DNA from: Bacteroides clarus YIT 12056
Lineage (GTDB): Bacteria > Bacteroidota > Bacteroidia > Bacteroidales > Bacteroidaceae
Assembly: GCF_900129655.1 (NCBI RefSeq)
Contig: NZ_FQWK01000003.1
Location: forward strand, 1-64,000
DNA: 64,000 nucleotides
Direction of reading: 5' to 3'
The notes beneath the pieces were generated by a model, which was given only the letters and a program-made list of their open reading frames with translations, was not told the DNA's origin and made no database searches. The position numbers and the translations under genes are program-made. The first letter of the stretch is position 1, and each line of letters starts with the position of its first letter. Positions 1 through 64,000 of the stretch are shown one piece after another.

Positions 1-71
1 TTGTATTGTTTATGTAAATCTGTTCAAAGATCGCTTCTTTTCGAAGAATGCTCCTTTTCAAAAGCGGATGC
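1..71 (-). other. Probable rRNA operon leader (operon lies left of the window)
   Basis: Read on the minus strand, bases 18-32 give GATCTTTGAACAGAT, which resembles the boxA-type antitermination sequence of pre-16S leaders. It lies just downstream of three tandem minus-strand promoters. No coding sequence is seen. That the next gene to the left is 16S rRNA is inference; the rRNA itself is outside the window. Confidence 0.4.
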
Positions 72-104
72 AAAGGTAAAAACTTTTAAGCATATCTTCC
101 AAAT
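72..104 (-). promoter_or_regulatory. Minus-strand promoter, first of three
   Basis: On the minus strand TACCTTTG (72-79) matches the Bacteroides -7 box TAnnTTTG and TTTG (101-104) matches the -33 box, 21 bp apart. The -7 box is followed by GCATCCGC, a GC-rich stretch repeated after the third promoter. Confidence 0.6.
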
Positions 105-217
105 GTTTTCGGAAGTTTTTTTTTAAATTCTTTTCTCATTCAAAACAACTCTCTTGCGAAAGGAAGAACTGAGAAAGAAAAGAATCCAAAAAGCTCTTTT
201 CTTTGCGAGTCGGACTG

Positions 218-250
218 CAAAGATAAAGATAAAATTCAATAAACTCCAAA
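218..250 (-). promoter_or_regulatory. Minus-strand promoter, second of three
   Basis: TATCTTTG at 218-225 and TTTG at 247-250 (both minus strand), 21 bp apart. It is 146 bp upstream of the first promoter and points the same way, out of the window. Confidence 0.55.
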
Positions 251-353
251 CAATTTCAGATATTTATTTTTCATTTCTATCTAATCTTCAGCACTCATGC
301 GCTTTTGTTTCAGAATGTCAATCTATCGCTGCTCTCGTTCTCGAAAGCGGATG

Positions 354-385
354 CAAAAGTAGAGGATTTTAATATACCGACCAAA
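354..385 (-). promoter_or_regulatory. Minus-strand promoter, third of three
   Basis: TACTTTTG at 354-361 and TTTG at 382-385 on the minus strand, 20 bp apart, again followed by GCATCCGC. The stretch 386-632 between this promoter and the first gene is AT-rich and shows nothing else I can support. Confidence 0.5.
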
Positions 386-632
386 TATATCTTTCACTTT
401 TTCCTAATATTTTTGAAACTTTTTTGTAACTGGCTGATTAGTAAAGATGTTGTAGAGCATATGCTTTTAAAAGTGTTATACCTACCGACAAAATAGGTAC
501 ATTATATATATACGTGCGCGCGAAAGCGGCTTCCTACTTCCATTATTTACTGTTCAAAGCAATGAGAATCATAATACACATATTTGGCATTTAAGAATAA
601 AAGCACTAATTTTACTTTTAAATAAAAACCGT

Positions 633-1592
633 ATGAGATACAAAAAGATTATAGAACTATTACCAGCTTGCGCATTACTCTCTTTGCTATCGAGCGCAAA
701 CGGCGCATGCAGCAGCGGACAGGCAAGTAACAAACAAGAGAAAGTAGTCGTAACAGATACGATAACCGCTTTCGCATTACCCACAATCCCCACAATGCTG
801 AATACTCCGGAATTGCGTGCCGATTATCTGGCGCGTCATTACTGGGATAATGTAAATTTCACCGACACCAATTACATACACCATCCCGAAGTGACGGAGC
901 AAGCATGGGTAAACTTCATTGATATTCTGCGACTGGTACCCGCTTCAACAGGGGATACAGCCTTGAAAACCTTGTTTGCACAAGCTGAAAAAGAGAAAAA
1001 ATGCTATATGTACCTGACTTCCCTTGCGGACAAATATCTATACGATCCAAACTCGCCGATGCGTAATGAAGAATTGTATATATCCGTGCTGGATGCCATG
1101 CTGAAATCTTCCGTCATGGATGACACAGAGAAAATTCGTCCGAAAGCCCGGCGGGAACTGGCGCAGAAAAACCGTGTAGGTACAAAAGCGCTGGATTTTA
1201 CCTATACGCTCGCCAATGGCCAGCAGGGCAACTTGTACAATATCAAAGCTCCTTACACATTGCTATTTATCAATAATCCCGGTTGCCACGCTTGCGGTGA
1301 AACGATAGAAGCGTTGAAACACAGTCCTTCCATTCACCAAGCCACTGCACAAAGCCGGATGAAAATTCTGTCCATTTATCCCGATGCGGATTTGGCGGAA
1401 TGGCGAAGACATCTATCGGATTTTCCTGTGGAATGGATTAACGGTTATGACAAGAAACAGACAATCGAGCAAAACAATCTTTACGACTTAAAAGCCATCC
1501 CAACCCTGTATCTACTGGATAAGGATAAAACTGTATTGCTGAAAGACGTTACAACCAAAGAAATAGAGGAATACTTGCAGAATATTCAGTGA
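633..1592 (+). CDS. Thioredoxin-like lipoprotein (DUF5106 type)
   Basis: 319 residues. The N-terminus is a lipoprotein signal with the likely lipidated cysteine at residue 26 (SANGAC), so the protein should be anchored in the cell envelope. The middle (about 45-175) is helical and resembles DUF5106. The C-terminal half has a thioredoxin-like fold with the active-site pair Cys218-His-Ala-Cys221 and a later cis-Pro segment (KAIPTLYLLD). A role in thiol-disulfide exchange outside the cytoplasm is inferred from the fold; the substrate is unknown. The ATG at 633 gives a normal signal peptide. It converges with the HdeD-like gene, with a perfect inverted repeat between them. Confidence 0.8.
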   Translation: MRYKKIIELLPACALLSLLSSANGACSSGQASNKQEKVVVTDTITAFALPTIPTMLNTPELRADYLARHYWDNVNFTDTNYIHHPEVTEQAWVNFIDILRLVPASTGDTALKTLFAQAEKEKKCYMYLTSLADKYLYDPNSPMRNEELYISVLDAMLKSSVMDDTEKIRPKARRELAQKNRVGTKALDFTYTLANGQQGNLYNIKAPYTLLFINNPGCHACGETIEALKHSPSIHQATAQSRMKILSIYPDADLAEWRRHLSDFPVEWINGYDKKQTIEQNNLYDLKAIPTLYLLDKDKTVLLKDVTTKEIEEYLQNIQ

Positions 1593-1672
1593 ACAGTTTC
1601 GGCATAGCGAGTTTCAAGGAGATAAACGGTTTTTTCAGAGAGAACCTCGCCCTTTATAAAAAAGAATAATAT

Positions 1673-1762
1673 TCTCCGTCATTCATTCAGAGCGCAGCGA
1701 AGAATCTTTTCCCTATCACAAAGGAGTGGATTCTTCGCTGCGCTCTGAATGAATGACGGAGA
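1673..1762. repeat. Perfect 34-bp inverted repeat, family A
   Basis: Arms 1673-1706 and 1729-1762 are perfect reverse complements around a 22-base loop. The core TCATTCAGAG...CGAAGAATC recurs in degraded form at 7682-7780 and, more loosely, at 40855-40960. It lies between two convergent genes and could form a strong bidirectional hairpin. No transposase is nearby. Confidence 0.75.
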
Positions 1763-1783
1763 ACACGGTGTTTAATCCGTACA

Positions 1784-2362
1784 TTATTCTATAATTTTTG
1801 CATCTTCGATGTCGTCATCATCGGCCTTACCGCCCGTAACTGGTGCTTTAGGACGGAGACGAGTGAACTTGAACCAGTTTATCAGTTCCGAAACCGCATA
1901 AACCAAACTGGTGATTCCGATAATAATAAACGCCGTAGAGCGTACTCCCGTAGGATTGAACAGGGCAATCAATCCGGCAAGCAATATCAGTACCGGAACA
2001 ACGTAGAATCCGCCCGGCACAGGTGTCCATCTGCGGGCAGCCGAAAGCGAAGCTATCTGCTGCACACCGCCCATTACAAGGATAAAGCCCAGCACGAACG
2101 TCAGCAAATCGGCAAAAAAGCCCGGCATAATAACCAGCCACAATCCGAACAGCAAGCTGCCTATCCCCTCGATAGGAAAACGGCGGCGCACCTCGGCACT
2201 CTGAGCATAATATCCTATAATACTGATGAGCGAAGGCACAAGGAAAATGACACCGATCGTTATCACAAAATAATCACCGGCCTGGTCGGGAAACATCACC
2301 AACACCAAGCCTATTACCAGCGCGCACACGGCGCGCAAGAATGAATAACTTAATCCTTTCAT
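1784..2362 (-). CDS. HdeD-family (DUF308) membrane protein
   Basis: 192 residues with about six hydrophobic segments between residues 8 and 165, ending in a charged acidic tail (GGKADDDDIEDAKIIE). The arrangement of paired helices matches the HdeD/DUF308 family, known from acid-resistance loci in enterics. The function in Bacteroides is not established. The start at 2362 is the first ATG before the first membrane helix. It is monocistronic and converges with the upstream lipoprotein gene. Confidence 0.75.
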   Translation of the reverse strand: MKGLSYSFLRAVCALVIGLVLVMFPDQAGDYFVITIGVIFLVPSLISIIGYYAQSAEVRRRFPIEGIGSLLFGLWLVIMPGFFADLLTFVLGFILVMGGVQQIASLSAARRWTPVPGGFYVVPVLILLAGLIALFNPTGVRSTAFIIIGITSLVYAVSELINWFKFTRLRPKAPVTGGKADDDDIEDAKIIE

Positions 2363-2428
2363 GAGTTTTTGATTTTTTGCGAAGATACATTATTTATCTG
2401 AACAACCCCGCATGATAATACCGAAAAA

Positions 2429-2536
2429 TCAGTTCACATTGAGCCAGGCGTTCAAGTCTTCGGCTATAAAAAGCCAATATAGCAATAAGACAATGGCAAT
2501 AATCGCGCCTACGACAATCAAATGTTTTCGCTTCAT
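2429..2536 (-). CDS. Small single-span membrane peptide (35 aa)
   Basis: MKRKHL is followed by a hydrophobic stretch (IVVGAIIAIVLLLYWLFIA) and a short polar tail ending LNVN. On the minus strand the start ATG (2534-2536) is preceded by AAAGGAAC at good spacing, which supports translation. I do not recognise the family. It is transcribed divergently from the trp promoter. Confidence 0.5.
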   Translation of the reverse strand: MKRKHLIVVGAIIAIVLLLYWLFIAEDLNAWLNVN

Positions 2537-2638
2537 AGTTTGTTCCTTTCTTTTTAATAGTAAATAATAGCTGTTATCCGCTATAAAGAACAAAATTTTA
2601 AGAAAAATGTTCTTATACGAAAAAAAAGTAAGATTTAT

Positions 2639-2669
2639 TTTGGCGATTAAAACAATGTGCTTATATTTG
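2639..2669 (+). promoter_or_regulatory. trp operon promoter
   Basis: TTTG (2639-2642) and TATATTTG (2662-2669) are 19 bp apart, an exact Bacteroides consensus. Transcription should start near 2676, 18 bases before the leader-peptide ATG. Confidence 0.75.
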
Positions 2670-2693
2670 CCTCGGTTAAAATAAAAAAAGACA

Positions 2694-2756
2694 ATGAAAA
2701 CAATGTTCGTAAATACATATTGGTGGTGGCACCCGTTACAACTCCGGCAGTCGTAA
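2694..2756 (+). CDS. trpL: trp leader peptide with three consecutive Trp codons
   Basis: A 20-codon open frame starts MKTMFVNTY, continues WWW at 2721-2729, and ends at TAA 2754-2756. It lies between the trp promoter and an intrinsic terminator, ahead of trpB. Three adjacent Trp codons in a frame this short are a hallmark of ribosome-mediated attenuation: scarce charged tRNA-Trp would stall the ribosome there. CCCGTTAC (2732-2739) just after the Trp codons can pair with GTAAGGG (2753-2759) with one bulged base. No strong Shine-Dalgarno site is visible. The symbol trpL is by analogy. Confidence 0.8.
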   Translation: MKTMFVNTYWWWHPLQLRQS

Positions 2757-2805
2757 GGGAGCAGTGCTCGTATGTATATATGTAATATATGATAGATATA
2801 AAAAG

Positions 2806-2837
2806 AGCCCTGTCGCACCAAGCGACGGGGCTTTTTT
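2806..2837 (+). terminator. trp attenuator terminator
   Basis: AGCCCTGTCGC (2806-2816) pairs with GCGACGGGGCT (2822-2832), with one G-T pair and a five-base loop, followed by a T-run. It is placed 50 bases after the leader-peptide stop and 70 before trpB, as expected for an attenuator. Confidence 0.8.
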
Positions 2838-2908
2838 CGTTTAAGCGATGTACATCTCCCCCCTATCAAATCAATGGTAAAATGATAAATAATAAAAAAG
2901 ACAATAAT

Positions 2909-4090
2909 ATGGCGAGTTTCTTAGTTGACAAAGAAGGCTATTACGGAGAATTCGGCGGGGCATACGTTCCCGAGATACTCCACAGATGTGTAGAGGAGTT
3001 GCAGAACACCTATCTTGACGTTCTGCAAAGTGAGGATTTCAAGCGGGAGTACGACCAGTTGCTGCGCGACTACGTAGGGCGTCCTTCTCCGCTGTATCAG
3101 GCCAAACGCCTGTCGGAGAAGTACGGTTGCAGGATTTATCTGAAACGGGAAGACCTGAACCACACCGGCGCGCACAAAATCAACAATACCATCGGCCAGA
3201 TTTTGCTGGCGCGCCGCATGGGCAAGCACCGCATCATCGCCGAGACAGGAGCGGGACAGCACGGCGTCGCCACCGCCACCGTCTGCGCATTGATGAATAT
3301 GGAGTGCATCGTATATATGGGCAAGACCGATGTGGAGCGTCAGCACATCAACGTAGAGAAAATGAAGATGCTGGGAGCAACCGTAGTCCCCGTAACCAGC
3401 GGCAACATGACCTTGAAAGACGCCACCAACGAGGCCATACGCGACTGGTGCTGCCACCCTGCCGACACCTATTACATCATCGGCTCCACCGTAGGCCCGC
3501 ACCCCTATCCCGATATGGTGGCACGCCTGCAATCGGTTATCAGCGAGGAGATTAAGAAGCAGCTCATGGAAAAGGAAGGGCGCGATTGTCCGGACTATCT
3601 CATAGCCTGCGTAGGCGGCGGAAGCAATGCCGCCGGAACCATTTACCACTATGTCGACGACGAACGCGCGCAGATAGTTCTCGCCGAAGCCGGCGGTAAA
3701 GGAGTGGAAACGGGCATGACGGCCGCCACCATCGCCCTCGGCAAACTGGGCATCATTCATGGAGCGCGCACCTACGTCATCCAGAACGAGGACGGGCAGA
3801 TTGAGGAACCTTACTCCATCTCCGCCGGACTGGATTATCCGGGCATAGGTCCCATGCACGCCAACCTTGCCGCACGGAAACGCGCCATCGTACTCTCCGT
3901 AAATGACGACGAGGCTATCCGCGCCGCTTACGAACTGACAAAGCTCGAAGGCATCATCCCCGCATTGGAAAGCGCCCACGCCCTCGGCGCCTTGGAGAAA
4001 CTGAACTTCAAACCCGACGATGTGGTGGTACTGACCGTTTCGGGACGGGGGGATAAGGATGTGGAAACGTATTTAAGTTATGAGTTATGA
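2909..4090 (+). CDS. trpB: Tryptophan synthase beta chain
   Basis: 393 residues from the ATG at 2909. TrpB condenses indole with serine to give tryptophan, using pyridoxal phosphate, in an alpha2-beta2 complex with TrpA. The PLP lysine lies in HTGAHKINN (Lys90), and the phosphate-binding loop GGGSNAAG is present. The sequence begins at the conserved [16 protein letters not shown], so earlier in-frame starts (2789, 2882) are less likely; 2789 also falls inside the leader. First structural gene of the operon, although trpA is last. Its last codons (SYEL, stop) already belong to a seven-base repeat that continues downstream. Confidence 0.97.
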
Positions 4091-4135
4091 GTTATGAGTT
4101 ATGAGTTATAAGTTATGAGTTATAAGTTATGAGGG
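4074..4135 (+). repeat. Seven-base tandem repeat across the trpB stop codon
   Basis: About eight copies of AGTTATG/AGTTATA run from the last codons of trpB into the trpB-trpE gap. Because seven is not a multiple of three, the unit places ATGA start/stop overlaps in successive frames. The same unit, inverted, precedes trpC at 7838-7862. Confidence 0.75.
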
Positions 4136-4223
4136 TTTGTGATATAAACTGACTGTTACAACTGACTGCTACTACTTACTGTTACTACTATTTACTGTTA
4201 CTATTTACTCAATAAAGGAAGCA

Positions 4224-5651
4224 ATGAAACAATATAATTATCAAACGGTCAGCCGTACAGTGCTTGGCGACCTGCATACTCCCGTAAGCACTTATCTGAA
4301 AGTGCGCGACATCTTTCCTCAAAGCGCGCTCATGGAGAGTTCCGATTATCACGGCAGCGAGAACAACCGTTCTTTCATCGGGCTTTGTCCGGTGGCAAGC
4401 GTCAGCATAGACCACGGAACCGCCGTATTCCGCCTGCCCGACGGCACACGCGAGGAACATCCCGTTACCGGAGAGTACCGTGCGGAGAATGCTCTGCGGG
4501 ACTTTCTCAACCGCTTTCATGTGGAAGGCGAGTACAGCGACTATTGCGGGCTGTACGGCTACACCTCTTTCAACGCCGTACGCTATTTCGAGAACATTCC
4601 CGTAAAGGACAGCCGCGAAGCCACCAACGATGCGCCGGATATGCTATACATATTATACAAGTATCTCATCGTTTTCAACGACTTCAAGAACGAGATGCTG
4701 TTGCTGGAAATGCTGGCTCCCGGCGGGAAAAGCGAGCTGGACAAAGTACGGAAAGCCATTCACAACCGCAATTATACCGTTTACGACTTCCGTGCCGTAG
4801 GCGAAACGACCTCTCCGCTGACGGACGAGGAGCACAAAGCCAACATCCGCCAAGGAATAGCCCACTGCATGCGGGGTGATGTTTTCCAGATAGTCCTCTC
4901 CCGCCGCTTCGAGCAACGTTTCACAGGCGACGATTTCAAGCTCTATCGCGCTCTGCGCAGCATCAACCCCTCTCCCTACCTGTTTTACTTTGACTTCGGC
5001 GGTTTCCGTATCTTCGGCTCATCGCCCGAAACGCACTGCCGCATCGAAGGACGCCATGCCTATATAGACCCCATTGCCGGCACTACCAAGCGCACCGGCG
5101 ACCCGGAGCAGGATGCCGTAAACGCCCGTTACCTGCACGACGACCCGAAAGAAAACGCGGAGCACGTGATGCTGGTAGACCTCGCCCGCAACGACCTCAG
5201 CCGCAACTGCCACGACGTGAAAGTGGATTTCTACAAGGAGATGCAATATTACAGCCACGTCATTCACCTCGTGAGCCGCGTCAGCGGTACGCTGAACAGC
5301 GAAGCCGATCCTATCAAGGCGTTCATCGACACCTTCCCCGCCGGAACATTGAGCGGTGCGCCGAAAGTACGCGCCATGCAGCTCATCAGCGAACTGGAGC
5401 CGCATAATCGTGGCGCCTACGGCGGTTGCATCGGGTTCATCGGTCTGAACGGCAGTCTGAATCAGGCCATCACCATCCGCACATTCGTCAGCCGCAACGG
5501 GGTACTGTGGTTTCAGGCAGGCGGCGGCATCGTAGCCAAAAGCAATGACGAATACGAGCTGCAAGAGGTGAACAACAAACTGGGAGCATTGAAGAAGGCG
5601 ATTGTAATGGCGGAGAGAATGAAAGAAATGAAGAATGAGGATGAAGTATGA
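4224..5651 (+). CDS. trpE: Anthranilate synthase component I
   Basis: 475 residues, usual length for TrpE. It makes anthranilate from chorismate with ammonia supplied by TrpG. The segment ALMESSD (about residues 35-41) matches the LLES-type tryptophan feedback motif. The C-terminal chorismate-binding half includes IAGTTKRTGDPEQD, DLARNDLSR and FPAGTLSGAPK. An AAAGGAAGC Shine-Dalgarno-like stretch precedes the ATG. The last codons (KEMKNEDEV) fall in a run of seven-base units of the type AAGAATG/AGGATGA that continues into the gap before trpG. Confidence 0.96.
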   Translation: MKQYNYQTVSRTVLGDLHTPVSTYLKVRDIFPQSALMESSDYHGSENNRSFIGLCPVASVSIDHGTAVFRLPDGTREEHPVTGEYRAENALRDFLNRFHVEGEYSDYCGLYGYTSFNAVRYFENIPVKDSREATNDAPDMLYILYKYLIVFNDFKNEMLLLEMLAPGGKSELDKVRKAIHNRNYTVYDFRAVGETTSPLTDEEHKANIRQGIAHCMRGDVFQIVLSRRFEQRFTGDDFKLYRALRSINPSPYLFYFDFGGFRIFGSSPETHCRIEGRHAYIDPIAGTTKRTGDPEQDAVNARYLHDDPKENAEHVMLVDLARNDLSRNCHDVKVDFYKEMQYYSHVIHLVSRVSGTLNSEADPIKAFIDTFPAGTLSGAPKVRAMQLISELEPHNRGAYGGCIGFIGLNGSLNQAITIRTFVSRNGVLWFQAGGGIVAKSNDEYELQEVNNKLGALKKAIVMAERMKEMKNEDEV

Positions 5652-5685
5652 AGAATAAAGGATGAAAATTTTGAAAGATATGGAA

Positions 5686-6291
5686 ATGAAAATAGTAATC
5701 ATAGACAATTACGACTCTTTCACCTACAACCTTGCGCATCTGGTGAAAGAACTCGGAGCAACGGTGGATGTGTTGCGCAACGACCGATTCAAAATGGACG
5801 AACTGGAGAAATATGATAAGATTCTTCTTTCTCCCGGCCCCGGTGTGCCCGAAGAAGCGGGGTTGTTACCGGATGTCATACGTACCTATTCCGGAAAGAA
5901 ACCGATATTGGGAGTGTGCCTGGGAGAGCAGGCTATCGGACAGGTATTCGGCGGGAGATTGGTCAATCTCAGCAAGGTGTTTCACGGCGTACAGACCGAT
6001 ATACGGCTGACAGAACCGGATTACATTTTCCGGGGACTGCCTGAGAAAATACCTGTGGGGCGCTACCATTCTTGGGTAGTGGATACGGAAGGACTGCCTG
6101 CAACGCTTGCCGTTACAGCCGTCAGTCCCGAAGGGCAGATTATGGCGTTGAAACACCGGGAGTACGACGTTCACGGCATTCAGTTTCATCCGGAATCCGT
6201 GTTGACCCCGGACGGAAAGCAGATTATGAAAAATTGGCTGGACGGTGACGAAAAGGACGGAATAAACGGCGCAGCTTATGAAGGTAAATGA
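5686..6291 (+). CDS. trpG: Anthranilate synthase glutamine amidotransferase
   Basis: 201 residues from 5686 (starts MKIVIIDNYDSF, the usual N-terminus). In-frame ATGs at 5662 and 5680 are possible but add only residues unlike the family. A class I glutamine amidotransferase that delivers ammonia to TrpE. The catalytic cysteine is in GVCLGEQAIG (about residue 78) and the histidine and glutamate in GIQFHPESV. The tail after the amidotransferase domain is slightly longer than usual (DGDEKDGINGAAYEGK). A 22-bp repeat array begins seven bases after the stop. Confidence 0.95.
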   Translation: MKIVIIDNYDSFTYNLAHLVKELGATVDVLRNDRFKMDELEKYDKILLSPGPGVPEEAGLLPDVIRTYSGKKPILGVCLGEQAIGQVFGGRLVNLSKVFHGVQTDIRLTEPDYIFRGLPEKIPVGRYHSWVVDTEGLPATLAVTAVSPEGQIMALKHREYDVHGIQFHPESVLTPDGKQIMKNWLDGDEKDGINGAAYEGK

Positions 6292-6297
6292 CACAGT

Positions 6298-6570
6298 TCA
6301 CGAGGATGCAGCGCAGACCTCATAAGGTACAAGCGGCCTCATAAGTACAGGTGCACATTGCGTGAAAAACAAGCGCACACTGCGTGAAAAACAAGCGCAC
6401 ACTGCGTGAAAGCCAAGCAAGCACTTCGTGAGAACCGAGCAGGCACTTCGCGAGAATCGAGCAGGCACTTCGTGAGAGCCGACCGCACACCTCATGGAAG
6501 CTGACCGCGCACCTCACAAGAGCCGGGCAGGCATCTCACGGGAGTGAAGCAAGCGCCTCACGAGAACAAA
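6298..6570. repeat. 22-bp degenerate tandem repeat between trpG and trpD
   Basis: About eleven copies with an exact 22-base step, for example GCGCACAC at 6373 and 6395, then units of the type GCAGGCACTTCGTGAGAACC. Units differ at several positions, so this is an old or fast-diverging array. It fills most of the 373-base gap inside the operon; the rest (6571-6664) is AT-rich with nothing else seen. Most units carry TGA, which moves through all frames because 22 is 1 modulo 3. Confidence 0.85.
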
Positions 6571-6664
6571 AAAACGTTACTCGGAAACATATTCGATTAC
6601 TGATATCAGCACTCATGCTTAGCCATACATCAACTATAAACTTTTTAATCACTGACTTAAACAG

Positions 6665-7663
6665 ATGAAAACAATATTAACCCGCCTCTTCAATCACGAA
6701 GAGCTCACCGCAGAGGAGTCCAGACAAATCCTGCTCAACATCAGCCGGGAGATGTATCCCGAGGCGCAGATAGCAGCGTTACTCACTGTTTTTCAGATGC
6801 GCGGCATCACAGTAGACGAACTGACAGGCTTTCGCGAAGCACTTATGGAAACACGAGTCCCGATAGACTTCGCGCCCTATCGCCCCATTGACATCGTAGG
6901 TACGGGCGGTGACGGAAAGAACACGTTCAACATCTCCACCTGCGCCTGCTTCATTGTGGCGGGAGCGGGTTACAAAGTGGCCAAGCACGGCAATTACGGC
7001 GCTACTTCCGTCAGCGGGGCAAGCAACGTAATAGAGCAGCATGGCGTGCGCTTCACCAATAATCCCGACATCCTGAAGCGCAGCATGGAAGAATGCAACA
7101 TTGCCTACCTGCACGCCCAACTGTTCAATCCGGCAATGAAAACCGTCGGTTCTGTGCGCAAAGCGTTGGGAGTACGGACGCTGTTCAACCTGCTGGGCCC
7201 GCTGGTGAATCCGTGCAAACCCGCTTATCAGCTGCTGGGTGTGGCAGACCTCTCGCAGATGCGTCTCTACACAAATGTTTTCTACAAGCTCGGTATCGAC
7301 TTTGCCGTCGTCAACAGCCTGGACAATTACGATGAAATCTCGCTGACCGATGAATTCAAGGTAATGACACGCAATTATGAGCGCATCTATCGTCCGCAAG
7401 CTCTCGGTTTCAGCGCGGTACGTCCCGAAGAGCTTTCCGGCGGAGCATGTAAGGAAGACGCGGCACGCATCTTCGATAATGTCCTGAACAACCGTGCGGA
7501 AGCCGCCCAGACGCAATGTGTCATTGTCAATGCCGCCTTTGCCATTCAGGTCATGGAACCGGAAAAGGAGATTGAAGAATGCATCGCCATAGCCCGCGAA
7601 TCACTGGAAAGCGGACGGGCGTTGAAGACATTGAAAAAGTTTATAGAAATAAGTAAAGGTTGA
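6665..7663 (+). CDS. trpD: Anthranilate phosphoribosyltransferase
   Basis: 332 residues, normal for a stand-alone TrpD. It joins anthranilate to phosphoribosyl pyrophosphate. The PRPP/Mg site GTGGDGKNTFN (about residues 78-88), the substrate loop KHGNYGATSVSG and the FNLLGPLVNP segment are intact. Not fused to TrpG, unlike enteric bacteria. The 214-base gap after it holds an inverted repeat and short seven-base repeats. Confidence 0.96.
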   Translation: MKTILTRLFNHEELTAEESRQILLNISREMYPEAQIAALLTVFQMRGITVDELTGFREALMETRVPIDFAPYRPIDIVGTGGDGKNTFNISTCACFIVAGAGYKVAKHGNYGATSVSGASNVIEQHGVRFTNNPDILKRSMEECNIAYLHAQLFNPAMKTVGSVRKALGVRTLFNLLGPLVNPCKPAYQLLGVADLSQMRLYTNVFYKLGIDFAVVNSLDNYDEISLTDEFKVMTRNYERIYRPQALGFSAVRPEELSGGACKEDAARIFDNVLNNRAEAAQTQCVIVNAAFAIQVMEPEKEIEECIAIARESLESGRALKTLKKFIEISKG

Positions 7664-7681
7664 AAATCAAGTTATGCTATA

Positions 7682-7780
7682 CTGTCATTCAGAGAGAAGC
7701 GAAGCATCTCTTCCCTTTGTGAATACAAGTCTTTATGTGAATGTCAAGAAGAGAGAAGATTCTTCGCTCTGAATGACAGA
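7682..7780. repeat. Imperfect inverted repeat, family A copy 2
   Basis: CTGTCATTCAGAG with CGAAG at the left end matches CTTCGCTCTGAATGACAG (7762-7779) at the right end, with a five-base insertion in the left arm. It is related to the perfect copy at 1673-1762. Downstream, 7838-7862 holds about four copies of CATAACT, the reverse complement of the unit found after trpB. Confidence 0.65.
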
Positions 7781-7877
7781 TAGGATTAACCGATTATACG
7801 CATTTACTTAAACAGCGCCATATCACCCCCAACCCATAACTCATAACTCATAACTTATAACTCACCCCTCCCCTCCT

Positions 7878-8810
7878 ATGGATATTCTATCTGAAATAAC
7901 AGACCACAAACGAATCGAAGTGGAATTGCAGAAACAGGCTGTTTCACCCGAACAGTTGCGCGAGCAAGTACGCGACCTAATGGAAAACTCCCCTGCCCCA
8001 CGCCGCAGCATGAAACGTGCGCTGGCTTCCTCACCCGCGGGAATCATTGCCGAGTTCAAGCGGCGCTCGCCCTCGAAAGGCTGGATATACGAGACGGCCA
8101 AAGCCGACGAAATACCAGCCGCATACAAGGCGGCAGGCGCTTCCGCCATCTCCATCCTTACGGATGAGAAATTCTTCGGCGGTTCGTTGCGGGACATCCG
8201 TACGGCACGTCCGCTGGTCGACATTCCTATCTTGAGAAAAGACTTCATCATCGACGAATACCAACTGCTGCAAGCACGTATCGCAGGTGCGGACGCCGTA
8301 TTGCTCATCGCCGCCTGTCTGACGCAGGAAGAATGCGCCGACCTCACCGCCCGGGCGCACGCCCTGGGACTGGAAGTGCTGCTCGAAATCCACAGCCCCC
8401 GCGAACTTGCTTATATAAGTAAGGATGTGGACATGGTAGGCGTCAACAACCGCAACCTCGGCACATTCGTCACCGATGTGGAGAACTCGTTCCGCATAGC
8501 CGGACAACTCCGGCAGGCGATAGCCGGCGTCCGTAACATTTCCGACGCTCAAGACGCTCCCGATGCCTGTAACATTTCCGATGCACGTAACGTTCCCAAC
8601 GCCCAAGGCTCTTCCGATACCCCCCGACATCAGCCGCTACTTGTTTCGGAAAGCGGTATTTCGCACCCCGAAACCATCTGCCGCCTGCGCACCGCCGGTT
8701 TCCGAGGCTTCCTTATCGGAGAAACCTTTATGAAAACCCCGCAGCCGGGAGACGCGCTGAAAGGCTTCATACAAGGCATCGAGGAAACCGAAGCACAGAA
8801 ATCTTTGTGA
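7878..8810 (+). CDS. trpC: Indole-3-glycerol-phosphate synthase with a repetitive insertion
   Basis: 310 residues; the family is usually about 255-265. It closes the indole ring in tryptophan synthesis. Barrel motifs are present: IIAEFKRRSPSKG (about 56-68), LRKDFIIDEYQL, VLLEIHSPREL, VGVNNRNLGTF and LLVSESGI. The extra length is a low-complexity block at about residues 218-252 built from six-residue units (NISDAQ, DAPDAC, NISDAR, NVPNAQ), in the connection before the strand LLVSESGI. All recognised catalytic motifs remain, so the enzyme is probably active. Confidence 0.95.
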   Translation: MDILSEITDHKRIEVELQKQAVSPEQLREQVRDLMENSPAPRRSMKRALASSPAGIIAEFKRRSPSKGWIYETAKADEIPAAYKAAGASAISILTDEKFFGGSLRDIRTARPLVDIPILRKDFIIDEYQLLQARIAGADAVLLIAACLTQEECADLTARAHALGLEVLLEIHSPRELAYISKDVDMVGVNNRNLGTFVTDVENSFRIAGQLRQAIAGVRNISDAQDAPDACNISDARNVPNAQGSSDTPRHQPLLVSESGISHPETICRLRTAGFRGFLIGETFMKTPQPGDALKGFIQGIEETEAQKSL

Positions 8811-8852
8811 GCAATGAATAATGAATCATAAATATAGTAAACAGTAACTCCC

Positions 8853-9488
8853 ATGGCTTCTCTTATTATCAAAGTATGTGGTATGACCGAAGCGGAAAAC
8901 ATCCGCAATGTAGAGCAACTGGACGTAGATATGATAGGTTTCATCTTCTACCCCAAGTCTCCCCGTTGCCTGTGCGAAATGCCGGCATACCTGCCTGTGC
9001 ACGCAAAGCGTGTCGGCGTCTTCGTAAACGAAAACAAGGACGACATCCTGATGTACACCGACCGTTTTGCGCTGGATTATATCCAGCTCCACGGCAACGA
9101 ATCGCCCGAGTACTGCCGTTCTTTATGCAACAACGGCCTGCATCTCATCAAAGCTTTCTCCATCGCGCACCCCAAGGATTTGGCGGCCGTCTCCGCCTAC
9201 AAGGGATTATGCGACTATTACCTGTTTGACACCAAAACGCCACAGTATGGCGGTTCCGGCAATCAGTTCGACTGGAACCTGCTGCTTCGATACACCGGAA
9301 TGACACCCTTTCTGCTCAGCGGCGGCATCAACCCTTACAGCGTCAAAGCAATCAGGGAGTTCCATCACCCCAAACTGGCCGGCATCGACATCAACAGCCG
9401 CTTCGAAACGGCTCCGGGCAAAAAAGACGTGGAACGCATCGGAAAATTCCTTCAGGAAATAAGAGGCGGCGAACCTGCCGGCAAGTAG
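8853..9488 (+). CDS. trpF: Phosphoribosylanthranilate isomerase
   Basis: 211 residues, a single-domain TIM-barrel enzyme catalysing the isomerisation between TrpD and TrpC. The N-terminal IKVCGMTEAENI carries the catalytic cysteine; the general acid aspartate is expected in YYLFDTKTPQYGGSG, and FLLSGGI and GIDINSRFE bind phosphate. The gap from trpC contains ATGAATAA/ATGAATCA units of about seven bases starting at the trpC stop. Confidence 0.95.
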   Translation: MASLIIKVCGMTEAENIRNVEQLDVDMIGFIFYPKSPRCLCEMPAYLPVHAKRVGVFVNENKDDILMYTDRFALDYIQLHGNESPEYCRSLCNNGLHLIKAFSIAHPKDLAAVSAYKGLCDYYLFDTKTPQYGGSGNQFDWNLLLRYTGMTPFLLSGGINPYSVKAIREFHHPKLAGIDINSRFETAPGKKDVERIGKFLQEIRGGEPAGK

Positions 9489-9546
9489 CACCGCTACCCG
9501 CCGATAACGTAACAGACAACAATAAATCCATAATAACGAACTCACT

Positions 9547-10326
9547 ATGAACCGTATCAACCAACTTTTCCAGAACAGCCCCCAAAACCTGCTGTCTATC
9601 TACTTTTGTGCCGGCTGCCCCACACTCGACGGCACAGCCGATGTTATCCGCACGCTCGAAAAGAACGGAGTGGATATGATAGAAATCGGCATCCCCTTCA
9701 GCGACCCCATGGCGGACGGCATCGTCATTCAGGATGCCGCCACCCGTGCCCTGCGCAACGGAATGTCTCTCCGCATCCTCTTTGACCAGCTGCGTGACAT
9801 CCGCCGCGATGTCCGCATACCGCTGATATTGATGGGATATCTCAATCCTATCCTGCACTTCGGCTTTGAAGCCTTCTGCCGGAAATGTACGGAATGTGGC
9901 ATCGACGGCGTCATCATCCCCGACCTGCCCTTCAGGGAATACGAGGCGAACTATAAGGCCGTCGCGCAAAAGTACGACATCCGCATCATCATGCTCATCA
10001 CCCCCGAAACCAGCGAAAAGCGCGTCCGCGAGATAGATGCCCACACCGACGGATTCATTTATATGGTGTCGTCGGCAGCCACCACCGGCGCGCAAAAGGA
10101 TTTCGACACCCGGAAACAAGCCTACTTCAAGAAGATTCAGGACATGAACCTGCGCAATCCGCGTATGGTAGGTTTCGGCATCAGCAATAAACAGACGTTC
10201 AATGCCGCCTGCTCCCATTCGTCCGGAGCCATCATCGGAAGCCGCTTCGTCACTCTGCTCAACGAATATAAAGGAGATGCCGGAAAAGCCGTCGCGCACC
10301 TGAAAGAGGACTTGGAGCAAGGATGA
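9547..10326 (+). CDS. trpA: Tryptophan synthase alpha chain
   Basis: 259 residues. It cleaves indole-3-glycerol phosphate and channels indole to TrpB. The catalytic glutamate lies in MIEIGIPFSDPMADG and the aspartate in GVIIPDLPFREY; the phosphate loop is VGFGISNKQ. Last gene of the trp operon; the asparaginase promoter lies 47 bases downstream. Confidence 0.96.
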   Translation: MNRINQLFQNSPQNLLSIYFCAGCPTLDGTADVIRTLEKNGVDMIEIGIPFSDPMADGIVIQDAATRALRNGMSLRILFDQLRDIRRDVRIPLILMGYLNPILHFGFEAFCRKCTECGIDGVIIPDLPFREYEANYKAVAQKYDIRIIMLITPETSEKRVREIDAHTDGFIYMVSSAATTGAQKDFDTRKQAYFKKIQDMNLRNPRMVGFGISNKQTFNAACSHSSGAIIGSRFVTLLNEYKGDAGKAVAHLKEDLEQG

Positions 10327-10372
10327 TAAAAGGGTTATTACTTTATCATTACCACCTTATCACTTTTTTTCC

Positions 10373-10380
10373 TATCTTTG
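10373..10380 (+). promoter_or_regulatory. Promoter -7 box before asparaginase
   Basis: TATCTTTG matches TAnnTTTG. No good TTTG is seen at the -33 position. Its position excludes a start for the next gene upstream of about 10387. Confidence 0.5.
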
Positions 10381-10410
10381 TGCCCGAAAAAGAAGAAAAA
10401 CGAGATATTT

Positions 10411-11451
10411 ATGAAAGCAGATTACCCTTCCGTTCTCTTAATTTACACAGGCGGAACTATCGGAATGATAGAAAACCCGGAAACCGGCGCACTGGAAAAT
10501 TTCAATTTCGACCACCTGCTCAAGCATGTCCCCGAATTGAAACGCTTCAACTACCGTATCTCGTCCTATCAGTTCGACCCGCCCATCGACTCCTCTGATA
10601 TGGAACCTTCTCTGTGGGCCAAGATTGTCGAAATCATAAATGATAACTACGATAACTTTGACGGCTTTGTCATCCTGCACGGCACCGACACGATGGCGTA
10701 TACGGCATCGGCGCTCAGCTTCATGCTCGAAAACCTCGCGAAGCCGGTTATCCTTACCGGTTCGCAGCTGCCTATCGGAACCTTGCGCACGGACGGAAAG
10801 GAAAATCTGATTACTTCCATCGAAATAGCCGCCGCCAAGCATCCCGACGGCACCGCCATCGTTCCCGAAGTATGCATCTTCTTCGAGAACGAACTGATGC
10901 GGGGCAACCGGACAACCAAAATCAATGCCGAAAATTTCAACGCTTTCCGCTCCTTCAACTATCCCGCCCTGGCAAAAGCAGGCATCCATATCCGCTACAA
11001 CGAGCACAGCATCCGTCGCCCCGACCCTGCACGGCCGATGAAACCGCATTATCTCTTCGACACCAACGTCGTAGTCCTCACCCTGTTTCCGGGCATTCAG
11101 GAAAGCATCATCAATTCCGTACTGCACGTTCCGGGGTTGAAAGCGGTGGTTCTCAAGACATTCGGTTCCGGCAACGCTCCCCAAAAGGAGTGGTTCATCC
11201 GGCAACTAAAGGATGCCACAGAGCGCGGCATCGTCATCGTCAACATCACCCAGTGCCAAAGCGGCGGCGTAGAGATGGGGCGTTACGAAACCGGCCTGCA
11301 TCTTCTTCAAGCCGGCGTTATCAGCGGCTACGACAGTACGCCCGAGTGCGCCGTTACAAAGCTCATGTTCCTGCTCGGACACGGGCTGGACCAGACAGAA
11401 ATTCGTCACCGGATGAATTCGGATTTAGCAGGGGAAATTACAAAAGAGTAA
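10411..11451 (+). CDS. ansA: Type I (cytoplasmic-type) L-asparaginase
   Basis: 346 residues from the ATG at 10411; a TTG at 10378 would overlap the promoter. It hydrolyses asparagine to aspartate and ammonia. Both threonine motifs are present: YTGGTIGM (about residues 13-20) and LHGTDTMAYTASAL (about 90-103). No signal peptide is seen, which fits the cytoplasmic AnsA type rather than periplasmic AnsB. It is a separate unit after the trp operon and its 3' end forms part of its own terminator. Confidence 0.9.
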   Translation: MKADYPSVLLIYTGGTIGMIENPETGALENFNFDHLLKHVPELKRFNYRISSYQFDPPIDSSDMEPSLWAKIVEIINDNYDNFDGFVILHGTDTMAYTASALSFMLENLAKPVILTGSQLPIGTLRTDGKENLITSIEIAAAKHPDGTAIVPEVCIFFENELMRGNRTTKINAENFNAFRSFNYPALAKAGIHIRYNEHSIRRPDPARPMKPHYLFDTNVVVLTLFPGIQESIINSVLHVPGLKAVVLKTFGSGNAPQKEWFIRQLKDATERGIVIVNITQCQSGGVEMGRYETGLHLLQAGVISGYDSTPECAVTKLMFLLGHGLDQTEIRHRMNSDLAGEITKE

Positions 11452-11468
11452 TTTCCTCTTTTTTTCTT
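11433..11468 (+). terminator. Intrinsic terminator of asparaginase gene
   Basis: GGAAATTAC (11433-11441) pairs with GTAATTTCC (11448-11456) and is followed by TCTTTTTTTC. The left arm and loop include the last codons and stop of the gene. Confidence 0.75.
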
Positions 11469-11613
11469 CTCCCCCCTTCTGACTTTTTCCCTCACCCGCT
11501 CTGGATAGTATTTACAAGTTTTCAAGACCGGCAAATGGCCGGATTTAACAAAATATCCACCCTATTTTATCAAAAAAGACAATATTTACAACTAATAATC
11601 CGAATAATATGGC

Positions 11614-11621
11614 TATTTTTG
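11614..11621 (+). promoter_or_regulatory. Promoter -7 box before LruC lipoprotein
   Basis: TATTTTTG fits TAnnTTTG, 77 bases before the ATG. The -33 box is not clear. Confidence 0.4.
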
Positions 11622-11697
11622 CGGCGTAAACGAACTGAAAGTTGATTATTTTACTCAAGAAGCAAACAAAACATCAGAAATTTTTATAGATTGGCTT

Positions 11698-14322
11698 ATG
11701 AAATTATTCTACCGTTTTTCAGTTATGGCAGCCATAGCCGGAACTTTGGCGTTTGCCGGTTGCACGGATGATGTGTACGATCCTGAAAGGGGGATTCAGA
11801 CGGAACCGAAAGAAAATCCGTTAGGAGAAGATTTCGCCGCCCCTGACGGTTTTAACTGGTCTATGATTAACACCGTAAATCTGAACGTCGAGGTAAACGA
11901 CGAGTTTGACGGTCGATACAAGTACCTTATCGAAGTATTCACCGCCAACCCGATATCCGATGTAAGCGCCGCGCCTATCGCAGTGGGTACCGCCGATAAG
12001 GACGGAAACTACAACGCGGAAATCAACGTCTCCAAAGCAACCGCGAGACTGTTCATCCGTCAGACCGACCCAAAGCAGCGCAAGGAAGTCTACGAATACG
12101 ACATTCCCGAAAACGGCGGAGCATTGGAGTGTAAGTTATACAGCGTTTCAACCGGCACAAAAACAAGAGCGGCAAGCAGAGTTACAGCCAATTCCAACCC
12201 GGCAGCCGAAGCAGCCCGAGCAGCCGGCATAACGGAAATCGCCGATAAGGAATATAAAGAAGCGGAAGTCATCCCCGCCGTCCCGGGCACATCGGACGGC
12301 TATATCTCCGACAATCCTTGGGATGAAGGCGTACTGGCCGACGGCGCCGAGTATATTATAGGAAAGGAATACACTTCAGCCTCTCCCTACCTTGTGCAGC
12401 TAAGAACAAACAGAGGCAGGGCAACCGTATTCGTACAAGGTGTTTGGAAACTAAGCGATAATCATTCAAACCTCGATATATACGTAATGAATGGCGGTAA
12501 AATCATCGCCAACGCCCTTACCGTCGGCAACAACAATACCCTCGCCCTGCAAAGCGGCGGCAGCCTCGAATGTACCTCTCTCAAATTAGGATGCCCCACC
12601 AAGAATTTCGGAAGCATCAAGGTCGGCAAAGAGCTGAGCATGAATCTCGGAAACCGCCCGGAATTATTTAACGCGGGGAACATCGAAGCAGACGATGAAA
12701 TCACTATCAACGGCAGCAACGTCATCAATCACGGCACATTAAGCGCCCATGAATTCAACTTCGTAAATGCCCGGATACTGAACAAGGCGGATTTAACCAG
12801 CGCCACCGATATAGACCTCAACGGCAGTCAGCTATTCAACTACGGCAATATCAGCTTCGACGAAGCGGACGGTGAAATAGAAACCAACAACTCCACCGCA
12901 ACCGCCATCGTCAACCACTATGAAGCCCGCATCAGCGGTCATGAAATAGAAGGCGGCCTGTCCGTCTACAACGACGGTTTCATCGAAACATCCAAATTCA
13001 CGAACTCGTCATCCGATGTTCTATACAACAGTTGCACCGTCATCGTCAAAAAGGAATTCAAGTTCAGAAACGTGACATTAAACAAAGGCTCCATCACTGC
13101 CGGCCGTGCCGACGAAACCGACACCGAATGGCTGCCCGTACCCGAAATAGAAACCCTGAGCAATGCCAGGTTCACGCTGACAGACGGCTCCATGATTAAA
13201 GCCAAAGAGTTCAGAGTAAAACGCGGCGACGTCATTTTCCGGGCGGTGAACGTCACCAACGACGACAAGTCGATGATTAAGGCCGGAACAATTAAATTCG
13301 AGCAACCCACTACCGTCCAATTGTTAAGCAACAATCTGGTCATAGAAGGAAAGATAGAAGGCCCCGACCGGTATCGCCCGTTTAAAAAGAACGAAAGCGT
13401 CAATACCGGTTATGACGAATCCAAATACACTATCGAGACTTGCGGCGGCATCTACGACGAAGGCAACAAAGGCGAAGAAGAGAAAGACCCCGACTTCCCC
13501 ATCGAAATCGAAGATAGCGACGTATACACTTTCGCCTTCGAGGACAACTGGCCTGTATACGGTGACTTTGACATGAACGACCTCGTAATCGTAATGTCCA
13601 GAAAAGAGCTGCAAGTAGACAAAAACGGCATCGTGACCCGCCTCAGAATGACCCTCGAATTACGCGCGACAGGCGCCACCAAGACATTGGGAGCAGGCAT
13701 CCGCTTCACCAAATTCCCCCGAAACATGAAGCCCGATAAATTCAGAATCGGCGGTGAGGACGTATCATTCGAGGAGCGGCAAAGCATCCCCACCTATATC
13801 CTCTTCGGTGACGCGCGCACCGAATTGTGGGGCGGCCGATACACCGACACGGAGAAGCGCATCAACACCATTGTCGGCGGCCCGTTCAAGAAGGACACCA
13901 AGGAATACAACATTATCATGGAAATTCCCGCCTCTGCCAACGTGAAGCCGGAAGACCTGAATATCAACCACATCGATATCTTTGCCATCACAGCTCCCGC
14001 CACAGCCAAAGGAAAGCGTACGGAAGTGCACATAGCGGGCTTCGCTCCGACCGACTTGGGCGGTACTCATTACTTCAACAGCGGTAACGACGGCTCATCC
14101 GCCGCCGAAAACAGGTACTATCTCAGCCAAGAGAACCTTGCCTGGGCGGTCGTGATTCCCCAAGAGTTCGCATGGCCTGCGGAGAACAAGAAAGTCACGA
14201 TGGTATACGATAAGTTCCGGTCGTGGATTACCACCGGCGGACAACAAGACAACGACTGGTACCGGTCGCACAACCAAGACGTATATCCTATTGAAAATCT
14301 GACTCCGCTCAATAAAGACTAA
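11698..14322 (+). CDS. Large LruC-domain lipoprotein
   Basis: 874 residues with a lipoprotein signal (lipobox FAGC, cysteine 22), so probably anchored in the outer membrane. Residues about 55-150 look like a beta-sandwich. Residues about 210-560 form a long beta-rich part with recurring GG.L / N.G.I / .NHGTL elements, suggesting a right-handed beta-helix. The C-terminal 250 residues match the LruC (DUF4842) domain, with FEDNWPVYGDFDMNDLVI near residue 620, an Asp-rich probable metal-binding loop. The function is unknown. It lies just upstream of the exopolysaccharide operon and could interact with the surface polymer, but that is inference from position only. Confidence 0.8.
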   Translation: MKLFYRFSVMAAIAGTLAFAGCTDDVYDPERGIQTEPKENPLGEDFAAPDGFNWSMINTVNLNVEVNDEFDGRYKYLIEVFTANPISDVSAAPIAVGTADKDGNYNAEINVSKATARLFIRQTDPKQRKEVYEYDIPENGGALECKLYSVSTGTKTRAASRVTANSNPAAEAARAAGITEIADKEYKEAEVIPAVPGTSDGYISDNPWDEGVLADGAEYIIGKEYTSASPYLVQLRTNRGRATVFVQGVWKLSDNHSNLDIYVMNGGKIIANALTVGNNNTLALQSGGSLECTSLKLGCPTKNFGSIKVGKELSMNLGNRPELFNAGNIEADDEITINGSNVINHGTLSAHEFNFVNARILNKADLTSATDIDLNGSQLFNYGNISFDEADGEIETNNSTATAIVNHYEARISGHEIEGGLSVYNDGFIETSKFTNSSSDVLYNSCTVIVKKEFKFRNVTLNKGSITAGRADETDTEWLPVPEIETLSNARFTLTDGSMIKAKEFRVKRGDVIFRAVNVTNDDKSMIKAGTIKFEQPTTVQLLSNNLVIEGKIEGPDRYRPFKKNESVNTGYDESKYTIETCGGIYDEGNKGEEEKDPDFPIEIEDSDVYTFAFEDNWPVYGDFDMNDLVIVMSRKELQVDKNGIVTRLRMTLELRATGATKTLGAGIRFTKFPRNMKPDKFRIGGEDVSFEERQSIPTYILFGDARTELWGGRYTDTEKRINTIVGGPFKKDTKEYNIIMEIPASANVKPEDLNINHIDIFAITAPATAKGKRTEVHIAGFAPTDLGGTHYFNSGNDGSSAAENRYYLSQENLAWAVVIPQEFAWPAENKKVTMVYDKFRSWITTGGQQDNDWYRSHNQDVYPIENLTPLNKD

Positions 14323-14431
14323 AGTACACCGATATACACATTCTCACGTTTTTTCTCACTTTGCCGTTAAAGTAGGTTAACAAGTCTTCATTGTTATTAG
14401 CAATCGGACGAGTTTAATAAAAAATAATAGT

Positions 14432-14439
14432 TACTTTTG
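14432..14439 (+). promoter_or_regulatory. Promoter -7 box of exopolysaccharide operon
   Basis: TACTTTTG fits TAnnTTTG, about 50 bases upstream of the response regulator. The -33 box is weak. No further promoter was recognised until 25903, so the ten genes 14489-25885 may share this one. Confidence 0.4.
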
Positions 14440-14488
14440 TTACTGCATAGTAAACAAACAAAGCAACAGCGCTATAATAAACAGAGCA

Positions 14489-14848
14489 ATGAAAAAAATC
14501 TTATTGGTTGATGACAAAGCCACCATAGGCCGCGTACTCAAGATCTATTTAGGGACAGAATACGACCTGGAATATTTTGAAAACCCCTTAAAGGCCCTTG
14601 AGTGGCTTAACGAAGGCAATATTCCCGACCTTATCATCTCCGACATCCACATGCCCCATATGCGTGGCAACGAATTCCTGTACTATCTGAAAGGAAACGA
14701 GCTGTTCAGGCACATCCCCGTAGTGATGCTCTCCAGTGAGGAAAGCACCGTCGAGCGCATCCAGTTGCTCGAAGCCGGGGCGGCGGATTACATACTCAAG
14801 CCATTCAACCCGCTGGAACTCAGGGCGCGCATCAAGAAATACATCTAA
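14489..14848 (+). CDS. Single-domain response regulator
   Basis: 119 residues, a stand-alone CheY-like receiver with no output domain. The acidic pair is Asp8-Asp9 (LLVDDKA), the phosphorylatable aspartate is in LIISDIHMP (about 52), the switch serine in VVMLSSEE and the conserved lysine in YILKPFNP. It starts the exopolysaccharide operon, 18 bases ahead of a sugar transferase that itself has a receiver-like N-terminus. It may control polymer output by protein-protein contact; no cognate kinase is encoded next to it. Confidence 0.88.
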   Translation: MKKILLVDDKATIGRVLKIYLGTEYDLEYFENPLKALEWLNEGNIPDLIISDIHMPHMRGNEFLYYLKGNELFRHIPVVMLSSEESTVERIQLLEAGAADYILKPFNPLELRARIKKYI

Positions 14849-14866
14849 AAAAGCAGCAAGGAAGAT

Positions 14867-16033
14867 ATGTTATATTATATCTACATAGGAAACGGCCAAA
14901 CCGCCATCGACCATCTGAGCAAGGTTACGGATGGCATGTTCGTTACTGTTTCCTGCGCCGATAAAGCGGCCGTCATCATAGACGGCATCCGCGAACGGTA
15001 TAACACATCCATCCTTTACGAGCAAACCGACCCCGGAAAGGACTGCCTCGACATCGCCTGCCTTCACAGGAGATTTCCACGCGTCTACATCACCCTTATC
15101 ACCGAAGGATTACAGGCAGAAGAGCGCAAGGCCTATCTGCTGGCAGGCGTCAGCAACACACTGCCGCCGCAGGCCGACGCAGAGAGCATCCGCAGCATGA
15201 CCCGGTTCCTGCAGATACGCCAAAAGCACAAAATGCAGGAATTCAGCCGTACCCACCGGAAGATGCTCAACACGTTTCACCTGCCCGCATGGAAACGCGC
15301 GTTCGACGTATTATTCGCCGCATGCGCATTGGTACTCCTTTCTCCGCTGCTCATCGGCACAGCCGTCGCCATCCGTCTCGAGAGCAAAGGCAAGGTCATT
15401 TACAAGTCGCAACGTGTAGGCAGTAATTACCGGATATTCAACTTCCTGAAATTCCGTTCCATGTACACCGATGCGGACAAACGGCTGAAAGAGCTCAACG
15501 CCCTCAACCAGTACAAGCTGGAAGAAGAAATAGCGGACTGCACTCCCGACATCCGTTTCGACGAGCTTACAGGCTCCCCCGACGAAGAAGCCGACCTGCT
15601 GATTTCGGACGATTTCATCATACCGGAGAAAGATTTTTTGAAACAAAAAGCCCAATCCAAAGAAAGCCCGTTTGTCAAGATAGAGAACGACCCGCGCGTC
15701 ACACGCATCGGCCGTTTCATCCGCAAATACAGCATCGACGAGCTTCCACAGCTATTCAACGTTCTAAAGGGCGACATGAGCATCGTAGGCAACCGCCCTC
15801 TCCCGCTCTACGAAGCCGAGCTGCTGACCAGCGACGCGTACATAGACCGCTTCATGGCGCCTTCCGGACTGACCGGGCTTTGGCAAGTGGAGAAACGCGG
15901 CGGAGCCGGCAAGATGTCGGCGGAAGAACGGAAGCAGCTCGACATCAAATACGCGCAGGAATTCAGTTTCCTGCTGGACATGAAGATACTTCTCAGGACG
16001 TTCACCGCTTTTGTACAGAAAGAAAACGTGTAA
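14867..16033 (+). CDS. Receiver-like domain fused to initiating sugar-phosphate transferase
   Basis: 388 residues. The C-terminal part from about residue 140 is a bacterial sugar transferase (WbaP/PglC type) that starts lipid-linked polysaccharide by moving a sugar phosphate to undecaprenyl phosphate. It has a membrane helix at about 148-170, then [36 protein letters not shown] and [11 protein letters not shown]. An acidic insert of about 60 residues splits the catalytic part after [14 protein letters not shown]. Residues 1-120 resemble a degenerate receiver (pattern ...SILYEQTD..., [24 protein letters not shown]) without a clear phosphorylation site. This is probably the first committed enzyme of the operon. 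Confidence 0.88.
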
Positions 16034-16061
16034 TCATTAAAACCAAAAACAAAACAGACGA

Positions 16062-16901
16062 ATGATAAAAGCCCGTACATATACCTTATTACATCTCTGT
16101 GCAGTTACACTTATTCTGTTCCTGTCACCCCTGCCTGCCGGCGCCCAGAAAGACATGACGCGTGAAGAGCGAATCAAAATCCTGGAAGCGTTGAAAGAGA
16201 GCGACGCCATTCTGGAAAAGAGCGTCTCGGGAGACAACCTGCCGGAGACGCGGCACTACATAGAAGGCTTCGAGCTGCCGCCCCTTTCCGTATTCATGGA
16301 TGCCGTGATAGAAAACGCCACCGTAAAACGGGCGCAGTCCCAGGTAGAGCAGGTAAAGAACCAGTACCGCATAGAAAAAAGGAACTGGTGGAACTACTTC
16401 CGGCTGAACGGGAACTACGCCTACGGGCGTTACAACGTGCTGAACGACAACAGCGACTCCTTCACCGACTGGTATCAGTCCACCACAGCCAGCTCCCGCC
16501 ACACCTTCAACGTAGGCGCCAGCTTCAGCGTAGGCCTCGGCGATTTGTTCAACCGCCCGCTCCGGCTGAAAAACTATCGTTACAACATCGAACAACTCCA
16601 ATACACGCAGGAAGAAGTGATGGAAGAACGGCGGCTCAAAGTGCTGGAAGCCTATAACAATGTGACGGCGCAACTGGCAACCATCAAAGCCAAAGCGGAG
16701 AATGCCGCCCTCTACAACGCCCAGATGAAAATCTCGGAGAACAATTTCATACAAGGCAAAATAGACATCATCTCGCTGTCACTGGAGCGCGCGCGCCGTT
16801 CCGGGGCGGTGACTTCCTATGCCGAGGCGCGCGTCTCGCTGCATAACGCCATCATTTTACTCGAGATGCTGACCAACGTAAAAATAATCAAAGGGAAATA
16901 A
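16062..16901 (+). CDS. Short TolC-like outer membrane protein
   Basis: 279 residues with a signal peptide (cleavage near AGAQ, residue 28). The body has long helices and an internal beta-rich segment (residues about 107-165, with NYAYGRYN and FNVGASFSVGLGDLF), as in one repeat of a TolC protomer. TolC proteins are usually 420-490 residues with two such repeats, so this has about half the normal content. Its place between the initiating transferase and the Wzz-like protein suggests a role in polymer export; no Wza-type export lipoprotein is encoded here. Confidence 0.7.
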   Translation: MIKARTYTLLHLCAVTLILFLSPLPAGAQKDMTREERIKILEALKESDAILEKSVSGDNLPETRHYIEGFELPPLSVFMDAVIENATVKRAQSQVEQVKNQYRIEKRNWWNYFRLNGNYAYGRYNVLNDNSDSFTDWYQSTTASSRHTFNVGASFSVGLGDLFNRPLRLKNYRYNIEQLQYTQEEVMEERRLKVLEAYNNVTAQLATIKAKAENAALYNAQMKISENNFIQGKIDIISLSLERARRSGAVTSYAEARVSLHNAIILLEMLTNVKIIKGK

Positions 16902-16907
16902 AGTCTT

Positions 16908-19067
16908 ATGGATATAGTACAGTTTATAGCCCAATTCTTTTACCGCATCCGTTACTGGCTGTTGTGGGGCGGATTCATCGTCACCGTGCTGGTGGCGTAC
17001 TTCACCCAGTTCCTGCCATTCAGCTATACTGTAAACAGCAATATCTACGCCGGCGTCACCAACGTCACCAACATCGACGGCAGCAAGGTCGAGAACATCA
17101 GCAGTACGTTCGACAATCTCATCAACATCGCCAAGTCCAAAAGCACCCTGGAGCAAGTCTCGCTCCGCCTGCTGGCCACCAACCTTGTGTATGGCGAGGA
17201 GTGGCAAGACAATATGTACATCCAGGCAAAGCACTACCGCCAACTCCTGCAAAGGACTCCCAAAGAAGTGCTGGCTCTGGTAGACCGTTCCTCGTTGGAG
17301 AAGACCGTCGGGAACCTGCAAAAATACCGTCAGGAAAGCGCCGCGAACTTCGTATATTCCATGTTCAGCCGTCCCACGGAGTTTTACGGCTTCGAGGCGC
17401 TCGACCAAATCATCGTAAAGCGTCTGGGCACGAGCGACCTGATAAGCTTCACCTACACAAGTCCCGACCCGGGCATCACCCAAAACACCATCCGGATTTT
17501 AGAGGACGAGCTTATCAAGGCATACGAAATACTCCGTTTCAGCGCCACCAACAGCGCCATCGCTTACTTTGAGGAGCAAGTGAGGCTCGCCAAAATCAAC
17601 CTCAACAAAGAAGAAGACAACCTGATGCGCTATAACGTAGAACATTCGGTAATCAACTACGACAACCAGAGCAAGGAGCTGGCCATCACCAAATACGACC
17701 TGGACGACCGCGAGGAACTCGCCCGGCGCACCTACCGGAGCGCTGTGGCGCTCCGCCGGATGCTGGAAGACAAAATGGACATCCGCGCCAAGATAATCCG
17801 CGACAACACCAAGCTGCTCAAAGAGCTTGAGAAAGTAACGGAGCTGAACCAGAACATTCTGGAGCAGGAAATCTTCTCGACGGACACGGAGCTGAAAGAC
17901 AACAGGCAGTTGCAGCAAAACAAAACCGATTTACGGAACTCCGAAGACAGAATCAGCCATATTTCCGACAACCTCAACGAATACAATTTCACCAAAGAAG
18001 GGGTCGGCATCGATAATATGGTAACGGAATGGCTGGTGGCGTGCATCAACGAGGCCAAGGCGCAGGCCGAGCTGAAAGTCCTTCGCGAGCGCCGGAACGA
18101 CATCCTGAACCAATACCGGGAATTCGCCCCCGTGGGCACGCAGGTCAACCGCAAGGAGCGCGCCATCGGCATAGCCGAGGACACCTACCGCGAACAGCTC
18201 CGCGGCCTGTCCGAAGCGCGGCTCCGCCTGCAAAACATCAAAATGACCACCGCCAACCTGCAAATCATCGCCCCGCCCGAGTTCCCGCTCACCGACAACG
18301 GGCGCAAGCGCATGCTCTACATCGTGGCAGCCCTGATAGGCAGTTTGATATTCATCACTTTCTACTTCCTCATCATCGAGCTAATAGACCGTACGCTCCG
18401 TGACGCCGAACGCAGCCACCGCCTTAGCGGCCTGCCCGTCATCGCCGCGTTCAACGGCATCAGCAACCTGAAATTCCGGGGATTCCTGAAAGTATGCAAC
18501 CGCCGTGCCGCCGCCTACTCCTGCCACCGGCTCAACAAATACCTGGCAACAGGCCGTCCCACCGTCATCAACCTGCTCAGCATGGAAGAACGGGAAGGCA
18601 AGAGCTTCCTGGCCAAATACTTTGCCGACCATTGGGCGTCCGAGGGGCTCCGCACCCGTATCGTAAGGCACGGCGTCGATTTTGAAACCAACGACAAGAA
18701 ATACATCCGGGCGCAGCGGCTATCCGACTTCTGGGAGTTGAACTCCGCCGAGCAGATACCCGATATCATCCTCGTGGAATACCCGTCCGTAAGCAGCTCC
18801 AGCCTGCCTCTGGCCGTGCTGAAACAGGCCGATTTCAACCTGCTCATAGCCAATGCCTGCCGTTTGTGGGGTAAGAACGACGACATCAACCTGAAATCCA
18901 TCAAAGAAATGCTGGGTGACACCCCGTTATCGCTTTACCTCAACAATGCCGACCGTGAAGTCGTGGAATCATTCACCGGCGAATTACCGCCCAAGACACC
19001 ACTCCACAGCTTCGTCAGCCGATTGTCGCAACTGGGACTGACCGCCAAAAAAGCCGCCGTAAAATGA
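16908..19067 (+). CDS. Wzz/Wzc-like chain-length protein with degenerate kinase domain
   Basis: 719 residues. A first membrane helix (about 14-38), a long periplasmic region with coiled coils (about 220-440), a second helix (about 468-492) and a cytoplasmic C-terminal domain match the polysaccharide co-polymerase/tyrosine-autokinase plan. The nucleotide loop reads MEEREGKSFLAKY, keeping GKS but not the usual PGEGKS, and the tail (LSQLGLTAKKAAVK) lacks the tyrosine cluster. It probably sets chain length but may not autophosphorylate. The stop overlaps the next start by four bases (ATGA). Confidence 0.85.
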   Translation: MDIVQFIAQFFYRIRYWLLWGGFIVTVLVAYFTQFLPFSYTVNSNIYAGVTNVTNIDGSKVENISSTFDNLINIAKSKSTLEQVSLRLLATNLVYGEEWQDNMYIQAKHYRQLLQRTPKEVLALVDRSSLEKTVGNLQKYRQESAANFVYSMFSRPTEFYGFEALDQIIVKRLGTSDLISFTYTSPDPGITQNTIRILEDELIKAYEILRFSATNSAIAYFEEQVRLAKINLNKEEDNLMRYNVEHSVINYDNQSKELAITKYDLDDREELARRTYRSAVALRRMLEDKMDIRAKIIRDNTKLLKELEKVTELNQNILEQEIFSTDTELKDNRQLQQNKTDLRNSEDRISHISDNLNEYNFTKEGVGIDNMVTEWLVACINEAKAQAELKVLRERRNDILNQYREFAPVGTQVNRKERAIGIAEDTYREQLRGLSEARLRLQNIKMTTANLQIIAPPEFPLTDNGRKRMLYIVAALIGSLIFITFYFLIIELIDRTLRDAERSHRLSGLPVIAAFNGISNLKFRGFLKVCNRRAAAYSCHRLNKYLATGRPTVINLLSMEEREGKSFLAKYFADHWASEGLRTRIVRHGVDFETNDKKYIRAQRLSDFWELNSAEQIPDIILVEYPSVSSSSLPLAVLKQADFNLLIANACRLWGKNDDINLKSIKEMLGDTPLSLYLNNADREVVESFTGELPPKTPLHSFVSRLSQLGLTAKKAAVK

Positions 19068-20542
19068 GCATCAAGCGAAGTTACATATCATCTCCCACCC
19101 TCACCTTTGCCATACTCTGCATCGGGTTAGGCTGCATCGTGGCGGCCACCCTGCGGCAAAATCTGGCGATAGCGGCACTGGTGGCCGTGCTGCCCGCCCT
19201 CTTATGCATCCTGATTCTGCATCTCCGCAAGCCGGAACGCTTCATCTTCCTGCTGTTCATCTTCAATTACTTCTTCACCCCGCTGGCCCGTTACAGCCGG
19301 CAGGACGGGCTCAGCGTACTGTCGGACGTCATCTGGTGGAGCGTACTGCTTATCATCATCATCCAGACCGCGCTGCGCTACCGTTTCCCCTGGAAGCAGG
19401 CCGCCAACATCCTCACCATAGGGGGCGCGGCGCTGGCGGTATACTGCCTGATGGAAGTCGTCAACCCCACCGCGTCCCTGGAAGCGTGGATTTATTCCAG
19501 AGGATTCATTTACAACACGTTCCTCGTCTCCTTAATCACGGTGCTGCTGGCAACGTCCTACAAGCAAATCGGCCGGCTGATGTTCCTGTTCTCCCTACTG
19601 ACGCTCATCGCCATACTGAAAGGCTTCTGGCAGAAATTCATCGGGTTCGACGCCATCGAGTACGATGTCCTGATGGAAAGCGGCATGTACAAGACGCACC
19701 TGCTGCCCCAAATCACCCGCTATTTCTCTATTTTCACCGATGCGGGCAATTACGGTTCCAACATGGGATTCACCTGCGTACTGTTCGGCATCACCGGCCT
19801 GTTCAGCAAGAAACCCGGCCTGAAAACATATTACCTCTGCGTCTCCGCGCTTTCACTGTACTCCATGTTCACTACGGGCACCCGGGGAGCCATCGTGGTG
19901 CCTCTGGGCGGCCTGCTGCTCTTCGCGCTTATCAGTAAAAACATCAGGCTGATGAGCGCCGCCACGGTGGGGGGAATATGCATCTACGTCTTCTTCGCGT
20001 TTACATACGCGGGCGAGAGCAACTACATGATACGGCGTATGCGCACGGCGTTCCGTCCGAATAAAGACGCGTCCTATCTGGTAAGAAAACAGAACAGGCA
20101 AAAGCTGGCGGAATACCTCAGAAACAAGCCCTTCGGCGAAGGTCTCGGCCTGGGCGGCGTGGAAGCCCGGAGATTCGGCAACAGACTGACCACCACCATC
20201 CCCAACGACTCCACCTACGTCAAGATATGGACGGAAACGGGCATCGTAGGCATCATCCTCTACCTGCTGATTTACGCGGGCAGCCTGCTGTGGGGATGCT
20301 ACTACATCATGTTCAAGGTGAGGAACGACGAGCTGCGCCACCTGCTCACCGCGCTTGCCTGCGGCGTATTCGGCATGATGCTCAGCGCATACGGGAACGC
20401 GTTTTTCACCCAGTTCCCCACCGGCATCATGATGATTATGTTCCTGGGCATACTGATGAACGGGAAATATATAGACGAACGTCTGACGATTGAAAAACAA
20501 CAAGCATTATTAACCGCAACTAAAAAAGATTCGACGCTATGA
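19064..20542 (+). CDS. O-antigen polymerase/ligase-type membrane protein (Wzy-like)
   Basis: 492 residues with 11 or more predicted membrane helices and a large loop around residues 310-390 (contains RTAFRPNKDASYLVRKQN), typical of Wzy/WaaL proteins. It would polymerise lipid-linked repeat units at the outer face of the inner membrane. Family members have little sequence conservation, so polymerase versus ligase cannot be settled from sequence; the neighbouring chain-length protein favours polymerase. Translationally coupled to both neighbours by ATGA overlaps. Confidence 0.8.
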   Translation: MSIKRSYISSPTLTFAILCIGLGCIVAATLRQNLAIAALVAVLPALLCILILHLRKPERFIFLLFIFNYFFTPLARYSRQDGLSVLSDVIWWSVLLIIIIQTALRYRFPWKQAANILTIGGAALAVYCLMEVVNPTASLEAWIYSRGFIYNTFLVSLITVLLATSYKQIGRLMFLFSLLTLIAILKGFWQKFIGFDAIEYDVLMESGMYKTHLLPQITRYFSIFTDAGNYGSNMGFTCVLFGITGLFSKKPGLKTYYLCVSALSLYSMFTTGTRGAIVVPLGGLLLFALISKNIRLMSAATVGGICIYVFFAFTYAGESNYMIRRMRTAFRPNKDASYLVRKQNRQKLAEYLRNKPFGEGLGLGGVEARRFGNRLTTTIPNDSTYVKIWTETGIVGIILYLLIYAGSLLWGCYYIMFKVRNDELRHLLTALACGVFGMMLSAYGNAFFTQFPTGIMMIMFLGILMNGKYIDERLTIEKQQALLTATKKDSTL

Positions 20543-21729
20543 TGTCCGATATTTTTAACATATTCAGTATAGACTGGTGGATGGATGAGAACAACAACGC
20601 GTTACAAATGACAGATTCCGTCCTGTTCCTGCTGCTGGCCATTCCGGTGGCCTACTTGCTTCTTTGCGCGCTCTTCTCGCTCGGAAAGTACAGGAACCCC
20701 TACCCGGCGGCAGCCGTACAGCACCGTTTCCTGGTGCTTTTCACGGTGTTGCGCAACGGGAAAGAGGTGATTGAATCCATCAACCGCTTTCTGGACACCC
20801 AGCAATACCCGCGCGACAAGTACGACGTGGCCGTAGCGGCCACCCAACTGCCCGAAGAAGACCTTATCACCCTGCTGCAAATGCCCGTAAACATCGTAGT
20901 GCCCGACAAGGAGTACTGCACCAAGGTCTACGCCATCCAGCAGGTGATGGAACGCTATGCTCCCGACGAATACGACATGATTGTGCTCTTCAATTCCGAC
21001 AACCACATCGTGCCGAACGCCCTCAGCCTGTTCAACGACGCCTATTACTCCGGCTGCGACTCCATCCAGGCGCACCGCATGGCGGAGAACCTGAACACCA
21101 GCATCGCCGTCCTCAATGCCACCAGCGAGGAAATCAACAACAATCTTTTCCGTCTGGCGCACACCCGCATGGGCTTTTCCTCGGCTCTCATCGGTTCGGC
21201 CATGGCGTTCGATTTCGTCATGTTCCACGAACGCGCTCCCAAGTTGAAAGGCTCCGACATAAGCAAGGCGATGGAAACCGCCCTGCTGGAGCAGAACATC
21301 TACACCGAATACCTGGCGGAAGTGGTGTGTTACAGCAAGAAAGAGGACAACGCCGACGGCTACCAGACACAGCGCATCAGTTGGATACGCGCGCAGTACA
21401 CCAGCACATTCTTCGCGCTGAGGTATCTCCCGCTGGTGCTGCTGAAAGGCGAATGGGACTACGCCCTCAAACTGTTCCAGTGGCTGATGCCTTCCCGTTT
21501 CCTGCTTATCGCGCTGGTGCTGCTGTGCACCGCGGGCGTCACCCTGCTGGACTGGACGCTGGCTCCCAAGTGGTACGTGCTGTTTGCCGCGCTTATCCTC
21601 GCTTTCCTCATGGCGCTGCCCGAAGGAGAGGCCAGCCGCCGTCTCCGCAAGGCCATCTGGGCGCTCCCGGTGCTTATGTTCACAGCCGTATTCAGCCATA
21701 TCAAACGGTTCTTCCATAAAAAGAGATAA
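20539..21729 (+). CDS. Membrane glycosyltransferase, family 2 type
   Basis: 396 residues. An N-terminal helix (about 31-52) precedes a GT-A domain, followed by three or four C-terminal helices (about 310-390). It is a clear paralogue of the protein at 33413-34588: both share the layout and segments such as NLNTS/D, SEEINN and ALIGSxMAFD. The expected metal motif reads LFNSDNH here, against IIDADN in the paralogue, so the first aspartate is replaced by asparagine. The donor sugar cannot be told. Confidence 0.8.
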   Translation: MMSDIFNIFSIDWWMDENNNALQMTDSVLFLLLAIPVAYLLLCALFSLGKYRNPYPAAAVQHRFLVLFTVLRNGKEVIESINRFLDTQQYPRDKYDVAVAATQLPEEDLITLLQMPVNIVVPDKEYCTKVYAIQQVMERYAPDEYDMIVLFNSDNHIVPNALSLFNDAYYSGCDSIQAHRMAENLNTSIAVLNATSEEINNNLFRLAHTRMGFSSALIGSAMAFDFVMFHERAPKLKGSDISKAMETALLEQNIYTEYLAEVVCYSKKEDNADGYQTQRISWIRAQYTSTFFALRYLPLVLLKGEWDYALKLFQWLMPSRFLLIALVLLCTAGVTLLDWTLAPKWYVLFAALILAFLMALPEGEASRRLRKAIWALPVLMFTAVFSHIKRFFHKKR

Positions 21730-21741
21730 GGAGCGCACAAC

Positions 21742-22866
21742 ATGAAGATAGCCATAGAAGCCCAACGGATTTTCCGTCCCGACAAGCACGGCATGGATTT
21801 CGTAGCGCTGGAAACCATCCGCGAATTGCAGAAGCGGAACGACGGCAACGAATATTACATCATCGTCGCTCCGGGCGCCGACCGTTGCCTGGAAGAGTCC
21901 GCCAACCTCTCCATCGTGGAAGTGGCGTGCCCCACCTACCCGCTTTGGGAGCAGACAGCCCTGCCGCTGGCGGTGAAACGCCTGGGCGCCGACCTGCTGC
22001 ACTGCACGTCCAATACAGCCCCGCTATGCTGTCCGGTTCCGCTGGTGCTGACACTTCACGACATCATCTATCTGGAGCCCCGCCTGCACCGCAGCCCCTC
22101 GCTCTATCAGGAAATGGGGTGGCACTACCGCCGCCTCACCGTGCCCCGGATTCTGAAGAAATGCCGGAAAATCATCACCGTCTCGCACTTTGAGCGCAAC
22201 CGCATCCGCGAAGCCCTGAACATCCCCGCAGACCGCATCACGACCATCTACAACGGCTGCAACAAGCATTTCCGCCCGATGGACGACATAGACATGCAGG
22301 TAGTAAACCGCTATATCCCCCAAAAAGACTTCCTGTTCTTCCTGGGCAACACAGACCCCAAAAAGAACGCCGCGCGGGTGCTGAAAGCCTACCGCCTCTA
22401 TCTGGAACAGTCGTCCGTAAAGCGTCCGCTACTCATCGCCGACCTCACAGAAAGCCGCATAGACAGCCTGCTTCAGCAGGAAGGCATCGGCAACGCCCTG
22501 AAACAGCACCTCTACTACCCGGGCTACATCCGCAACGCCGACCTCGCCACGCTGTATAACGCCGCGTTCGCCTTCCTCTACCCCTCGCTGCGCGAGAGTT
22601 TCGGCATCCCGCTGGTGGAAGCCATGGCCTGCGGCACTCCCGTCATTACGGGAAACACCTCTTCCATGCCCGAAGTGGGCGGCCCCGGCATACTGGCCAT
22701 AGACCCCTGCCGGCCGGAAGAGATAGCCCGCGCGGTGCTGCGTCTCGAAAACGAGGACACGCTCTACCGGCGGCAGCGGAAATACGGACTGCTGCGCGCC
22801 CGGCAATTCTCGTGGGAAAAGACGGCCGACGAGCTGATTCAAGTATATCGTTCCCTATTCAAATAA
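21742..22866 (+). CDS. Glycosyltransferase family 4
   Basis: 374 residues, GT-B fold. The N-terminal acceptor half begins MKIAIEAQRIF. The C-terminal donor half has FLGNTDPKKN and PSLRESFGIPLVEAMACGTPVI (the family 4 EX7E motif, about residues 280-300). It would add one sugar of the repeat unit at the cytoplasmic face of the membrane. Twelve bases separate it from the previous gene. Confidence 0.87.
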   Translation: MKIAIEAQRIFRPDKHGMDFVALETIRELQKRNDGNEYYIIVAPGADRCLEESANLSIVEVACPTYPLWEQTALPLAVKRLGADLLHCTSNTAPLCCPVPLVLTLHDIIYLEPRLHRSPSLYQEMGWHYRRLTVPRILKKCRKIITVSHFERNRIREALNIPADRITTIYNGCNKHFRPMDDIDMQVVNRYIPQKDFLFFLGNTDPKKNAARVLKAYRLYLEQSSVKRPLLIADLTESRIDSLLQQEGIGNALKQHLYYPGYIRNADLATLYNAAFAFLYPSLRESFGIPLVEAMACGTPVITGNTSSMPEVGGPGILAIDPCRPEEIARAVLRLENEDTLYRRQRKYGLLRARQFSWEKTADELIQVYRSLFK

Positions 22867-22876
22867 CCGCCGCCCC

Positions 22877-24004
22877 ATGAAAATCCTTTTCCTCGTCTTC
22901 TACGGATTCCAAGAGTACAACGGTATCAGCAAGAAAATCGGCTACCAGGCGGACGCCCTCAGGCAATGCGGGGCGGATGTCCGCGTCTGCCGCTACGAGG
23001 TCGCCGGCGACGGCAGCCGTAAGTGGATGACAGACGAAGAAGTGCTCGCCGATTTGGGCAAGGGAATACCCGCCAAGCTCAAAAAGCGGCTGTCGTTCGC
23101 CCCCATCCTGCGATACGTCCGCCGGGAAGGCATCCGGTGCGTCTATATCCGTTCCTACCACAACGCCAACCCCTTCACCATACACTTCGTGAGGACACTG
23201 AAAAAGCAAGGCGTCGGCGTGTTGCTGGAGATACCCACATACCCCTACGACCACGAATACGCTTCCGTCAGGGAGAAAGCGCAGCTGTATACGGACAAGC
23301 TGTTCCGCCGCGCCTTCTGCAAGTACGTCGATTTCATCGTCACCTTCTCCGACGACGAGCGCATATTCGGCCGCCCCACCATCCGCATATCCAACGGAAT
23401 AGATTTCGACCGCATCCCCCTGCGCTCCCCCCGGCACGGCACAGCCGGAGAGCTGAACCTGATAGGAGTTGCCGAAATCCACTTCTGGCACGGCTTCGAC
23501 CGCCTGCTGAAAGGTCTGGGAGAGTATTACAGCGGCCATCCCGAATATAAAGTCCGCTTCCACCTGGTAGGCAAACCGAGCGGCAGGCGCGAAGCGGAAG
23601 AAATCGCGGCGCCCATCCGCCGCTACCGCCTGCAACCGTTCGTCACCCTGTACGGAGCAAAGCACGGCGAGGAGCTGGACGCGCTTTTCAACCGGGCGGA
23701 CTTCGCCGTAGGCAGCCTGGCACGGCATCGCAGCGGCATATACAACATCAAGACGCTGAAAAACAGGGAATACGCGGCGCGCGGATTCGGTTTCGTCTAC
23801 TCCGAGACGGACGACGACTTCGACCGCATGCCCTACACGTTCAAAGTCCCCGCCGACGACAGCCCCGTCAGCATCCCCGCCCTGATAGAGTTTTACCAAA
23901 GCATGACCGTGACGCCGCCGGAAATAAGAGATTCCATCCGCCACCTCTCCTGGCGGGAACAGATGAAGAAAGTATATGAACATATCGTACGAATGAAAAA
24001 ATAG
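22877..24004 (+). CDS. GT-B glycosyltransferase, divergent
   Basis: 375 residues. The N-terminus (MKILFLVFYGFQEYNGISKK) and the donor half (LNLIGVAEIHFWHGFDRLL, VRFHLVGKPSG, FVTLYGAKHGEELDALF) show a GT-B fold related to family 4. The EX7E motif is not clear (FAVGSLARHRSGIYNIKTLKNREYAA takes its place), so the exact family is uncertain. Part of the exopolysaccharide operon, ten bases after the previous stop. Confidence 0.75.
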   Translation: MKILFLVFYGFQEYNGISKKIGYQADALRQCGADVRVCRYEVAGDGSRKWMTDEEVLADLGKGIPAKLKKRLSFAPILRYVRREGIRCVYIRSYHNANPFTIHFVRTLKKQGVGVLLEIPTYPYDHEYASVREKAQLYTDKLFRRAFCKYVDFIVTFSDDERIFGRPTIRISNGIDFDRIPLRSPRHGTAGELNLIGVAEIHFWHGFDRLLKGLGEYYSGHPEYKVRFHLVGKPSGRREAEEIAAPIRRYRLQPFVTLYGAKHGEELDALFNRADFAVGSLARHRSGIYNIKTLKNREYAARGFGFVYSETDDDFDRMPYTFKVPADDSPVSIPALIEFYQSMTVTPPEIRDSIRHLSWREQMKKVYEHIVRMKK

Positions 24005-24010
24005 AACGCC

Positions 24011-24931
24011 ATGCCCGAAGTCTCCGTCATCATCCCCATATACAACACCGCCGCCTACCTGCGCAAGGCGCTGGACAGCATTTGCGACCAGACCTTGAAA
24101 GAGCTGGAGATAATCCTCATTGACGACGGCTCCACCGACGGAAGCCGCGGCATCATTGAAGAATACGCGGAACGCGACGCGCGGATACGGTGGCACGCGC
24201 AGCCCAACCAAGGTCAGGGAGTGGCGCGCAACACCGCCCTGGCGCTTGCCACGGGCAGGTATATATACTTCATGGACAGCGACGACCTGTTGGGCAGGGA
24301 CGCCCTGCGGCACTGCCACGAAGAATGCGAGCGGCACAAGCTGGACTTCGCTTTCTTCGATGCCGAAACCATCCTGGAAGACCGCCACACGCCGAACCTC
24401 TACGATTACCGCAGAAAAGGCATCGTGGATGAAAACAAGCTGTGGAACGGCATCGAGCTGTTGGACTTCGAGATAAATCACCGCAAGCTGCTTATCTCGC
24501 CGTGCCTGTTCTTCACAAGACGCTCCTTTCTGGAGCGATGCTTCAAGGGGTTCCCCTCAGGAATTATCCACGAAGACCATGTCTTCGCGATGGATGTGCT
24601 GCTGAACGCCCGTCGGGCGCGCTATATAGCGCAACCCTACTTCAAGCGCAGGGTGCGGGGCAGCTCCACCATGACCGGCCGCTTCGGAATGCGCAACATC
24701 GAGGGATACACCGCCGTATGCACCCGGATGCGCGCGCTCGGAGAGGAACGCCCCGAATGGAAAGCGGTTATCGGCAAATACCTGTCCTACACCCTGAACG
24801 ATGTAATCTGGGCGGGACACCGGATGTCGCTGCTCGAAAAAGTGGAAACCGCCTGCCGCTTCAGACGCCTGCGGCTCGGAAAGTACGTCAGTTTCAGGAA
24901 CTGGGCTGTGTTCTGGCTGAAAAAGAAATAG
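24011..24931 (+). CDS. Glycosyltransferase family 2
   Basis: 306 residues, soluble GT-A enzyme. The N-terminal motifs are VSVIIPIYNTAAYLRKALDS, IDDGSTDGS (about 37-45) and the metal motif MDSDD (about 93-97); the catalytic base region is probably IIHEDHVFAMD. Six bases after the previous gene; part of repeat-unit assembly. Confidence 0.88.
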   Translation: MPEVSVIIPIYNTAAYLRKALDSICDQTLKELEIILIDDGSTDGSRGIIEEYAERDARIRWHAQPNQGQGVARNTALALATGRYIYFMDSDDLLGRDALRHCHEECERHKLDFAFFDAETILEDRHTPNLYDYRRKGIVDENKLWNGIELLDFEINHRKLLISPCLFFTRRSFLERCFKGFPSGIIHEDHVFAMDVLLNARRARYIAQPYFKRRVRGSSTMTGRFGMRNIEGYTAVCTRMRALGEERPEWKAVIGKYLSYTLNDVIWAGHRMSLLEKVETACRFRRLRLGKYVSFRNWAVFWLKKK

Positions 24932-24940
24932 GAAAAGACC

Positions 24941-25885
24941 ATGAAAGCGCTTGTCTCCATCATCACCGTCAACTACAACGGGCTGCGCGACACCTGCGAA
25001 ATGATAGACTCCTTCCGCAGCCGCGAAACCTATCCGCGATACGAAATCATCGTTGTGGACAACGGCTCGCGCCTGCCCGAGGCGGAAGAGATACAGGAAC
25101 GATACAGGGACAACCCCGTGCCGGGCGGCTCCTTATCAGGCAGCCCCGTCTCCTTTCCCCCCGTCAAAGTGGTGCGGAACATCAACAACGGCTTTGCCGG
25201 CGGCAACAATGCCGGACTGAAAGCGGCCGAAGGCGATTATCTCTTTTTCATCAACAACGACACCCTCATCAAAGAGCCGGTACTGGATGCGCTGGTGCGG
25301 CGCATAGAGAGCGATTCGCGACGCAACGGCGGCGTGTCGCCCATGCTGAAGTTCGCCGCCCGTCCGGACACCCTGCAATACGCGGGCTTCACCCCCCTGA
25401 GCCCCGTCACCCTGCGCAACGCGGCCATAGGCTTTATGCAGCAAGACAGCCCCCGCTTCCGTATCCCCCGCGAAACCGCCTCGCTGCATGGAGCCGCCAT
25501 GATGGTGAGCCGGCGGGCGTTGCAGGACGCAGGCACCATGAGCGAGGTCTATTTCCTGTTTTACGAGGAGCTGGACTGGTCGGCACAGCTCCGGAAAGCC
25601 GGCTACCGCCTGTGGTACGAGCCCGCCGCCGTGGTCTACCACAAGGAAGGCATGACGGCGAGGCGGGGCAGCCCGACACGCGAATTCTACCTGTCGCGCG
25701 CACGCATGCTGTTCGCCCGCCGCAACCTGCGGGGCATCGGCAAATACCTGTCGTGCGCCTACCTCTGCATCCTCGCCGCCCCCAAAAAGGCGGCCGTGTA
25801 CCTGCTGCACGGGCAGGTCGCGCTGGCCAAAGCCACGATATGCGGCACCTGCGAAGGGATATATAAAAATATCCGAACCGCCTGA
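24941..25885 (+). CDS. Glycosyltransferase family 2, rhamnosyltransferase-like
   Basis: 314 residues. VSIITVNYNGLRDT, VVDNGSR, NNGFAGGNNAGL and FINNDT are the pattern of the WbbL/RfbF rhamnosyltransferase-like group of family 2. The donor is not certain. Last gene of the plus-strand exopolysaccharide operon; a new promoter follows 18 bases after its stop. Confidence 0.87.
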   Translation: MKALVSIITVNYNGLRDTCEMIDSFRSRETYPRYEIIVVDNGSRLPEAEEIQERYRDNPVPGGSLSGSPVSFPPVKVVRNINNGFAGGNNAGLKAAEGDYLFFINNDTLIKEPVLDALVRRIESDSRRNGGVSPMLKFAARPDTLQYAGFTPLSPVTLRNAAIGFMQQDSPRFRIPRETASLHGAAMMVSRRALQDAGTMSEVYFLFYEELDWSAQLRKAGYRLWYEPAAVVYHKEGMTARRGSPTREFYLSRARMLFARRNLRGIGKYLSCAYLCILAAPKKAAVYLLHGQVALAKATICGTCEGIYKNIRTA

Positions 25886-25902
25886 CATTCCGAAAGAAGT
25901 GC

Positions 25903-25910
25903 TACCTTTG
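25903..25910 (+). promoter_or_regulatory. Promoter -7 box of a new unit
   Basis: TACCTTTG fits TAnnTTTG, 28 bases before the ATG of the small frameshifted gene. The -33 box is not clear. Confidence 0.5.
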
Positions 25911-25937
25911 CAGGCGTTATTTTTTTAGTATTTGAGT

Positions 25938-26170
25938 ATGAAAAAATTTTTAAGGTAACCATAACGCTGAACAACAAAGCGTTTTGGGTATTCGAGGGAG
26001 AAACCAAGTACACGATGAAAGAGCTGGTTATCGCCGAAATCATCAAGCTGATAATCTTCCGGACGTTCAGGTCGGACACGAAAGCCAGTTACAGGGCAAG
26101 CGCCGAACTGATTCCCGCCGGACACCGCATCGAAGTCGTGAAACAGGTAAGGGAAAAGGAGAAAGAGTAG
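25938..26170 (+). pseudogene. Small gene interrupted by a one-base shift in an A/T run
   Basis: The ATG at 25938 reads MKKFLR and stops at once. The minus-one frame from the same point reads KVTITLNNKAFWVFEGE..., then KELVIAEIIKLIIFR, to a TAG at 26168, and has no start codon of its own between the promoter and 26015. One extra T in the run A6T5 (25941-25951) would give a continuous 77-residue protein. So this is a frameshifted gene, a sequencing error, or a slippage site. An internal ATG at 26015 could give 51 residues. It has its own promoter and terminator. Family not recognised. Confidence 0.55.
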
Positions 26171-26255
26171 AAAAATCCCGGAATTATACATCTTTTAACC
26201 TACTCACGGTTTCCAAGTATTTTCAAACCGTATTACACTGCAACACAACAGCATG

Positions 26256-26300
26256 AGCGTATATAGACCGTAGTAAATCAGGCTATATACGCTATTTTTT
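26256..26300 (+). terminator. Intrinsic terminator
   Basis: AGCGTATATAG (26256-26266) pairs perfectly with CTATATACGCT (26283-26293), followed by a T-run. It closes the small unit before the DUF4373 gene, whose own -7-like box is TACCTTCG just downstream. Confidence 0.8.
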
Positions 26301-26352
26301 ATGCCTACCTTCGTGCCGATAATACAAGCGTACGAATAAATAAAATTGATAC

Positions 26353-27438
26353 ATGAAACGCAATTTCTACTTACAACATCCCATCATGGCGATGAACGAT
26401 CCCCGAATGAAAAAACTCATAGACAAGGAAAGGTTGAAAGGCTCCGGAGCCTATTGGTTCATCATCGAAAAACTGGCGTTGCTGCCCGAACCGCGCGCGC
26501 AACTGGAATATCTGCAACCGTTCTGCGTAGGCCGGAAAATCCCCCTGTCGTACTTGCAGAAAATCATCCGCGAATACGACCTTTTCATCTTCGACGAGGA
26601 CAACTATTTCACGCCCGCCGAACTGAATCCCGCCAAGAAAAAGGATGAAAAAAGTGTCGAAAATGTTTCGGGAACTGACGTTTCAGTGTCCGAAAACAAC
26701 CGAAAAGTGCAAAAAACGTCTCGGAAGAAAGCGGAAAAAGAGAGTTTGAAAGTCGGTAACAGCCTAAACGGCAGCCTGTTGCCAAAAGATACTCCCGCAA
26801 TCGGTAAAGAGAATATAAAAGATATAAAAACAACAGCAACAACAGAAGAAAAAGAAGAGACCGCCGCCGATGCCGCTACTCTTCCTTCGGTTTGTTCGTC
26901 CGGCAGCACACCCCCGCCGCCGCCATCCGTCACGGTAACCGTCTGCGACGAATGGGACGAGCCACGCCGGCCGCAGCACCCCATCCGCCCCTGGCGTGAA
27001 CTGGTGGACGAACTGGGGCGCAACCGTCTGTGGATGGAAATGGCCTGCATGAGAAGCGGCTACGGAGCCATGCTGGCACGCCACCTGCCGGAAGCCATAG
27101 AGTTCTTCAAGCAGCACGTGGAGCTGTACGGCAAAGGAGACAACCTGCTGACCGAAAGCGATGTACGCTCCTACTTCGTGAATTTCGTGAGTGCCGGCGG
27201 ACGCACCTCGAAAGCGCTGTTCAAGGAGCTGACGGACAACGAAGCCCGGAAGAAATCCGAGCTCCGGGAGTCCTCTGCCGACCCGCTGCGATACGAGCAA
27301 ATCGTCAACGGGAAGCGAACCTACCTGGGCTGCCCCATCCCCGACGACGCCCCGCCCCGTCCCGACCCAAACGCCGTCTGGAACGAGGAACTGTGCCTGT
27401 GGATGTCCGGCAGGAAGAACAAAGGGAAGCCCGACTGA
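26353..27438 (+). CDS. DUF4373 (Lin1244/Lin1753-like) protein, replication-associated
   Basis: 361 residues. The N-terminal ~95 residues (MKRNFYLQHPIMAMNDPRMK, GSGAYWFIIEKLALLP) match DUF4373, a winged-helix-like domain seen in phage and plasmid replication proteins. A charged and proline-rich linker follows (about 100-205), then a C-terminal domain (about 215-340; FVNFVSAGGRTSKALFKEL). It lies directly upstream of a primase-helicase. It could be a helicase loader or origin-binding factor by analogy, but nothing in the sequence proves this. A 22-bp array starts at its stop codon. Confidence 0.75.
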   Translation: MKRNFYLQHPIMAMNDPRMKKLIDKERLKGSGAYWFIIEKLALLPEPRAQLEYLQPFCVGRKIPLSYLQKIIREYDLFIFDEDNYFTPAELNPAKKKDEKSVENVSGTDVSVSENNRKVQKTSRKKAEKESLKVGNSLNGSLLPKDTPAIGKENIKDIKTTATTEEKEETAADAATLPSVCSSGSTPPPPPSVTVTVCDEWDEPRRPQHPIRPWRELVDELGRNRLWMEMACMRSGYGAMLARHLPEAIEFFKQHVELYGKGDNLLTESDVRSYFVNFVSAGGRTSKALFKELTDNEARKKSELRESSADPLRYEQIVNGKRTYLGCPIPDDAPPRPDPNAVWNEELCLWMSGRKNKGKPD

Positions 27439-27440
27439 AA

Positions 27441-27616
27441 GCGGGCAGTCCGACAACTCCGAGCAGGCAGTCCGGCGGTCGCAAGCCCGCAGTCCGGTGG
27501 TCATAAGCAGGCAGTCCGGCAGCCGTAAGCAGGCAGTTCAAGAGCGCTGCCCCCACAGTTCGTCACCGCCGAGCCCGCAACCCGAAGTATCCGGGCTCAC
27601 AACCCGAAATCCATTC
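27441..27616. repeat. 22-bp degenerate tandem repeat before the primase-helicase
   Basis: About eight 22-base units headed GCRGGCAGTCCG (27441, 27463, 27485, ...), becoming looser toward the primase start. The head GCRGGC is also seen in the arrays at 6298 and 44418. The DUF4373 gene end (AAGCCCGACTGAAAGC) resembles a unit, so the array may have grown from it. Confidence 0.8.
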
Positions 27617-27633
27617 ACCCCAAACCATCCCCC

Positions 27634-29445
27634 ATGTTCGACTTCAGAAAACATAACATCAATACCCGTGGCCGCAGCAGCGGCAAAATCAAAACCACCT
27701 GTCCGCAATGCAACGACACCCGCGGCCACAAAGGCGACCGTTCGCTATCCGTAGACCTCGACAAGGGGCTGTGCTACTGCCACCACTGCGGCTACACCCT
27801 GCACATCCCCGACGATGCCGAAGAACGCCGGCGGCAGGAACGGATAGACCGCTACCGCAAATCCGTCCTGCTGCCCTCGCACTTCCGGCGTCCCGTGTTC
27901 AACGCTTCCAAAACCGGCCGCAGCGAGGCGCTGGAACGCTACTGGACGGAAGAACGCTGCCTCAGGCAAGAGCTGCTCGACGAGCTCCGCATCACCGAAC
28001 AGCGCGAATGGATGCCCCAAAGCGAGAAAGAAGAGAACTGCCTCTGCTTCAACTACTTCGAGGGTGATACCCTCGTCAACACCAAGTTCCGCAGCGGACA
28101 GAAGCATTTCAAAATGGTGAAGGACGCCGAGCTCATCCCCTACAACATCAACGGCATACTGGGCACCCGCCAGGCCGTCATCACCGAAGGCGAGTTCGAC
28201 GCCTGCGCCCTGATGACCGCCACCGGACGGCGCGACATCATCTCCGTGCCCGCCGGCGCACAAAGCAACCTCACCTGGATAGACCGCTTCGTGGAGAGCC
28301 ACTTCGAGGACAAGGAAACCGTCTACATCGCCGTAGACGAGGATGCCGCCGGAGAAGTGCTGCGCCGTGAGCTCGTCCGCCGTCTGGGCGCGGAATGTTG
28401 CAAGATAGTGCGCTACGGAGCCGGCTGCAAGGACAGCAACGAGCATCTGATTCGTTACGGCGCGGACAGCCTCGCCATCTGCCTGCAACAGGCCGAGGAA
28501 ATTCCCATAGAGGGCGTAGCCACCGCCGACGATTGCAGCGAGCAGTTGCGCGCCCTCTACGAAAACGGACTGCAAGGCGGCGCCGAAACGGGCTGGGAGA
28601 ACCTGGACGCCCACTGCACGTTCGAGCTGGGGCGGCTCGTGGTGATAACAGGCCGTCCGGGCGACGGAAAATCCGAGTTCACCGACGAGCTCGTGCTCCG
28701 CCTGCGTCTGCGCCACGGCTGGAAAACAGCCTATTACAGCCCTGAGAACCTGCCCGTGGAGTACCACCTCAAGAAGATTGCCGACAAGCTGTTGGGACGT
28801 AACTTCGCCCCCGGCTACGGCATGACCGAGGAACTGTACGACCAAGCCCGCCAATGGCTGGCGGCCAACGTGACCCATATCCTGCCCGGTGACGGCGCCT
28901 ACCGCATAGACGACATCCTGCTCAAAGCCCGCCAACTGGTACGCCGCCGCGGCGTGCGCACCCTCGTGATAGACCCCATGAACCGTCTGGAGCAGGACAG
29001 CGGCATGACGGAACGCGACTTCATCCGCTCCGTGCTGAACAAGCTCTGCCGCTTTGCCCAGCGCAACCGTTGCCTCGTCATCCTCGTAGCCCACCCCCGC
29101 AAGGTCAACCGCAACGAAGCCACCGGAGAACTGCGCCGTGTGGAGATGAACGACATCAACGGCTCCGCCGACTTCGGCAACATGACGGACTACTGTATCG
29201 ACGTAGACCGTAACGACAAGAAGCAAATCGTAACCATTTATATTGACAAAGTGCGCTTCAAGCATCTGGGCAGTGCAGGCACCTGCGCCAAGTTCGTCTA
29301 CAACTTCATCAGCGGGCGCTACTTCCCTTGCGAAGAGGGTATCGTGCATACTCCGGACGGCGACAGTCCGGGCCCCGTAGACACGCGGTTCGACAATGCA
29401 AATTGGTTGAAAAATAATGAGGAACAAGGTTGCCTGTTCCACTGA
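27634..29445 (+). CDS. T7 gp4/Twinkle-like primase-helicase
   Basis: 603 residues. The domains in order are: a zinc ribbon (Cys23-x2-Cys26 and CYCHHC at 47-52), a TOPRIM domain (ITEGEFDA about 183-190; AVDEDAAGEVL about 230) and a RecA/DnaB-type helicase with Walker A GRPGDGKS (about 340) and Walker B TLVIDPMN (about 443). This is the layout of bifunctional phage primase-helicases and differs from the chromosomal split of DnaG and DnaB. All key motifs look intact. It sits between polysaccharide genes with DUF4373, DUF4248, HU and smalltalk; no other phage genes are near. Confidence 0.88.
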   Translation: MFDFRKHNINTRGRSSGKIKTTCPQCNDTRGHKGDRSLSVDLDKGLCYCHHCGYTLHIPDDAEERRRQERIDRYRKSVLLPSHFRRPVFNASKTGRSEALERYWTEERCLRQELLDELRITEQREWMPQSEKEENCLCFNYFEGDTLVNTKFRSGQKHFKMVKDAELIPYNINGILGTRQAVITEGEFDACALMTATGRRDIISVPAGAQSNLTWIDRFVESHFEDKETVYIAVDEDAAGEVLRRELVRRLGAECCKIVRYGAGCKDSNEHLIRYGADSLAICLQQAEEIPIEGVATADDCSEQLRALYENGLQGGAETGWENLDAHCTFELGRLVVITGRPGDGKSEFTDELVLRLRLRHGWKTAYYSPENLPVEYHLKKIADKLLGRNFAPGYGMTEELYDQARQWLAANVTHILPGDGAYRIDDILLKARQLVRRRGVRTLVIDPMNRLEQDSGMTERDFIRSVLNKLCRFAQRNRCLVILVAHPRKVNRNEATGELRRVEMNDINGSADFGNMTDYCIDVDRNDKKQIVTIYIDKVRFKHLGSAGTCAKFVYNFISGRYFPCEEGIVHTPDGDSPGPVDTRFDNANWLKNNEEQGCLFH

Positions 29446-29452
29446 AAATGCG

Positions 29453-29460
29453 TATCTTTG
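29453..29460 (+). promoter_or_regulatory. Promoter -7 box before DUF4248 gene
   Basis: TATCTTTG fits TAnnTTTG, beginning eight bases after the primase-helicase stop and 46 bases before the DUF4248 start. Confidence 0.5.
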
Positions 29461-29505
29461 AAGCAATCAACTATCTGAATATCAAAACCTGAACATGTAT
29501 AGACT

Positions 29506-29754
29506 ATGATGAAAAATGATGCTTCTTTCATTGCTGAAGCCCCCTTCTCCATCCGCAGCTACGGCAAAGGAGAACTGGCGATGTGTTATATCCGCAACGT
29601 GGCGCAACAGAGTGCCGTAAACCTGTTTAACGAATGGATCCGTACCGCCCCCGGACTGGAACAACGCCTGCTGGCCACGGGCATGAACCCCGCCGCCCGC
29701 CGGTATACCCCCGCGCAAGTGCGGCTGATGGTGAGTGTTTTCGGAGAACCTTAA
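29506..29754 (+). CDS. DUF4248 protein
   Basis: 82 residues. The core FSIRSYGKGELAMCYIRNVAQ (about 15-34) and the end YTPAQVRLMVSVFGEP match DUF4248, a small Bacteroides family often found beside HU-like proteins and smalltalk peptides. The fold suggests a helix-turn-helix-like DNA-binding protein, but the function is not known. ATG at 29506 or 29509. Confidence 0.8.
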   Translation: MMKNDASFIAEAPFSIRSYGKGELAMCYIRNVAQQSAVNLFNEWIRTAPGLEQRLLATGMNPAARRYTPAQVRLMVSVFGEP

Positions 29755-29815
29755 AGGGTTCTTCGGGAAAACTCCCGAAACGTTGCGGCTGTAACTGTCG
29801 TTGTGATTCTCTGCG

Positions 29816-30075
29816 GTTCTCGGTGACTCTCGGTGACTCTCGGTAATTCCCTGCAACTCTCTGCAATTCCCTGCAACTCCCTGCAATCCTCTGCAACTCC
29901 CTGCAATCCTCTGCAACTCCCTGCAATCCTCTGCAACTCCCTGCAATCCTCTGCAACTCCCTGCAATCCTCTGCAACTCCCTGCAATCCTCTGCAACTCC
30001 CTGCAATCCTCTGCAACTCCCTGCAATCCTCTGCAACTCCCTGCAATTCCCTGTAATCCCCCGTAATTCTCTCCC
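29816..30075. repeat. 10-bp tandem repeat (CTGCAATCCT/CTGCAACTCC)
   Basis: About 24 ten-base units, alternating CTGCAATCCT and CTGCAACTCC in the centre (a 20-base superunit) and looser at the edges (CTCGGTGA, CCCGTAAT). The plus strand is pyrimidine-rich. It fills most of the 467-base gap between DUF4248 and the HU gene. The long minus-strand open frame across it (repeating RELQRIAGSC) is a by-product of the repeat, not a gene. Confidence 0.9.
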
Positions 30076-30123
30076 AATCTCCCCCAACCCTTGCAAAGCT
30101 CCTTTCGTACCGGCACGCCGCCG

Positions 30124-30131
30124 TATCTTTG
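30124..30131 (+). promoter_or_regulatory. Promoter -7 box of HU-smalltalk unit
   Basis: TATCTTTG fits TAnnTTTG. It lies 91 bases before the HU start, just after the ten-base repeat array. Confidence 0.5.
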
Positions 30132-30221
30132 TATCAACGAAACGAAAAGGAGAAAACTCGCCGCGGAGAAGCCATCCCCGTCGTTCCGGAAACAATTGAC
30201 AATTCATTAAAAAGTAACGAA

Positions 30222-30731
30222 ATGACAAAAGCAAAAGCATTAGTAATGCGTACGCAGCGACACAAGAAAATAGGCGACAATACCTCGCCGATGGTCTACA
30301 CGCTGAGACGCAAGCCAAAAGACGCTAAGATTCTCGACCTCGAACGCATCGCGCAAGACATCGAGGCACTGGGCAGCATGTCCGCCGAAGACGTGGTACA
30401 CGTAGGCAGAGCTCTCGTCCGCCAGATACGGCAGACGCTGACGGACGGAAATAACGTCCGCCTGGACGGGTTCGGTATCTTCTATACCACCTTCAAGTGT
30501 CGCGCCACCGAGGCCGCCAAAGATTGTACGGTGAAAAACATCGAACGGGTGAATATCCGCTTCAAAGTAGCGAACACGCTCCGTTTGGAAAACGACACCA
30601 ACGCCACGACCAAAGGCAACCCCAACACCTTGATTTTTGAGCTGGTGTCCGAAGACGGCGTTTCCGGCGGCGGAAACAATGGCGGCGGCAGCGGCGGAGA
30701 CAACGGTGAAGAGGAGAACCCGCTGGGATAA
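30222..30731 (+). CDS. HU-like DNA-binding protein with Gly-rich tail
   Basis: 170 residues from the ATG at 30222; the in-frame start at 30129 overlaps the promoter. Residues about 1-125 match the HU-related (HU-HIG) family of Bacteroidetes: HVGRALVRQIRQTLTDGNNVRLDGFGIFYTTF is the HU arm region. The tail is low complexity (GGGNNGGGSGGDNGEEENPLG). It likely bends or bridges DNA. It belongs to a set with DUF4248 and smalltalk commonly seen near Bacteroides polysaccharide loci. Confidence 0.85.
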   Translation: MTKAKALVMRTQRHKKIGDNTSPMVYTLRRKPKDAKILDLERIAQDIEALGSMSAEDVVHVGRALVRQIRQTLTDGNNVRLDGFGIFYTTFKCRATEAAKDCTVKNIERVNIRFKVANTLRLENDTNATTKGNPNTLIFELVSEDGVSGGGNNGGGSGGDNGEEENPLG

Positions 30732-30789
30732 GGGAATTTTACGAACCGATAATCGGGATTTATCATTTATAACTTAAAAACAAAAGAAT

Positions 30790-30891
30790 ATGAGTAAAAG
30801 TACAGGAATCTGGGACACAGTCTTGAAAGTAATCATCGCCGTAGCTTCCGCCGTTCTCGGCGTTTTCGGAGCCAACGCGATGACGTTCTAA
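30790..30891 (+). CDS. Smalltalk peptide (33 aa)
   Basis: MSKSTGIWDTVLKVI is followed by IAVASAVLGVFGANAMTF, one hydrophobic helix. This matches the very small Bacteroidetes family annotated as smalltalk protein. Its role is unknown; a membrane-inserting peptide is likely from composition. In related loci an N-acetylmuramoyl-alanine amidase usually follows; here a terminator and a convergent flippase follow instead. Confidence 0.85.
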   Translation: MSKSTGIWDTVLKVIIAVASAVLGVFGANAMTF

Positions 30892-30914
30892 AAGAGTGAC
30901 GGTACACACCGTAC

Positions 30915-30966
30915 GAGAGGATGCGCCGCCCCGGTGATGGGAACGAGGCCATCCTCTTCTTTTTTA
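30915..30966 (+). terminator. Terminator after smalltalk
   Basis: AGAGGATG (30916-30923) pairs with CATCCTCT (30950-30957) around a GC-rich loop, followed by TCTTTTTT. It lies at the meeting point of convergent units. Confidence 0.7.
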
Positions 30967-30972
30967 TCCGCT

Positions 30973-32502
30973 TTATCTGCGCCGGAAGCGCCTTACCAGC
31001 GAACGCATCCCCGCCGAGCAGCAATAAAAGCCGCCGCACAATATCAGCAGGAACACCAGCGACGACACCAGCGCATACACCATCCACATGCCATAGCCCT
31101 GAGACGGTTCCGGCAGCGGAAGGAAACAGAGAACCACGTCCGTCAGCCCCCACGAAAGGACGGCAAGCAGCAGGTAAAGGAATATATTCTTCCAATAGGA
31201 CATGACGGGCATTCCGAACCCTTCCTTATAAAGGAGATAGGGTTTCCAAACGCTGACGACGGTCAGCGAACTGGCTACATCGCCCAGCAACACGCCCGGA
31301 AGCCCCCACAGGAAGCCGCCCGCCAATGCCACCGCCACCGTGATTGCCAGCGTCGCCACCGCCGCCCATGTGTCGTGAAACAGTCCGTAACCGAAGATAA
31401 ACTGGTCGTTCGTGCCTCTGAACTGGCTGATGAAGAAGTTGGTGAGGATAATAACCAACACGGAACGGGGCAATACGTACTCCTCGCCCAGCCACACCGT
31501 AATGAACGGGTCTGTCAGATGATAGAGCGCGAATGTCAGGAACGACGCTATCAGGAAACGCAGCGAGCTCAGCTCCCAAAAGACTTGCTGGATGCGCTTC
31601 ACATCTCCCTCGGCTATCAGGTTGCCCACGCCCGCTCCGGTACTGCCCAGAAAATTGTCGACAAACTGGTTCAGCTTGGTGAGCAACAGCATATAGTTGC
31701 CGTAATACGCCACCAGCTTCAGTGAGGTAAACGCGTACACCAGAAAAGGCAAAAGCTGCGTCCTGCCCATTCCCGCCAGTTTATGTACAAACATCTGGCG
31801 GGCTTTACGCACGATAATCTTATTCTCCGGATACTTCCGCCTGCCTTCCGCCACCTCGCACTTCAGCCACGGATATACCCGGTTTATCTTCCAATTCAGG
31901 ATGAACGAGTACAGAATGCCGAATATCAGCTCGATGGCTATCCACAGGTAGAAGCTGCCCACATGGCACGCCAACGCCGTTTGCAGGAGTATCTTGACGA
32001 TATTGGCCGTTTGGAAGTAGACGGTGACCACATAATTGCGCTGGTCGGCGCCAAGCAGGGTCTGCCGGTAATTGACGAAGTAACCGATGAGGGCGGAAGC
32101 CAAAAAGGCGAAATAAGCAAAATAGATTACTCCGAAACGAATACCGGCACCGGCGAATATGTAAGGCAGAAAACAGGCGAGCAGCAGCCCGGCGCCCAAA
32201 ATCAGCAACCCCACATTGCGATAGAGATAGCCCAGCACCGAGATGATTTCCTTTATCTTGTCCCGGTTGCCGTCGAAAATCGGTTTGTAAAGCACATAGC
32301 CGATGGAAGCTCCGATGCCCAGCTCGGCCAGATTGAGAAAGCCCAGCAGGTTCTGCATCGTCCCCGTCAGCCCGACAAAGTCCGCCCCCAGCTTCTCAAG
32401 AAATATCTTTCTGGAGAAAAAGGAGATGAAAAGGGTGACAAGGTAGAAGAATACATTGACACGCGCGTTCAGATAGCTTTTCTTCAGGCGGGATTCTGAC
32501 AT
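30973..32502 (-). CDS. Polysaccharide flippase (Wzx, MATE/MOP-type)
   Basis: 509 residues from the ATG at 32502 (a GTG two codons upstream is also possible). It has 12-14 membrane helices in the pattern of the polysaccharide transporter family; ARVNVFFYLVTLFISFFSRK and LGIGASIGYVLYKPI are typical of Bacteroides Wzx proteins. It would flip the lipid-linked repeat unit across the inner membrane. No other flippase is seen, so it probably serves the plus-strand operon although it is on the opposite strand. Its start overlaps the end of the preceding glycosyltransferase gene. Confidence 0.87.
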   Translation of the reverse strand: MSESRLKKSYLNARVNVFFYLVTLFISFFSRKIFLEKLGADFVGLTGTMQNLLGFLNLAELGIGASIGYVLYKPIFDGNRDKIKEIISVLGYLYRNVGLLILGAGLLLACFLPYIFAGAGIRFGVIYFAYFAFLASALIGYFVNYRQTLLGADQRNYVVTVYFQTANIVKILLQTALACHVGSFYLWIAIELIFGILYSFILNWKINRVYPWLKCEVAEGRRKYPENKIIVRKARQMFVHKLAGMGRTQLLPFLVYAFTSLKLVAYYGNYMLLLTKLNQFVDNFLGSTGAGVGNLIAEGDVKRIQQVFWELSSLRFLIASFLTFALYHLTDPFITVWLGEEYVLPRSVLVIILTNFFISQFRGTNDQFIFGYGLFHDTWAAVATLAITVAVALAGGFLWGLPGVLLGDVASSLTVVSVWKPYLLYKEGFGMPVMSYWKNIFLYLLLAVLSWGLTDVVLCFLPLPEPSQGYGMWMVYALVSSLVFLLILCGGFYCCSAGMRSLVRRFRRR

Positions 32503-33413
32503 AGGCACTTTTTTAACTTTGCCGACAGCAAGCCGGAAAATGTTTCATAAACCATATCGGGACATTCCATACGCGTATAAATCCACACGGCTTTCAAATA
32601 TCCCCGCCAGCCAAAATGCTTCCGGCACAACTGTACGTAATAGTAGCGGTTCACGCGTTTGTCCCGCTCCCCTATTTTCCGCATGAAACGGTTGTACCGG
32701 CACGATACCCGAACGCGCGCCAGCAGGTTCTCAAGCACAACGCCGTAGTACAAAGAGTTCTTGCGAACCGTGGCGCAATATATGGCTTGGGAGCAGAGAG
32801 CCGTTTTCCGGGCGTAATAATCGCTGTATGCCGAAAACATCACGTCGTTTCCTGCCGGAGTTTCATCGAAACGAATCCGGTGGTTCCGCACCAGGCTTGC
32901 GGATATCATCTTCGCCCACGGCACTCCGTTCTTATATCTCAGCGCTTCCCAATCGGCATCCTCACGTATCCGGCCGTAATATTCCTGCCGGGATTCCACC
33001 TGCCGGAGCGTATCCGAGTCCGTGCTCTCCGCCCGAAAAACAATCATGTCGTAATCCGTAAGGGCGAATGTATCCAGCACATCCAAAAATCCCGGAAGAA
33101 AGAAATCGTCGGCATCGGCAAACAACAGCCAGCGACCCTTCGCCACGGCCAACCCGCAGTTGCGCGCGTATCCGGCTCCCTTGCTTTCGGACGTATGGAT
33201 AATCTCCGTGTCCTTACGCTCGCTCCCCGGAAAGTTGTCAAAATCTACAACGGCAGGCGAACTGTTATCGTCTACTATCACAACCTGGATATCCTGCCGT
33301 AACGGTATGGAATCAAGACAGCGTTGCAATAACAACGGAATATTCTTGTGAGGAATTATTATCGTATAGGTATATGCAAAGTCCATTTCAAGAGTTTTTC
33401 TTCTATCTGTCAT
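32484..33413 (-). CDS. Glycosyltransferase family 2
   Basis: 309 residues from 33413; an internal ATG at 33386 (MDFAYTYTIIIPHK) is also plausible. GT-A motifs: YTIIIPHKNIPLLLQRCLDS, VDDNSS, KGAGYARNCGL and FADADDFFLPG. The start overlaps the previous stop (TAATG), indicating translational coupling. Confidence 0.85.
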   Translation of the reverse strand: MTDRRKTLEMDFAYTYTIIIPHKNIPLLLQRCLDSIPLRQDIQVVIVDDNSSPAVVDFDNFPGSERKDTEIIHTSESKGAGYARNCGLAVAKGRWLLFADADDFFLPGFLDVLDTFALTDYDMIVFRAESTDSDTLRQVESRQEYYGRIREDADWEALRYKNGVPWAKMISASLVRNHRIRFDETPAGNDVMFSAYSDYYARKTALCSQAIYCATVRKNSLYYGVVLENLLARVRVSCRYNRFMRKIGERDKRVNRYYYVQLCRKHFGWRGYLKAVWIYTRMECPDMVYETFSGLLSAKLKKCLCQNPA

Positions 33414-34588
33414 TATCCATCCACCCCATGCACCGTATGAATAAACCGCTTATTCGCTTCTTTCAATCGGAACAGGTTCAAAAGCATCAGCAAGAAAGAG
33501 TAAGGAACCCAGCAAACCGCCTTCAGCAACCGCCACTTCCAATACTTGCGGGGAATGGCGAGAGCCAGCGCCGACAGCAGCAGGATGAATATTCCCCACC
33601 ACTTACAGGCCGATGGGGACGCGCATAGGGAATGCGCGAGGGAGATGATGAACACGAATCCCAACAGCAGCACCCGGGAGAACGAGATTTGCTGGTAGAG
33701 CTTGTCGCAGAAGTCCCACTTCCCGTCACGGATGGCGGGCAGCAAGCGTCCGGCAAACTCAAAGAAACTGTAATACTGCGCGGACAGCCAGCGGCGGCGT
33801 TGCTGGTAGAAATTGTTGGCTTGCTGTATCTTCTCGTCCTTGACGAAAGTATCGGGCAGGTAATGGAAATGCACGCCCTCATAAAGGAGCTTCATCTCCA
33901 GCACACGGTCAAAACCGCCCACCGAGGTGTTGCTCATCATCGCATCGTAAAACAGGGGATAGTCAAAAGCCATGCCCGAACCTATCAGAGCCGCCGACAT
34001 GCCCAGATTGGCATGCCCCGAACGGAAAATGGAGTTGTTTATCTCCTCGCTGACTGCGTCCAGATAGGCCATGTCGGTGTTCAGGTTCTTGGCCACGCGA
34101 TGCGTCTGCACCACCCGGACACCGGGCACGGCGAAAGCGTCGTTCACCTCGGACAGGTAGGACGGGGCGATAATGTTGTCCGCATCTATTATCAGCGCCA
34201 CGTCGTAAGCGGCTTTGTCCAGGTATTCGAGGGCGGCTTTCAGGGATTTGGTGTTGGTGCTTTTCTCAAAATCCACTTGAAGCAGCTTGATGGGAAGTGA
34301 AGACAAGGCCGCGTTCGTCTCAGGCCGCATGTGGTCTGATATAACGGTGACGTCGTATTTATCGTCCGGATAATCCTGCGCCAGGCAGGCGTGCACGGTG
34401 GACAGGATGACCGCATCCTCGCGATAGGCGGCAATGAGTACCGCAAAACGCTTGCAGGCGCGTGCCGGTACGGAAGCGAGAGGTTTGCCACGGCGCAGCG
34501 ATGCCAGACTGTACACCAACAGATACGCCACATTTATTGACAATAAAATGTATAGAAACCAATCAAAGATATGTAATAAGTGTTCCAA
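33413..34588 (-). CDS. Membrane glycosyltransferase, paralogue of the one at 20539
   Basis: 391 residues. N-terminal helix (about 9-30), GT-A domain with FAVLIAAYREDAV and the metal motif IIDADN (about 128-133), LSAQYY (a Q/RxxRW-like site is QQRRRWLSAQ) and C-terminal helices (about 300-380). Same architecture as 20539-21729, with shared NLNTD, SEEINN and ALIGSGMAFD; this copy keeps the DxD motif. First gene of the minus-strand glycosyltransferase-flippase unit. Confidence 0.82.
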   Translation of the reverse strand: MEHLLHIFDWFLYILLSINVAYLLVYSLASLRRGKPLASVPARACKRFAVLIAAYREDAVILSTVHACLAQDYPDDKYDVTVISDHMRPETNAALSSLPIKLLQVDFEKSTNTKSLKAALEYLDKAAYDVALIIDADNIIAPSYLSEVNDAFAVPGVRVVQTHRVAKNLNTDMAYLDAVSEEINNSIFRSGHANLGMSAALIGSGMAFDYPLFYDAMMSNTSVGGFDRVLEMKLLYEGVHFHYLPDTFVKDEKIQQANNFYQQRRRWLSAQYYSFFEFAGRLLPAIRDGKWDFCDKLYQQISFSRVLLLGFVFIISLAHSLCASPSACKWWGIFILLLSALALAIPRKYWKWRLLKAVCWVPYSFLLMLLNLFRLKEANKRFIHTVHGVDG

Positions 34589-34650
34589 AATCCATGCAAT
34601 TTAACCCTGTTGTTTTATTTGTTGGAAGCCTGCCCGCAGGGGCTTCGTCG

Positions 34651-34658
34651 CAAAGATA
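34651..34658 (-). promoter_or_regulatory. Promoter -7 box of glycosyltransferase-flippase unit
   Basis: TATCTTTG on the minus strand, 63 bases upstream of the glycosyltransferase ATG. No good -33 box is seen. Confidence 0.5.
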
Positions 34659-34702
34659 CAAAAAACGGGGAGAGTTTGGACAGAATATACAAAAAAAGGC
34701 GG

Positions 34703-34740
34703 AAAATAAAAAAAACGAGCAAGTTCTCCCGAACCCCTCG
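34703..34740 (-). terminator. Minus-strand intrinsic terminator
   Basis: On the minus strand CGAGGGGTTC and GAACTTGCTCG pair around GGGA, with G-T pairs and one bulge, followed by eight T. It lies between the orphan promoter at 35006 and the promoter at 34651. Confidence 0.6.
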
Positions 34741-34999
34741 CCTCGTGTAAGAAAAGCCAAAAGGCTTTTCTTTTTTACTTGCATCAAATTGTTACCCGAA
34801 AATCAATCTTTCTTTTTACCTCTAAAAATAAACTTCAAACCTATCAAATAACACTTAATGTTTAACTTTTACCTTTACCTAATTACCTACTTTTAATCTA
34901 CAAATTTTTCGCTTATGAATTAATTCAATCTTTTTACCTCTTAACTAATTACCTTTACTGAAAACTCTTCTTTTATTTTTTAAGAGCAATTTCTCAACT
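34703..34999 (-). ncRNA. Candidate small RNA (about 295 nt) from an orphan promoter
   Basis: A consensus promoter at 35006-35036 and a minus-strand terminator at 34703-34740 bracket an AT-rich stretch with no convincing reading frame. It contains recurring GGTAATTAG / GGTAAAA pieces and a strong hairpin (GAAAAGCC/GGCTTTTC, 34751-34770). It may be a free small RNA or an attenuated leader for the glycosyltransferase unit. This is inference; no RNA family was recognised. The wider gap 34589-35243 holds only this unit, two promoters and the aldolase terminator. Confidence 0.4.
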
Positions 35000-35005
35000 G
35001 CACTG

Positions 35006-35036
35006 CAAAGGTAAGCGTTTTTTCCGTGTGCGCAAA
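35006..35036 (-). promoter_or_regulatory. Consensus minus-strand promoter of the candidate small RNA
   Basis: TACCTTTG (35006-35013) and TTTG (35033-35036) on the minus strand, exactly 19 bp apart. It is one of the best promoter matches in the window yet has no gene directly after it. Confidence 0.7.
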
Positions 35037-35162
35037 CAGTAGAGGGAAAAAGTGAGTGTCTTATAACATTGTTTTAGAGATTAAACGTCTCTTTTACACT
35101 TGTAAACACTTAAAAGGCTATCATTGTGACACTCTTTCCGCCGAAAGCGTTACACCGGGTAC

Positions 35163-35204
35163 AAAAAAACAAACCACCGAAGTGCCGTAGCACCTCGATG
35201 GTTG
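35163..35204 (-). terminator. Terminator of the aldolase-kinase unit
   Basis: On the minus strand AACCATCGAGGTGC pairs with GCACTTCGGTGGTT and is followed by TGTTTTTTTG. Confidence 0.85.
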
Positions 35205-35243
35205 TCCCCTTTAAACACCTTTAAACAAAATGAAATATAATGA

Positions 35244-35912
35244 TTACTTTCTTGCTTCCGCAATGTAAGCCAGAGCTTCCTTGCATTTCTCCGTAACGTA
35301 AGTCCAGTCTTCAGCGGCAACCTTGTCGTTCGGGAAGAGCTTGGAACCCATACCTACGCAGAATACGCCGGCTTTAATCCAAGAAGTCAGGTTTTCCTGT
35401 GTCGGTTCCACACCGCCGGTAACCATCAGCTTAGACCACGGCATCGGAGCCAACAGGCCTTTTACGAGTTTTGTACCCAGCACGTCACCGGGGAATATCT
35501 TGCAGAGATCGCAACCTGTTTCCTGCGCGAAGCCTACCTCTGAAACGCTTCCGCATCCCGGAGTGTATGCCACCAGACGGCGGTTGCAAATCTTAGCAAT
35601 TTCGGGGTTGAACAACGGGCCTACAATGAAGTTTGCGCCCAATTGCAGATACAGCGCAGCGGTAGCAGGGTCTACGATAGAACCTACACCCATAGCCATT
35701 TCGGGACATTCCTTAGCAGCGAACTTCACTACTTCGGCAAATACTTCGTGAGCGAAGTCGCCGCGGTTGGTAAACTCGAATGCGCGGACACCGCCGTCGT
35801 AACATGCCTTCACTACTTTTTTCGCTACTTCTGCATCTTTGTGGTAGAATACAGGAACCATACCGGTTGAACCAATCTTGTTCAATACGGCTATTTTATC
35901 AAATTTTGCCAT
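35244..35912 (-). CDS. kdgA: KDPG/KHG aldolase
   Basis: 222 residues from the ATG at 35912 (a TTG four codons earlier is less likely). It splits 2-keto-3-deoxy-6-phosphogluconate to pyruvate and glyceraldehyde 3-phosphate. The Schiff-base lysine is in [11 protein letters not shown] (about 141) and the catalytic glutamate in RAFEFTNRG (about 45); [16 protein letters not shown] is the phosphate site. It follows the KDG kinase gene, with a 145-base gap holding an inverted repeat. Confidence 0.93.
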
Positions 35913-35955
35913 TGTATTAATCAATAATTTAATGTATAGAAATAACTCTATTTGA

Positions 35956-36051
35956 TTTTTTCAGGCATGGATTGCACGGGCTCAGCACCGTATTTTCCAT
36001 GTGATTATCACACCGGCATCCGTAAAATCCGTGTAATCCGCGCCTGAAAAG
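35956..36051. repeat. Inverted repeat, family C copy 1
   Basis: TTTTCAGGC...GGATTGCACGG at the left matches CCGTGTAATCCGCGCCTGAAAA at the right, imperfectly. The same core, (A)AATCCGTGTAATCC, recurs at 40728-40831 and 57984-58066. Confidence 0.65.
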
Positions 36052-36056
36052 AATTA

Positions 36057-37082
36057 TCAGCGTTGTACGCGACCGCTTGCGTCACCACCGGCCAGCGCTT
36101 CCACTTCCTCAACAGAAACGAGGTTGAAGTCACCGTTGATAGTGTGCTTCAAAGCCGAAGCGGCCACCGCGAATTCGAGAGCGGCGCCTTGGTTGGGCTT
36201 AGTCAGCAAACCGTGGATGATACCGCCTGAGAAAGAGTCACCGCCACCTACACGGTCGATAATCGGGTTGATGTCGTAGCGTTTTGATTCGTAGAACTCT
36301 TCGCCGTTGTAAATCATTGCTTTCCAGCCGTTGTGTGTTGCCGAGAATGATTCGCGCAAAGTAGAGATTACATATTTGAAACCGAATTCTTTGGCCATTG
36401 CCTTGAAGATGCCTTTGTAGCCTTCCGCATCTGTCTTACCGCCTTCTACGTCAGCATCGGGTTTGAAACCGAGGCAGAGTTCCGCGTCTTCTTCGTTACC
36501 GATACAAACGTCTACGTATTGCATCAACGGTTTCATGATGGACTGAGCTTTTTCTTTTGTCCAAAGTTTCTTACGGAAGTTAAGGTCTACGGATACCGTA
36601 ACACCATGACGCTTGGCGGCTTCGCAAGCCAGACGGGTCAATTCGGCAGCCTTGTCGGAGATAGCCGGAGTGATACCTGACCAGTGGAACCAGTCTGCAC
36701 CTTCCATGATAGCGTCGAAATCGAAATCCGCCGCATCCGCTTCGGAGATTGAAGAGTGGGCGCGGTCGTAAATCACCTTGCTGGGACGCATGGACGCACC
36801 GGTTTCCAGATAATAGATACCTACGCGGTCACCGCCACGTGCGATAAAGTCTGTCTTTACACCATATTTACGCAAAGCGTTCACCGCTGACTGACCGATT
36901 TCGTGTTTCGGCAATTTGGTTACAAAGTAAGCATCATGACCGTAGTTGGCGCAGCTGACAGCAACGTTGGCTTCACCACCGCCATATACTACATCAAAAG
37001 AATCGGACTGTACGAAACGAGTGTTGCCCGGAGTGGACAGTCTCAACATAATCTCACCTAATGTAACGACTTTCTTTCCCAT
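36057..37082 (-). CDS. kdgK: 2-keto-3-deoxygluconate kinase (PfkB family)
   Basis: 341 residues. It phosphorylates KDG to KDPG, the substrate of the downstream aldolase. PfkB signature one is GGGEANVAVSCANYG (about 31-45). The catalytic aspartate is in DRVGGGDSFSGGIIHGL (about 285-300). It is transcribed with kdgA from a promoter that overlaps an operator shared in sequence with the divergent regulator. Confidence 0.92.
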   Translation of the reverse strand: MGKKVVTLGEIMLRLSTPGNTRFVQSDSFDVVYGGGEANVAVSCANYGHDAYFVTKLPKHEIGQSAVNALRKYGVKTDFIARGGDRVGIYYLETGASMRPSKVIYDRAHSSISEADAADFDFDAIMEGADWFHWSGITPAISDKAAELTRLACEAAKRHGVTVSVDLNFRKKLWTKEKAQSIMKPLMQYVDVCIGNEEDAELCLGFKPDADVEGGKTDAEGYKGIFKAMAKEFGFKYVISTLRESFSATHNGWKAMIYNGEEFYESKRYDINPIIDRVGGGDSFSGGIIHGLLTKPNQGAALEFAVAASALKHTINGDFNLVSVEEVEALAGGDASGRVQR

Positions 37083-37213
37083 AATTCTATGTTTTTATTA
37101 AATATATGATTAAATTGTTTCTTTCAAATTGTCATATCAGCCCTCATGAAGAGGTTAAACACTTGATTCTATGCAGAGTAAACGAAAACGGGGTTTGTTC
37201 TTCATAGCTTTCG

Positions 37214-37225
37214 TGTGCGGGCACA
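37214..37225. promoter_or_regulatory. Palindromic operator O1 (TGTGC-GG-GCACA)
   Basis: A 12-base palindrome matching O2 at 37296-37307 except in its centre. Its right end (37224-37225) overlaps the -7 box of the kdgK promoter, and the rest lies just downstream of that box in the direction of transcription. A LacI-family regulator gene is adjacent. Confidence 0.65.
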
Positions 37226-37253
37226 AAGATACAACAATTTTCGTAATTACAAA
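37224..37253 (-). promoter_or_regulatory. kdgK-kdgA promoter
   Basis: TATCTTTG (37224-37231) and TTTG (37250-37253) on the minus strand, 18 bp apart. The -7 box abuts and slightly overlaps operator O1. Confidence 0.65.
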
Positions 37254-37261
37254 AATTGTTA

Positions 37262-37269
37262 TATATTTG
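37262..37269 (+). promoter_or_regulatory. Regulator gene promoter -7 box
   Basis: TATATTTG fits TAnnTTTG; TTTC lies at the -33 position 19 bp upstream. Transcription would start near 37276, just ahead of operator O2. Between the two promoters lies the AT-rich inverted repeat ACAATTTT/AAAATTGT. Confidence 0.6.
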
Positions 37270-37295
37270 TGTCGAAAATATTTAGATTATTATTG

Positions 37296-37307
37296 TGTGC
37301 GAGCACA
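37296..37307. promoter_or_regulatory. Palindromic operator O2 (TGTGC-GA-GCACA)
   Basis: A second copy of the operator, 82 bp from O1 (about eight helical turns), in the 5' leader of the regulator gene. Its position suggests autorepression and possibly looping. Confidence 0.65.
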
Positions 37308-37314
37308 AAAAGCC

Positions 37315-38391
37315 ATGAACAAGCCCATGAATACACCGGAAAGGATAAGGATTAAGGACATCGCCAGGATGGCTGATGTATCGGTGGGAACCGTAGACCG
37401 CGTTATCCACGGACGTAGCGGAGTGTCGGAAGCCAGCCGTAAACGTGTGGAAGAAATCTTGGAGAAGCTGAACTATCAACCCAATATGTATGCCAGCGCA
37501 CTGGCGTCCAACAAGAAGTATGCGTTTGCCTGCCTGTTGCCCCAGCACGACACCGGGGAGTATTGGACGGAAGTGGAAGGCGGCATCCACGAAGCGCTGA
37601 CAACCTATTCGGACTTCAACATCACCGTGAAGCTGACGTACTACGATCCGTACGACTACCGCTCCTTCGCCCGCGCCGCCCGCAGCATCGCGGACATGAA
37701 GCCCGACGGCGTATTGTTCGCCCCCACCGCCCCGCAGTATACCGCCCCCTTCACCGACGAGCTCGAAAAGCTGAATATACCTTATATATATATAGACTCG
37801 AACATCAAGGAAGCTCCCGCCCTCTCCTTCTTCGGACAGAACTCGCACCAAAGCGGATATTTCGCCGCACGCATGCTGATGCTGCTCGCCGGCGAGGATG
37901 CGCAGGAAATCGTAATCTTCCGCAAGATAAACGAAGGCATCGTAGGCTCCAACCAGCAGGAACGGCGGGAAATCGGTTTCCGGGAATACATGAGCGAGCA
38001 TCACCCCGCCTGCCGTATCTGGGAACTGAACCTGCACGCCAAACGCGACAGCGAGGACGCGCAAATGCTGGACGACTTCTTCCGCGCCCACCCCACCGTA
38101 AAGAACGGCATCACCTTCAACTCCAAAGCATATATCATCGGCGAATATCTGCAAAAGCACCGGAGAACGGATTTCAACCTCATGGGATATGACCTGCTGA
38201 AACGTAACGTGGACTGCCTGAAAGAGGGGAGCATCTTCTTCCTCATCGCCCAGCAACCCACCTTGCAGGGGTTCGACGGCATCAAAGCCCTGTGCGACCA
38301 TCTGATTCTGAAAAAAGAAATCGCAAGGGAGAATTTCATGCCGATTGACCTGCTGACGAAAGAGAATATAGAATACTATTATAATAAGTAA
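37315..38391 (+). CDS. LacI-family regulator, probable hexuronate repressor
   Basis: 358 residues from 37315 (ATG at 37327 also possible; in-frame starts further upstream precede the promoter). The N-terminal helix-turn-helix is IRIKDIARMADVSVGTVDRV with hinge region RKRVEEILEKLNYQPNMYA. Residues about 65-355 form a periplasmic-binding-protein-like effector domain (Peripla_BP type). Neighbours are kdgK-kdgA and altronate dehydratase, so the ligand is probably a hexuronate breakdown product such as KDG. Its last codons (ENIEYYYNK) are copied in a 30-bp array downstream. Confidence 0.88.
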   Translation: MNKPMNTPERIRIKDIARMADVSVGTVDRVIHGRSGVSEASRKRVEEILEKLNYQPNMYASALASNKKYAFACLLPQHDTGEYWTEVEGGIHEALTTYSDFNITVKLTYYDPYDYRSFARAARSIADMKPDGVLFAPTAPQYTAPFTDELEKLNIPYIYIDSNIKEAPALSFFGQNSHQSGYFAARMLMLLAGEDAQEIVIFRKINEGIVGSNQQERREIGFREYMSEHHPACRIWELNLHAKRDSEDAQMLDDFFRAHPTVKNGITFNSKAYIIGEYLQKHRRTDFNLMGYDLLKRNVDCLKEGSIFFLIAQQPTLQGFDGIKALCDHLILKKEIARENFMPIDLLTKENIEYYYNK

Positions 38392-38608
38392 GAGAATACG
38401 GAAGACCATTATAACAAGTAAGAGATATAAAATACCACCATAACAAGTAAGATAAAATAGAATACCATTATAATAAGTAAGAGCATATAGAATAACATTA
38501 TAATAAGTAAGGACATATAGAATAACATTATAATAAGCAAGGGCATATAGAATAACATTATAATAAGCAAGGGCATATAAAATAACATTATAATAAGCAA
38601 ATGTTAGA
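38350..38608. repeat. 30-bp tandem repeat grown from the regulator's 3' end
   Basis: Units of about 30 bases, with core GAATAACATTATAATAAG, begin within the last nine codons and stop of the regulator gene and continue for about eight copies, more alike toward the right. As 30 is a multiple of three, each early unit keeps the TAA in frame. The reverse strand reads as a repetitive open frame (AYYNVILYAL) that I regard as an artefact. Confidence 0.85.
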
Positions 38609-38682
38609 ATGACAGACAGTACAAGCTGATTATACATTAATAAATGTTGAAATTCAGTTTATATCAGTAACGATGATATAGG

Positions 38683-38883
38683 GTAATCTAAGGCTGAAAG
38701 CCTTTTTATCTTATAGCCCGGGGTAACACCCCGGGAATACGAATATGAATAACATTGCGCCCTGTAAGGGCAAAATATTTGAAGATTAATCTTTTGCCCT
38801 TACAGGGCGCAGGGTTCCGGGAACATTTATTCCCGGGGCGTTGCCCCGGGCTATAAGATAAAAAGCCCTTCAGGCTTAGGTTA
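38683..38883. repeat. 200-bp palindromic multi-hairpin element, family B
   Basis: The ends TAATCTAAGGCTGAAAGCC and GGGCTTCAGGCTTAGGTTA-like sequences are inverted. Inside, each half carries local hairpins GCCCGGGGTAACACCCCGGG and GCGCCCTGTAAGGGC, also mirrored. A half copy lies at 54521-54612. The structure is MITE- or REP-like, with no coding capacity. With the 30- and 14-bp arrays it fills most of the 834-base gap 38392-39225. Confidence 0.8.
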
Positions 38884-38924
38884 TACTTACTATAAATAGC
38901 TTTCAACACTTACTTGTTTAATAA

Positions 38925-39140
38925 GGTGGTAAGATAACAAGGTGAAAGTGATAAGGTGGTAAGATGATAAAGCGATAAGGTAGAAATGATAAAATAGAAG
39001 TAATAAGGTAAAAGTGATAAGGTGGAAACGATAAAGTAGAAGTGATAAGGTAGAAGTGATAAGGTAGAAGTGATAAGGTAGAAGCGATAAAGTAGAAACG
39101 ATAAAGTAGCAGCAATAAGGTAGCAGCGATAAAGTACTAA
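38925..39140. repeat. 14-bp tandem repeat before altronate dehydratase
   Basis: About fifteen copies of GATAAGGTAGAAGT and variants with a 14-base step, most regular at 39040-39090. It ends about 85 bases before the altronate dehydratase start. The purine-rich strand is the plus strand. Confidence 0.85.
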
Positions 39141-39225
39141 GATAATAAGGCAATAAGAAAATAAGATAATAAAGTGATTAAAGCAATCAAGTAATATTGA
39201 ACGAAACTAATTAAAACATATTCAT

Positions 39226-40716
39226 ATGGAAACAAAGTACCTGAAAATTAATCCTGCTGATAACGTTGCAGTGGCCATTGTGGCACTGCCGGCAGGTGAA
39301 AAGCTCATAGTAGACGGCAAGGAAATCGTCCTGAACGAAGATGTTCCTGCCGGGCACAAGTTCGCGCTGCAAGATTTTGCGGAAGGCGAAAATGTGATTA
39401 AATACGGTTATCCCATCGGCCACGCCCGCACCGCTAAGAAGCAGGGCGACTGGATGAACGAAAACAACATCAAGACCAATCTTGCCGGACTGCTGGAATA
39501 TACGTACAATCCCACCGAAGTGAATCTGGATATTCCGCACAAGAACCTGACCTTCAAAGGTTACCGCCGCAAAAACGGTGATGTGGGAGTGCGCAACGAG
39601 ATATGGATTATCCCCACGGTGGGCTGTGTAAACGGCATCATCAACCAACTGGCGGAAGGCCTGCGCCGTGAGACAGAGGGCAAAGGCGTGGACGCAATCA
39701 TGGCATTCCCGCACAATTACGGCTGCTCGCAGCTGGGCGACGACCACGAGAACACCAAGAAAATACTACGCGACATGGTGCTGCATCCCAATGCCGGCGC
39801 TGTACTTGTGGTAGGCCTGGGATGCGAAAACAACCAGCCGGATGTATTCCGCGAGTTTTTGGGTGAATACGATTCCGACCGCGTGAAGTTCATGGTGACG
39901 CAGAAAGTGGGCGACGAATACGAAGAAGGCATGAAGCTGCTGCGCGAACTCTACGAGAAAGCCAGCAAGGACGAGCGCGTGGATGTGCCTCTGAGCGAGC
40001 TGCGCGTAGGCTTGAAATGCGGCGGTTCCGACGGCTTCTCAGGCATTACAGCCAACCCGCTGCTGGGTATGTTCTCCGACTTCCTCATTGCGCAAGGCGG
40101 TACGAGCGTACTGACGGAAGTACCCGAAATGTTCGGTGCGGAAACAATCCTGATGAACCGCTGCCGTAACAAAGAGCTGTTTGAAGAAACGGTGAAACTG
40201 ATAAACGACTTCAAAGAATACTTCCTCTCGCACGGCGAACCGGTAGGTGAGAATCCGTCTCCGGGTAACAAGGCCGGCGGTATCTCCACACTGGAAGACA
40301 AGGCTCTGGGATGTACCCAGAAGTGCGGCAAGAGCTACGTGGACGGCGTGCTTCCTTATGGCGAACGCCTGCAAGTAAAAGGCCTGAATCTGCTTTCGGC
40401 ACCGGGAAACGACTTGGTTGCAGCCACCGCCCTGGCTTCATGCGGATGCCACATGGTACTGTTTACGACAGGCCGCGGAACGCCGTTCGGAACGTACGTA
40501 CCGACCATGAAGATTTCCACCAACTCCACCCTCGCCAAGAACAAACCGGGCTGGATTGACTTCAACGCCGGAGTTATCCTTGAAAACGAACCGATGGAAA
40601 AGACTTGCGAACGTTTCATCGACTACATTATCCGTGTGGCAAGCGGCGAGTTCGTGAACAACGAAAAGAAGGGTTACAAGGAAATCGCCATCTTCAAGAC
40701 AGGCGTGACTTTATAA
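39226..40716 (+). CDS. uxaA: Altronate dehydratase
   Basis: 496 residues. It dehydrates D-altronate to 2-keto-3-deoxygluconate, feeding kdgK and kdgA. The N-terminal SAF-type domain (about 1-95) and the C-terminal UxaA domain are in one chain, the full-length form. Conserved parts are GYRRKNGDVGVRNEIWIIPTVGCVN, FPHNYGCSQLGDD, KCGGSDGFSGITANP and LGCTQKCGKS with likely metal-ligand cysteines. The enzyme completes the galacturonate route together with genes not present here (uronate isomerase and altronate oxidoreductase). Confidence 0.92.
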   Translation: METKYLKINPADNVAVAIVALPAGEKLIVDGKEIVLNEDVPAGHKFALQDFAEGENVIKYGYPIGHARTAKKQGDWMNENNIKTNLAGLLEYTYNPTEVNLDIPHKNLTFKGYRRKNGDVGVRNEIWIIPTVGCVNGIINQLAEGLRRETEGKGVDAIMAFPHNYGCSQLGDDHENTKKILRDMVLHPNAGAVLVVGLGCENNQPDVFREFLGEYDSDRVKFMVTQKVGDEYEEGMKLLRELYEKASKDERVDVPLSELRVGLKCGGSDGFSGITANPLLGMFSDFLIAQGGTSVLTEVPEMFGAETILMNRCRNKELFEETVKLINDFKEYFLSHGEPVGENPSPGNKAGGISTLEDKALGCTQKCGKSYVDGVLPYGERLQVKGLNLLSAPGNDLVAATALASCGCHMVLFTTGRGTPFGTYVPTMKISTNSTLAKNKPGWIDFNAGVILENEPMEKTCERFIDYIIRVASGEFVNNEKKGYKEIAIFKTGVTL

Positions 40717-40727
40717 TACAGGTTTGC

Positions 40728-40831
40728 CCGGTGATTTTTCTGGTACGGATTACACGGATTTCGCAGATATTAAACGAATATTAAAAAAATCCGTGCAATC
40801 CATGCCTGAAAAAATCACCGGGCGTATTCCA
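40728..40831. repeat. Inverted repeat, family C copy 2
   Basis: GCCCGGTGATTTTTC at the left pairs with GAAAAAATCACCGGGC at the right; inside, GGATTACACGGATTT mirrors AAATCCGTGCAATCC. It may also act as terminator for uxaA. Confidence 0.75.
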
Positions 40832-40854
40832 TCCCTAAATAGGGAAAGAAAGTG

Positions 40855-40960
40855 TCAGAATGAATTTCAACCCTCATTCAACTATTCGGTACGAAGTGAA
40901 GAACCCCTTTCCTTTATATATGAGGAAAGAGATTCTTCACTTCGTTTCGAATGACAGAAT
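40855..40960. repeat. Inverted repeat, possible family A copy 3
   Basis: CTCATTCAACTATTCGGTACGAAGTGAAGAA and TTCTTCACTTCG...GAATGACAGAATGAG are imperfectly inverted, with the GAATGACAG end typical of family A. With copy 2 of family C it fills most of the 334-base gap 40717-41050. Confidence 0.55.
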
Positions 40961-40993
40961 GAGGTATCAACCGGAATTCTATTCTTTTTTTCC

Positions 40994-41001
40994 TATCTTT
41001 G
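40994..41001 (+). promoter_or_regulatory. Promoter -7 box before nhaC-type gene
   Basis: TATCTTTG fits TAnnTTTG, 50 bases before the ATG. The antiporter gene is thus probably separate from uxaA. Confidence 0.5.
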
Positions 41002-41050
41002 CAGCCGGTTTACTCAATATATCGCTCTTATAATTCCATAACAGAAAAGT

Positions 41051-42352
41051 ATGTCCGCAGATACAACTACTTCTCCAAAGCAAAAAGGCGGCTGGTGGTC
41101 GCTAAGTCCGTTGGCTGTATTTCTTTGTCTATACCTCATCACATCACTGCTTGTAAACGATTTCTATAAAGTGCCGATTACGGTGGCCTTCCTGCTGTCG
41201 TCCTGCTACGCCATCGCCATTACACGGGGGCTTAAACTGGAACAACGCGTCTACCAGTTTTCCGTAGGCGCAGGCAACAAGAACATATTGCTGATGATAT
41301 GGATATTCGTCCTCGCCGGAGCGTTCGCGCAAAGCGCCAAGCAGATGGGAGCCATCGACGCCACGGTGAATCTGACCCTGCATATCCTGCCGGACAACCT
41401 GCTGCTGGCGGGTATCTTCATAGCCGCCTGTTTCATATCCCTGTCTATCGGCACCAGCGTGGGGACTATCGTCGCGCTTACTCCGGTGGCGGTGGGGCTG
41501 GCGGAGAAAACAGGCATAGACCTGCCCTATATGGTAGCCATCGTGGTGGGCGGCTCGTTCTTCGGAGACAACCTCTCGTTCATATCAGACACCACGATTG
41601 CATCCACAAAGACGCAGGACTGCGTTATGCGGGACAAGTTCAAAGTAAATTTCATGATTGTAGTACCGGCCGCATTGATTGTGCTGGGCATTTACATCTT
41701 TCAAGGGCTGTCATTGTCCGCCGCCCCGCAAATACAAGAGATTGAATGGATAAAGGTAATCCCCTACCTCATCGTGCTGGGTACGGCGATAGCCGGAATG
41801 AACGTGATGTCGGTACTGCTGCTCGGCATCTTCTCGACCGGTATCATCGGCCTCTTCACCGGAATGGGGTTCTTCGACTGGTTCGGCGCCATGGGAACGG
41901 GCATCACCGGCATGGGCGAACTTATCATCATCACCCTGCTGGCAGGCGGAATGCTCGAAACCATCCGCTACAACGGCGGCATCGACTTCATCATCGCCCG
42001 CCTCACCCGCCACGTCACCGGCAAGCGGGGAGCGGAACTGAGCATAGCCGCACTGGTGAGCGTAGCCAATCTTTGCACCGCCAACAACACCATTGCCATC
42101 ATCACCACCGGCCCCATCGCCAAGGACATAGCCAAGCGCTTCCACCTGGACCGCCGGAAAACGGCAAGCATACTCGATACATTCTCCTGCCTCATTCAAG
42201 GCATCATTCCCTACGGCGCACAAATGCTGATAGCCGCAGGACTTGCCGGCATCTCGCCGCTCGGCATCATAGGCAACCTTTACTATCCGTTCTGCATGGG
42301 AGCCTGCGCGATACTCGCCATATTGATAAGGTATCCGAAAAGATACTCATAA
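41051..42352 (+). CDS. NhaC-family Na+/H+ antiporter
   Basis: 433 residues with about 11 membrane helices. The pattern around SIGTSVGTIVALTPVAVGLAE and GGSFFGDNLSFISDTTIAST (about 174-193), with acidic residues inside membrane segments, is typical of NhaC-type antiporters. Exchange of sodium for protons is the family activity; some members carry organic acids, so transport of a metabolite is possible. The second half repeats the motif as LCTANNTIAIITTGPIAK. Confidence 0.85.
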   Translation: MSADTTTSPKQKGGWWSLSPLAVFLCLYLITSLLVNDFYKVPITVAFLLSSCYAIAITRGLKLEQRVYQFSVGAGNKNILLMIWIFVLAGAFAQSAKQMGAIDATVNLTLHILPDNLLLAGIFIAACFISLSIGTSVGTIVALTPVAVGLAEKTGIDLPYMVAIVVGGSFFGDNLSFISDTTIASTKTQDCVMRDKFKVNFMIVVPAALIVLGIYIFQGLSLSAAPQIQEIEWIKVIPYLIVLGTAIAGMNVMSVLLLGIFSTGIIGLFTGMGFFDWFGAMGTGITGMGELIIITLLAGGMLETIRYNGGIDFIIARLTRHVTGKRGAELSIAALVSVANLCTANNTIAIITTGPIAKDIAKRFHLDRRKTASILDTFSCLIQGIIPYGAQMLIAAGLAGISPLGIIGNLYYPFCMGACAILAILIRYPKRYS

Positions 42353-42385
42353 TTCTCCCCCGGAATGAAAATATTACGCGAACTA

Positions 42386-42416
42386 TTTGTCAATCAAAAG
42401 AAAAAGTGTACCTTTG
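42386..42416 (+). promoter_or_regulatory. rpsP promoter
   Basis: TTTG (42386-42389) and TACCTTTG (42409-42416), 19 bp apart, an exact consensus as expected for a ribosomal protein gene. Confidence 0.8.
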
Positions 42417-42475
42417 CGCCCGCTACTACGAGTTAGCAGCATAATTCAAATCATTAACTAAAAACATTTATTTAA

Positions 42476-43033
42476 ATGGCAACAAAAATCAGATTGCAAA
42501 GACATGGACGTAAGAGCTACGCTTTCTACTCTATCGTAATTGCAGACGTAAGAGCACCACGTGATGGTAAATTTATTGAGAAGATTGGTACTTACAACCC
42601 TAACACCAATCCTGCCACAGTAGATTTGAAATTCGACCGCGCACTTGACTGGGTATTGAAAGGTGCACAACCTACCGACACTGTCCGCAACATCCTTTCC
42701 CGTGAAGGCGTTTACATGAAGAAGCACCTTCTTGGCGGTGTAGCGAAAGGCGCATTCGGCGAAGCAGAAGCAGAAGCTAAGTTCGAAGCTTGGAAGAACG
42801 ACAAACAAAACGGTTTGGCCGCTCTGAAAGCTAAAGACGAAGAAGCTAAGAAAGCTGAAGCCAAAGCACGTCTGGAAGCCGAAAAGAAAGTAAACGAAGT
42901 GAAAGCTAAAGCATTGGCCGAAAAGAAAGCCGCTGAAGAAGCTGCCAAGGCTGCCGCTGAAGCACCTGCAGAAGCAGAAGCTACCGAAGCTCCGGCTGAA
43001 GAAGCTCCCGCAGCAGAAGCCGCTGCTGAATAA
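42476..43033 (+). CDS. rpsP: 30S ribosomal protein S16 with long charged tail
   Basis: 185 residues; bacterial S16 is usually 75-100. The first ~90 residues ([48 protein letters not shown]) are S16. The rest is a Lys/Glu/Ala-rich tail that turns into Ala/Glu/Pro-rich repeats ([24 protein letters not shown]). Long S16 tails occur in Bacteroidetes. Codon choice is strongly biased, as in a highly expressed gene. Confidence 0.95.
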
Positions 43034-43074
43034 AAAGCAGAGCTTTCCCTGTAAAAAAGGGACAAAAAACATAA

Positions 43075-43107
43075 AATCCTCACCGGTTATACCGGTGGGG
43101 ATTTTTT
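43075..43107 (+). terminator. rpsP terminator
   Basis: AATCCTCACCGGT pairs with ACCGGTGGGGATT (one G-T pair) around a TAT loop and is followed by a T-run. Confidence 0.85.
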
Positions 43108-43112
43108 ATTAT

Positions 43113-43120
43113 TATCTTTG
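43113..43120 (+). promoter_or_regulatory. Promoter -7 box before TlpA-type lipoprotein
   Basis: TATCTTTG fits TAnnTTTG. It rules out a start at 43118 for the next gene. Confidence 0.5.
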
Positions 43121-43153
43121 TGGCTACAAATTATTTATTTAATGAACAAAGCA

Positions 43154-44251
43154 ATGAAAAAACTAACTTACCTGCTCGCTGCCGCTGCCGTATTCGCAGC
43201 CTGTAACAGCGGGAACCAAGGTTACACCGTAACCGGAACGATAGAGGGTGCAACCGACGGCGATACCGTCTTTCTGCAAACCGTGGAAGGCCGCCAACTC
43301 GTAAAACTCGATTCCGCAGTCATCACCAACGGAACCTTCACCTTCAAAGGAACGCAGGACACTGCCGCCAACCGCTACCTTACTTATAGCCCCGCCGGAG
43401 CAGAGGGTATGATTATGGACTTCTTCCTCGAAAACGGAAAAATCAATATCAAACTCAACGGAAAGAGCAGCTCCGCCACCGGTACCGCCAACAACGACAT
43501 CTACCAGGCCATCAGAACCCAGCTCAACGAACTGGACAGCCAGATGGAAAACATCTACACTTCCATGACCGACACCGCCCTGACCGACCAGCAGCGCGAA
43601 GCCAAAGGCAAGGAAATGAGTGCGCTGGAAAGCAAAATGATGGAAGTGGCCAAAGCCGGCATCAGCCAAAACATTACCAATGCCGTGGGCGTGCATCTGC
43701 TGAAAAGCAATTACTACTACTTGGATGTGAAAGAACTCGACCCGCTGATGCCGCAGATTCCCGCCACATACAGCAACGACGCCACCATCATCCGCATCAA
43801 GGAGAATGTAGAAAAGATGAAAGCCACTGCCGTAGGCCAGAAGTTTACGGACTTTGAAATGCAGACTCCCGAAGGAAAGACCGTGAAACTGTCCGACTAC
43901 GTAGGAAAGGGCAAGACCGTGCTCGTCGACTTCTGGGCAAGCTGGTGCGGACCCTGCCGTCGCGAAATGCCTAACCTGGTAGAGGCATACGCCAAGTACA
44001 AGAACAAGAATTTCGAGATTGTAGGCGTTTCTTTAGACCAGAACGGCGATTCTTGGAAAGAAGCTATCGACAAACTGAATATCACCTGGCCGCAAATGTC
44101 CGACTTGAAATATTGGAATAATGAAGGCGCCAAGCTGTATGCCGTAAGCAGCATTCCCCACACGGTACTGATTGACGGTGACGGAATTATCCTTGCACGC
44201 GGTTTGCACGGAGAGGAACTGCAAGAAAAATTGGCTGAAGTGCTTAAATAA
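43154..44251 (+). CDS. TlpA/ResA-like thiol-disulfide lipoprotein with DUF4369 domain
   Basis: 365 residues from 43154 (an ATG at 43142 is also possible). The lipoprotein signal has its cysteine in VFAACNSG. A DUF4369-type beta domain (about 25-105) precedes a helical linker and a thioredoxin-fold domain with VDFWASWCGPCRREMPNL (CxxC near residue 270) and the cis-Pro segment SSIPHTVLID. It is likely a periplasmic or surface disulfide reductase. It is a second thioredoxin-like lipoprotein in the window, unrelated in its N-terminal part to the one at 633. Confidence 0.87.
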   Translation: MKKLTYLLAAAAVFAACNSGNQGYTVTGTIEGATDGDTVFLQTVEGRQLVKLDSAVITNGTFTFKGTQDTAANRYLTYSPAGAEGMIMDFFLENGKINIKLNGKSSSATGTANNDIYQAIRTQLNELDSQMENIYTSMTDTALTDQQREAKGKEMSALESKMMEVAKAGISQNITNAVGVHLLKSNYYYLDVKELDPLMPQIPATYSNDATIIRIKENVEKMKATAVGQKFTDFEMQTPEGKTVKLSDYVGKGKTVLVDFWASWCGPCRREMPNLVEAYAKYKNKNFEIVGVSLDQNGDSWKEAIDKLNITWPQMSDLKYWNNEGAKLYAVSSIPHTVLIDGDGIILARGLHGEELQEKLAEVLK

Positions 44252-44281
44252 ACGAGGAAGCCGAAAGAGTATAAAACAAAG

Positions 44282-44376
44282 GGGTGTGTCAAAACTCCCC
44301 TCGTATCGAAATCACCCCCGCTACGATTATCTGTGGCGAGGGTGATTTCCTATTTATGAGGGTTTCGACACACCCT
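44282..44376. terminator. Nested inverted repeat between convergent genes
   Basis: The outer arms GGGTGTGTCAAAACTCCC (44282) and GAGGGTTTCGACACACCC (to 44375) enclose a second pair, GAAATCACCC / GGGTGATTTC (inner right arm 44340-44349). It can act as a bidirectional terminator. Confidence 0.65.
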
Positions 44377-44395
44377 CTTTATTGTTTTGCAATCC

Positions 44396-44572
44396 CGCAG
44401 GGCAACAGCCGTAAGATGCGGGCTCAATTATGGTAACATGCGGGCTCGGCCACCACGAGACGCGGGCTCGGATGTAACAAAGTACGGGCTCAGCCATAAC
44501 AAGGCCTGCGCTCAAACACAGCAAGACATGCGCCCGGACACAACAGTGCGTGCGCTCAGACAGGGAATATAC
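44396..44572. repeat. 22-bp degenerate tandem repeat overlapping a stop codon
   Basis: About eight units with a 22-base step (GCGGGCTC at 44418, 44440, 44462, ...). The last unit, near 44550-44572, includes the final codons and stop of the MetE-like gene on the minus strand. With the nested palindrome it accounts for the 304-base gap 44252-44555. Confidence 0.8.
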
Positions 44573-45524
44573 GGTCTGCCATATCCTTAGCCAGTCCCAC
44601 GGTTTTCCATTGTTTCTCCTCATCCTCTTCCGAGGGATTAAGAAGATTATCCGCATCGGGCAGGCAGAGCGTCAGATGCTTCACGGGAATATAATTCAGC
44701 ACTTCTTCCATCTTGGCCTGCAACTCATCCAGTTCTTCCTCATCGGGATAATAAGAGAGTACGAAACCAAACACAGCTTCCCGTTCATGCACAAACCACA
44801 ACAGACGGCTGCGATCGCAAATCCCGCAATCATAATCCAGAAAATACGCGTCCGCCCCGCGCAGCCGTATCAACATATCCGTCGCGGCATGAAAAGCCAC
44901 GAACAACCCTTCGGGACGCTCGCGCAGCACCCGGTTATTGAGGCGGGCGGCTTCATCGGTCAGCATGGACTTCACGCCCTCGAACTGTATATAACGGCAA
45001 CCGGCCTCATAAAGCCCTTCCAGCAACTTTTTATAAGCCGCCGCCAAATCATCCAGCAGTATATTCAAGTCCGGATAAACCGACTTCATGCACCCGGCAT
45101 CCGTCTCGCGAAGAATCCTCATCAGTACTTTTCCGGGCGAAGGAATATGCTGTTTGGGCAATACATCGTCCGAAGCATTCGCCGCCAAAAAAGCAAAATC
45201 ATCAAGGATAGGATGATGAAGCAAACCTATTCTGCCCGTCACTTCCAGCTCCTTGCCGGACGGAGCCCCCGCATCGCCCTTCCGGCGGATGCCTTCCCAG
45301 GCTTCCAGAAAATCATAACTCCGAAATCCGCCATCCGTCACAATCCTTACGCCTTCCGACCTCAACCGTTCAATCAAACTACGTATCTCCGCATTTTCCA
45401 CGGCACGCAATGTTTGCTGACTGATTTGCCCGCCTTGATAGCGGCTCCTTGCGTCCCGCAGCGCAGAAGGCACACACAATGCCCCCGCAATATCGACCTT
45501 AAAGGGTGGAAACAACTTTCCCAT
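44556..45524 (-). CDS. MetE/YxjG-like protein under B12 riboswitch, altered zinc site
   Basis: 322 residues, matching the catalytic C-terminal half of cobalamin-independent methionine synthase and the shorter YxjG-type proteins (VTDGGFRS about 62-69; FEGVKSML). Those enzymes use zinc bound by His/Cys, Glu and Cys. Here the corresponding places appear to read FHAATD (His212, no Cys), FLDYD (Asp230) and LPDADN (no Cys after PD; a Cys lies earlier at 287). It may therefore not be an ordinary methionine synthase. A cobalamin riboswitch lies upstream, so expression should fall when B12 is plentiful. Alignment of the ligands was by eye. Confidence 0.7.
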   Translation of the reverse strand: MGKLFPPFKVDIAGALCVPSALRDARSRYQGGQISQQTLRAVENAEIRSLIERLRSEGVRIVTDGGFRSYDFLEAWEGIRRKGDAGAPSGKELEVTGRIGLLHHPILDDFAFLAANASDDVLPKQHIPSPGKVLMRILRETDAGCMKSVYPDLNILLDDLAAAYKKLLEGLYEAGCRYIQFEGVKSMLTDEAARLNNRVLRERPEGLFVAFHAATDMLIRLRGADAYFLDYDCGICDRSRLLWFVHEREAVFGFVLSYYPDEEELDELQAKMEEVLNYIPVKHLTLCLPDADNLLNPSEEDEEKQWKTVGLAKDMADRIFPV

Positions 45525-45589
45525 ATTCGTTCTTTTTATTTGAAAATTAATACCTCAGCGCTTTGCCCTATCCCACGAGTGGCAAAGAA

Positions 45590-45785
45590 AATCAAAGAAT
45601 GGCAGGTCTTCTGACTCGGTTTCCATTTCAAACCGCCTTCCCAACCTTTTCCCGCATACGGGGAAATAATCAGTGGCAGAGGTGTATCTGTCGAAATGTT
45701 TGGTATGAAACCTTACAGCAGCGGGACTGTCCGGGATTTGCACCCGATTCCCTTTTAATTACCGATGATGACAACCATCGGTAAA
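45590..45785 (-). promoter_or_regulatory. Cobalamin (AdoCbl) riboswitch
   Basis: On the minus strand the sequence contains the B12-box-type core, in order: GGGTGCAAATCCCGGACAG, TCCCGCTGCTGTAA, GCCACTG, GGGAAGGC and GAGTCAGAAGACCTGCC, the standard arrangement of cobalamin riboswitches. It lies 65 bases upstream of the MetE-like start, and is preceded by a hairpin (ACCGATG/CATCGGT). Confidence 0.92.
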
Positions 45786-45796
45786 CCGATTCGCTG

Positions 45797-45804
45797 CAAA
45801 TATA
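45797..45804 (-). promoter_or_regulatory. Promoter -7 box of the riboswitch transcript
   Basis: TATATTTG on the minus strand just upstream of the riboswitch; CTTG about 21 bp further is a weak -33 box. Confidence 0.5.
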
Positions 45805-45927
45805 ACCAAAGTATTTGAAAGTCGGCAAGTGAAATCCCTATTTTTCATCGGCCGCTTCAAAACAGATTGACACATCATCTAATATATAATTATCAATAAT
45901 GTGCAACTATAAAAACCACGCAAACTG

Positions 45928-46003
45928 AAAAGTTTTCCATTTTATCACAAACCATATTTGATTATCAACAGATTAACCATTTTTAATCCAACAAAAGTTT
46001 TCC
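45928..46003. promoter_or_regulatory. Two copies of AAAAGTTTTCC upstream of nrdD
   Basis: Copies at 45928-45938 and 45993-46003, 65 bp apart, each near-palindromic (GAAAAGTTTTC in the first). They lie upstream of the nrdD promoter and could be a regulator site; no regulator is identified. Confidence 0.3.
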
Positions 46004-46031
46004 AAAACAGAAAACGTATGAAAAACTATCA

Positions 46032-46039
46032 TACCTTTG
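46032..46039 (+). promoter_or_regulatory. nrdD promoter -7 box
   Basis: TACCTTTG fits TAnnTTTG, 46 bases before the ATG. The -33 box is not clear. Confidence 0.55.
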
Positions 46040-46084
46040 TTTCGCAATTAACTCCTATTGTAAAATCTAAAAAATACAACCAAT

Positions 46085-48295
46085 ATGATACAAACGGTAC
46101 TCAAGCGTGACGGACGCGTCGTCGGCTTCAACGAAGAAAAAATAGTAACCGCCATCCGCAAGGCCATGCTCCATACGGACAAGGGAGAAGACATGCAACT
46201 GATACGCCAAATCACCGACCACATCTCCTTTAAGGGCGATGCCCAAATGACGGTGGAAGCCATTCAGGACCTGGTGGAAATGGAGCTGATGAAGAGCAGC
46301 CGTAAAGATGTCGCACAGAAATACATTGCCTACCGCAACCAGCGCAGTATCGCCCGCAAGGCAAAGACGCGCGATATGTTTCTGGAAATCATCAACATCA
46401 AATCCAACGACATCACCCGCGAGAACGCCAACATGAATGCCGACACTCCGGCAGGCATGATGATGAAGTTCGCCAGCGAGACCACCAAACCGTTTGTAGA
46501 CGACTATCTGCTGAGCGAAGAAGTGCTGGATGCCGTCAGCCACAACTACCTGCACATCCACGACAAGGATTATTACCCTACCAAGAGCCTGACATGCGTG
46601 CAGCACCCGCTGGACCGCATCCTGACATACGGCTTCTCCGCCGGACACGGAGAATCGCGCCCTGCAAAACGCATCGAGACCGCCAGTATCCTGGGTTGCA
46701 TCTCATTGGAAACCGCCCAAAACGAAATGCACGGCGGACAAGCCATTCCCGCATTCGACTTCTATCTCGCCCCCTACGTGCGCAACAGCTACATCGAGGA
46801 AATAAAGAATCTGGAAGAGCTGAACGGCAAGGACTACTCGCACCTCTACCAAAAAGAGCTGACAGACTATCTGCAACAACCGCTGGACGGCCTGACCGAC
46901 GACCGCCGCATTGTCCAGCATGCCGTGAACAAGACCGTAGCCCGCGTGCACCAGTCCATGGAAGCGTTCATCCACAACATGAACACGATACACTCCCGTG
47001 GCGGAAACCAAGTGGTTTTCAGCTCCATCAACTATGGCACGGACACTTCCGCCGAGGGGCGCTGCATCATCCGCGAACTGCTGAAAAGCACGTATCAAGG
47101 CGTAGGAAACGGCGAGACAGCCATCTTCCCCATTCAGATATGGAAAAAGAAACGCGGCGTAAGCTACCTGCCCGAAGACCGCAACTACGACCTCTACCAG
47201 CTTGCCTGCAAAGTCACCGCACGCCGTTTCTTCCCGAACTTCCTGAATCTGGACGCCACCTTCAACCGCAGCGACGACTGGAGAGCCGACGACCCGAAAC
47301 GCTACGAGCACGAAGTCGCCACCATGGGATGCCGTACGCGTGTGTTTGAAAACCGCTTCGGCCCGAAAACATCCATCGGCCGAGGAAACATCTCTTTCTC
47401 CACAATCAACATCGTCCGCCTTGCCATAGAGTGCATGGACATAGCGGACAAGGAGCAGCGCATCGCCCTCTTCTTTGCCAAGCTGGACGCCATGCTCGAC
47501 ATCACCGCCCGCCAGTTGCACGAACGCATGGAGTTCCAAAAGACGGCGTTTGCCAAACAGTTCCCCTTGCTGATGTCCGCCTTGTGGATAGGTTGCGACA
47601 AGCTCAAGCCGAACGAAGACATCTCTTCCGTAATCAACCAAGGTACGCTGGGCATCGGTTTCATCGGTCTTGCGGAATGTCTGGTCGCGCTTTTGGGCAA
47701 GCACCACGGAGAATCGGAAGAAGCCCAGGAATTAGGTCTGAAAATCGTGACGTACATGCGCGACCGCGCCAATCAGTTCTCCGACCAATATCAGCATAAT
47801 TACAGCGTGCTGGCCACGCCCGCCGAAGGTCTTTCAGGCAAGTTCACCCGTGTAGACCGCAAGAAGTTCGGCTGTCTGCCGGGCATCACAGACCGCGACT
47901 ACTACACCAACTCCAACCACGTGCCCGTGTACTACAAGTGCAGCGCCCGCCATAAAGCGGAAGTAGAAGCCCCCTACCACGACCTGACCCGCGGCGGACA
48001 CATCTTCTACGTGGAGATTGACGGCGACGCCACCCACAACCCCGAAGTCATCATGCGTGTAGTAGATATGATGGACCGGTACAACATCGGTTACGGCTCG
48101 GTGAACCACAACCGCAACCGCTGCCTGGAATGCGGATACGAAAACTCCACCCCCGACCTGGAAGTTTGTCCGAAATGCGGCAGCACCCACATCGACAAAC
48201 TGCAACGCATCACCGGCTACCTGGTAGGAACCACCGACCGTTGGAACCAAGCCAAACTCGCCGAACTGAACGACAGGGTAGTACATGGGAATTAA
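46085..48295 (+). CDS. nrdD: Anaerobic ribonucleoside-triphosphate reductase
   Basis: 736 residues, class III ribonucleotide reductase making dNTPs without oxygen. An N-terminal ATP-cone (about 3-95; VLKRDGRVVGFNEEKI) gives allosteric control. The barrel follows, then a C-terminal four-cysteine zinc site (CLECGYENS and CPKCGS) and the glycyl-radical loop ITGYLVGTTDRW, with the radical at about Gly711. NrdG, encoded next, installs the radical. The gene's last codons start a seven-base repeat. Confidence 0.97.
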   Translation: MIQTVLKRDGRVVGFNEEKIVTAIRKAMLHTDKGEDMQLIRQITDHISFKGDAQMTVEAIQDLVEMELMKSSRKDVAQKYIAYRNQRSIARKAKTRDMFLEIINIKSNDITRENANMNADTPAGMMMKFASETTKPFVDDYLLSEEVLDAVSHNYLHIHDKDYYPTKSLTCVQHPLDRILTYGFSAGHGESRPAKRIETASILGCISLETAQNEMHGGQAIPAFDFYLAPYVRNSYIEEIKNLEELNGKDYSHLYQKELTDYLQQPLDGLTDDRRIVQHAVNKTVARVHQSMEAFIHNMNTIHSRGGNQVVFSSINYGTDTSAEGRCIIRELLKSTYQGVGNGETAIFPIQIWKKKRGVSYLPEDRNYDLYQLACKVTARRFFPNFLNLDATFNRSDDWRADDPKRYEHEVATMGCRTRVFENRFGPKTSIGRGNISFSTINIVRLAIECMDIADKEQRIALFFAKLDAMLDITARQLHERMEFQKTAFAKQFPLLMSALWIGCDKLKPNEDISSVINQGTLGIGFIGLAECLVALLGKHHGESEEAQELGLKIVTYMRDRANQFSDQYQHNYSVLATPAEGLSGKFTRVDRKKFGCLPGITDRDYYTNSNHVPVYYKCSARHKAEVEAPYHDLTRGGHIFYVEIDGDATHNPEVIMRVVDMMDRYNIGYGSVNHNRNRCLECGYENSTPDLEVCPKCGSTHIDKLQRITGYLVGTTDRWNQAKLAELNDRVVHGN

Positions 48296-48420
48296 GAATT
48301 AAGAGTTAAGAATTAAGAGTTAAGAATTAAGAGTTGGTTAAGAGCTTTCATGCTGAATTCATCATTCTTAATTCTTAATTCTCAATTCTCAATTTCCCTA
48401 ATTCTTAATTCTTCATTAAA
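48289..48420. repeat. Seven-base repeats from the nrdD stop, partly inverted
   Basis: GAATTAA/GAGTTAA units (about seven copies) begin in the nrdD stop region. After a short spacer the reverse complement TTAATTC/TCAATTC follows in about seven units, so the gap can form a long imperfect hairpin. TAA appears in successive frames. Confidence 0.75.
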
Positions 48421-48423
48421 AAA

Positions 48424-48924
48424 GTGCTTTCCATTCTTGAGATATTAGAAGATACCACGGTGGACGGTCCCGGTTTCCGTACCGCCATTTACGCGGCCGG
48501 ATGCCCCAACGGGTGTCCGGGCTGCCACAATCCGGAGTCGTGGGACATTAACCGCGGACGCTGGATGAGCACCGATGAAATTCTGCAAAAGGTGCTTGCC
48601 GATACATTCGCAGACGTGACGTTCAGCGGGGGCGACCCGATGTTCCAGCCGGAAGGCTTCACCGAACTGGCGCACGCCATCAAGCAGCGAAGCCGGAAAA
48701 ACATCTGGTGCTACACCGGATACACCTTCGAGTCGCTGCTGCGCAATCCCCGTCAGGCAAAGCTGTTGGAGTACATCGACGTGCTGGTGGACGGTAAATT
48801 CCGGCAGGAGCTGCGCGACGAAGACCTCTACTTCCGTGGCAGCAGGAACCAACGGCTGATTGACGTGCAGGCATCACTGAAAGCAAACAAAACCGTAAGT
48901 TACCGGTACAATCCGGGCATTTAA
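48424..48924 (+). CDS. nrdG: Anaerobic ribonucleotide reductase activating protein
   Basis: 166 residues with a GTG start (no usable ATG upstream). A radical SAM enzyme that generates the glycyl radical on NrdD. The iron-sulfur cysteines are in GCPNGCPGCHNPES (27, 31, 34), and TFSGGDPMFQPEG is the SAM-binding GGE-type motif. It forms an operon with nrdD across the repeat-filled gap. Confidence 0.94.
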   Translation: MLSILEILEDTTVDGPGFRTAIYAAGCPNGCPGCHNPESWDINRGRWMSTDEILQKVLADTFADVTFSGGDPMFQPEGFTELAHAIKQRSRKNIWCYTGYTFESLLRNPRQAKLLEYIDVLVDGKFRQELRDEDLYFRGSRNQRLIDVQASLKANKTVSYRYNPGI

Positions 48925-48937
48925 CGAATATTTTTCC

Positions 48938-48945
48938 TACATTTG
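48938..48945 (+). promoter_or_regulatory. Biotin operon promoter -7 box
   Basis: TACATTTG fits TAnnTTTG. Transcription would start near 48952, which places the in-frame GTG at 48983 inside the mRNA. The -33 box is not clear. Confidence 0.5.
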
Positions 48946-48982
48946 CAGCACATAAGATAATCCGCAACGAGATACTGAAACC

Positions 48983-49162
48983 GTGAAACGAAAACAATCC
49001 CCCGGACATACGATACGCTTCCGCCGCTGGAGCCGGAAGGCCTATGCCGCATTCGCCAGCATAGGCAGATGCGTCACGATCGGCTGTCTACGCAAGAATG
49101 TGGCCGACAGCTCGCTGCGCAAGCAGGATGCGGTTCAGACTCTCCCCTATTTTATTCATACC
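48983..49162 (+). CDS. In-frame upstream coding segment of bioB-bioA (60 codons)
   Basis: A GTG-started frame runs without a stop into the BioB start at 49163. The peptide is basic and aromatic-rich ([20 protein letters not shown], then [16 protein letters not shown]) and is not like the N-terminus of BioB. Its codon use is protein-like and it lies wholly within the predicted transcript. It may be an N-terminal extension, or a remnant of a small separate protein now fused. I do not assign a function. Confidence 0.45.
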
Positions 49163-51397
49163 ATGACTATTGACGAACTGAAAGCCCGGGTACTGGCAGG
49201 CATAGACATATCGCCCGACCAAGCCGCCTGGCTGGCGAACACCGCCGACCGTGAAGCGCTTTATGCCGCTGCACATGAGATTACCGTACAGTGCGCACAG
49301 CACGAGTTTGATATGTGCTCCATCATCAACGCCAAGTCGGGACGCTGCCCCGAAAACTGCAAATGGTGCGCACAATCCGCCCACTACCACACCAAGGCCG
49401 ACATCTACGACCTGCTCCCCGCAGAAGAATGCCTCAGACAGGCGCAATACAATGAACGGCAGGACGTCAACCGTTTCTCCCTCGTCACCAGCGGCCGAAA
49501 ACCTTCTTCCCGACAAATGGAACAGCTTTGCGATACGGCACGCCATATGCGCCGCCACTCGTCCATACAGCTATGCGCCTCTCTGGGCTTGCTGAACGAA
49601 AAGGAACTGCGAGCCCTGCACGATGCCGGCATCACACGCTATCACTGCAATCTGGAAACAGCCCCCTCTTTCTTCCCCACCCTGTGCAGCACGCACACGC
49701 AAGAAGACAAGCTGCGCACCCTGCAAGCCGCCCGCAACGCGGGTATGGATATTTGCAGCGGCGGCATCATCGGTATGGGCGAGACGATGGAACAGCGTAT
49801 CGAGTTCGCCTTTACCTTGAAAGAGCTGGGAGTGCAGTCCATCCCCATCAACCTGCTCAGCCCCATTCCGGGCACTCCGCTGGAAAACCGGCAGGCGCTG
49901 ACGGAAGAAGAGGTATTGGTAACAATCGCCCTGTTCCGCTTCATCAATCCCACGGCCTACCTGCGCTTTGCGGGCGGACGTTCGCAACTGAGCAAGGATG
50001 CGGTGAAGAAGTCCTTATATATAGGTATCAACTCGGCCATCGTGGGCGACTTGCTGACCACGCTCGGCTCTAAGATTTCCGACGACAAGAAGCTGATAGA
50101 AGAAGCCGGATATGAGTTCTGCGGTTCACAATTCGACCGCGAGCATCTGTGGCATCCATACACTTCGACCACCGATCCGCTGCCTGTATATAAGGTGAAG
50201 CGGGCGGACGGAGCAACGATTACGCTGGAAAGCGGACAGACGCTGATAGAGGGAATGTCCTCTTGGTGGTGCGCCGTACACGGTTACAACCATCCGGCGC
50301 TGAACAGGGCGGCCACGGAACAGCTCGGCAAGATGTCGCACGTCATGTTCGGCGGACTGACGCACGACCCCGCCATCGAACTCGGAAAACTGCTCCTGCC
50401 GCTGGTTCCGCCTTCCATGCAGAAGATATTCTATGCGGACTCCGGCTCGGTGGCCGTGGAAGTGGCCTTGAAAATGGCTGTGCAGTACTGGTACGCCAAG
50501 AACCGGGGCAAGAAGAATAACTTTGTCACCATCCGCAGCGGCTATCACGGAGATACGTGGAACGCCATGTCGGTGTGCGACCCGGTGACGGGGATGCACT
50601 CGCTCTTCGGTTCGGCGCTCCCCGTACGGTACTTTGTTCCGCAACCCCGCTCACGCTTCGGCGGCGAATGGAATCCGGATGATATTCTCCCGCTGAAAGA
50701 AATCATGGAGCGACACGCCGATGAGCTGGCGGCCTTGATACTGGAACCCGTGGTGCAGGGCGCAGGCGGAATGTGGTTTTATCATCCGCAGTATCTGCGC
50801 GAAGCGGCGAAGCTATGCCGTGAGCACGGTCTGCTCCTCATCTTCGATGAAATAGCGACGGGCTTCGGACGTACCGGAAAGCTATTTGCCTGGGAGCATG
50901 CCGGAACAGAGCCGGACATCATGTGCATAGGCAAGGCTCTGACCGGCGGCTACATGACGCTTTCCGCCGTATTGGCCGCCAACGAGGTGGCGGACACCAT
51001 CTCCAACCATGCCCCAGGCGCGTTTATGCATGGCCCCACGTTCATGGGAAATCCTCTGGCATGCGCCGTGGCCTGCGCATCGGTACGATTGCTCACGTCT
51101 CCCGAATATGATTGGCAGGAGAAAGTTACCCGCATCGAAGCACAGCTAAGGCAGGAGCTGGAACCTGCACGGCAACTGCCGCAAGTGGCCGATGTACGCG
51201 TACTCGGAGCCATCGGCGTCATAGAAACCAAGCAGCCGGTGGATATGGCATGGATGCAGCGACGCTTCGTTGAAGAAGGCATCTGGGTACGCCCGTTCGG
51301 CAGGCTGGTATATCTGATGCCGCCTTTCATCATCGAACCGGAACAGCTCGGCGTATTGACGAAAGGATTGATTAAGATTGTGGAAGAAATGAAATAA
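49163..51397 (+). CDS. bioAB: Fused biotin synthase and DAPA aminotransferase (BioB-BioA)
   Basis: 744 residues from 49163. The N-terminal ~325 residues are biotin synthase: radical SAM cysteines in [13 protein letters not shown] (62, 66, 69), [20 protein letters not shown] and [16 protein letters not shown]. The C-terminal ~420 residues are 7,8-diaminopelargonate aminotransferase: [44 protein letters not shown] and the PLP lysine in [11 protein letters not shown]. One chain thus carries the last step and the step two before it. The BioAB fusion is known in Bacteroides. Confidence 0.95.
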
Positions 51398-51411
51398 GAA
51401 AGCGTTGAACA

Positions 51412-52581
51412 ATGGATACAATACATGAAATGCAGCAAGAGCTGCAACACCTTGAAGAACACAGCAACCTGCGCCGTTTGCCCAAGATGGTGCACGACGG
51501 AAGGCATGTCATCGTGAACGGCGCGCGTATGCTGAACCTCTCGTCCAACGACTATCTGGGGCTGGCATCCGACCGGAGCTTGCGCGAGGAGTTCCTGCGC
51601 ACGCTTACTCCCGACACGTTCCTGCCCGCCTCTTCTTCTTCCCGGCTGCTGACGGGCAACTTCACCGTTTACGAAGAACTGGAAGCGGAGCTGGCGCACC
51701 TTTTCGGTACGGAAGCCGCATTGATTTTCAACAGCGGGTATCATGCCAATACGGGTATCCTGCCTGCCGTAAGCGATGCGCGGACGCTGATACTTGCCGA
51801 CAAGCTCGTCCACGCCAGTCTGATTGACGGCATCCGTCTTTCGGCGGCCAAGTGCGTCCGTTACCGCCACAACGATTTGGCGCAATTGGAACGGCTGTTG
51901 AAAGAGCATCATTCCGCCTATCGCCGAATCATCATCGTCACCGAAAGCATCTTCAGCATGGATGGCGACCGGGCGGATTTGCAAGCCCTGGCAGGATTAA
52001 AACGCCGATATGACAACGTACTGCTTTATGTGGACGAAGCCCACGCCTTCGGCGTACGCGGCAAGCGGGGGCTTGGTTGCGCCGAGGAATCCGGTTGTAT
52101 CCGCGACATCGACTTTCTCGTCGGTACATTCGGCAAGGCGGCTGCGTCCGTAGGCGCTTACATCGTATGCAGAAAGACGGTACGGGAGTATCTCGTAAAC
52201 CGCATGCGCACACTTATTTTCACCACCGGGTTGCCACCCGTAAACATAGCATGGACACTGTTTGTAGTACGCCGACTGGCAGATATGCAGGAACGGCGTG
52301 AACATCTGGCGCATATCGGCCGAACGCTTCGCGAAGCCCTGCAAGCCCGAGGATATACATGTCCCGGCGCCAGCCATATCGTTCCGATGATTGTCGGACA
52401 GAGCGCGGATACCGTCCTGCAGGCAGAGGCTTTGCAACGGCACGGCTTTTACGCCCTGCCCGTCCGTCCGCCGACAGTGCCGGAAGGAACATCACGCATC
52501 CGTTTTTCGCTGACAGCGGAAATCAGAAGCGAGGAGATAGAAGAGTTAACGAATTACCTGACCGTTCATACTCAAACTTAG
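51412..52581 (+). CDS. bioF: 8-amino-7-oxononanoate synthase
   Basis: 389 residues. A PLP enzyme of the alpha-oxoamine synthase family that joins pimeloyl-ACP/CoA and alanine. LNLSSNDYLGLAS (about 42-54), SSSSRLLTGNFTVYEELE, VDEAHAFGVRG and the PLP lysine in GTFGKAAASVGAY are all present. Fourteen bases after the bioB-bioA stop. Confidence 0.95.
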   Translation: MDTIHEMQQELQHLEEHSNLRRLPKMVHDGRHVIVNGARMLNLSSNDYLGLASDRSLREEFLRTLTPDTFLPASSSSRLLTGNFTVYEELEAELAHLFGTEAALIFNSGYHANTGILPAVSDARTLILADKLVHASLIDGIRLSAAKCVRYRHNDLAQLERLLKEHHSAYRRIIIVTESIFSMDGDRADLQALAGLKRRYDNVLLYVDEAHAFGVRGKRGLGCAEESGCIRDIDFLVGTFGKAAASVGAYIVCRKTVREYLVNRMRTLIFTTGLPPVNIAWTLFVVRRLADMQERREHLAHIGRTLREALQARGYTCPGASHIVPMIVGQSADTVLQAEALQRHGFYALPVRPPTVPEGTSRIRFSLTAEIRSEEIEELTNYLTVHTQT

Positions 52582-52645
52582 CAATACCTATGACAAACGG
52601 CATTAAAACATCAACCGATATTTATCATTTAATAAAGAAAAAACA

Positions 52646-53419
52646 ATGAAACAAGTGTATATCATCAACGAGAATCACCCCAAGTTACTCCTTTTCTTTG
52701 CCGGATGGGCGGCAGATGAAACTCCTTTCAAGCAGTATCATCCCAAGGATACGGACTACATGATTTGCTACGACTACCGCACACCGGACTTCGACACGTC
52801 CGTCTTCGACCGTTACCGGCAGATAAACGTGGTAGCCTGGTCTATGGGTGTGTGGGCAGGCTCTCTCATACTCAGCCAAGTTCCCCGGGAAAAGATTTTC
52901 AGTATAGCCTTCAACGGAAGTACAAGCCCCATAGACAATCTGGAAGGTATTCCCGTGCAAACCTATCAGGCCACTTTCGACGGACTCACCCCCGCCTCGC
53001 TCCAGAAGTTCCTGCGCCGCATGTGCAAGGACAGCAACGCCTACAAGGCCTTCATGGAAATAACTCCCCGACGGGACTTCGATGAAATCAAGGAAGAACT
53101 GAGGCTCATCCGGGAGCGGTACTTCGAGATGTTTGGAAACATGGAGCATAAAGGTTATGATGAGGAGACTGAAGAAAGGTTTCAGGAGAACTTCGAAAGG
53201 TACGAATACGACTACGATTACGCCTTTATCGGCAGCAACGACCGGATTTTTCCGCCTGAAAACCTGGAAATGAACCACGACAACCTGATGTGCAACAATG
53301 TAATCCTGACGGACAGCGCACACTATGACGCGTCCATGTTCCGTTTTCTGTTGCAGGACATGTGGGAAATGCCCATCGATGACTTTATGCACCACCTCAA
53401 ATCCATCAATATCGAATGA
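52646..53419 (+). CDS. bioG: Pimeloyl-ACP methyl ester esterase, BioG type (DUF452)
   Basis: 257 residues, alpha/beta-hydrolase-like. LLLFFAGWAADETPF (about 12-26), YDYRTPDFD and the nucleophile elbow VVAWSMGVWAG (serine about 71) match BioG, which replaces BioH by removing the methyl group from pimeloyl-ACP methyl ester. The catalytic histidine is probably in LTDSAHYDASMF. It lies between bioF and bioC, as expected. Confidence 0.9.
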   Translation: MKQVYIINENHPKLLLFFAGWAADETPFKQYHPKDTDYMICYDYRTPDFDTSVFDRYRQINVVAWSMGVWAGSLILSQVPREKIFSIAFNGSTSPIDNLEGIPVQTYQATFDGLTPASLQKFLRRMCKDSNAYKAFMEITPRRDFDEIKEELRLIRERYFEMFGNMEHKGYDEETEERFQENFERYEYDYDYAFIGSNDRIFPPENLEMNHDNLMCNNVILTDSAHYDASMFRFLLQDMWEMPIDDFMHHLKSINIE

Positions 53420-53432
53420 AACGACAGAGGAA

Positions 53433-54467
53433 ATGACTTGCAACGCCCAATCCATTGACAAAGCTCTCGTGGCACGGCGCTTTGCCCATGCGCGAGACAC
53501 ATACGGCAGCGAAGCCCGCGTACAGCAGCAGGTTGCGGAAAAAATGCTGCGCCTGCTCACGGCGCACGCCTGTACATCCGCTACCGCACCGGACGGTAAC
53601 GGTGACAGGCAACAGCCGCGGAACGCCGCCCTTTCCTTCCGTCATATTGCGGAGTTCGGATGCGGTACGGGCTGTTACTCCCGCCTGTTGCTGCGCACGT
53701 TGCAACCGGAAACGTTGCTGCTTAACGACCTGTGCCCCGAAATGGAAGAGTGCATACACGACTTGCTGACGGGTGGCGGGCGTCTGCCATGCGCTCCTCA
53801 GGCTGGCAACGCCTCTGGGGTTCTTTACGATGCCGATGTGGAACTTTACAGCGCCGAAACTCCATCCGAGAGCACCAAAGTACCATCCGAAAACGCCAAA
53901 GTGCCATCTGAAAACGCCAAAGTGCCATCTGAAAACACCAAAGCGCCACTTTGCGGAAGCTCTCCTGCAACTACCGCCGTCAGCTTTCTGCCGTGTGACG
54001 CGGAAACGCTTGATTTCCCGCAAGGGACGGACTTGATAACGTCCTGCTCCACCTTGCAATGGTTTGCCGATACGGAACGGTTCTTCGCCCGTTGCCACCG
54101 CTTTCTGTCGGACGGCGGCATTCTTGCATTCAGTACTTTCGGGAAGAAGAATATGCGGGAGATACATACCCTGACCGGACACGGACTGGAGTATCTGTCG
54201 CTCGATAACCTGAAAGTCCTGCTCTCTCCCCGTTTCGAGATTCTTTATGCCGAAGAAGAGATTGTCTCCCTGTCGTTCGGCACTCCGCTCGAAGTGTTGC
54301 GACACCTCAAACAAACCGGAGTTACCGGCACGGAAAAGAGGGTTTGGACACGCGGACGTTTGCAGAGTTTCTGTGATGAATATATACGGATGTGCGGCAA
54401 CGACGACCGCAGCGTTTCGCTGACTTATCACCCGATTTATGTGATTGCGAGGAAGAGGGAAAGATAA
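53433..54467 (+). CDS. bioC: Malonyl-ACP O-methyltransferase with repetitive insertion
   Basis: 344 residues from 53433 (AGAGGAA Shine-Dalgarno just upstream); BioC is usually about 250-280. It methylates malonyl-ACP to start pimelate synthesis. SAM motif I is IAEFGCGTGCYS (about 72-83), and LPCDAETLDFP and DLITSCSTLQWF follow. Between these parts lies a block (about 144-171) of seven-residue units of the type VPSENAK from a 21-bp DNA repeat, plus a less regular flanking segment and another insert at about 46-66. The gene end (GRER, stop) begins AAGATAA-type seven-base repeats. Confidence 0.92.
   Translation: MTCNAQSIDKALVARRFAHARDTYGSEARVQQQVAEKMLRLLTAHACTSATAPDGNGDRQQPRNAALSFRHIAEFGCGTGCYSRLLLRTLQPETLLLNDLCPEMEECIHDLLTGGGRLPCAPQAGNASGVLYDADVELYSAETPSESTKVPSENAKVPSENAKVPSENTKAPLCGSSPATTAVSFLPCDAETLDFPQGTDLITSCSTLQWFADTERFFARCHRFLSDGGILAFSTFGKKNMREIHTLTGHGLEYLSLDNLKVLLSPRFEILYAEEEIVSLSFGTPLEVLRHLKQTGVTGTEKRVWTRGRLQSFCDEYIRMCGNDDRSVSLTYHPIYVIARKRER
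53862..53947. repeat. 21-bp in-frame repeat inside bioC
   Basis: Four units of the form CCATCTGAAAACGCCAAAGTG with a 21-base step, encoding PSENAKV-type repeats. The step keeps the reading frame. Confidence 0.85.
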
Positions 54468-54520
54468 AAGATTAAAGATAAAAACATGAAAGATAAAGAA
54501 TAAAGGATATTAGTAATAGA

Positions 54521-54612
54521 GTAACCTAAGGCTGAAAGCCTTCTATCGCAAAGCCCGGGGTAACACCCCGGGAATACGAATATAACCAACATTGCGCCCT
54601 GTAAGGGCAAAA
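54521..54612. repeat. Half copy of the family B multi-hairpin element
   Basis: GTAACCTAAGGCTGAAAGCC, then GCCCGGGGTAACACCCCGGG and GCGCCCTGTAAGGGC in the same order and spacing as the left half of 38683-38883. The mirrored half is absent. It splits bioD from the rest of the biotin genes. Confidence 0.8.
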
Positions 54613-54639
54613 AAGATAAAATATAAAGTATAAAAAGAC

Positions 54640-55302
54640 ATGAATACCGACATCTATTTCATCAGCGGTATCGATACCGATGCCGGAAAAAGCTACTGCA
54701 CCGCCTGGTACGCCAAGCAGCTATCCCAAAACGGACAGCGTGTCATCACCCAGAAATTCATCCAAACCGGCAACACCGGCCATTCCGAAGACATCGACCT
54801 TCACCGCCGTATCATGGGCACAGGCTACCTGCCCGAAGATAAAGAAGGGCTCACCATGCCCGAAATCTTCTCCTACCCCTGCTCTCCCCACCTTGCGGCG
54901 CGTATCGACAACCGCCCCATCGACTTCGGCAAAATAGAGCGCGCCACCCGCGAACTCGCCCGCCGCTACGACATCGTACTGGTAGAAGGCGCCGGCGGCC
55001 TGATGGTTCCCCTGACGGAAGAATATCTCACCATAGACTACATCGCCGAGAAAAACTATCCCCTTATTTTCGTAACATCCGGCAAACTGGGCAGCATCAA
55101 TCACACCCTGCTAAGCCTTGAAGCCGTTAAACACCGGGGAATCACACTCGACACCGTATTGTACAACCTTTATCCCACGGTAGAGGACACGACCATACAA
55201 AACGATACGATGCAATACATACGGGACTACCTTGCCAGGCACTTCCCCGAAACGAAGTTTGAAGTCGTGCCGGAAATAAATAATCCGCGTCAGGCCATGT
55301 AA
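54640..55302 (+). CDS. bioD: Dethiobiotin synthetase
   Basis: 220 residues. It closes the ureido ring of dethiobiotin using ATP and CO2. P-loop GIDTDAGKSYC (about 10-20), QKFIQTGN and VEGAGGLMVPL are diagnostic. Preceded by seven-base AGATAAA-type repeats and the half element, but same strand and probably same transcript as bioC. Confidence 0.94.
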   Translation: MNTDIYFISGIDTDAGKSYCTAWYAKQLSQNGQRVITQKFIQTGNTGHSEDIDLHRRIMGTGYLPEDKEGLTMPEIFSYPCSPHLAARIDNRPIDFGKIERATRELARRYDIVLVEGAGGLMVPLTEEYLTIDYIAEKNYPLIFVTSGKLGSINHTLLSLEAVKHRGITLDTVLYNLYPTVEDTTIQNDTMQYIRDYLARHFPETKFEVVPEINNPRQAM

Positions 55303-55318
55303 TCTGTGCCGAATTTCG

Positions 55319-55326
55319 TAACTTTG
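55319..55326 (+). promoter_or_regulatory. Promoter -7 box before glycosyltransferase
   Basis: TAACTTTG fits TAnnTTTG, 26 bases upstream of the ATG. No clear -33 box. Confidence 0.4.
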
Positions 55327-55351
55327 CACGTTATAAAACGTCATAGGACAC

Positions 55352-56524
55352 ATGGAAGCATTTACATTCGATACAACCGAGAAGATATTACTCGCAGCGA
55401 CGGGAACTCTTTTTATCATTCAAGCCCTTTATTACTTTTGTCTGTACAACCGTATTCACATGCGCAGCCGTGCCGTGAAACGAGACAATGTGCACTTTTC
55501 CCAGGAGCTCCCCCCTGTATCGGTCATCATCTGCGCCCGTGAAGAATCCGAGAACCTGCGCCGCAATCTGGCCGCTGTGCTGGAACAGGATTATCCGCAG
55601 TTTGAGGTTATCGTTATCAATGACGGCGATACGGACGAAAGCGAAGATTACCTCACCCTGCTGGAAGAGAAATACCCGCACCTCTACCACAGCTTCGTCC
55701 CCGACTCTTCACGCTATATCAGCCGCAAGAAGCTCGCCGCCACTCTCGGCGTGAAAGCCAGCAAATACGACTGGCTCGTCTTTACCGAAGCCGACTGCCG
55801 TCCGCAAAGCGACCAATGGCTCCGACTGCTGGCACGTAACTTCACTTCGCGTACGCAAGTCGTTCTGGGATATAGCGGTTATGAGCGCGGCAAAGGCTGG
55901 CTGCACAAACGTGTGGCGTTCGACAACCTGTTCAGTTCCATGCGTTACCTCGGTTTTGCGCTTGCCGGAAGCCCTTATATGGGCATCGGGCGCAACCTCG
56001 CCTACCGCAAAGAACTGTTCTACCGGGAGAAAGGCTTCTCCGCGCATCTCAACCTTCAACGCGGCGATGACGACCTGTTTATCAACCATGTAGCCACAGC
56101 CGAGAATACCCGTGTAGAAACCGATGCGGATGCTATCGTACGCATGCAACCCGTATTCCGCGCCAAAGACTGGCGGGAAGAAAAGATAGGCTACGCATCT
56201 ACCGCCCGCCTCTACCACGGTGCGCAACGCTGGCTGGCCGGATTGGAAACCACCACCCGCCTGGCGTTCCATGCCGCATGGATAGCCGCGCTCGCAGCAG
56301 GTATACTGCATTTTCACTGGCTGGCGGCGGGCATCGCGTTCCTTATCTGTATATTTCGGTTTATCCTGCAAGCCATCATCATCAACAAGACCGCAAAAGA
56401 TTTGAACGACCAACGCAGATACTACTGGTCACTGCCCGTATTCGACGTGCTTCAACCTTTGCAGTCTCTCCGTTGGAAACTCTACTGCCTGTTTAGAAAG
56501 AAAAGCGGATTCCTGAGAAAATAA
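55352..56524 (+). CDS. Membrane glycosyltransferase family 2
   Basis: 390 residues. N-terminal helix (about 13-31), GT-A domain with PPVSVIICAREESENL, VINDGDTDES, FTEADCRP (ExD in place of DxD, about 149) and GDDDLFINHVA, then two C-terminal helices (about 310-350). Resembles processive polysaccharide or lipid glycosyltransferases. Monocistronic and away from the exopolysaccharide operon, so its product is not clear. Confidence 0.82.
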   Translation: MEAFTFDTTEKILLAATGTLFIIQALYYFCLYNRIHMRSRAVKRDNVHFSQELPPVSVIICAREESENLRRNLAAVLEQDYPQFEVIVINDGDTDESEDYLTLLEEKYPHLYHSFVPDSSRYISRKKLAATLGVKASKYDWLVFTEADCRPQSDQWLRLLARNFTSRTQVVLGYSGYERGKGWLHKRVAFDNLFSSMRYLGFALAGSPYMGIGRNLAYRKELFYREKGFSAHLNLQRGDDDLFINHVATAENTRVETDADAIVRMQPVFRAKDWREEKIGYASTARLYHGAQRWLAGLETTTRLAFHAAWIAALAAGILHFHWLAAGIAFLICIFRFILQAIIINKTAKDLNDQRRYYWSLPVFDVLQPLQSLRWKLYCLFRKKSGFLRK

Positions 56525-56534
56525 ATCCATTCCA

Positions 56535-56690
56535 CGGGGCGGAGTTATTCGCCTTGCGGAATGAAAATATCTATCCCGTGGGATGAAATTATTCGTCCCA
56601 TGAGATGAAAACCACCCGTCCCGTAAGATGAAAATATCCGTTCCGTAAGACGAAATCATCCATCCCGTAAGACGGATTCGGCTCTGCAGT
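56535..56690. repeat. 22-bp degenerate tandem repeat between convergent genes
   Basis: Six or seven units of the form GATGAAAATATCCGTTCCGTAA with a 22-base step (one unit of 23). Most carry both TGA and TAA. It fills the gap between the glycosyltransferase and the permease. Confidence 0.8.
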
Positions 56691-56718
56691 GACAGGAATT
56701 TGATTGCCCTACCCGCTC

Positions 56719-57963
56719 TTACTCGTAGCGCATGGAATTTGCCGGATGAATCCGTGTAATAAGGTATGACGGCCCCAGCAACATAATGACCGAAGCCAGC
56801 AGCGTACCGACATTCAGCAACAAGAAAATCCAGATATTGAAAGACACGGGAACGGTGTCCATATAGTAGGTTTCGGGGTCCAGGCGGAACAGGCCGAACC
56901 ATTTCTGGATAAAGTAAAAAGCCAGTCCTATCACATTGCCCCACAACATTCCCTTTCCGATAAGGAATACCGCCAGCCAAAGAAACAGCTTGCGGATAGT
57001 GAGATTATTCGCGCCCAAAGATTTCAGAACGCCAATCATGGAAGTACGCTCGATGATGATAATCAGCAATCCCGACACCATCGTGAAGCCGGCAACACCG
57101 GTCATCAGGATAAGGATAACCCATATATTGACATCCAGAATGCCGAGCCATGCAAAAATCTGCGGGTTCAGTTGCTCCACATTGAGCACACAGTAGTCCG
57201 CTCCGTACGGGTCGGGGCGCCGGCTCACCTCATCGGCTATCCGGTAGGTGGCTTCTTCCAGTTTATCGTAGTCGTATAGCTCCAGCTCCACTCCGCTCAC
57301 CTGGTCGGGGCGCCATTTGTTCAGGCGGTTCACCAAGCACAAGTCGGTGAGCAGGAACAGGTTATCGTACTCGGAAAAGTTGGTCTGGTAAATGCCCGTG
57401 ACGGTCAGACGGCGGGCACGCACCTCATCCTGTATATAATAGGTGTCTATCTTATCGCCGAGCTTCAGTTTCATCTTGTCGGCCATCGCCTTCGAAATGA
57501 CGACACGGTTGGTAGAAGCCGAGTCGCTGAACTGCGGAAACTCTCCCTCTACCAGGTGGCGACGGAAGAAAGAACTGCCGTACTCAGGCCCGATACCCTT
57601 CAGCACCATCCCCTGAAAGGCGTCGGACGTCTTTATCATCCCCGGCTTGGTGGAATAGCGTTGCACATGTTTCACGTCGGGATTATCTGCGAGGGCGGCA
57701 ATCATGCTGTCCGTCACAGCTATGGGGCGGGTTTCAAAAGAACGCGCCGCGTCCGAATTGCTTATCTGGATATGCGAGCCGAAACCGATTATCTTATCGC
57801 GCACCTCGCTCTTGAAACCGATTATCACCGACACAGCGATAATCATCACCGCCAATCCGATAGCGACACCGACAGTCGCTATCAGCACGGCAGGACGGGA
57901 AACTTGCTTTCCGGCATCGGAACTGCGGTAAATACGCAGCGCTATGAAACGGGATAAATTCAT
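56719..57963 (-). CDS. FtsX-family permease, LolC/LolE-like
   Basis: 414 residues. One N-terminal helix (about 22-46), a large periplasmic domain (about 50-270) and three C-terminal helices (about 285-400), the topology of lipoprotein-releasing ABC permeases. LSRFIALRIYRS and VIGFKSEVRDKIIGFGSHIQI match LolC/LolE. It would extract lipoproteins from the inner membrane together with an ATPase (LolD), which is not encoded next to it. Ends with PSYLITRIHPANSMRYE, the usual FtsX C-terminal signature. Confidence 0.85.
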   Translation of the reverse strand: MNLSRFIALRIYRSSDAGKQVSRPAVLIATVGVAIGLAVMIIAVSVIIGFKSEVRDKIIGFGSHIQISNSDAARSFETRPIAVTDSMIAALADNPDVKHVQRYSTKPGMIKTSDAFQGMVLKGIGPEYGSSFFRRHLVEGEFPQFSDSASTNRVVISKAMADKMKLKLGDKIDTYYIQDEVRARRLTVTGIYQTNFSEYDNLFLLTDLCLVNRLNKWRPDQVSGVELELYDYDKLEEATYRIADEVSRRPDPYGADYCVLNVEQLNPQIFAWLGILDVNIWVILILMTGVAGFTMVSGLLIIIIERTSMIGVLKSLGANNLTIRKLFLWLAVFLIGKGMLWGNVIGLAFYFIQKWFGLFRLDPETYYMDTVPVSFNIWIFLLLNVGTLLASVIMLLGPSYLITRIHPANSMRYE

Positions 57964-57983
57964 CAGTAGTATTATATATCTTC

Positions 57984-58066
57984 CGATTTCTTCCGGGCAC
58001 GGGTTACACGGATTCCGCAGGCTTTCTTAATCCTTTCTCCGTGAAATCCGTGTAATCCGCGCCCTA
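57984..58066. repeat. Inverted repeat, family C copy 3
   Basis: GGGCACGGGTTACACGGATT at the left is mirrored by AATCCGTGTAATCCGCGCCC at the right, with mismatches. It lies between the permease and aminotransferase genes. Confidence 0.65.
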
Positions 58067-58112
58067 TTCTTACATTCGACAGACCGATTATCCGGTACAC
58101 CTTCCCGAACAA

Positions 58113-59312
58113 CTATTCCGTACGTCCCGGATAGGCTTCGAGCGCTTTGGAGAGCACAAACAGCGCACGGGTCAAATCTTCTTTCTTCAAGACGTAAGCT
58201 ATGCGCACCTCGTTGCGGCCGGAACCCGGAGTGGTATAAAAGCCGGAAGCCGGAGCCATGAAAACGGTCTGGCCTTCGTACTCGAATTCGGAAAGACACC
58301 ATGCGCAGAACTTGTCCGAATCGTCTACGGGCAGCTTGGCCACGGTATAAAACGCTCCCATAGGAATGGGCGAATATACGCCGGGAATACGGTTCAGACC
58401 GTCAATCAGACACTTACGGCGTTCCACGTATTCGTCGTAGGTATCGCGCAAGTAGTCTTCTCCGGCATCCAGGGATGCTTCGGCGGCAATCTGGCCTATC
58501 AACGGCGGGCTCAAACGCGCCTGGCAGAACTTCATAACGGCATCGCGTATCTCCTTGTTCTTCGTTATCAGCGCACCGATACGAATACCGCATTCGGAAT
58601 AACGCTTGGAAACGGAATCTATCAGAACCACGTTATTCTCGATACCTTCCAGGTGGCAGGCGGAGATGTATGGGGAACCCGTATAGATAAACTCACGATA
58701 CACTTCGTCGGAGAAGAGGAAAAGGTCGTACTTCTTCACGAGGTCGCGTATCTGATTCATCTCGCGACGGGTATACAGATAACCGGTAGGATTATTGGGA
58801 TTACAAATCAGGATGGCGCGGGTGCGGTCGTTTATCAACTCCTCGAACTTCTCCACTTTAGGCAGCGAGAACCCCTCTTCTATGGTCGTCGCAATCGTAC
58901 GGATTTTAGCGCCGGCGGAAATGGCAAACGCCATATAGTTGGCATAAGCCGGTTCCGGCACGATAATCTCGTCCCCCGGATTAAGACAGGCCATAAATGA
59001 GAACAACACGGCTTCCGAACCGCCGGAAGTAATGATTATATCATCGGCGGTGAGCTTGATGTTGTATTTATCGTAATATCCCACCAACTTTTCACGATAG
59101 CTGCGATAGCCCGCGCTGGGACTGTACTCCAACACCTTACGGTCAATATTGCGAATGGCGTCAATCGCGACTTGCGGCGTAGGCAGGTCGGGCTGTCCGA
59201 TATTGAGGTGGAATACATGGGTGCCCCGTTGCTTGGCTGCATCTGCCAAAGGAGCCAGCTTTCTGATAGGAGATGCGGGCATCTCCATTCCGCGAATAGA
59301 AATTGTTGGCAT
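58113..59312 (-). CDS. Class I/II PLP-dependent aminotransferase
   Basis: 399 residues, aspartate/aromatic aminotransferase fold. FHLNIGQPDLPTP (about 35-47), EYSPSAGYRSYREKL, SGGSEAVLF, LICNPNNPTGYLY and the PLP lysine in IDSVSKRYSECGIRIG (about 237) are all in place. The amino donor and keto-acid specificity cannot be read from sequence. A TACATTTG -7 box on the minus strand (59345-59352) precedes it. Confidence 0.9.
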   Translation of the reverse strand: MPTISIRGMEMPASPIRKLAPLADAAKQRGTHVFHLNIGQPDLPTPQVAIDAIRNIDRKVLEYSPSAGYRSYREKLVGYYDKYNIKLTADDIIITSGGSEAVLFSFMACLNPGDEIIVPEPAYANYMAFAISAGAKIRTIATTIEEGFSLPKVEKFEELINDRTRAILICNPNNPTGYLYTRREMNQIRDLVKKYDLFLFSDEVYREFIYTGSPYISACHLEGIENNVVLIDSVSKRYSECGIRIGALITKNKEIRDAVMKFCQARLSPPLIGQIAAEASLDAGEDYLRDTYDEYVERRKCLIDGLNRIPGVYSPIPMGAFYTVAKLPVDDSDKFCAWCLSEFEYEGQTVFMAPASGFYTTPGSGRNEVRIAYVLKKEDLTRALFVLSKALEAYPGRTE

Positions 59313-59445
59313 GAGTTTTTTATATCATTTTATCATTTAAGTCGCAAATGTAGTGATTTATTTGATACTGAAGGGAAGCTAAGACATAAAAACTTTAAAA
59401 ACCTTATCTATATTAAAAACACTATGCTATTTCAAAAGAATCTTG

Positions 59446-59453
59446 TACCTTTG
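59446..59453 (+). promoter_or_regulatory. Promoter -7 box before fucose-isomerase-like gene
   Basis: TACCTTTG fits TAnnTTTG, 70 bases before the ATG. Confidence 0.45.
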
Positions 59454-59522
59454 AAATAGTAAACAAATGGACAACTACAACCGTTTTATCATAAACCAAC
59501 ATTAAAAATAGTAAGTAATACC

Positions 59523-60758
59523 ATGGTCATCAACCTAATAACTTTTGCTTCACTGTTACATAAGCAAGCATCTGTTCGCAGTTCCCATGAAATAATATTG
59601 ACTGAGTTGGAGAAATATTTCACCGTCAATTTCATAGATTATCAAGATATTAACAAGCTGACCCCCGATGACTTCAGCATCCTGTTCATCGCCACCGGCG
59701 GAGTGGAACGACTGGTCATCCAGCATTTCGAATCGCTTCCCCGCCCCGCCATCATCCTTGCGGACGGCATGCAGAACTCACTCGCCGCCGCCCTCGAAAT
59801 ATCTTCCTGGCTGCGCGGACGCGGCATGAAAAGCGAAATCCTTCACGGCGAACTGTCCGAAATCATCAAACGCATTTTTGTACTCCACAGCAACTTCATG
59901 GCGCAACGCAGCCTTTTCGGGATGCGCATCGGCGTGATAGGCGCCCCGTCCGGCTGGCTCATTGCCAGCAACGTGGATTATCTGCTTGCCAAGCGGCGTT
60001 GGGGAGTGGAATACACCGATGTCGCCCTTGACCGCATCTACGAATATTACGCTCAAATCACCGATGACGAAGTGGGCGAAGCATGCGCCCGCCTCGCCGG
60101 AAAAGCGCTTGCCTGCCGGGAAGCGTCCCCCGAAGATATGATAAAGGCGATGCGCCTGTACCGGGCTATCCGAAAGATTGTGGACGAAGACCGCTTAAGT
60201 GCGCTCACCCTGAGCTGCTTCCGTCTGATAGAGCAGACGGGCACTACCGGATGCCTGGCGCTTTCCCTGCTGAACGACGAGGGTATCATCGCCGGATGCG
60301 AAGGCGATTTGCAATCCATATTCACCATGCTCACCGCCAAAGTGCTTACAGGGAAACCCGCTTTCATGGCCAACCCGTCCATGATTAACGCGCGCACCAA
60401 CGAAATCATACTGGCGCATTGTACAATCGGCATCGCGCAGACAGAGCAGTTCATCATCCGCAATCACTTTGAAACGGAAAGCGGTATCGGCATACAGGGA
60501 ATACTGCCCACCGGAGACGTGACAATCGTGAAATGCGGCGGAGAATGCCTGGATGAGTATTACCTCGGTACGGGCACGCTCATCGAGAACACCAATTACA
60601 TCAATATGTGCCGCACGCAGGTACGCATAAAAATGAATGCTCCGGCAGAATATTTCCTGAGAAATCCGCTGGGAAACCATCACATCCTGTTGCATGGCAA
60701 CCATGAACAAATACTTGACGAGTTCTTGCAGTCGAACGGATGCAAGAGGATAGAATAA
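59523..60758 (+). CDS. Fucose/arabinose-isomerase-like protein of unknown substrate
   Basis: 411 residues. The second half resembles the C-terminal part of the FucI/AraA sugar isomerase fold: GMRIGVIGAPSGWLIAS (about 137-153), LTLSCFRLIEQTGTTGCLALSLLNDEGIIAGCEGDL (about 228-263) and EIILAHCTI. The first 130 residues are a Rossmann-like domain (FSILFIATGGVERL, ILADGMQNSLAAAL). Family isomerases use Mn2+ bound by Glu/Asp/His; the Glu in CEGD and the His in LAHCT could serve. It is shorter than FucI (about 590) and stands alone. A sugar isomerase or a regulatory relative are both possible. Confidence 0.65.
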   Translation: MVINLITFASLLHKQASVRSSHEIILTELEKYFTVNFIDYQDINKLTPDDFSILFIATGGVERLVIQHFESLPRPAIILADGMQNSLAAALEISSWLRGRGMKSEILHGELSEIIKRIFVLHSNFMAQRSLFGMRIGVIGAPSGWLIASNVDYLLAKRRWGVEYTDVALDRIYEYYAQITDDEVGEACARLAGKALACREASPEDMIKAMRLYRAIRKIVDEDRLSALTLSCFRLIEQTGTTGCLALSLLNDEGIIAGCEGDLQSIFTMLTAKVLTGKPAFMANPSMINARTNEIILAHCTIGIAQTEQFIIRNHFETESGIGIQGILPTGDVTIVKCGGECLDEYYLGTGTLIENTNYINMCRTQVRIKMNAPAEYFLRNPLGNHHILLHGNHEQILDEFLQSNGCKRIE

Positions 60759-60777
60759 GGCTGTAAACGCTCCGCAA

Positions 60778-63381
60778 TTACATCACATCGTCGCTCAGTC
60801 TGACTTCAAAGCGGGTTCCTCTGCCCAGCTTTGAAGTTACCGTTATCGTTCCATGCAGACGTTCCACAATCGTCTGGCAGATACTCAGCCCCAAACCTGC
60901 GCCTTGCGTAAAGCTGTCCGCCTTGTAGAAACGCTCGAAGATATGTTTCTGGTCTTCATCGGATATACCCGCCCCGGTATCTTCCACGAAGACGGTTGTG
61001 TATCCGGGTTCTTCCATGCTGTATCCCAACGTGATACTGCCCTTCGCGGTAAACTTCCTGGCATTGTTGATCAGGTTATTCACAACCTGCTTCAAACGCA
61101 CGGAGTCGGTAACGATATCTTTGCCTGTCCCTTCCGGAAAGTCGGTGCGTAATTCCACCCCTTGCGGCATACTCAGCCTCTGAGAGTCGTAGACCTGCTG
61201 CATGATAAACGTAAGGTTGTAGGAAGAGAGCTGAAAGTCCATTGTGCCCGACTCGATGCGTGAAAGGTCCAGAATATCGTTAATCAGAGCCAGCAACAGG
61301 GTACAGTTTATATTGATGGTCTCGACAAACTGCTGCACTTCTTCCGAAGAAAACGCTTCCAGGTCTTTCAGCAAATCGGAGAAACCGACTATCGCATTCA
61401 GCGGAGTGCGTATCTCGTGGCTCATATTGGCAAGGAACGCCGATTTCAGTTTATCGGCCTGCAAAGCCCGGTCACGGGCGGCGATAAGCTCGTCTTCGGT
61501 GTCTTTATAGCGCTGAATACTCTGGCACACACCCAATACCATATAAGGAATATCCGCCGTCAGACCGTCATAAGCGGTACTGCGGAACTCCCACCACTCG
61601 TACCCGCCATCCGCGTTTTGCAGCCGGAAACTCATACGCGAGTTCGGCTCGTGTCCCAGCATGATATCATTGAAATGCTTGCGTGTACGGGGCAGGTCTC
61701 CCGGATGAATAATCAGGTCCAGCTCTTCCCTGGATATATACCCCGTATTGTCATAGCAGTTGAAGCGTTGCAACAATCCGCCGGGGAAGTGGAAACATTT
61801 CAGCCGCGTGTTGTACTGCCACGGATAGATGGAACTCTCTTCGATGGCCATATTGAAGAAACGCCTCTGCATCTCCTCTTCGGATATGTTACGGCAGACA
61901 ATGGCCATACCCGTCAGCTTGTCTTTCGCAAAGATAGGAACCACCTCGCCCGAAACCGGGAAATAAGCGCCTTTCGTATTCTCCTGCATGAACGCCTTTT
62001 CCGGTATAATAACAGGTTTCTTGTCCCGTATCACCTGCTTCAACAAAGTTTGCAGGATATTCTCGCCATTCATGTAGATATGGAAAATGGAGCCGGCAAT
62101 CTGCCCTTCGTACGAACGTGCCATATACGTATCGGACGATAAGCCCAGCATCTCCACCAAAGCCCGGTTGACGAAATGGATCCGCAAATCCGTATCATAC
62201 GTTATCAGCCCGTCGCGAATGGAGCAGAATATCTTATCGAATTCATCCCGCTGCTCCACCAAACGGTGCTGTACCAGCAGACGGGTCTGCGCGTGGATGC
62301 GCTTGCGAGCCTCGCGCCGGTTGCTCCGATAAAGCCAGGCCACAAGAAACGCCAGTGCGCCCACCGTCACCGAATAGAAAAGGATAAACCAAACCCGATA
62401 GCGATCCATTAAAGGCACATTCAGAATGGTTCCCCGCTTCTCAACGCTCTCCACGTCCACATGGAAAAAGTCCAGCTGCTTATAATCGAACAATAACTTA
62501 CCGTCCAAATCCCCCACCCCGAACGAATCGGGCGACCGCCCTTTCAGAATGTCCGCCGCCTGTACGCCCGCAGCATAGGTATCTGTCGCCGGCTCTACGT
62601 CATAAACGCATAACACGCCGCTCGTCATCGCCAAGTTCTGATTGGCAAATACGGGAGCTTTCAGCTTCAAGGAAAGAAAAGGAATCCATTTAGGAGCTAT
62701 AACAATGTGCTTATACGCGTGATAATCGTAGCAGATAGAGGTAATAATGGTGTTGAGGGACTTCTCCTGCACATTCAGTTTCTTCAAACTGTATCCGGGA
62801 TGCTTCTCCTTAAAAGCCACCCAGGCATCTTCCACCGCTTCCACCCCTTTAGAGCTCAAGAAGCTGCTGTCCGTCAGGCAGACAATCTCCTTGCGCGCGG
62901 GAAACAGACGTATGGCTTCTTCAAGCAGCACATTGAAATCCGTCTTTGAAGTGAAGCCCGAAACGTTCGGCATTCTGTCAAACAGCTTCTTATCGGGATA
63001 CTTAATGCCCGAAACCACCACCGGTATCTGATACGGCAAAGAATCGCCGCAATGGGTTAAAGTAAAGAAAGCCTCATCGCTGGACGTCACAATCAAGTCT
63101 GTTTTACGCTGCCTGGCACGTTCGCATATACGGCGCATGATAACGCACTCCGAAGCGAAAGTCCAAAAGTCGGCGTTCAGGTATTCCGTTACCACGTCAG
63201 CCTTTACGCCACCCTTCTCCAAGCCGTTCTGCAGACCGGTAATAAGATTATCATGCCAAGAAGCGCTGTTGGTATATGATTGTATGAAAAGTACGTTATA
63301 GTTGTTTTCCGCAGCCGAAAGTGTTCCCGATATCAAGCACAGGAAAGCCCATGAACATAGTAAGAAAAAGTGTTTTCCCAT
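60778..63381 (-). CDS. Sensor histidine kinase with ABC-binding-protein-like sensor domain
   Basis: 867 residues. Signal peptide (about 1-23), periplasmic domain (about 26-330; LFIQSYTNSASWHDNLITGL, VVVSGIKYPDKKLF) resembling ABC substrate-binding proteins, one membrane helix (about 337-360), two PAS domains (about 385-500 and 520-640), HisKA with FLANMSHEIRTPLNAIVGF and HATPase with VNNLINNARKF, EDTGAGI and GAGLGLSI. No receiver domain, so it needs a separate response regulator, which is not adjacent. The ligand is unknown. A TATATTTG -7 box (63426-63433, minus strand) lies upstream. Confidence 0.9.
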   Translation of the reverse strand: MGKHFFLLCSWAFLCLISGTLSAAENNYNVLFIQSYTNSASWHDNLITGLQNGLEKGGVKADVVTEYLNADFWTFASECVIMRRICERARQRKTDLIVTSSDEAFFTLTHCGDSLPYQIPVVVSGIKYPDKKLFDRMPNVSGFTSKTDFNVLLEEAIRLFPARKEIVCLTDSSFLSSKGVEAVEDAWVAFKEKHPGYSLKKLNVQEKSLNTIITSICYDYHAYKHIVIAPKWIPFLSLKLKAPVFANQNLAMTSGVLCVYDVEPATDTYAAGVQAADILKGRSPDSFGVGDLDGKLLFDYKQLDFFHVDVESVEKRGTILNVPLMDRYRVWFILFYSVTVGALAFLVAWLYRSNRREARKRIHAQTRLLVQHRLVEQRDEFDKIFCSIRDGLITYDTDLRIHFVNRALVEMLGLSSDTYMARSYEGQIAGSIFHIYMNGENILQTLLKQVIRDKKPVIIPEKAFMQENTKGAYFPVSGEVVPIFAKDKLTGMAIVCRNISEEEMQRRFFNMAIEESSIYPWQYNTRLKCFHFPGGLLQRFNCYDNTGYISREELDLIIHPGDLPRTRKHFNDIMLGHEPNSRMSFRLQNADGGYEWWEFRSTAYDGLTADIPYMVLGVCQSIQRYKDTEDELIAARDRALQADKLKSAFLANMSHEIRTPLNAIVGFSDLLKDLEAFSSEEVQQFVETININCTLLLALINDILDLSRIESGTMDFQLSSYNLTFIMQQVYDSQRLSMPQGVELRTDFPEGTGKDIVTDSVRLKQVVNNLINNARKFTAKGSITLGYSMEEPGYTTVFVEDTGAGISDEDQKHIFERFYKADSFTQGAGLGLSICQTIVERLHGTITVTSKLGRGTRFEVRLSDDVM

Positions 63382-63476
63382 TTCGTTTGTTTTGATTTGT
63401 CTGCGTAAACTTCTTTATAGTCACGCAAATATACAAGGTTATATTGAGAATTTACACCTTTTTCCTTAAAAAAACT

Positions 63477-64000
63477 TTATTCATCGTGCAATGCCTCGGC
63501 CGGATGTACTTTCATCGCTCCATAGGCGGGATACCAGATTCCGGCAACAATCATCAGCGCCATAAGCATCCATGTCAAAACGAGAGCCGATAAAAAACGT
63601 ACGGCATCGAAAGGCATCTTGCCCACATCCACCAGCTCGGCATAACCGATATTAAAAGCTATGACAGCCGCCGGCAGAGCCGCCAACGTGAGCAGCAGTA
63701 TCCCCTCATACATGAGGTAGGAGAAAATACCCCGGCGCGAGCTGCCCATCGCCAGCCGCAACGCAACCTCTTTACGACGCTGCTGCGTACGGAACCAGAA
63801 TGTTCCGATAACGCCCAGAAAGATATTCAGCAACAGGAAACCGAGCACGCAAAGCTGTGTCTTCCATTCGTTCATGTCTTCCAGCTCGCAGATTTCACGC
63901 AAATGCCCGAACGGTGTAATATCCAGCAGATAAAGGTTGCCCACCTGATAAAGACGGTCGGCCTCATCCATCAGCTTTTCGGCAAAGTCCTTATCGGCAT
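63477..64000 (-). CDS. ABC transporter permease, FtsX/MacB type (C-terminal part)
   Basis: The frame is open to the right edge of the window, so only the C-terminal ~174 residues are seen. Three membrane helices (FLLLNIFLGVIGTFWF, ILLLTLAALPAAVIAF, LVLTWMLMALMIVAGIW), the RRKEVALRLAMGSSRRGI loop and the end YPAYGAMKVHPAEALHDE identify the FtsX C-terminal domain of a MacB-like permease. The N-terminal part lies outside the window. Confidence 0.85.
   Translation of the reverse strand, partial: ADKDFAEKLMDEADRLYQVGNLYLLDITPFGHLREICELEDMNEWKTQLCVLGFLLLNIFLGVIGTFWFRTQQRRKEVALRLAMGSSRRGIFSYLMYEGILLLTLAALPAAVIAFNIGYAELVDVGKMPFDAVRFLSALVLTWMLMALMIVAGIWYPAYGAMKVHPAEALHDE

Follow-up and report, generated by a model that had tools for sequence, protein, structure and literature searches.

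Seven-base repeat arrays at gene ends in Bacteroides clarus: many are probably arms of a dispersed palindromic element family

Several genes of Bacteroides clarus YIT 12056 end in arrays of seven-base units that run through the stop codon, which raises the question of what such arrays are. In the window, the 64,000-nt stretch of contig NZ_FQWK01000003.1 analysed here, a sequence-only reading placed arrays in the last codons of trpB, trpE, trpC, nrdD and bioC (gene names with which NCBIfam models agree), and read them as possible all-frame translation stops, re-initiation ramps inside operons, or slippage products tolerated only past stop codons. Here we conclude that, quite probably, more than half of such arrays are the arms of palindromic elements, a non-coding family with dispersed copies, and that those at gene ends look like tolerated passengers and not a translation signal.

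Window arrays were scored by a strict lag-7 measure against 2000 dinucleotide shuffles. The strongest is a purine-rich plus-strand array of eight AGTTATR units (4076-4133, score 39) across the trpB stop codon (4088-4090), which codes for the tail SYEL* of TrpB (...LSYEL*). The nrdD array (score 25, protein tail ...HGN*) is also strong, both scores being reached in 0/2000 shuffles. The plus-strand AAAGATA-like array across the bioC stop (54460-54509, score 11, p=0.002, tail ...RKRER*) is moderate, as is the plus-strand AATGAAT repeat directly past the trpC stop (8813-8834, score 8, p=0.001), which may also be termed weak (TRF score 30). The AATGAAG-like repeat across the trpE end (5616-5666, plus strand, TRF score 49) is weak (strict score 7, p=0.085; looser score, p=0.0025). 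The arrays of trpB, nrdD, bioC and, weakly, trpE thus begin within the last codons as first described, whereas that of trpC begins past the stop. Two further window arrays are both reverse complement before start codons: an AGTTATR array in minus-strand reading that stops 15 nt short of the trpC start (7831-7862), and an array before nrdG (48357-48394).

The nrdD and nrdG arrays are the two arms of one palindrome. The left arm, of GAATTAA/GAGTTAA units, lies over the nrdD stop (48289-48332, plus strand), followed by a degenerate centre (48333-48356) and a right arm of reverse-complement units upstream of the nrdG start (plus-strand coordinates as above). Region 48289-48423 folds over its whole length (-46.5 kcal/mol, z=-8.9), and a covariance model of the element family, R1, matches 48311-48387, the centre included, with 46 bits (E=1.8e-7). 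The trpB array is a solitary arm: the trpB-trpE gap contains no complementary partner (fold z +1.2) and no R1 match, and a pyrimidine-rich degenerate repeat upstream of trpE (4148-4209, plus strand, from TRF) is complementary to the array no better than shuffles. Arms of dispersed elements in the relative G079 contain an exact match to 27 nt of the trpB array. The bioC-bioD gap is exceptional in that its right array (54611-54635) is on the same strand as the left one and does not pair with it (score 3); a second repeat type lies to the right of the bioC array. The unpaired trpB array with no R1 match, and the weak or unpaired arrays of trpE, trpC and bioC, count against reading the arrays as arms of palindromic elements.

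The genome sample comprised 80 stretches of 20 kb plus the window (1.664 of 3.749 Mb, 44%), with genes from a home-made codon-usage caller that misses genes, and the gaps counted were those of 20-700 bp (699 gaps, 117,665 bases). At a score of at least 12, the cut-off for period-7 counts, these gaps contain 61 period-7 arrays (mean 0.0 in five dinucleotide shuffles), and 1.21 Mb of coding DNA contains three. Other periods in gaps (4-6, 8-13, 15 and 16) give 0-3 arrays each, and periods 14 (40) and 21 (18) are harmonics of 7. Unit length seven thus exceeds both shuffles and other lengths, as in heptameric simple sequence repeats. Periods 22 (26 intergenic arrays) and 23 (6) probably represent another repeat, in a separate class from period 7. 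Tandem repeats of 22 bp are seen in the window at 6353-6482, 27462-27537, 44488-44562 and 56561-56672.

A score of 10 was the cut-off for gene-edge placement, folding, ortholog comparison and the gap census. At this cut-off, 64 of 78 arrays are no more than 15 nt from a gene edge, where random placement gives 43.6 (maximum 56 of 5000). The genome-wide scan of gene ends that had been proposed therefore yields the expected excess of period 7 over shuffles, while the clustering is at gene edges generally and not at stops alone. Stop-edge arrays are purine-rich reading inward in 41/47 cases, and start-edge arrays of co-directional gaps in 22/25, the latter thus standing as reverse complement before starts. 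Since arrays are purine-rich inward at both edges, the unit itself is mostly found on the left of a gap and its reverse complement on the right, independently of the direction in which the genes run.

Seven being 1 modulo 3, a stop within the unit was expected to appear in every frame, and all three frames are indeed stopped in 35 of the 47 arrays on the stop side. This count is what would be expected if arrays were selected as all-frame stops of translation or as ramps for re-initiation within operons, and the loss of polarity in divergent gaps (purine-rich inward in just 2/6; Fisher p=0.006, small n) points the same way. However, start-side arms read as the reverse complement, arrays also occur in 7 of 98 convergent-gene gaps, and most relatives do without one: the nrdD-nrdG boundary has an array in 4 of 18 loci, with a gap of at most 15 nt in 11 of the 18, and the trpB-trpE boundary in 5 of 30. 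We give hardly any credence to this functional reading, and the all-frame stops look permissive, not functional. By gap type, arrays were found in 4 of 111 divergent gaps and 52 of 588 others (p=0.08).

The other earlier proposal, that arrays arise by slippage and are tolerated only past stop codons, relates to an idea of Mrazek 2007 (as reported in PMC4679880). In this account AT-rich seeds at each gene end expand independently in 7-nt steps and survive only past existing stops. It is consistent with the all-frame stops of stop-side arrays, with the 7-nt length steps between copies described below, and with the closeness to stop codons of the elements matched by R1. Local seeds, however, would not be expected to give few related unit families genome-wide, and 62 of 78 arrays fit the degenerate unit A-R-T-K-R-W-N, against 18.7 for permuted units (the consensus being post hoc). 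The inverted partner arms, the shared core and the near-identical copies at unlinked sites are likewise left unexplained by it.

The pairing of arms was measured in 16 two-sided gaps, where the reverse-complement match between arms of the same gap averaged 17.6, against 9.9 for arms of other gaps (0/20000 permutations). A gap's own partner was the top match of 16 in three gaps and among the best four in 12; it is seldom the top match because the unit is common to many gaps. Among array gaps of at most 330 bp, 32 of 53 pair with themselves above all 20 shuffles. In the census of 56 array gaps, 28 have an R1 match, 18 have arrays on both sides, 32 have either and 24 have neither. Hence 32 of 56 array gaps hold dispersed palindromic (REP/MITE-like) elements or both arms, and the remaining 24, that of trpB among them, have a solitary array with no R1 match. 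Solitary arrays are what slippage would produce, and for these 24 gaps slippage is possible. For paired elements it is largely refuted, and as a whole account we reject it on the inverted arms, the core and the near-identical dispersed copies; overall, independent slippage at each gene end is unlikely.

The element is about 70-170 bp long and non-coding, and consists of an arm of about three to five heptamers, a short asymmetric core and an inverted arm. The core, GGCTGCGC ... GCYGCATRG, is found between arms of at least six heptamer families across Bacteroides. In this genome and G079, GGCTGCGC-N-GCYGCATRG sits between arms of three heptamer families, and in relatives, at loci taken from model matches, the same core sits between AGTGATT, AATTATG, AATTGAG, AATGAAG, AGAGTTG and AGAGTGG arms. 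Several AGTTATR elements of G079, present in both orientations, have a common arm spacing (83 at five loci), a common centre and GC-rich hairpins on the outside, and in some species an outer inverted repeat, AAATGATAATTTAGCGG, surrounds the element. A short core regex alone proved too loose as a search tool (56 matches, 46 of them in genes without arms and 10 outside genes); six of the 10 matches outside genes have arms, with 1.7 expected in shuffled gaps.

Fifteen of 18 elements were aligned, leaving out one false (L142) and two poor ones (L100 and L210). In this set 93.2% of cells pair, and double-change cells number 67, where shuffling gives 28 +/- 4.4 and sliding no more than 17. Of five covariation measures, two were not above shuffles (pairs with changes on both sides, 39/500; additional pair types, 499/500). 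The 15 elements had been preselected for arm pairing, so the covariation figures favour structure. R1 finds 34 loci at E<=0.001 in the 1.664-Mb sample, 11 of them from the training set, and these are thus palindromic, intergenic and multicopy in the manner of REP/REPIN elements. The earlier association with stops holds to the extent that for 32 of the 34 a stop codon is no more than 40 nt away. Overlap with called genes is absent at 23 loci, 40-60 nt at two and 1-15 nt at the rest. By gap type, 23 loci are co-directional, eight convergent and one divergent, with two at stretch ends, and divergent gaps are under-used (1/111 vs 31/588, p=0.045).

R1 matches were found in 46 of 60 genomes of the genus, from 0 to at least 79 per genome (79 candidates having been scored), a count in which a palindrome may figure on both strands. 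The genome G031, which has ACGATTT arrays, gave no match in the genus scan and one weak match (26 bits) in a separate scan. In other families of the phylum, six of 20 array loci match R1 (E<=0.001), through their arms, and a core-like GGCTGCGC is close by at just 1/20.

A further possibility is that the elements work as RNA, either as functional mRNA hairpins or as bidirectional terminators, protecting transcripts or ending them. Array gaps do fold far better than shuffles (for co-directional gaps, mean z -4.1 in 16 with arrays vs -1.1 in 77 without), and 8 of 34 elements lie between convergent genes. Against this, the sense strand folds better than the antisense in just 13 of 39 co-directional gaps (Wilcoxon p=0.027, favouring the complement), the sense strand has fewer G-U pairs (89 vs 165 antisense), and elements are absent from most orthologous boundaries examined. 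There is therefore no sign of selection on the mRNA strand, and a role as hairpin or terminator is very unlikely. Gaps without arrays have no strand bias in folding (sense better in 138/294). Arm mismatches are biased to A-C in mRNA, the antisense strand having nearly twice the G-U pairs. A terminator at nrdD was considered and rejected: within 48289-48423 no GC stem with U tract was found, and there is no plus-strand terminator-like site at the palindrome. One minus-strand terminator-like site, at 48259-48275, lies outside it.

Evidence for dispersal comes from near-identical copies, in a comparison that took in 15 of 20 loci. The genome G070 has five copies 88.7-99.2% identical over 122-138 nt and a further pair 92.0% identical over 163 nt, and G001 has four copies 97.3-98.7% identical over 74-81 nt. 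No flank similarity was found in 17 copy pairs (16 among these G070 and G001 copies and the further G070 pair), a pattern of near-identical dispersed copies with unrelated flanks like that of MITEs. Further near-identical pairs occur in G080 (96.8% over 95 nt) and in G068 (98.7% over 79 nt), the flank comparison having covered G070 and G001. One G070 sibling copy differs by a 7-nt gap. The outer repeat AAATGATAATTTAGCGG occurs in G070 as 14 inward pairs spaced 137-271 nt, with 151 nt at eight loci, 137 at two, and 144, 158, 230 and 271 once each; this count excludes five short palindromes, in which the pair lies 22-25 nt apart. The twelve spacings of 137-158 nt are equal modulo 7, and 230 and 271 are not. 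Near-identity with unrelated flanks, together with spacing equal modulo 7, indicates that copies disperse as units, after which entire heptamers are gained or lost.

Orthologous boundaries turn over fast with respect to arrays. The surveys of two boundaries used a cut-off of 9. For trpB-trpE it covered 30 of 45 places, at least three of which were not cleanly delimited (L053, L058 and L080); one of the five arrays, that of G018, counts at score 9 and not at 10, and the gap is at most 13 nt in nine of 30. The arrays of relatives at this boundary use other units, AGTGATT in G034 and G005 and ACGATTT in G031. By eye, the trpB-trpE gaps L057, L062 and L063 of relatives have inverted arms of 9-10-base units (CACGGATTA / CACAGATTA), the same architecture with another period. 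For nrdD-nrdG the survey covered 18 of 29 places, and the units are GAATTAA here, AAGTTGA in G079 and AATTAAA-like in two others. Orthologous boundaries were also compared with those of two relatives, in 56 cases. An array is present here in nine of these (eight distinct boundaries), and in one of the nine the relative has an array too; at one further boundary the array is in the relative only.

The heptamer vocabulary is particular to each species. AGTTATR matches number 68 here, 129 in G079, 17 in G031 and no more than four in any of the 57 remaining genomes sampled from the genus. AGTGATW peaks in G034 (120) and GTTGAAA in G079 (83), and many species have none. For some of the heptamer searches the reversed-pattern control is not independent, the reversed pattern being a rotation of the same family, and the others are clean barring a few reversed matches. 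Across the phylum, AGTTATR arrays have a patchy distribution, in 33 of 296 genomes, with a control that is clean barring a few reversed-pattern matches. In distant Bacteroidota these arrays (L149-L168) are, by eye, often inverted at gene edges and lack the Bacteroides core.

What is observed directly is the dispersal, the pairing and co-varying arms, the 7-nt steps, the position by stops and the absence from most orthologous sites examined. To explain it, we suggest that the palindromic elements spread as selfish DNA, either transposase-dependent or template-copied. Insertion or survival would be favoured directly past stop codons, as the arms bring stops in all frames; all-frame stops would make insertion over the last codons nearly harmless and would also fix the polarity of the arms. 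The arms might then grow, shrink and homogenise through slippage of one heptamer, the partner arm following via hairpin-templated repair or recopying. Solitary arrays such as that of trpB may be decayed halves.

Among known systems, the elements resemble REP/REPIN elements, which are associated with RAYT transposases (Bertels and Rainey 2011, PMC3116915; Di Nocera 2013, PMC3733652). As described there, these too are short, palindromic, non-coding and mostly intergenic, with many copies per genome and within-genome families. The Bacteroides element differs in that its stem consists of tandem heptamers, and no RAYT could be linked to it. PF01797 was found in six of 23 genomes, of which G000, G005 and G012 are element-rich, G023 is rich with a weak PF01797 match, and G018 and G011 are poor. 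There is no PF01797 match in the array-rich G079, G034, G031, G066 and G081 (genome completeness 72-99%, G079 99%), and no period-7 array within the loci of four PF01797 genes (L229-L232, 2.2-3.3 kb). The sole IS200-like gene of this genome (L229) is bordered by a different repeat, and a cognate RAYT gene flanked by the same repeat as the elements was thus not seen. RAYT was rejected as general mobiliser on its absence from the five rich genomes and on this flanking repeat, and the analysis turned up no mobiliser. The repeat beside L229 resembles, by eye, window repeats near 38,700 and 54,530, so the repeat at 38681-38880 and 54521-54620 may be the RAYT-type REP of this genome. This second palindromic repeat of the window contains GCCCGGGGTAACACCCCGGG with GCGCCCTGTAAGGGCAAAA. 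At 38681-38880 it has on one side a 30-base unit repeated eight times and beginning at a gene end (38360-38597), and on the other an array of about 12 units of 14 bases (2 x 7) at 38970-39136.

MITEs, which are discussed for Porphyromonas gingivalis in PMC5771137, are similar in their inverted repeats, lack of a gene, near-identical dispersed copies and fixed length, save for the 7-nt steps, and unlike in that the heptamer arms of Bacteroides vary by species while the core stays. No parent transposon of MITE type was found among outer-repeat sites in six genomes, with one outer repeat tried. These sites include one inward pair 0.8-3 kb apart (G070 C65, 1.85 kb). The ORF between its two sites (489 aa) does not, judged by eye, encode a transposase, and the right site is a complete short palindrome. 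By eye, the four G001 copies have no consistent target-site duplication.

The nearest published match in architecture is that of the paired heptanucleotides of Geobacter metallireducens, described in PMC2700814 as multicopy, 'mostly found in pairs' on opposite strands and read as putative IHF/HU regulator sites; class 3 consists of five tandem heptanucleotides (MTYCTGA). The Geobacter unit differs from those of Bacteroides, and PMC2700814 is not known to state a common core or mobility for these elements. TAACTGA repeats are reported from Beggiatoaceae, Cyanobacteria and Bacteroidetes by MacGregor 2015 (PMC4679880), who describes intergenic repeats with all-frame stops and stop-codon overlap and considers a horizontal or mobile origin. 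They resemble the arrays studied here in being intergenic heptamer arrays, in overlapping stop codons and in bringing stops to all three frames; unlike them, they are described as direct repeats (169 sets, one indirect) and mostly upstream of starts, and their description in PMC4679880 is not known to include inverted arms with a conserved core. The exact TAACTGA unit is absent from the consensus units of the 78 arrays. TAACTGA reversed is, by rotation, AGTTATC, one base from AGTTATG, and AGTTATG reversed is, likewise by rotation, TAACTCA, which differs from TAACTGA at one base. For heptameric long simple sequence repeats, in which seven is favoured, polymerase slippage was proposed (Mrazek 2007, via PMC4679880 and PMC4692102); these are reported there as tandem repeats and not as arms of a dispersed palindrome. 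TAACTGA and the Helicobacter pylori unit GTGATTA (quoted in PMC4692102) also fit A-R-T-K-R-W-N, with permuted letters fitting in 6% and 19%, and the ACGATTT of G031 does not. Given the post hoc consensus, the permuted fits and the ACGATTT misfit, this tie is a lead at most. REP and MITE elements, heptamer repeats and the paired heptamer arrays of Geobacter are therefore known already, and their combination was not found in the literature consulted; a search beyond whose reach many subscription papers lay yielded no account of heptamer-armed palindromes in Bacteroides.

A broader reading, which we consider doubtful, is that the elements belong to a kind of mobile DNA that rebuilds its stem seven bases at a time, in which core and outer ends persist while both arms switch heptamer together, keeping period 7 and pairing. 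On this reading, the heptamer repeats known from Beggiatoaceae, cyanobacteria, Geobacter and H. pylori would be remnants of the same class. The elements offer a source for many bacterial heptamer arrays that are without an agreed cause, and sister species with the same core between different heptamer arms allow the stepwise change of paired arms to be watched. The elements also explain some of the differences in operon gap length among Bacteroides, and annotated C-terminal residues, such as the last four of TrpB here, can derive from a repeat.

Some other features of the window may be recorded. The trpD-trpC gap contains an inverted repeat with TGTCATTCAGAGAGAAGCGAAGCATCTC (7680-7785), and a similar sequence occurs in L092 near 9800. 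Rfam matches comprise a Bacteroid-trp leader RNA (RF01692) at 2674-2814 on the plus strand and a cobalamin riboswitch (RF00174) at 45585-45805 on the minus strand.
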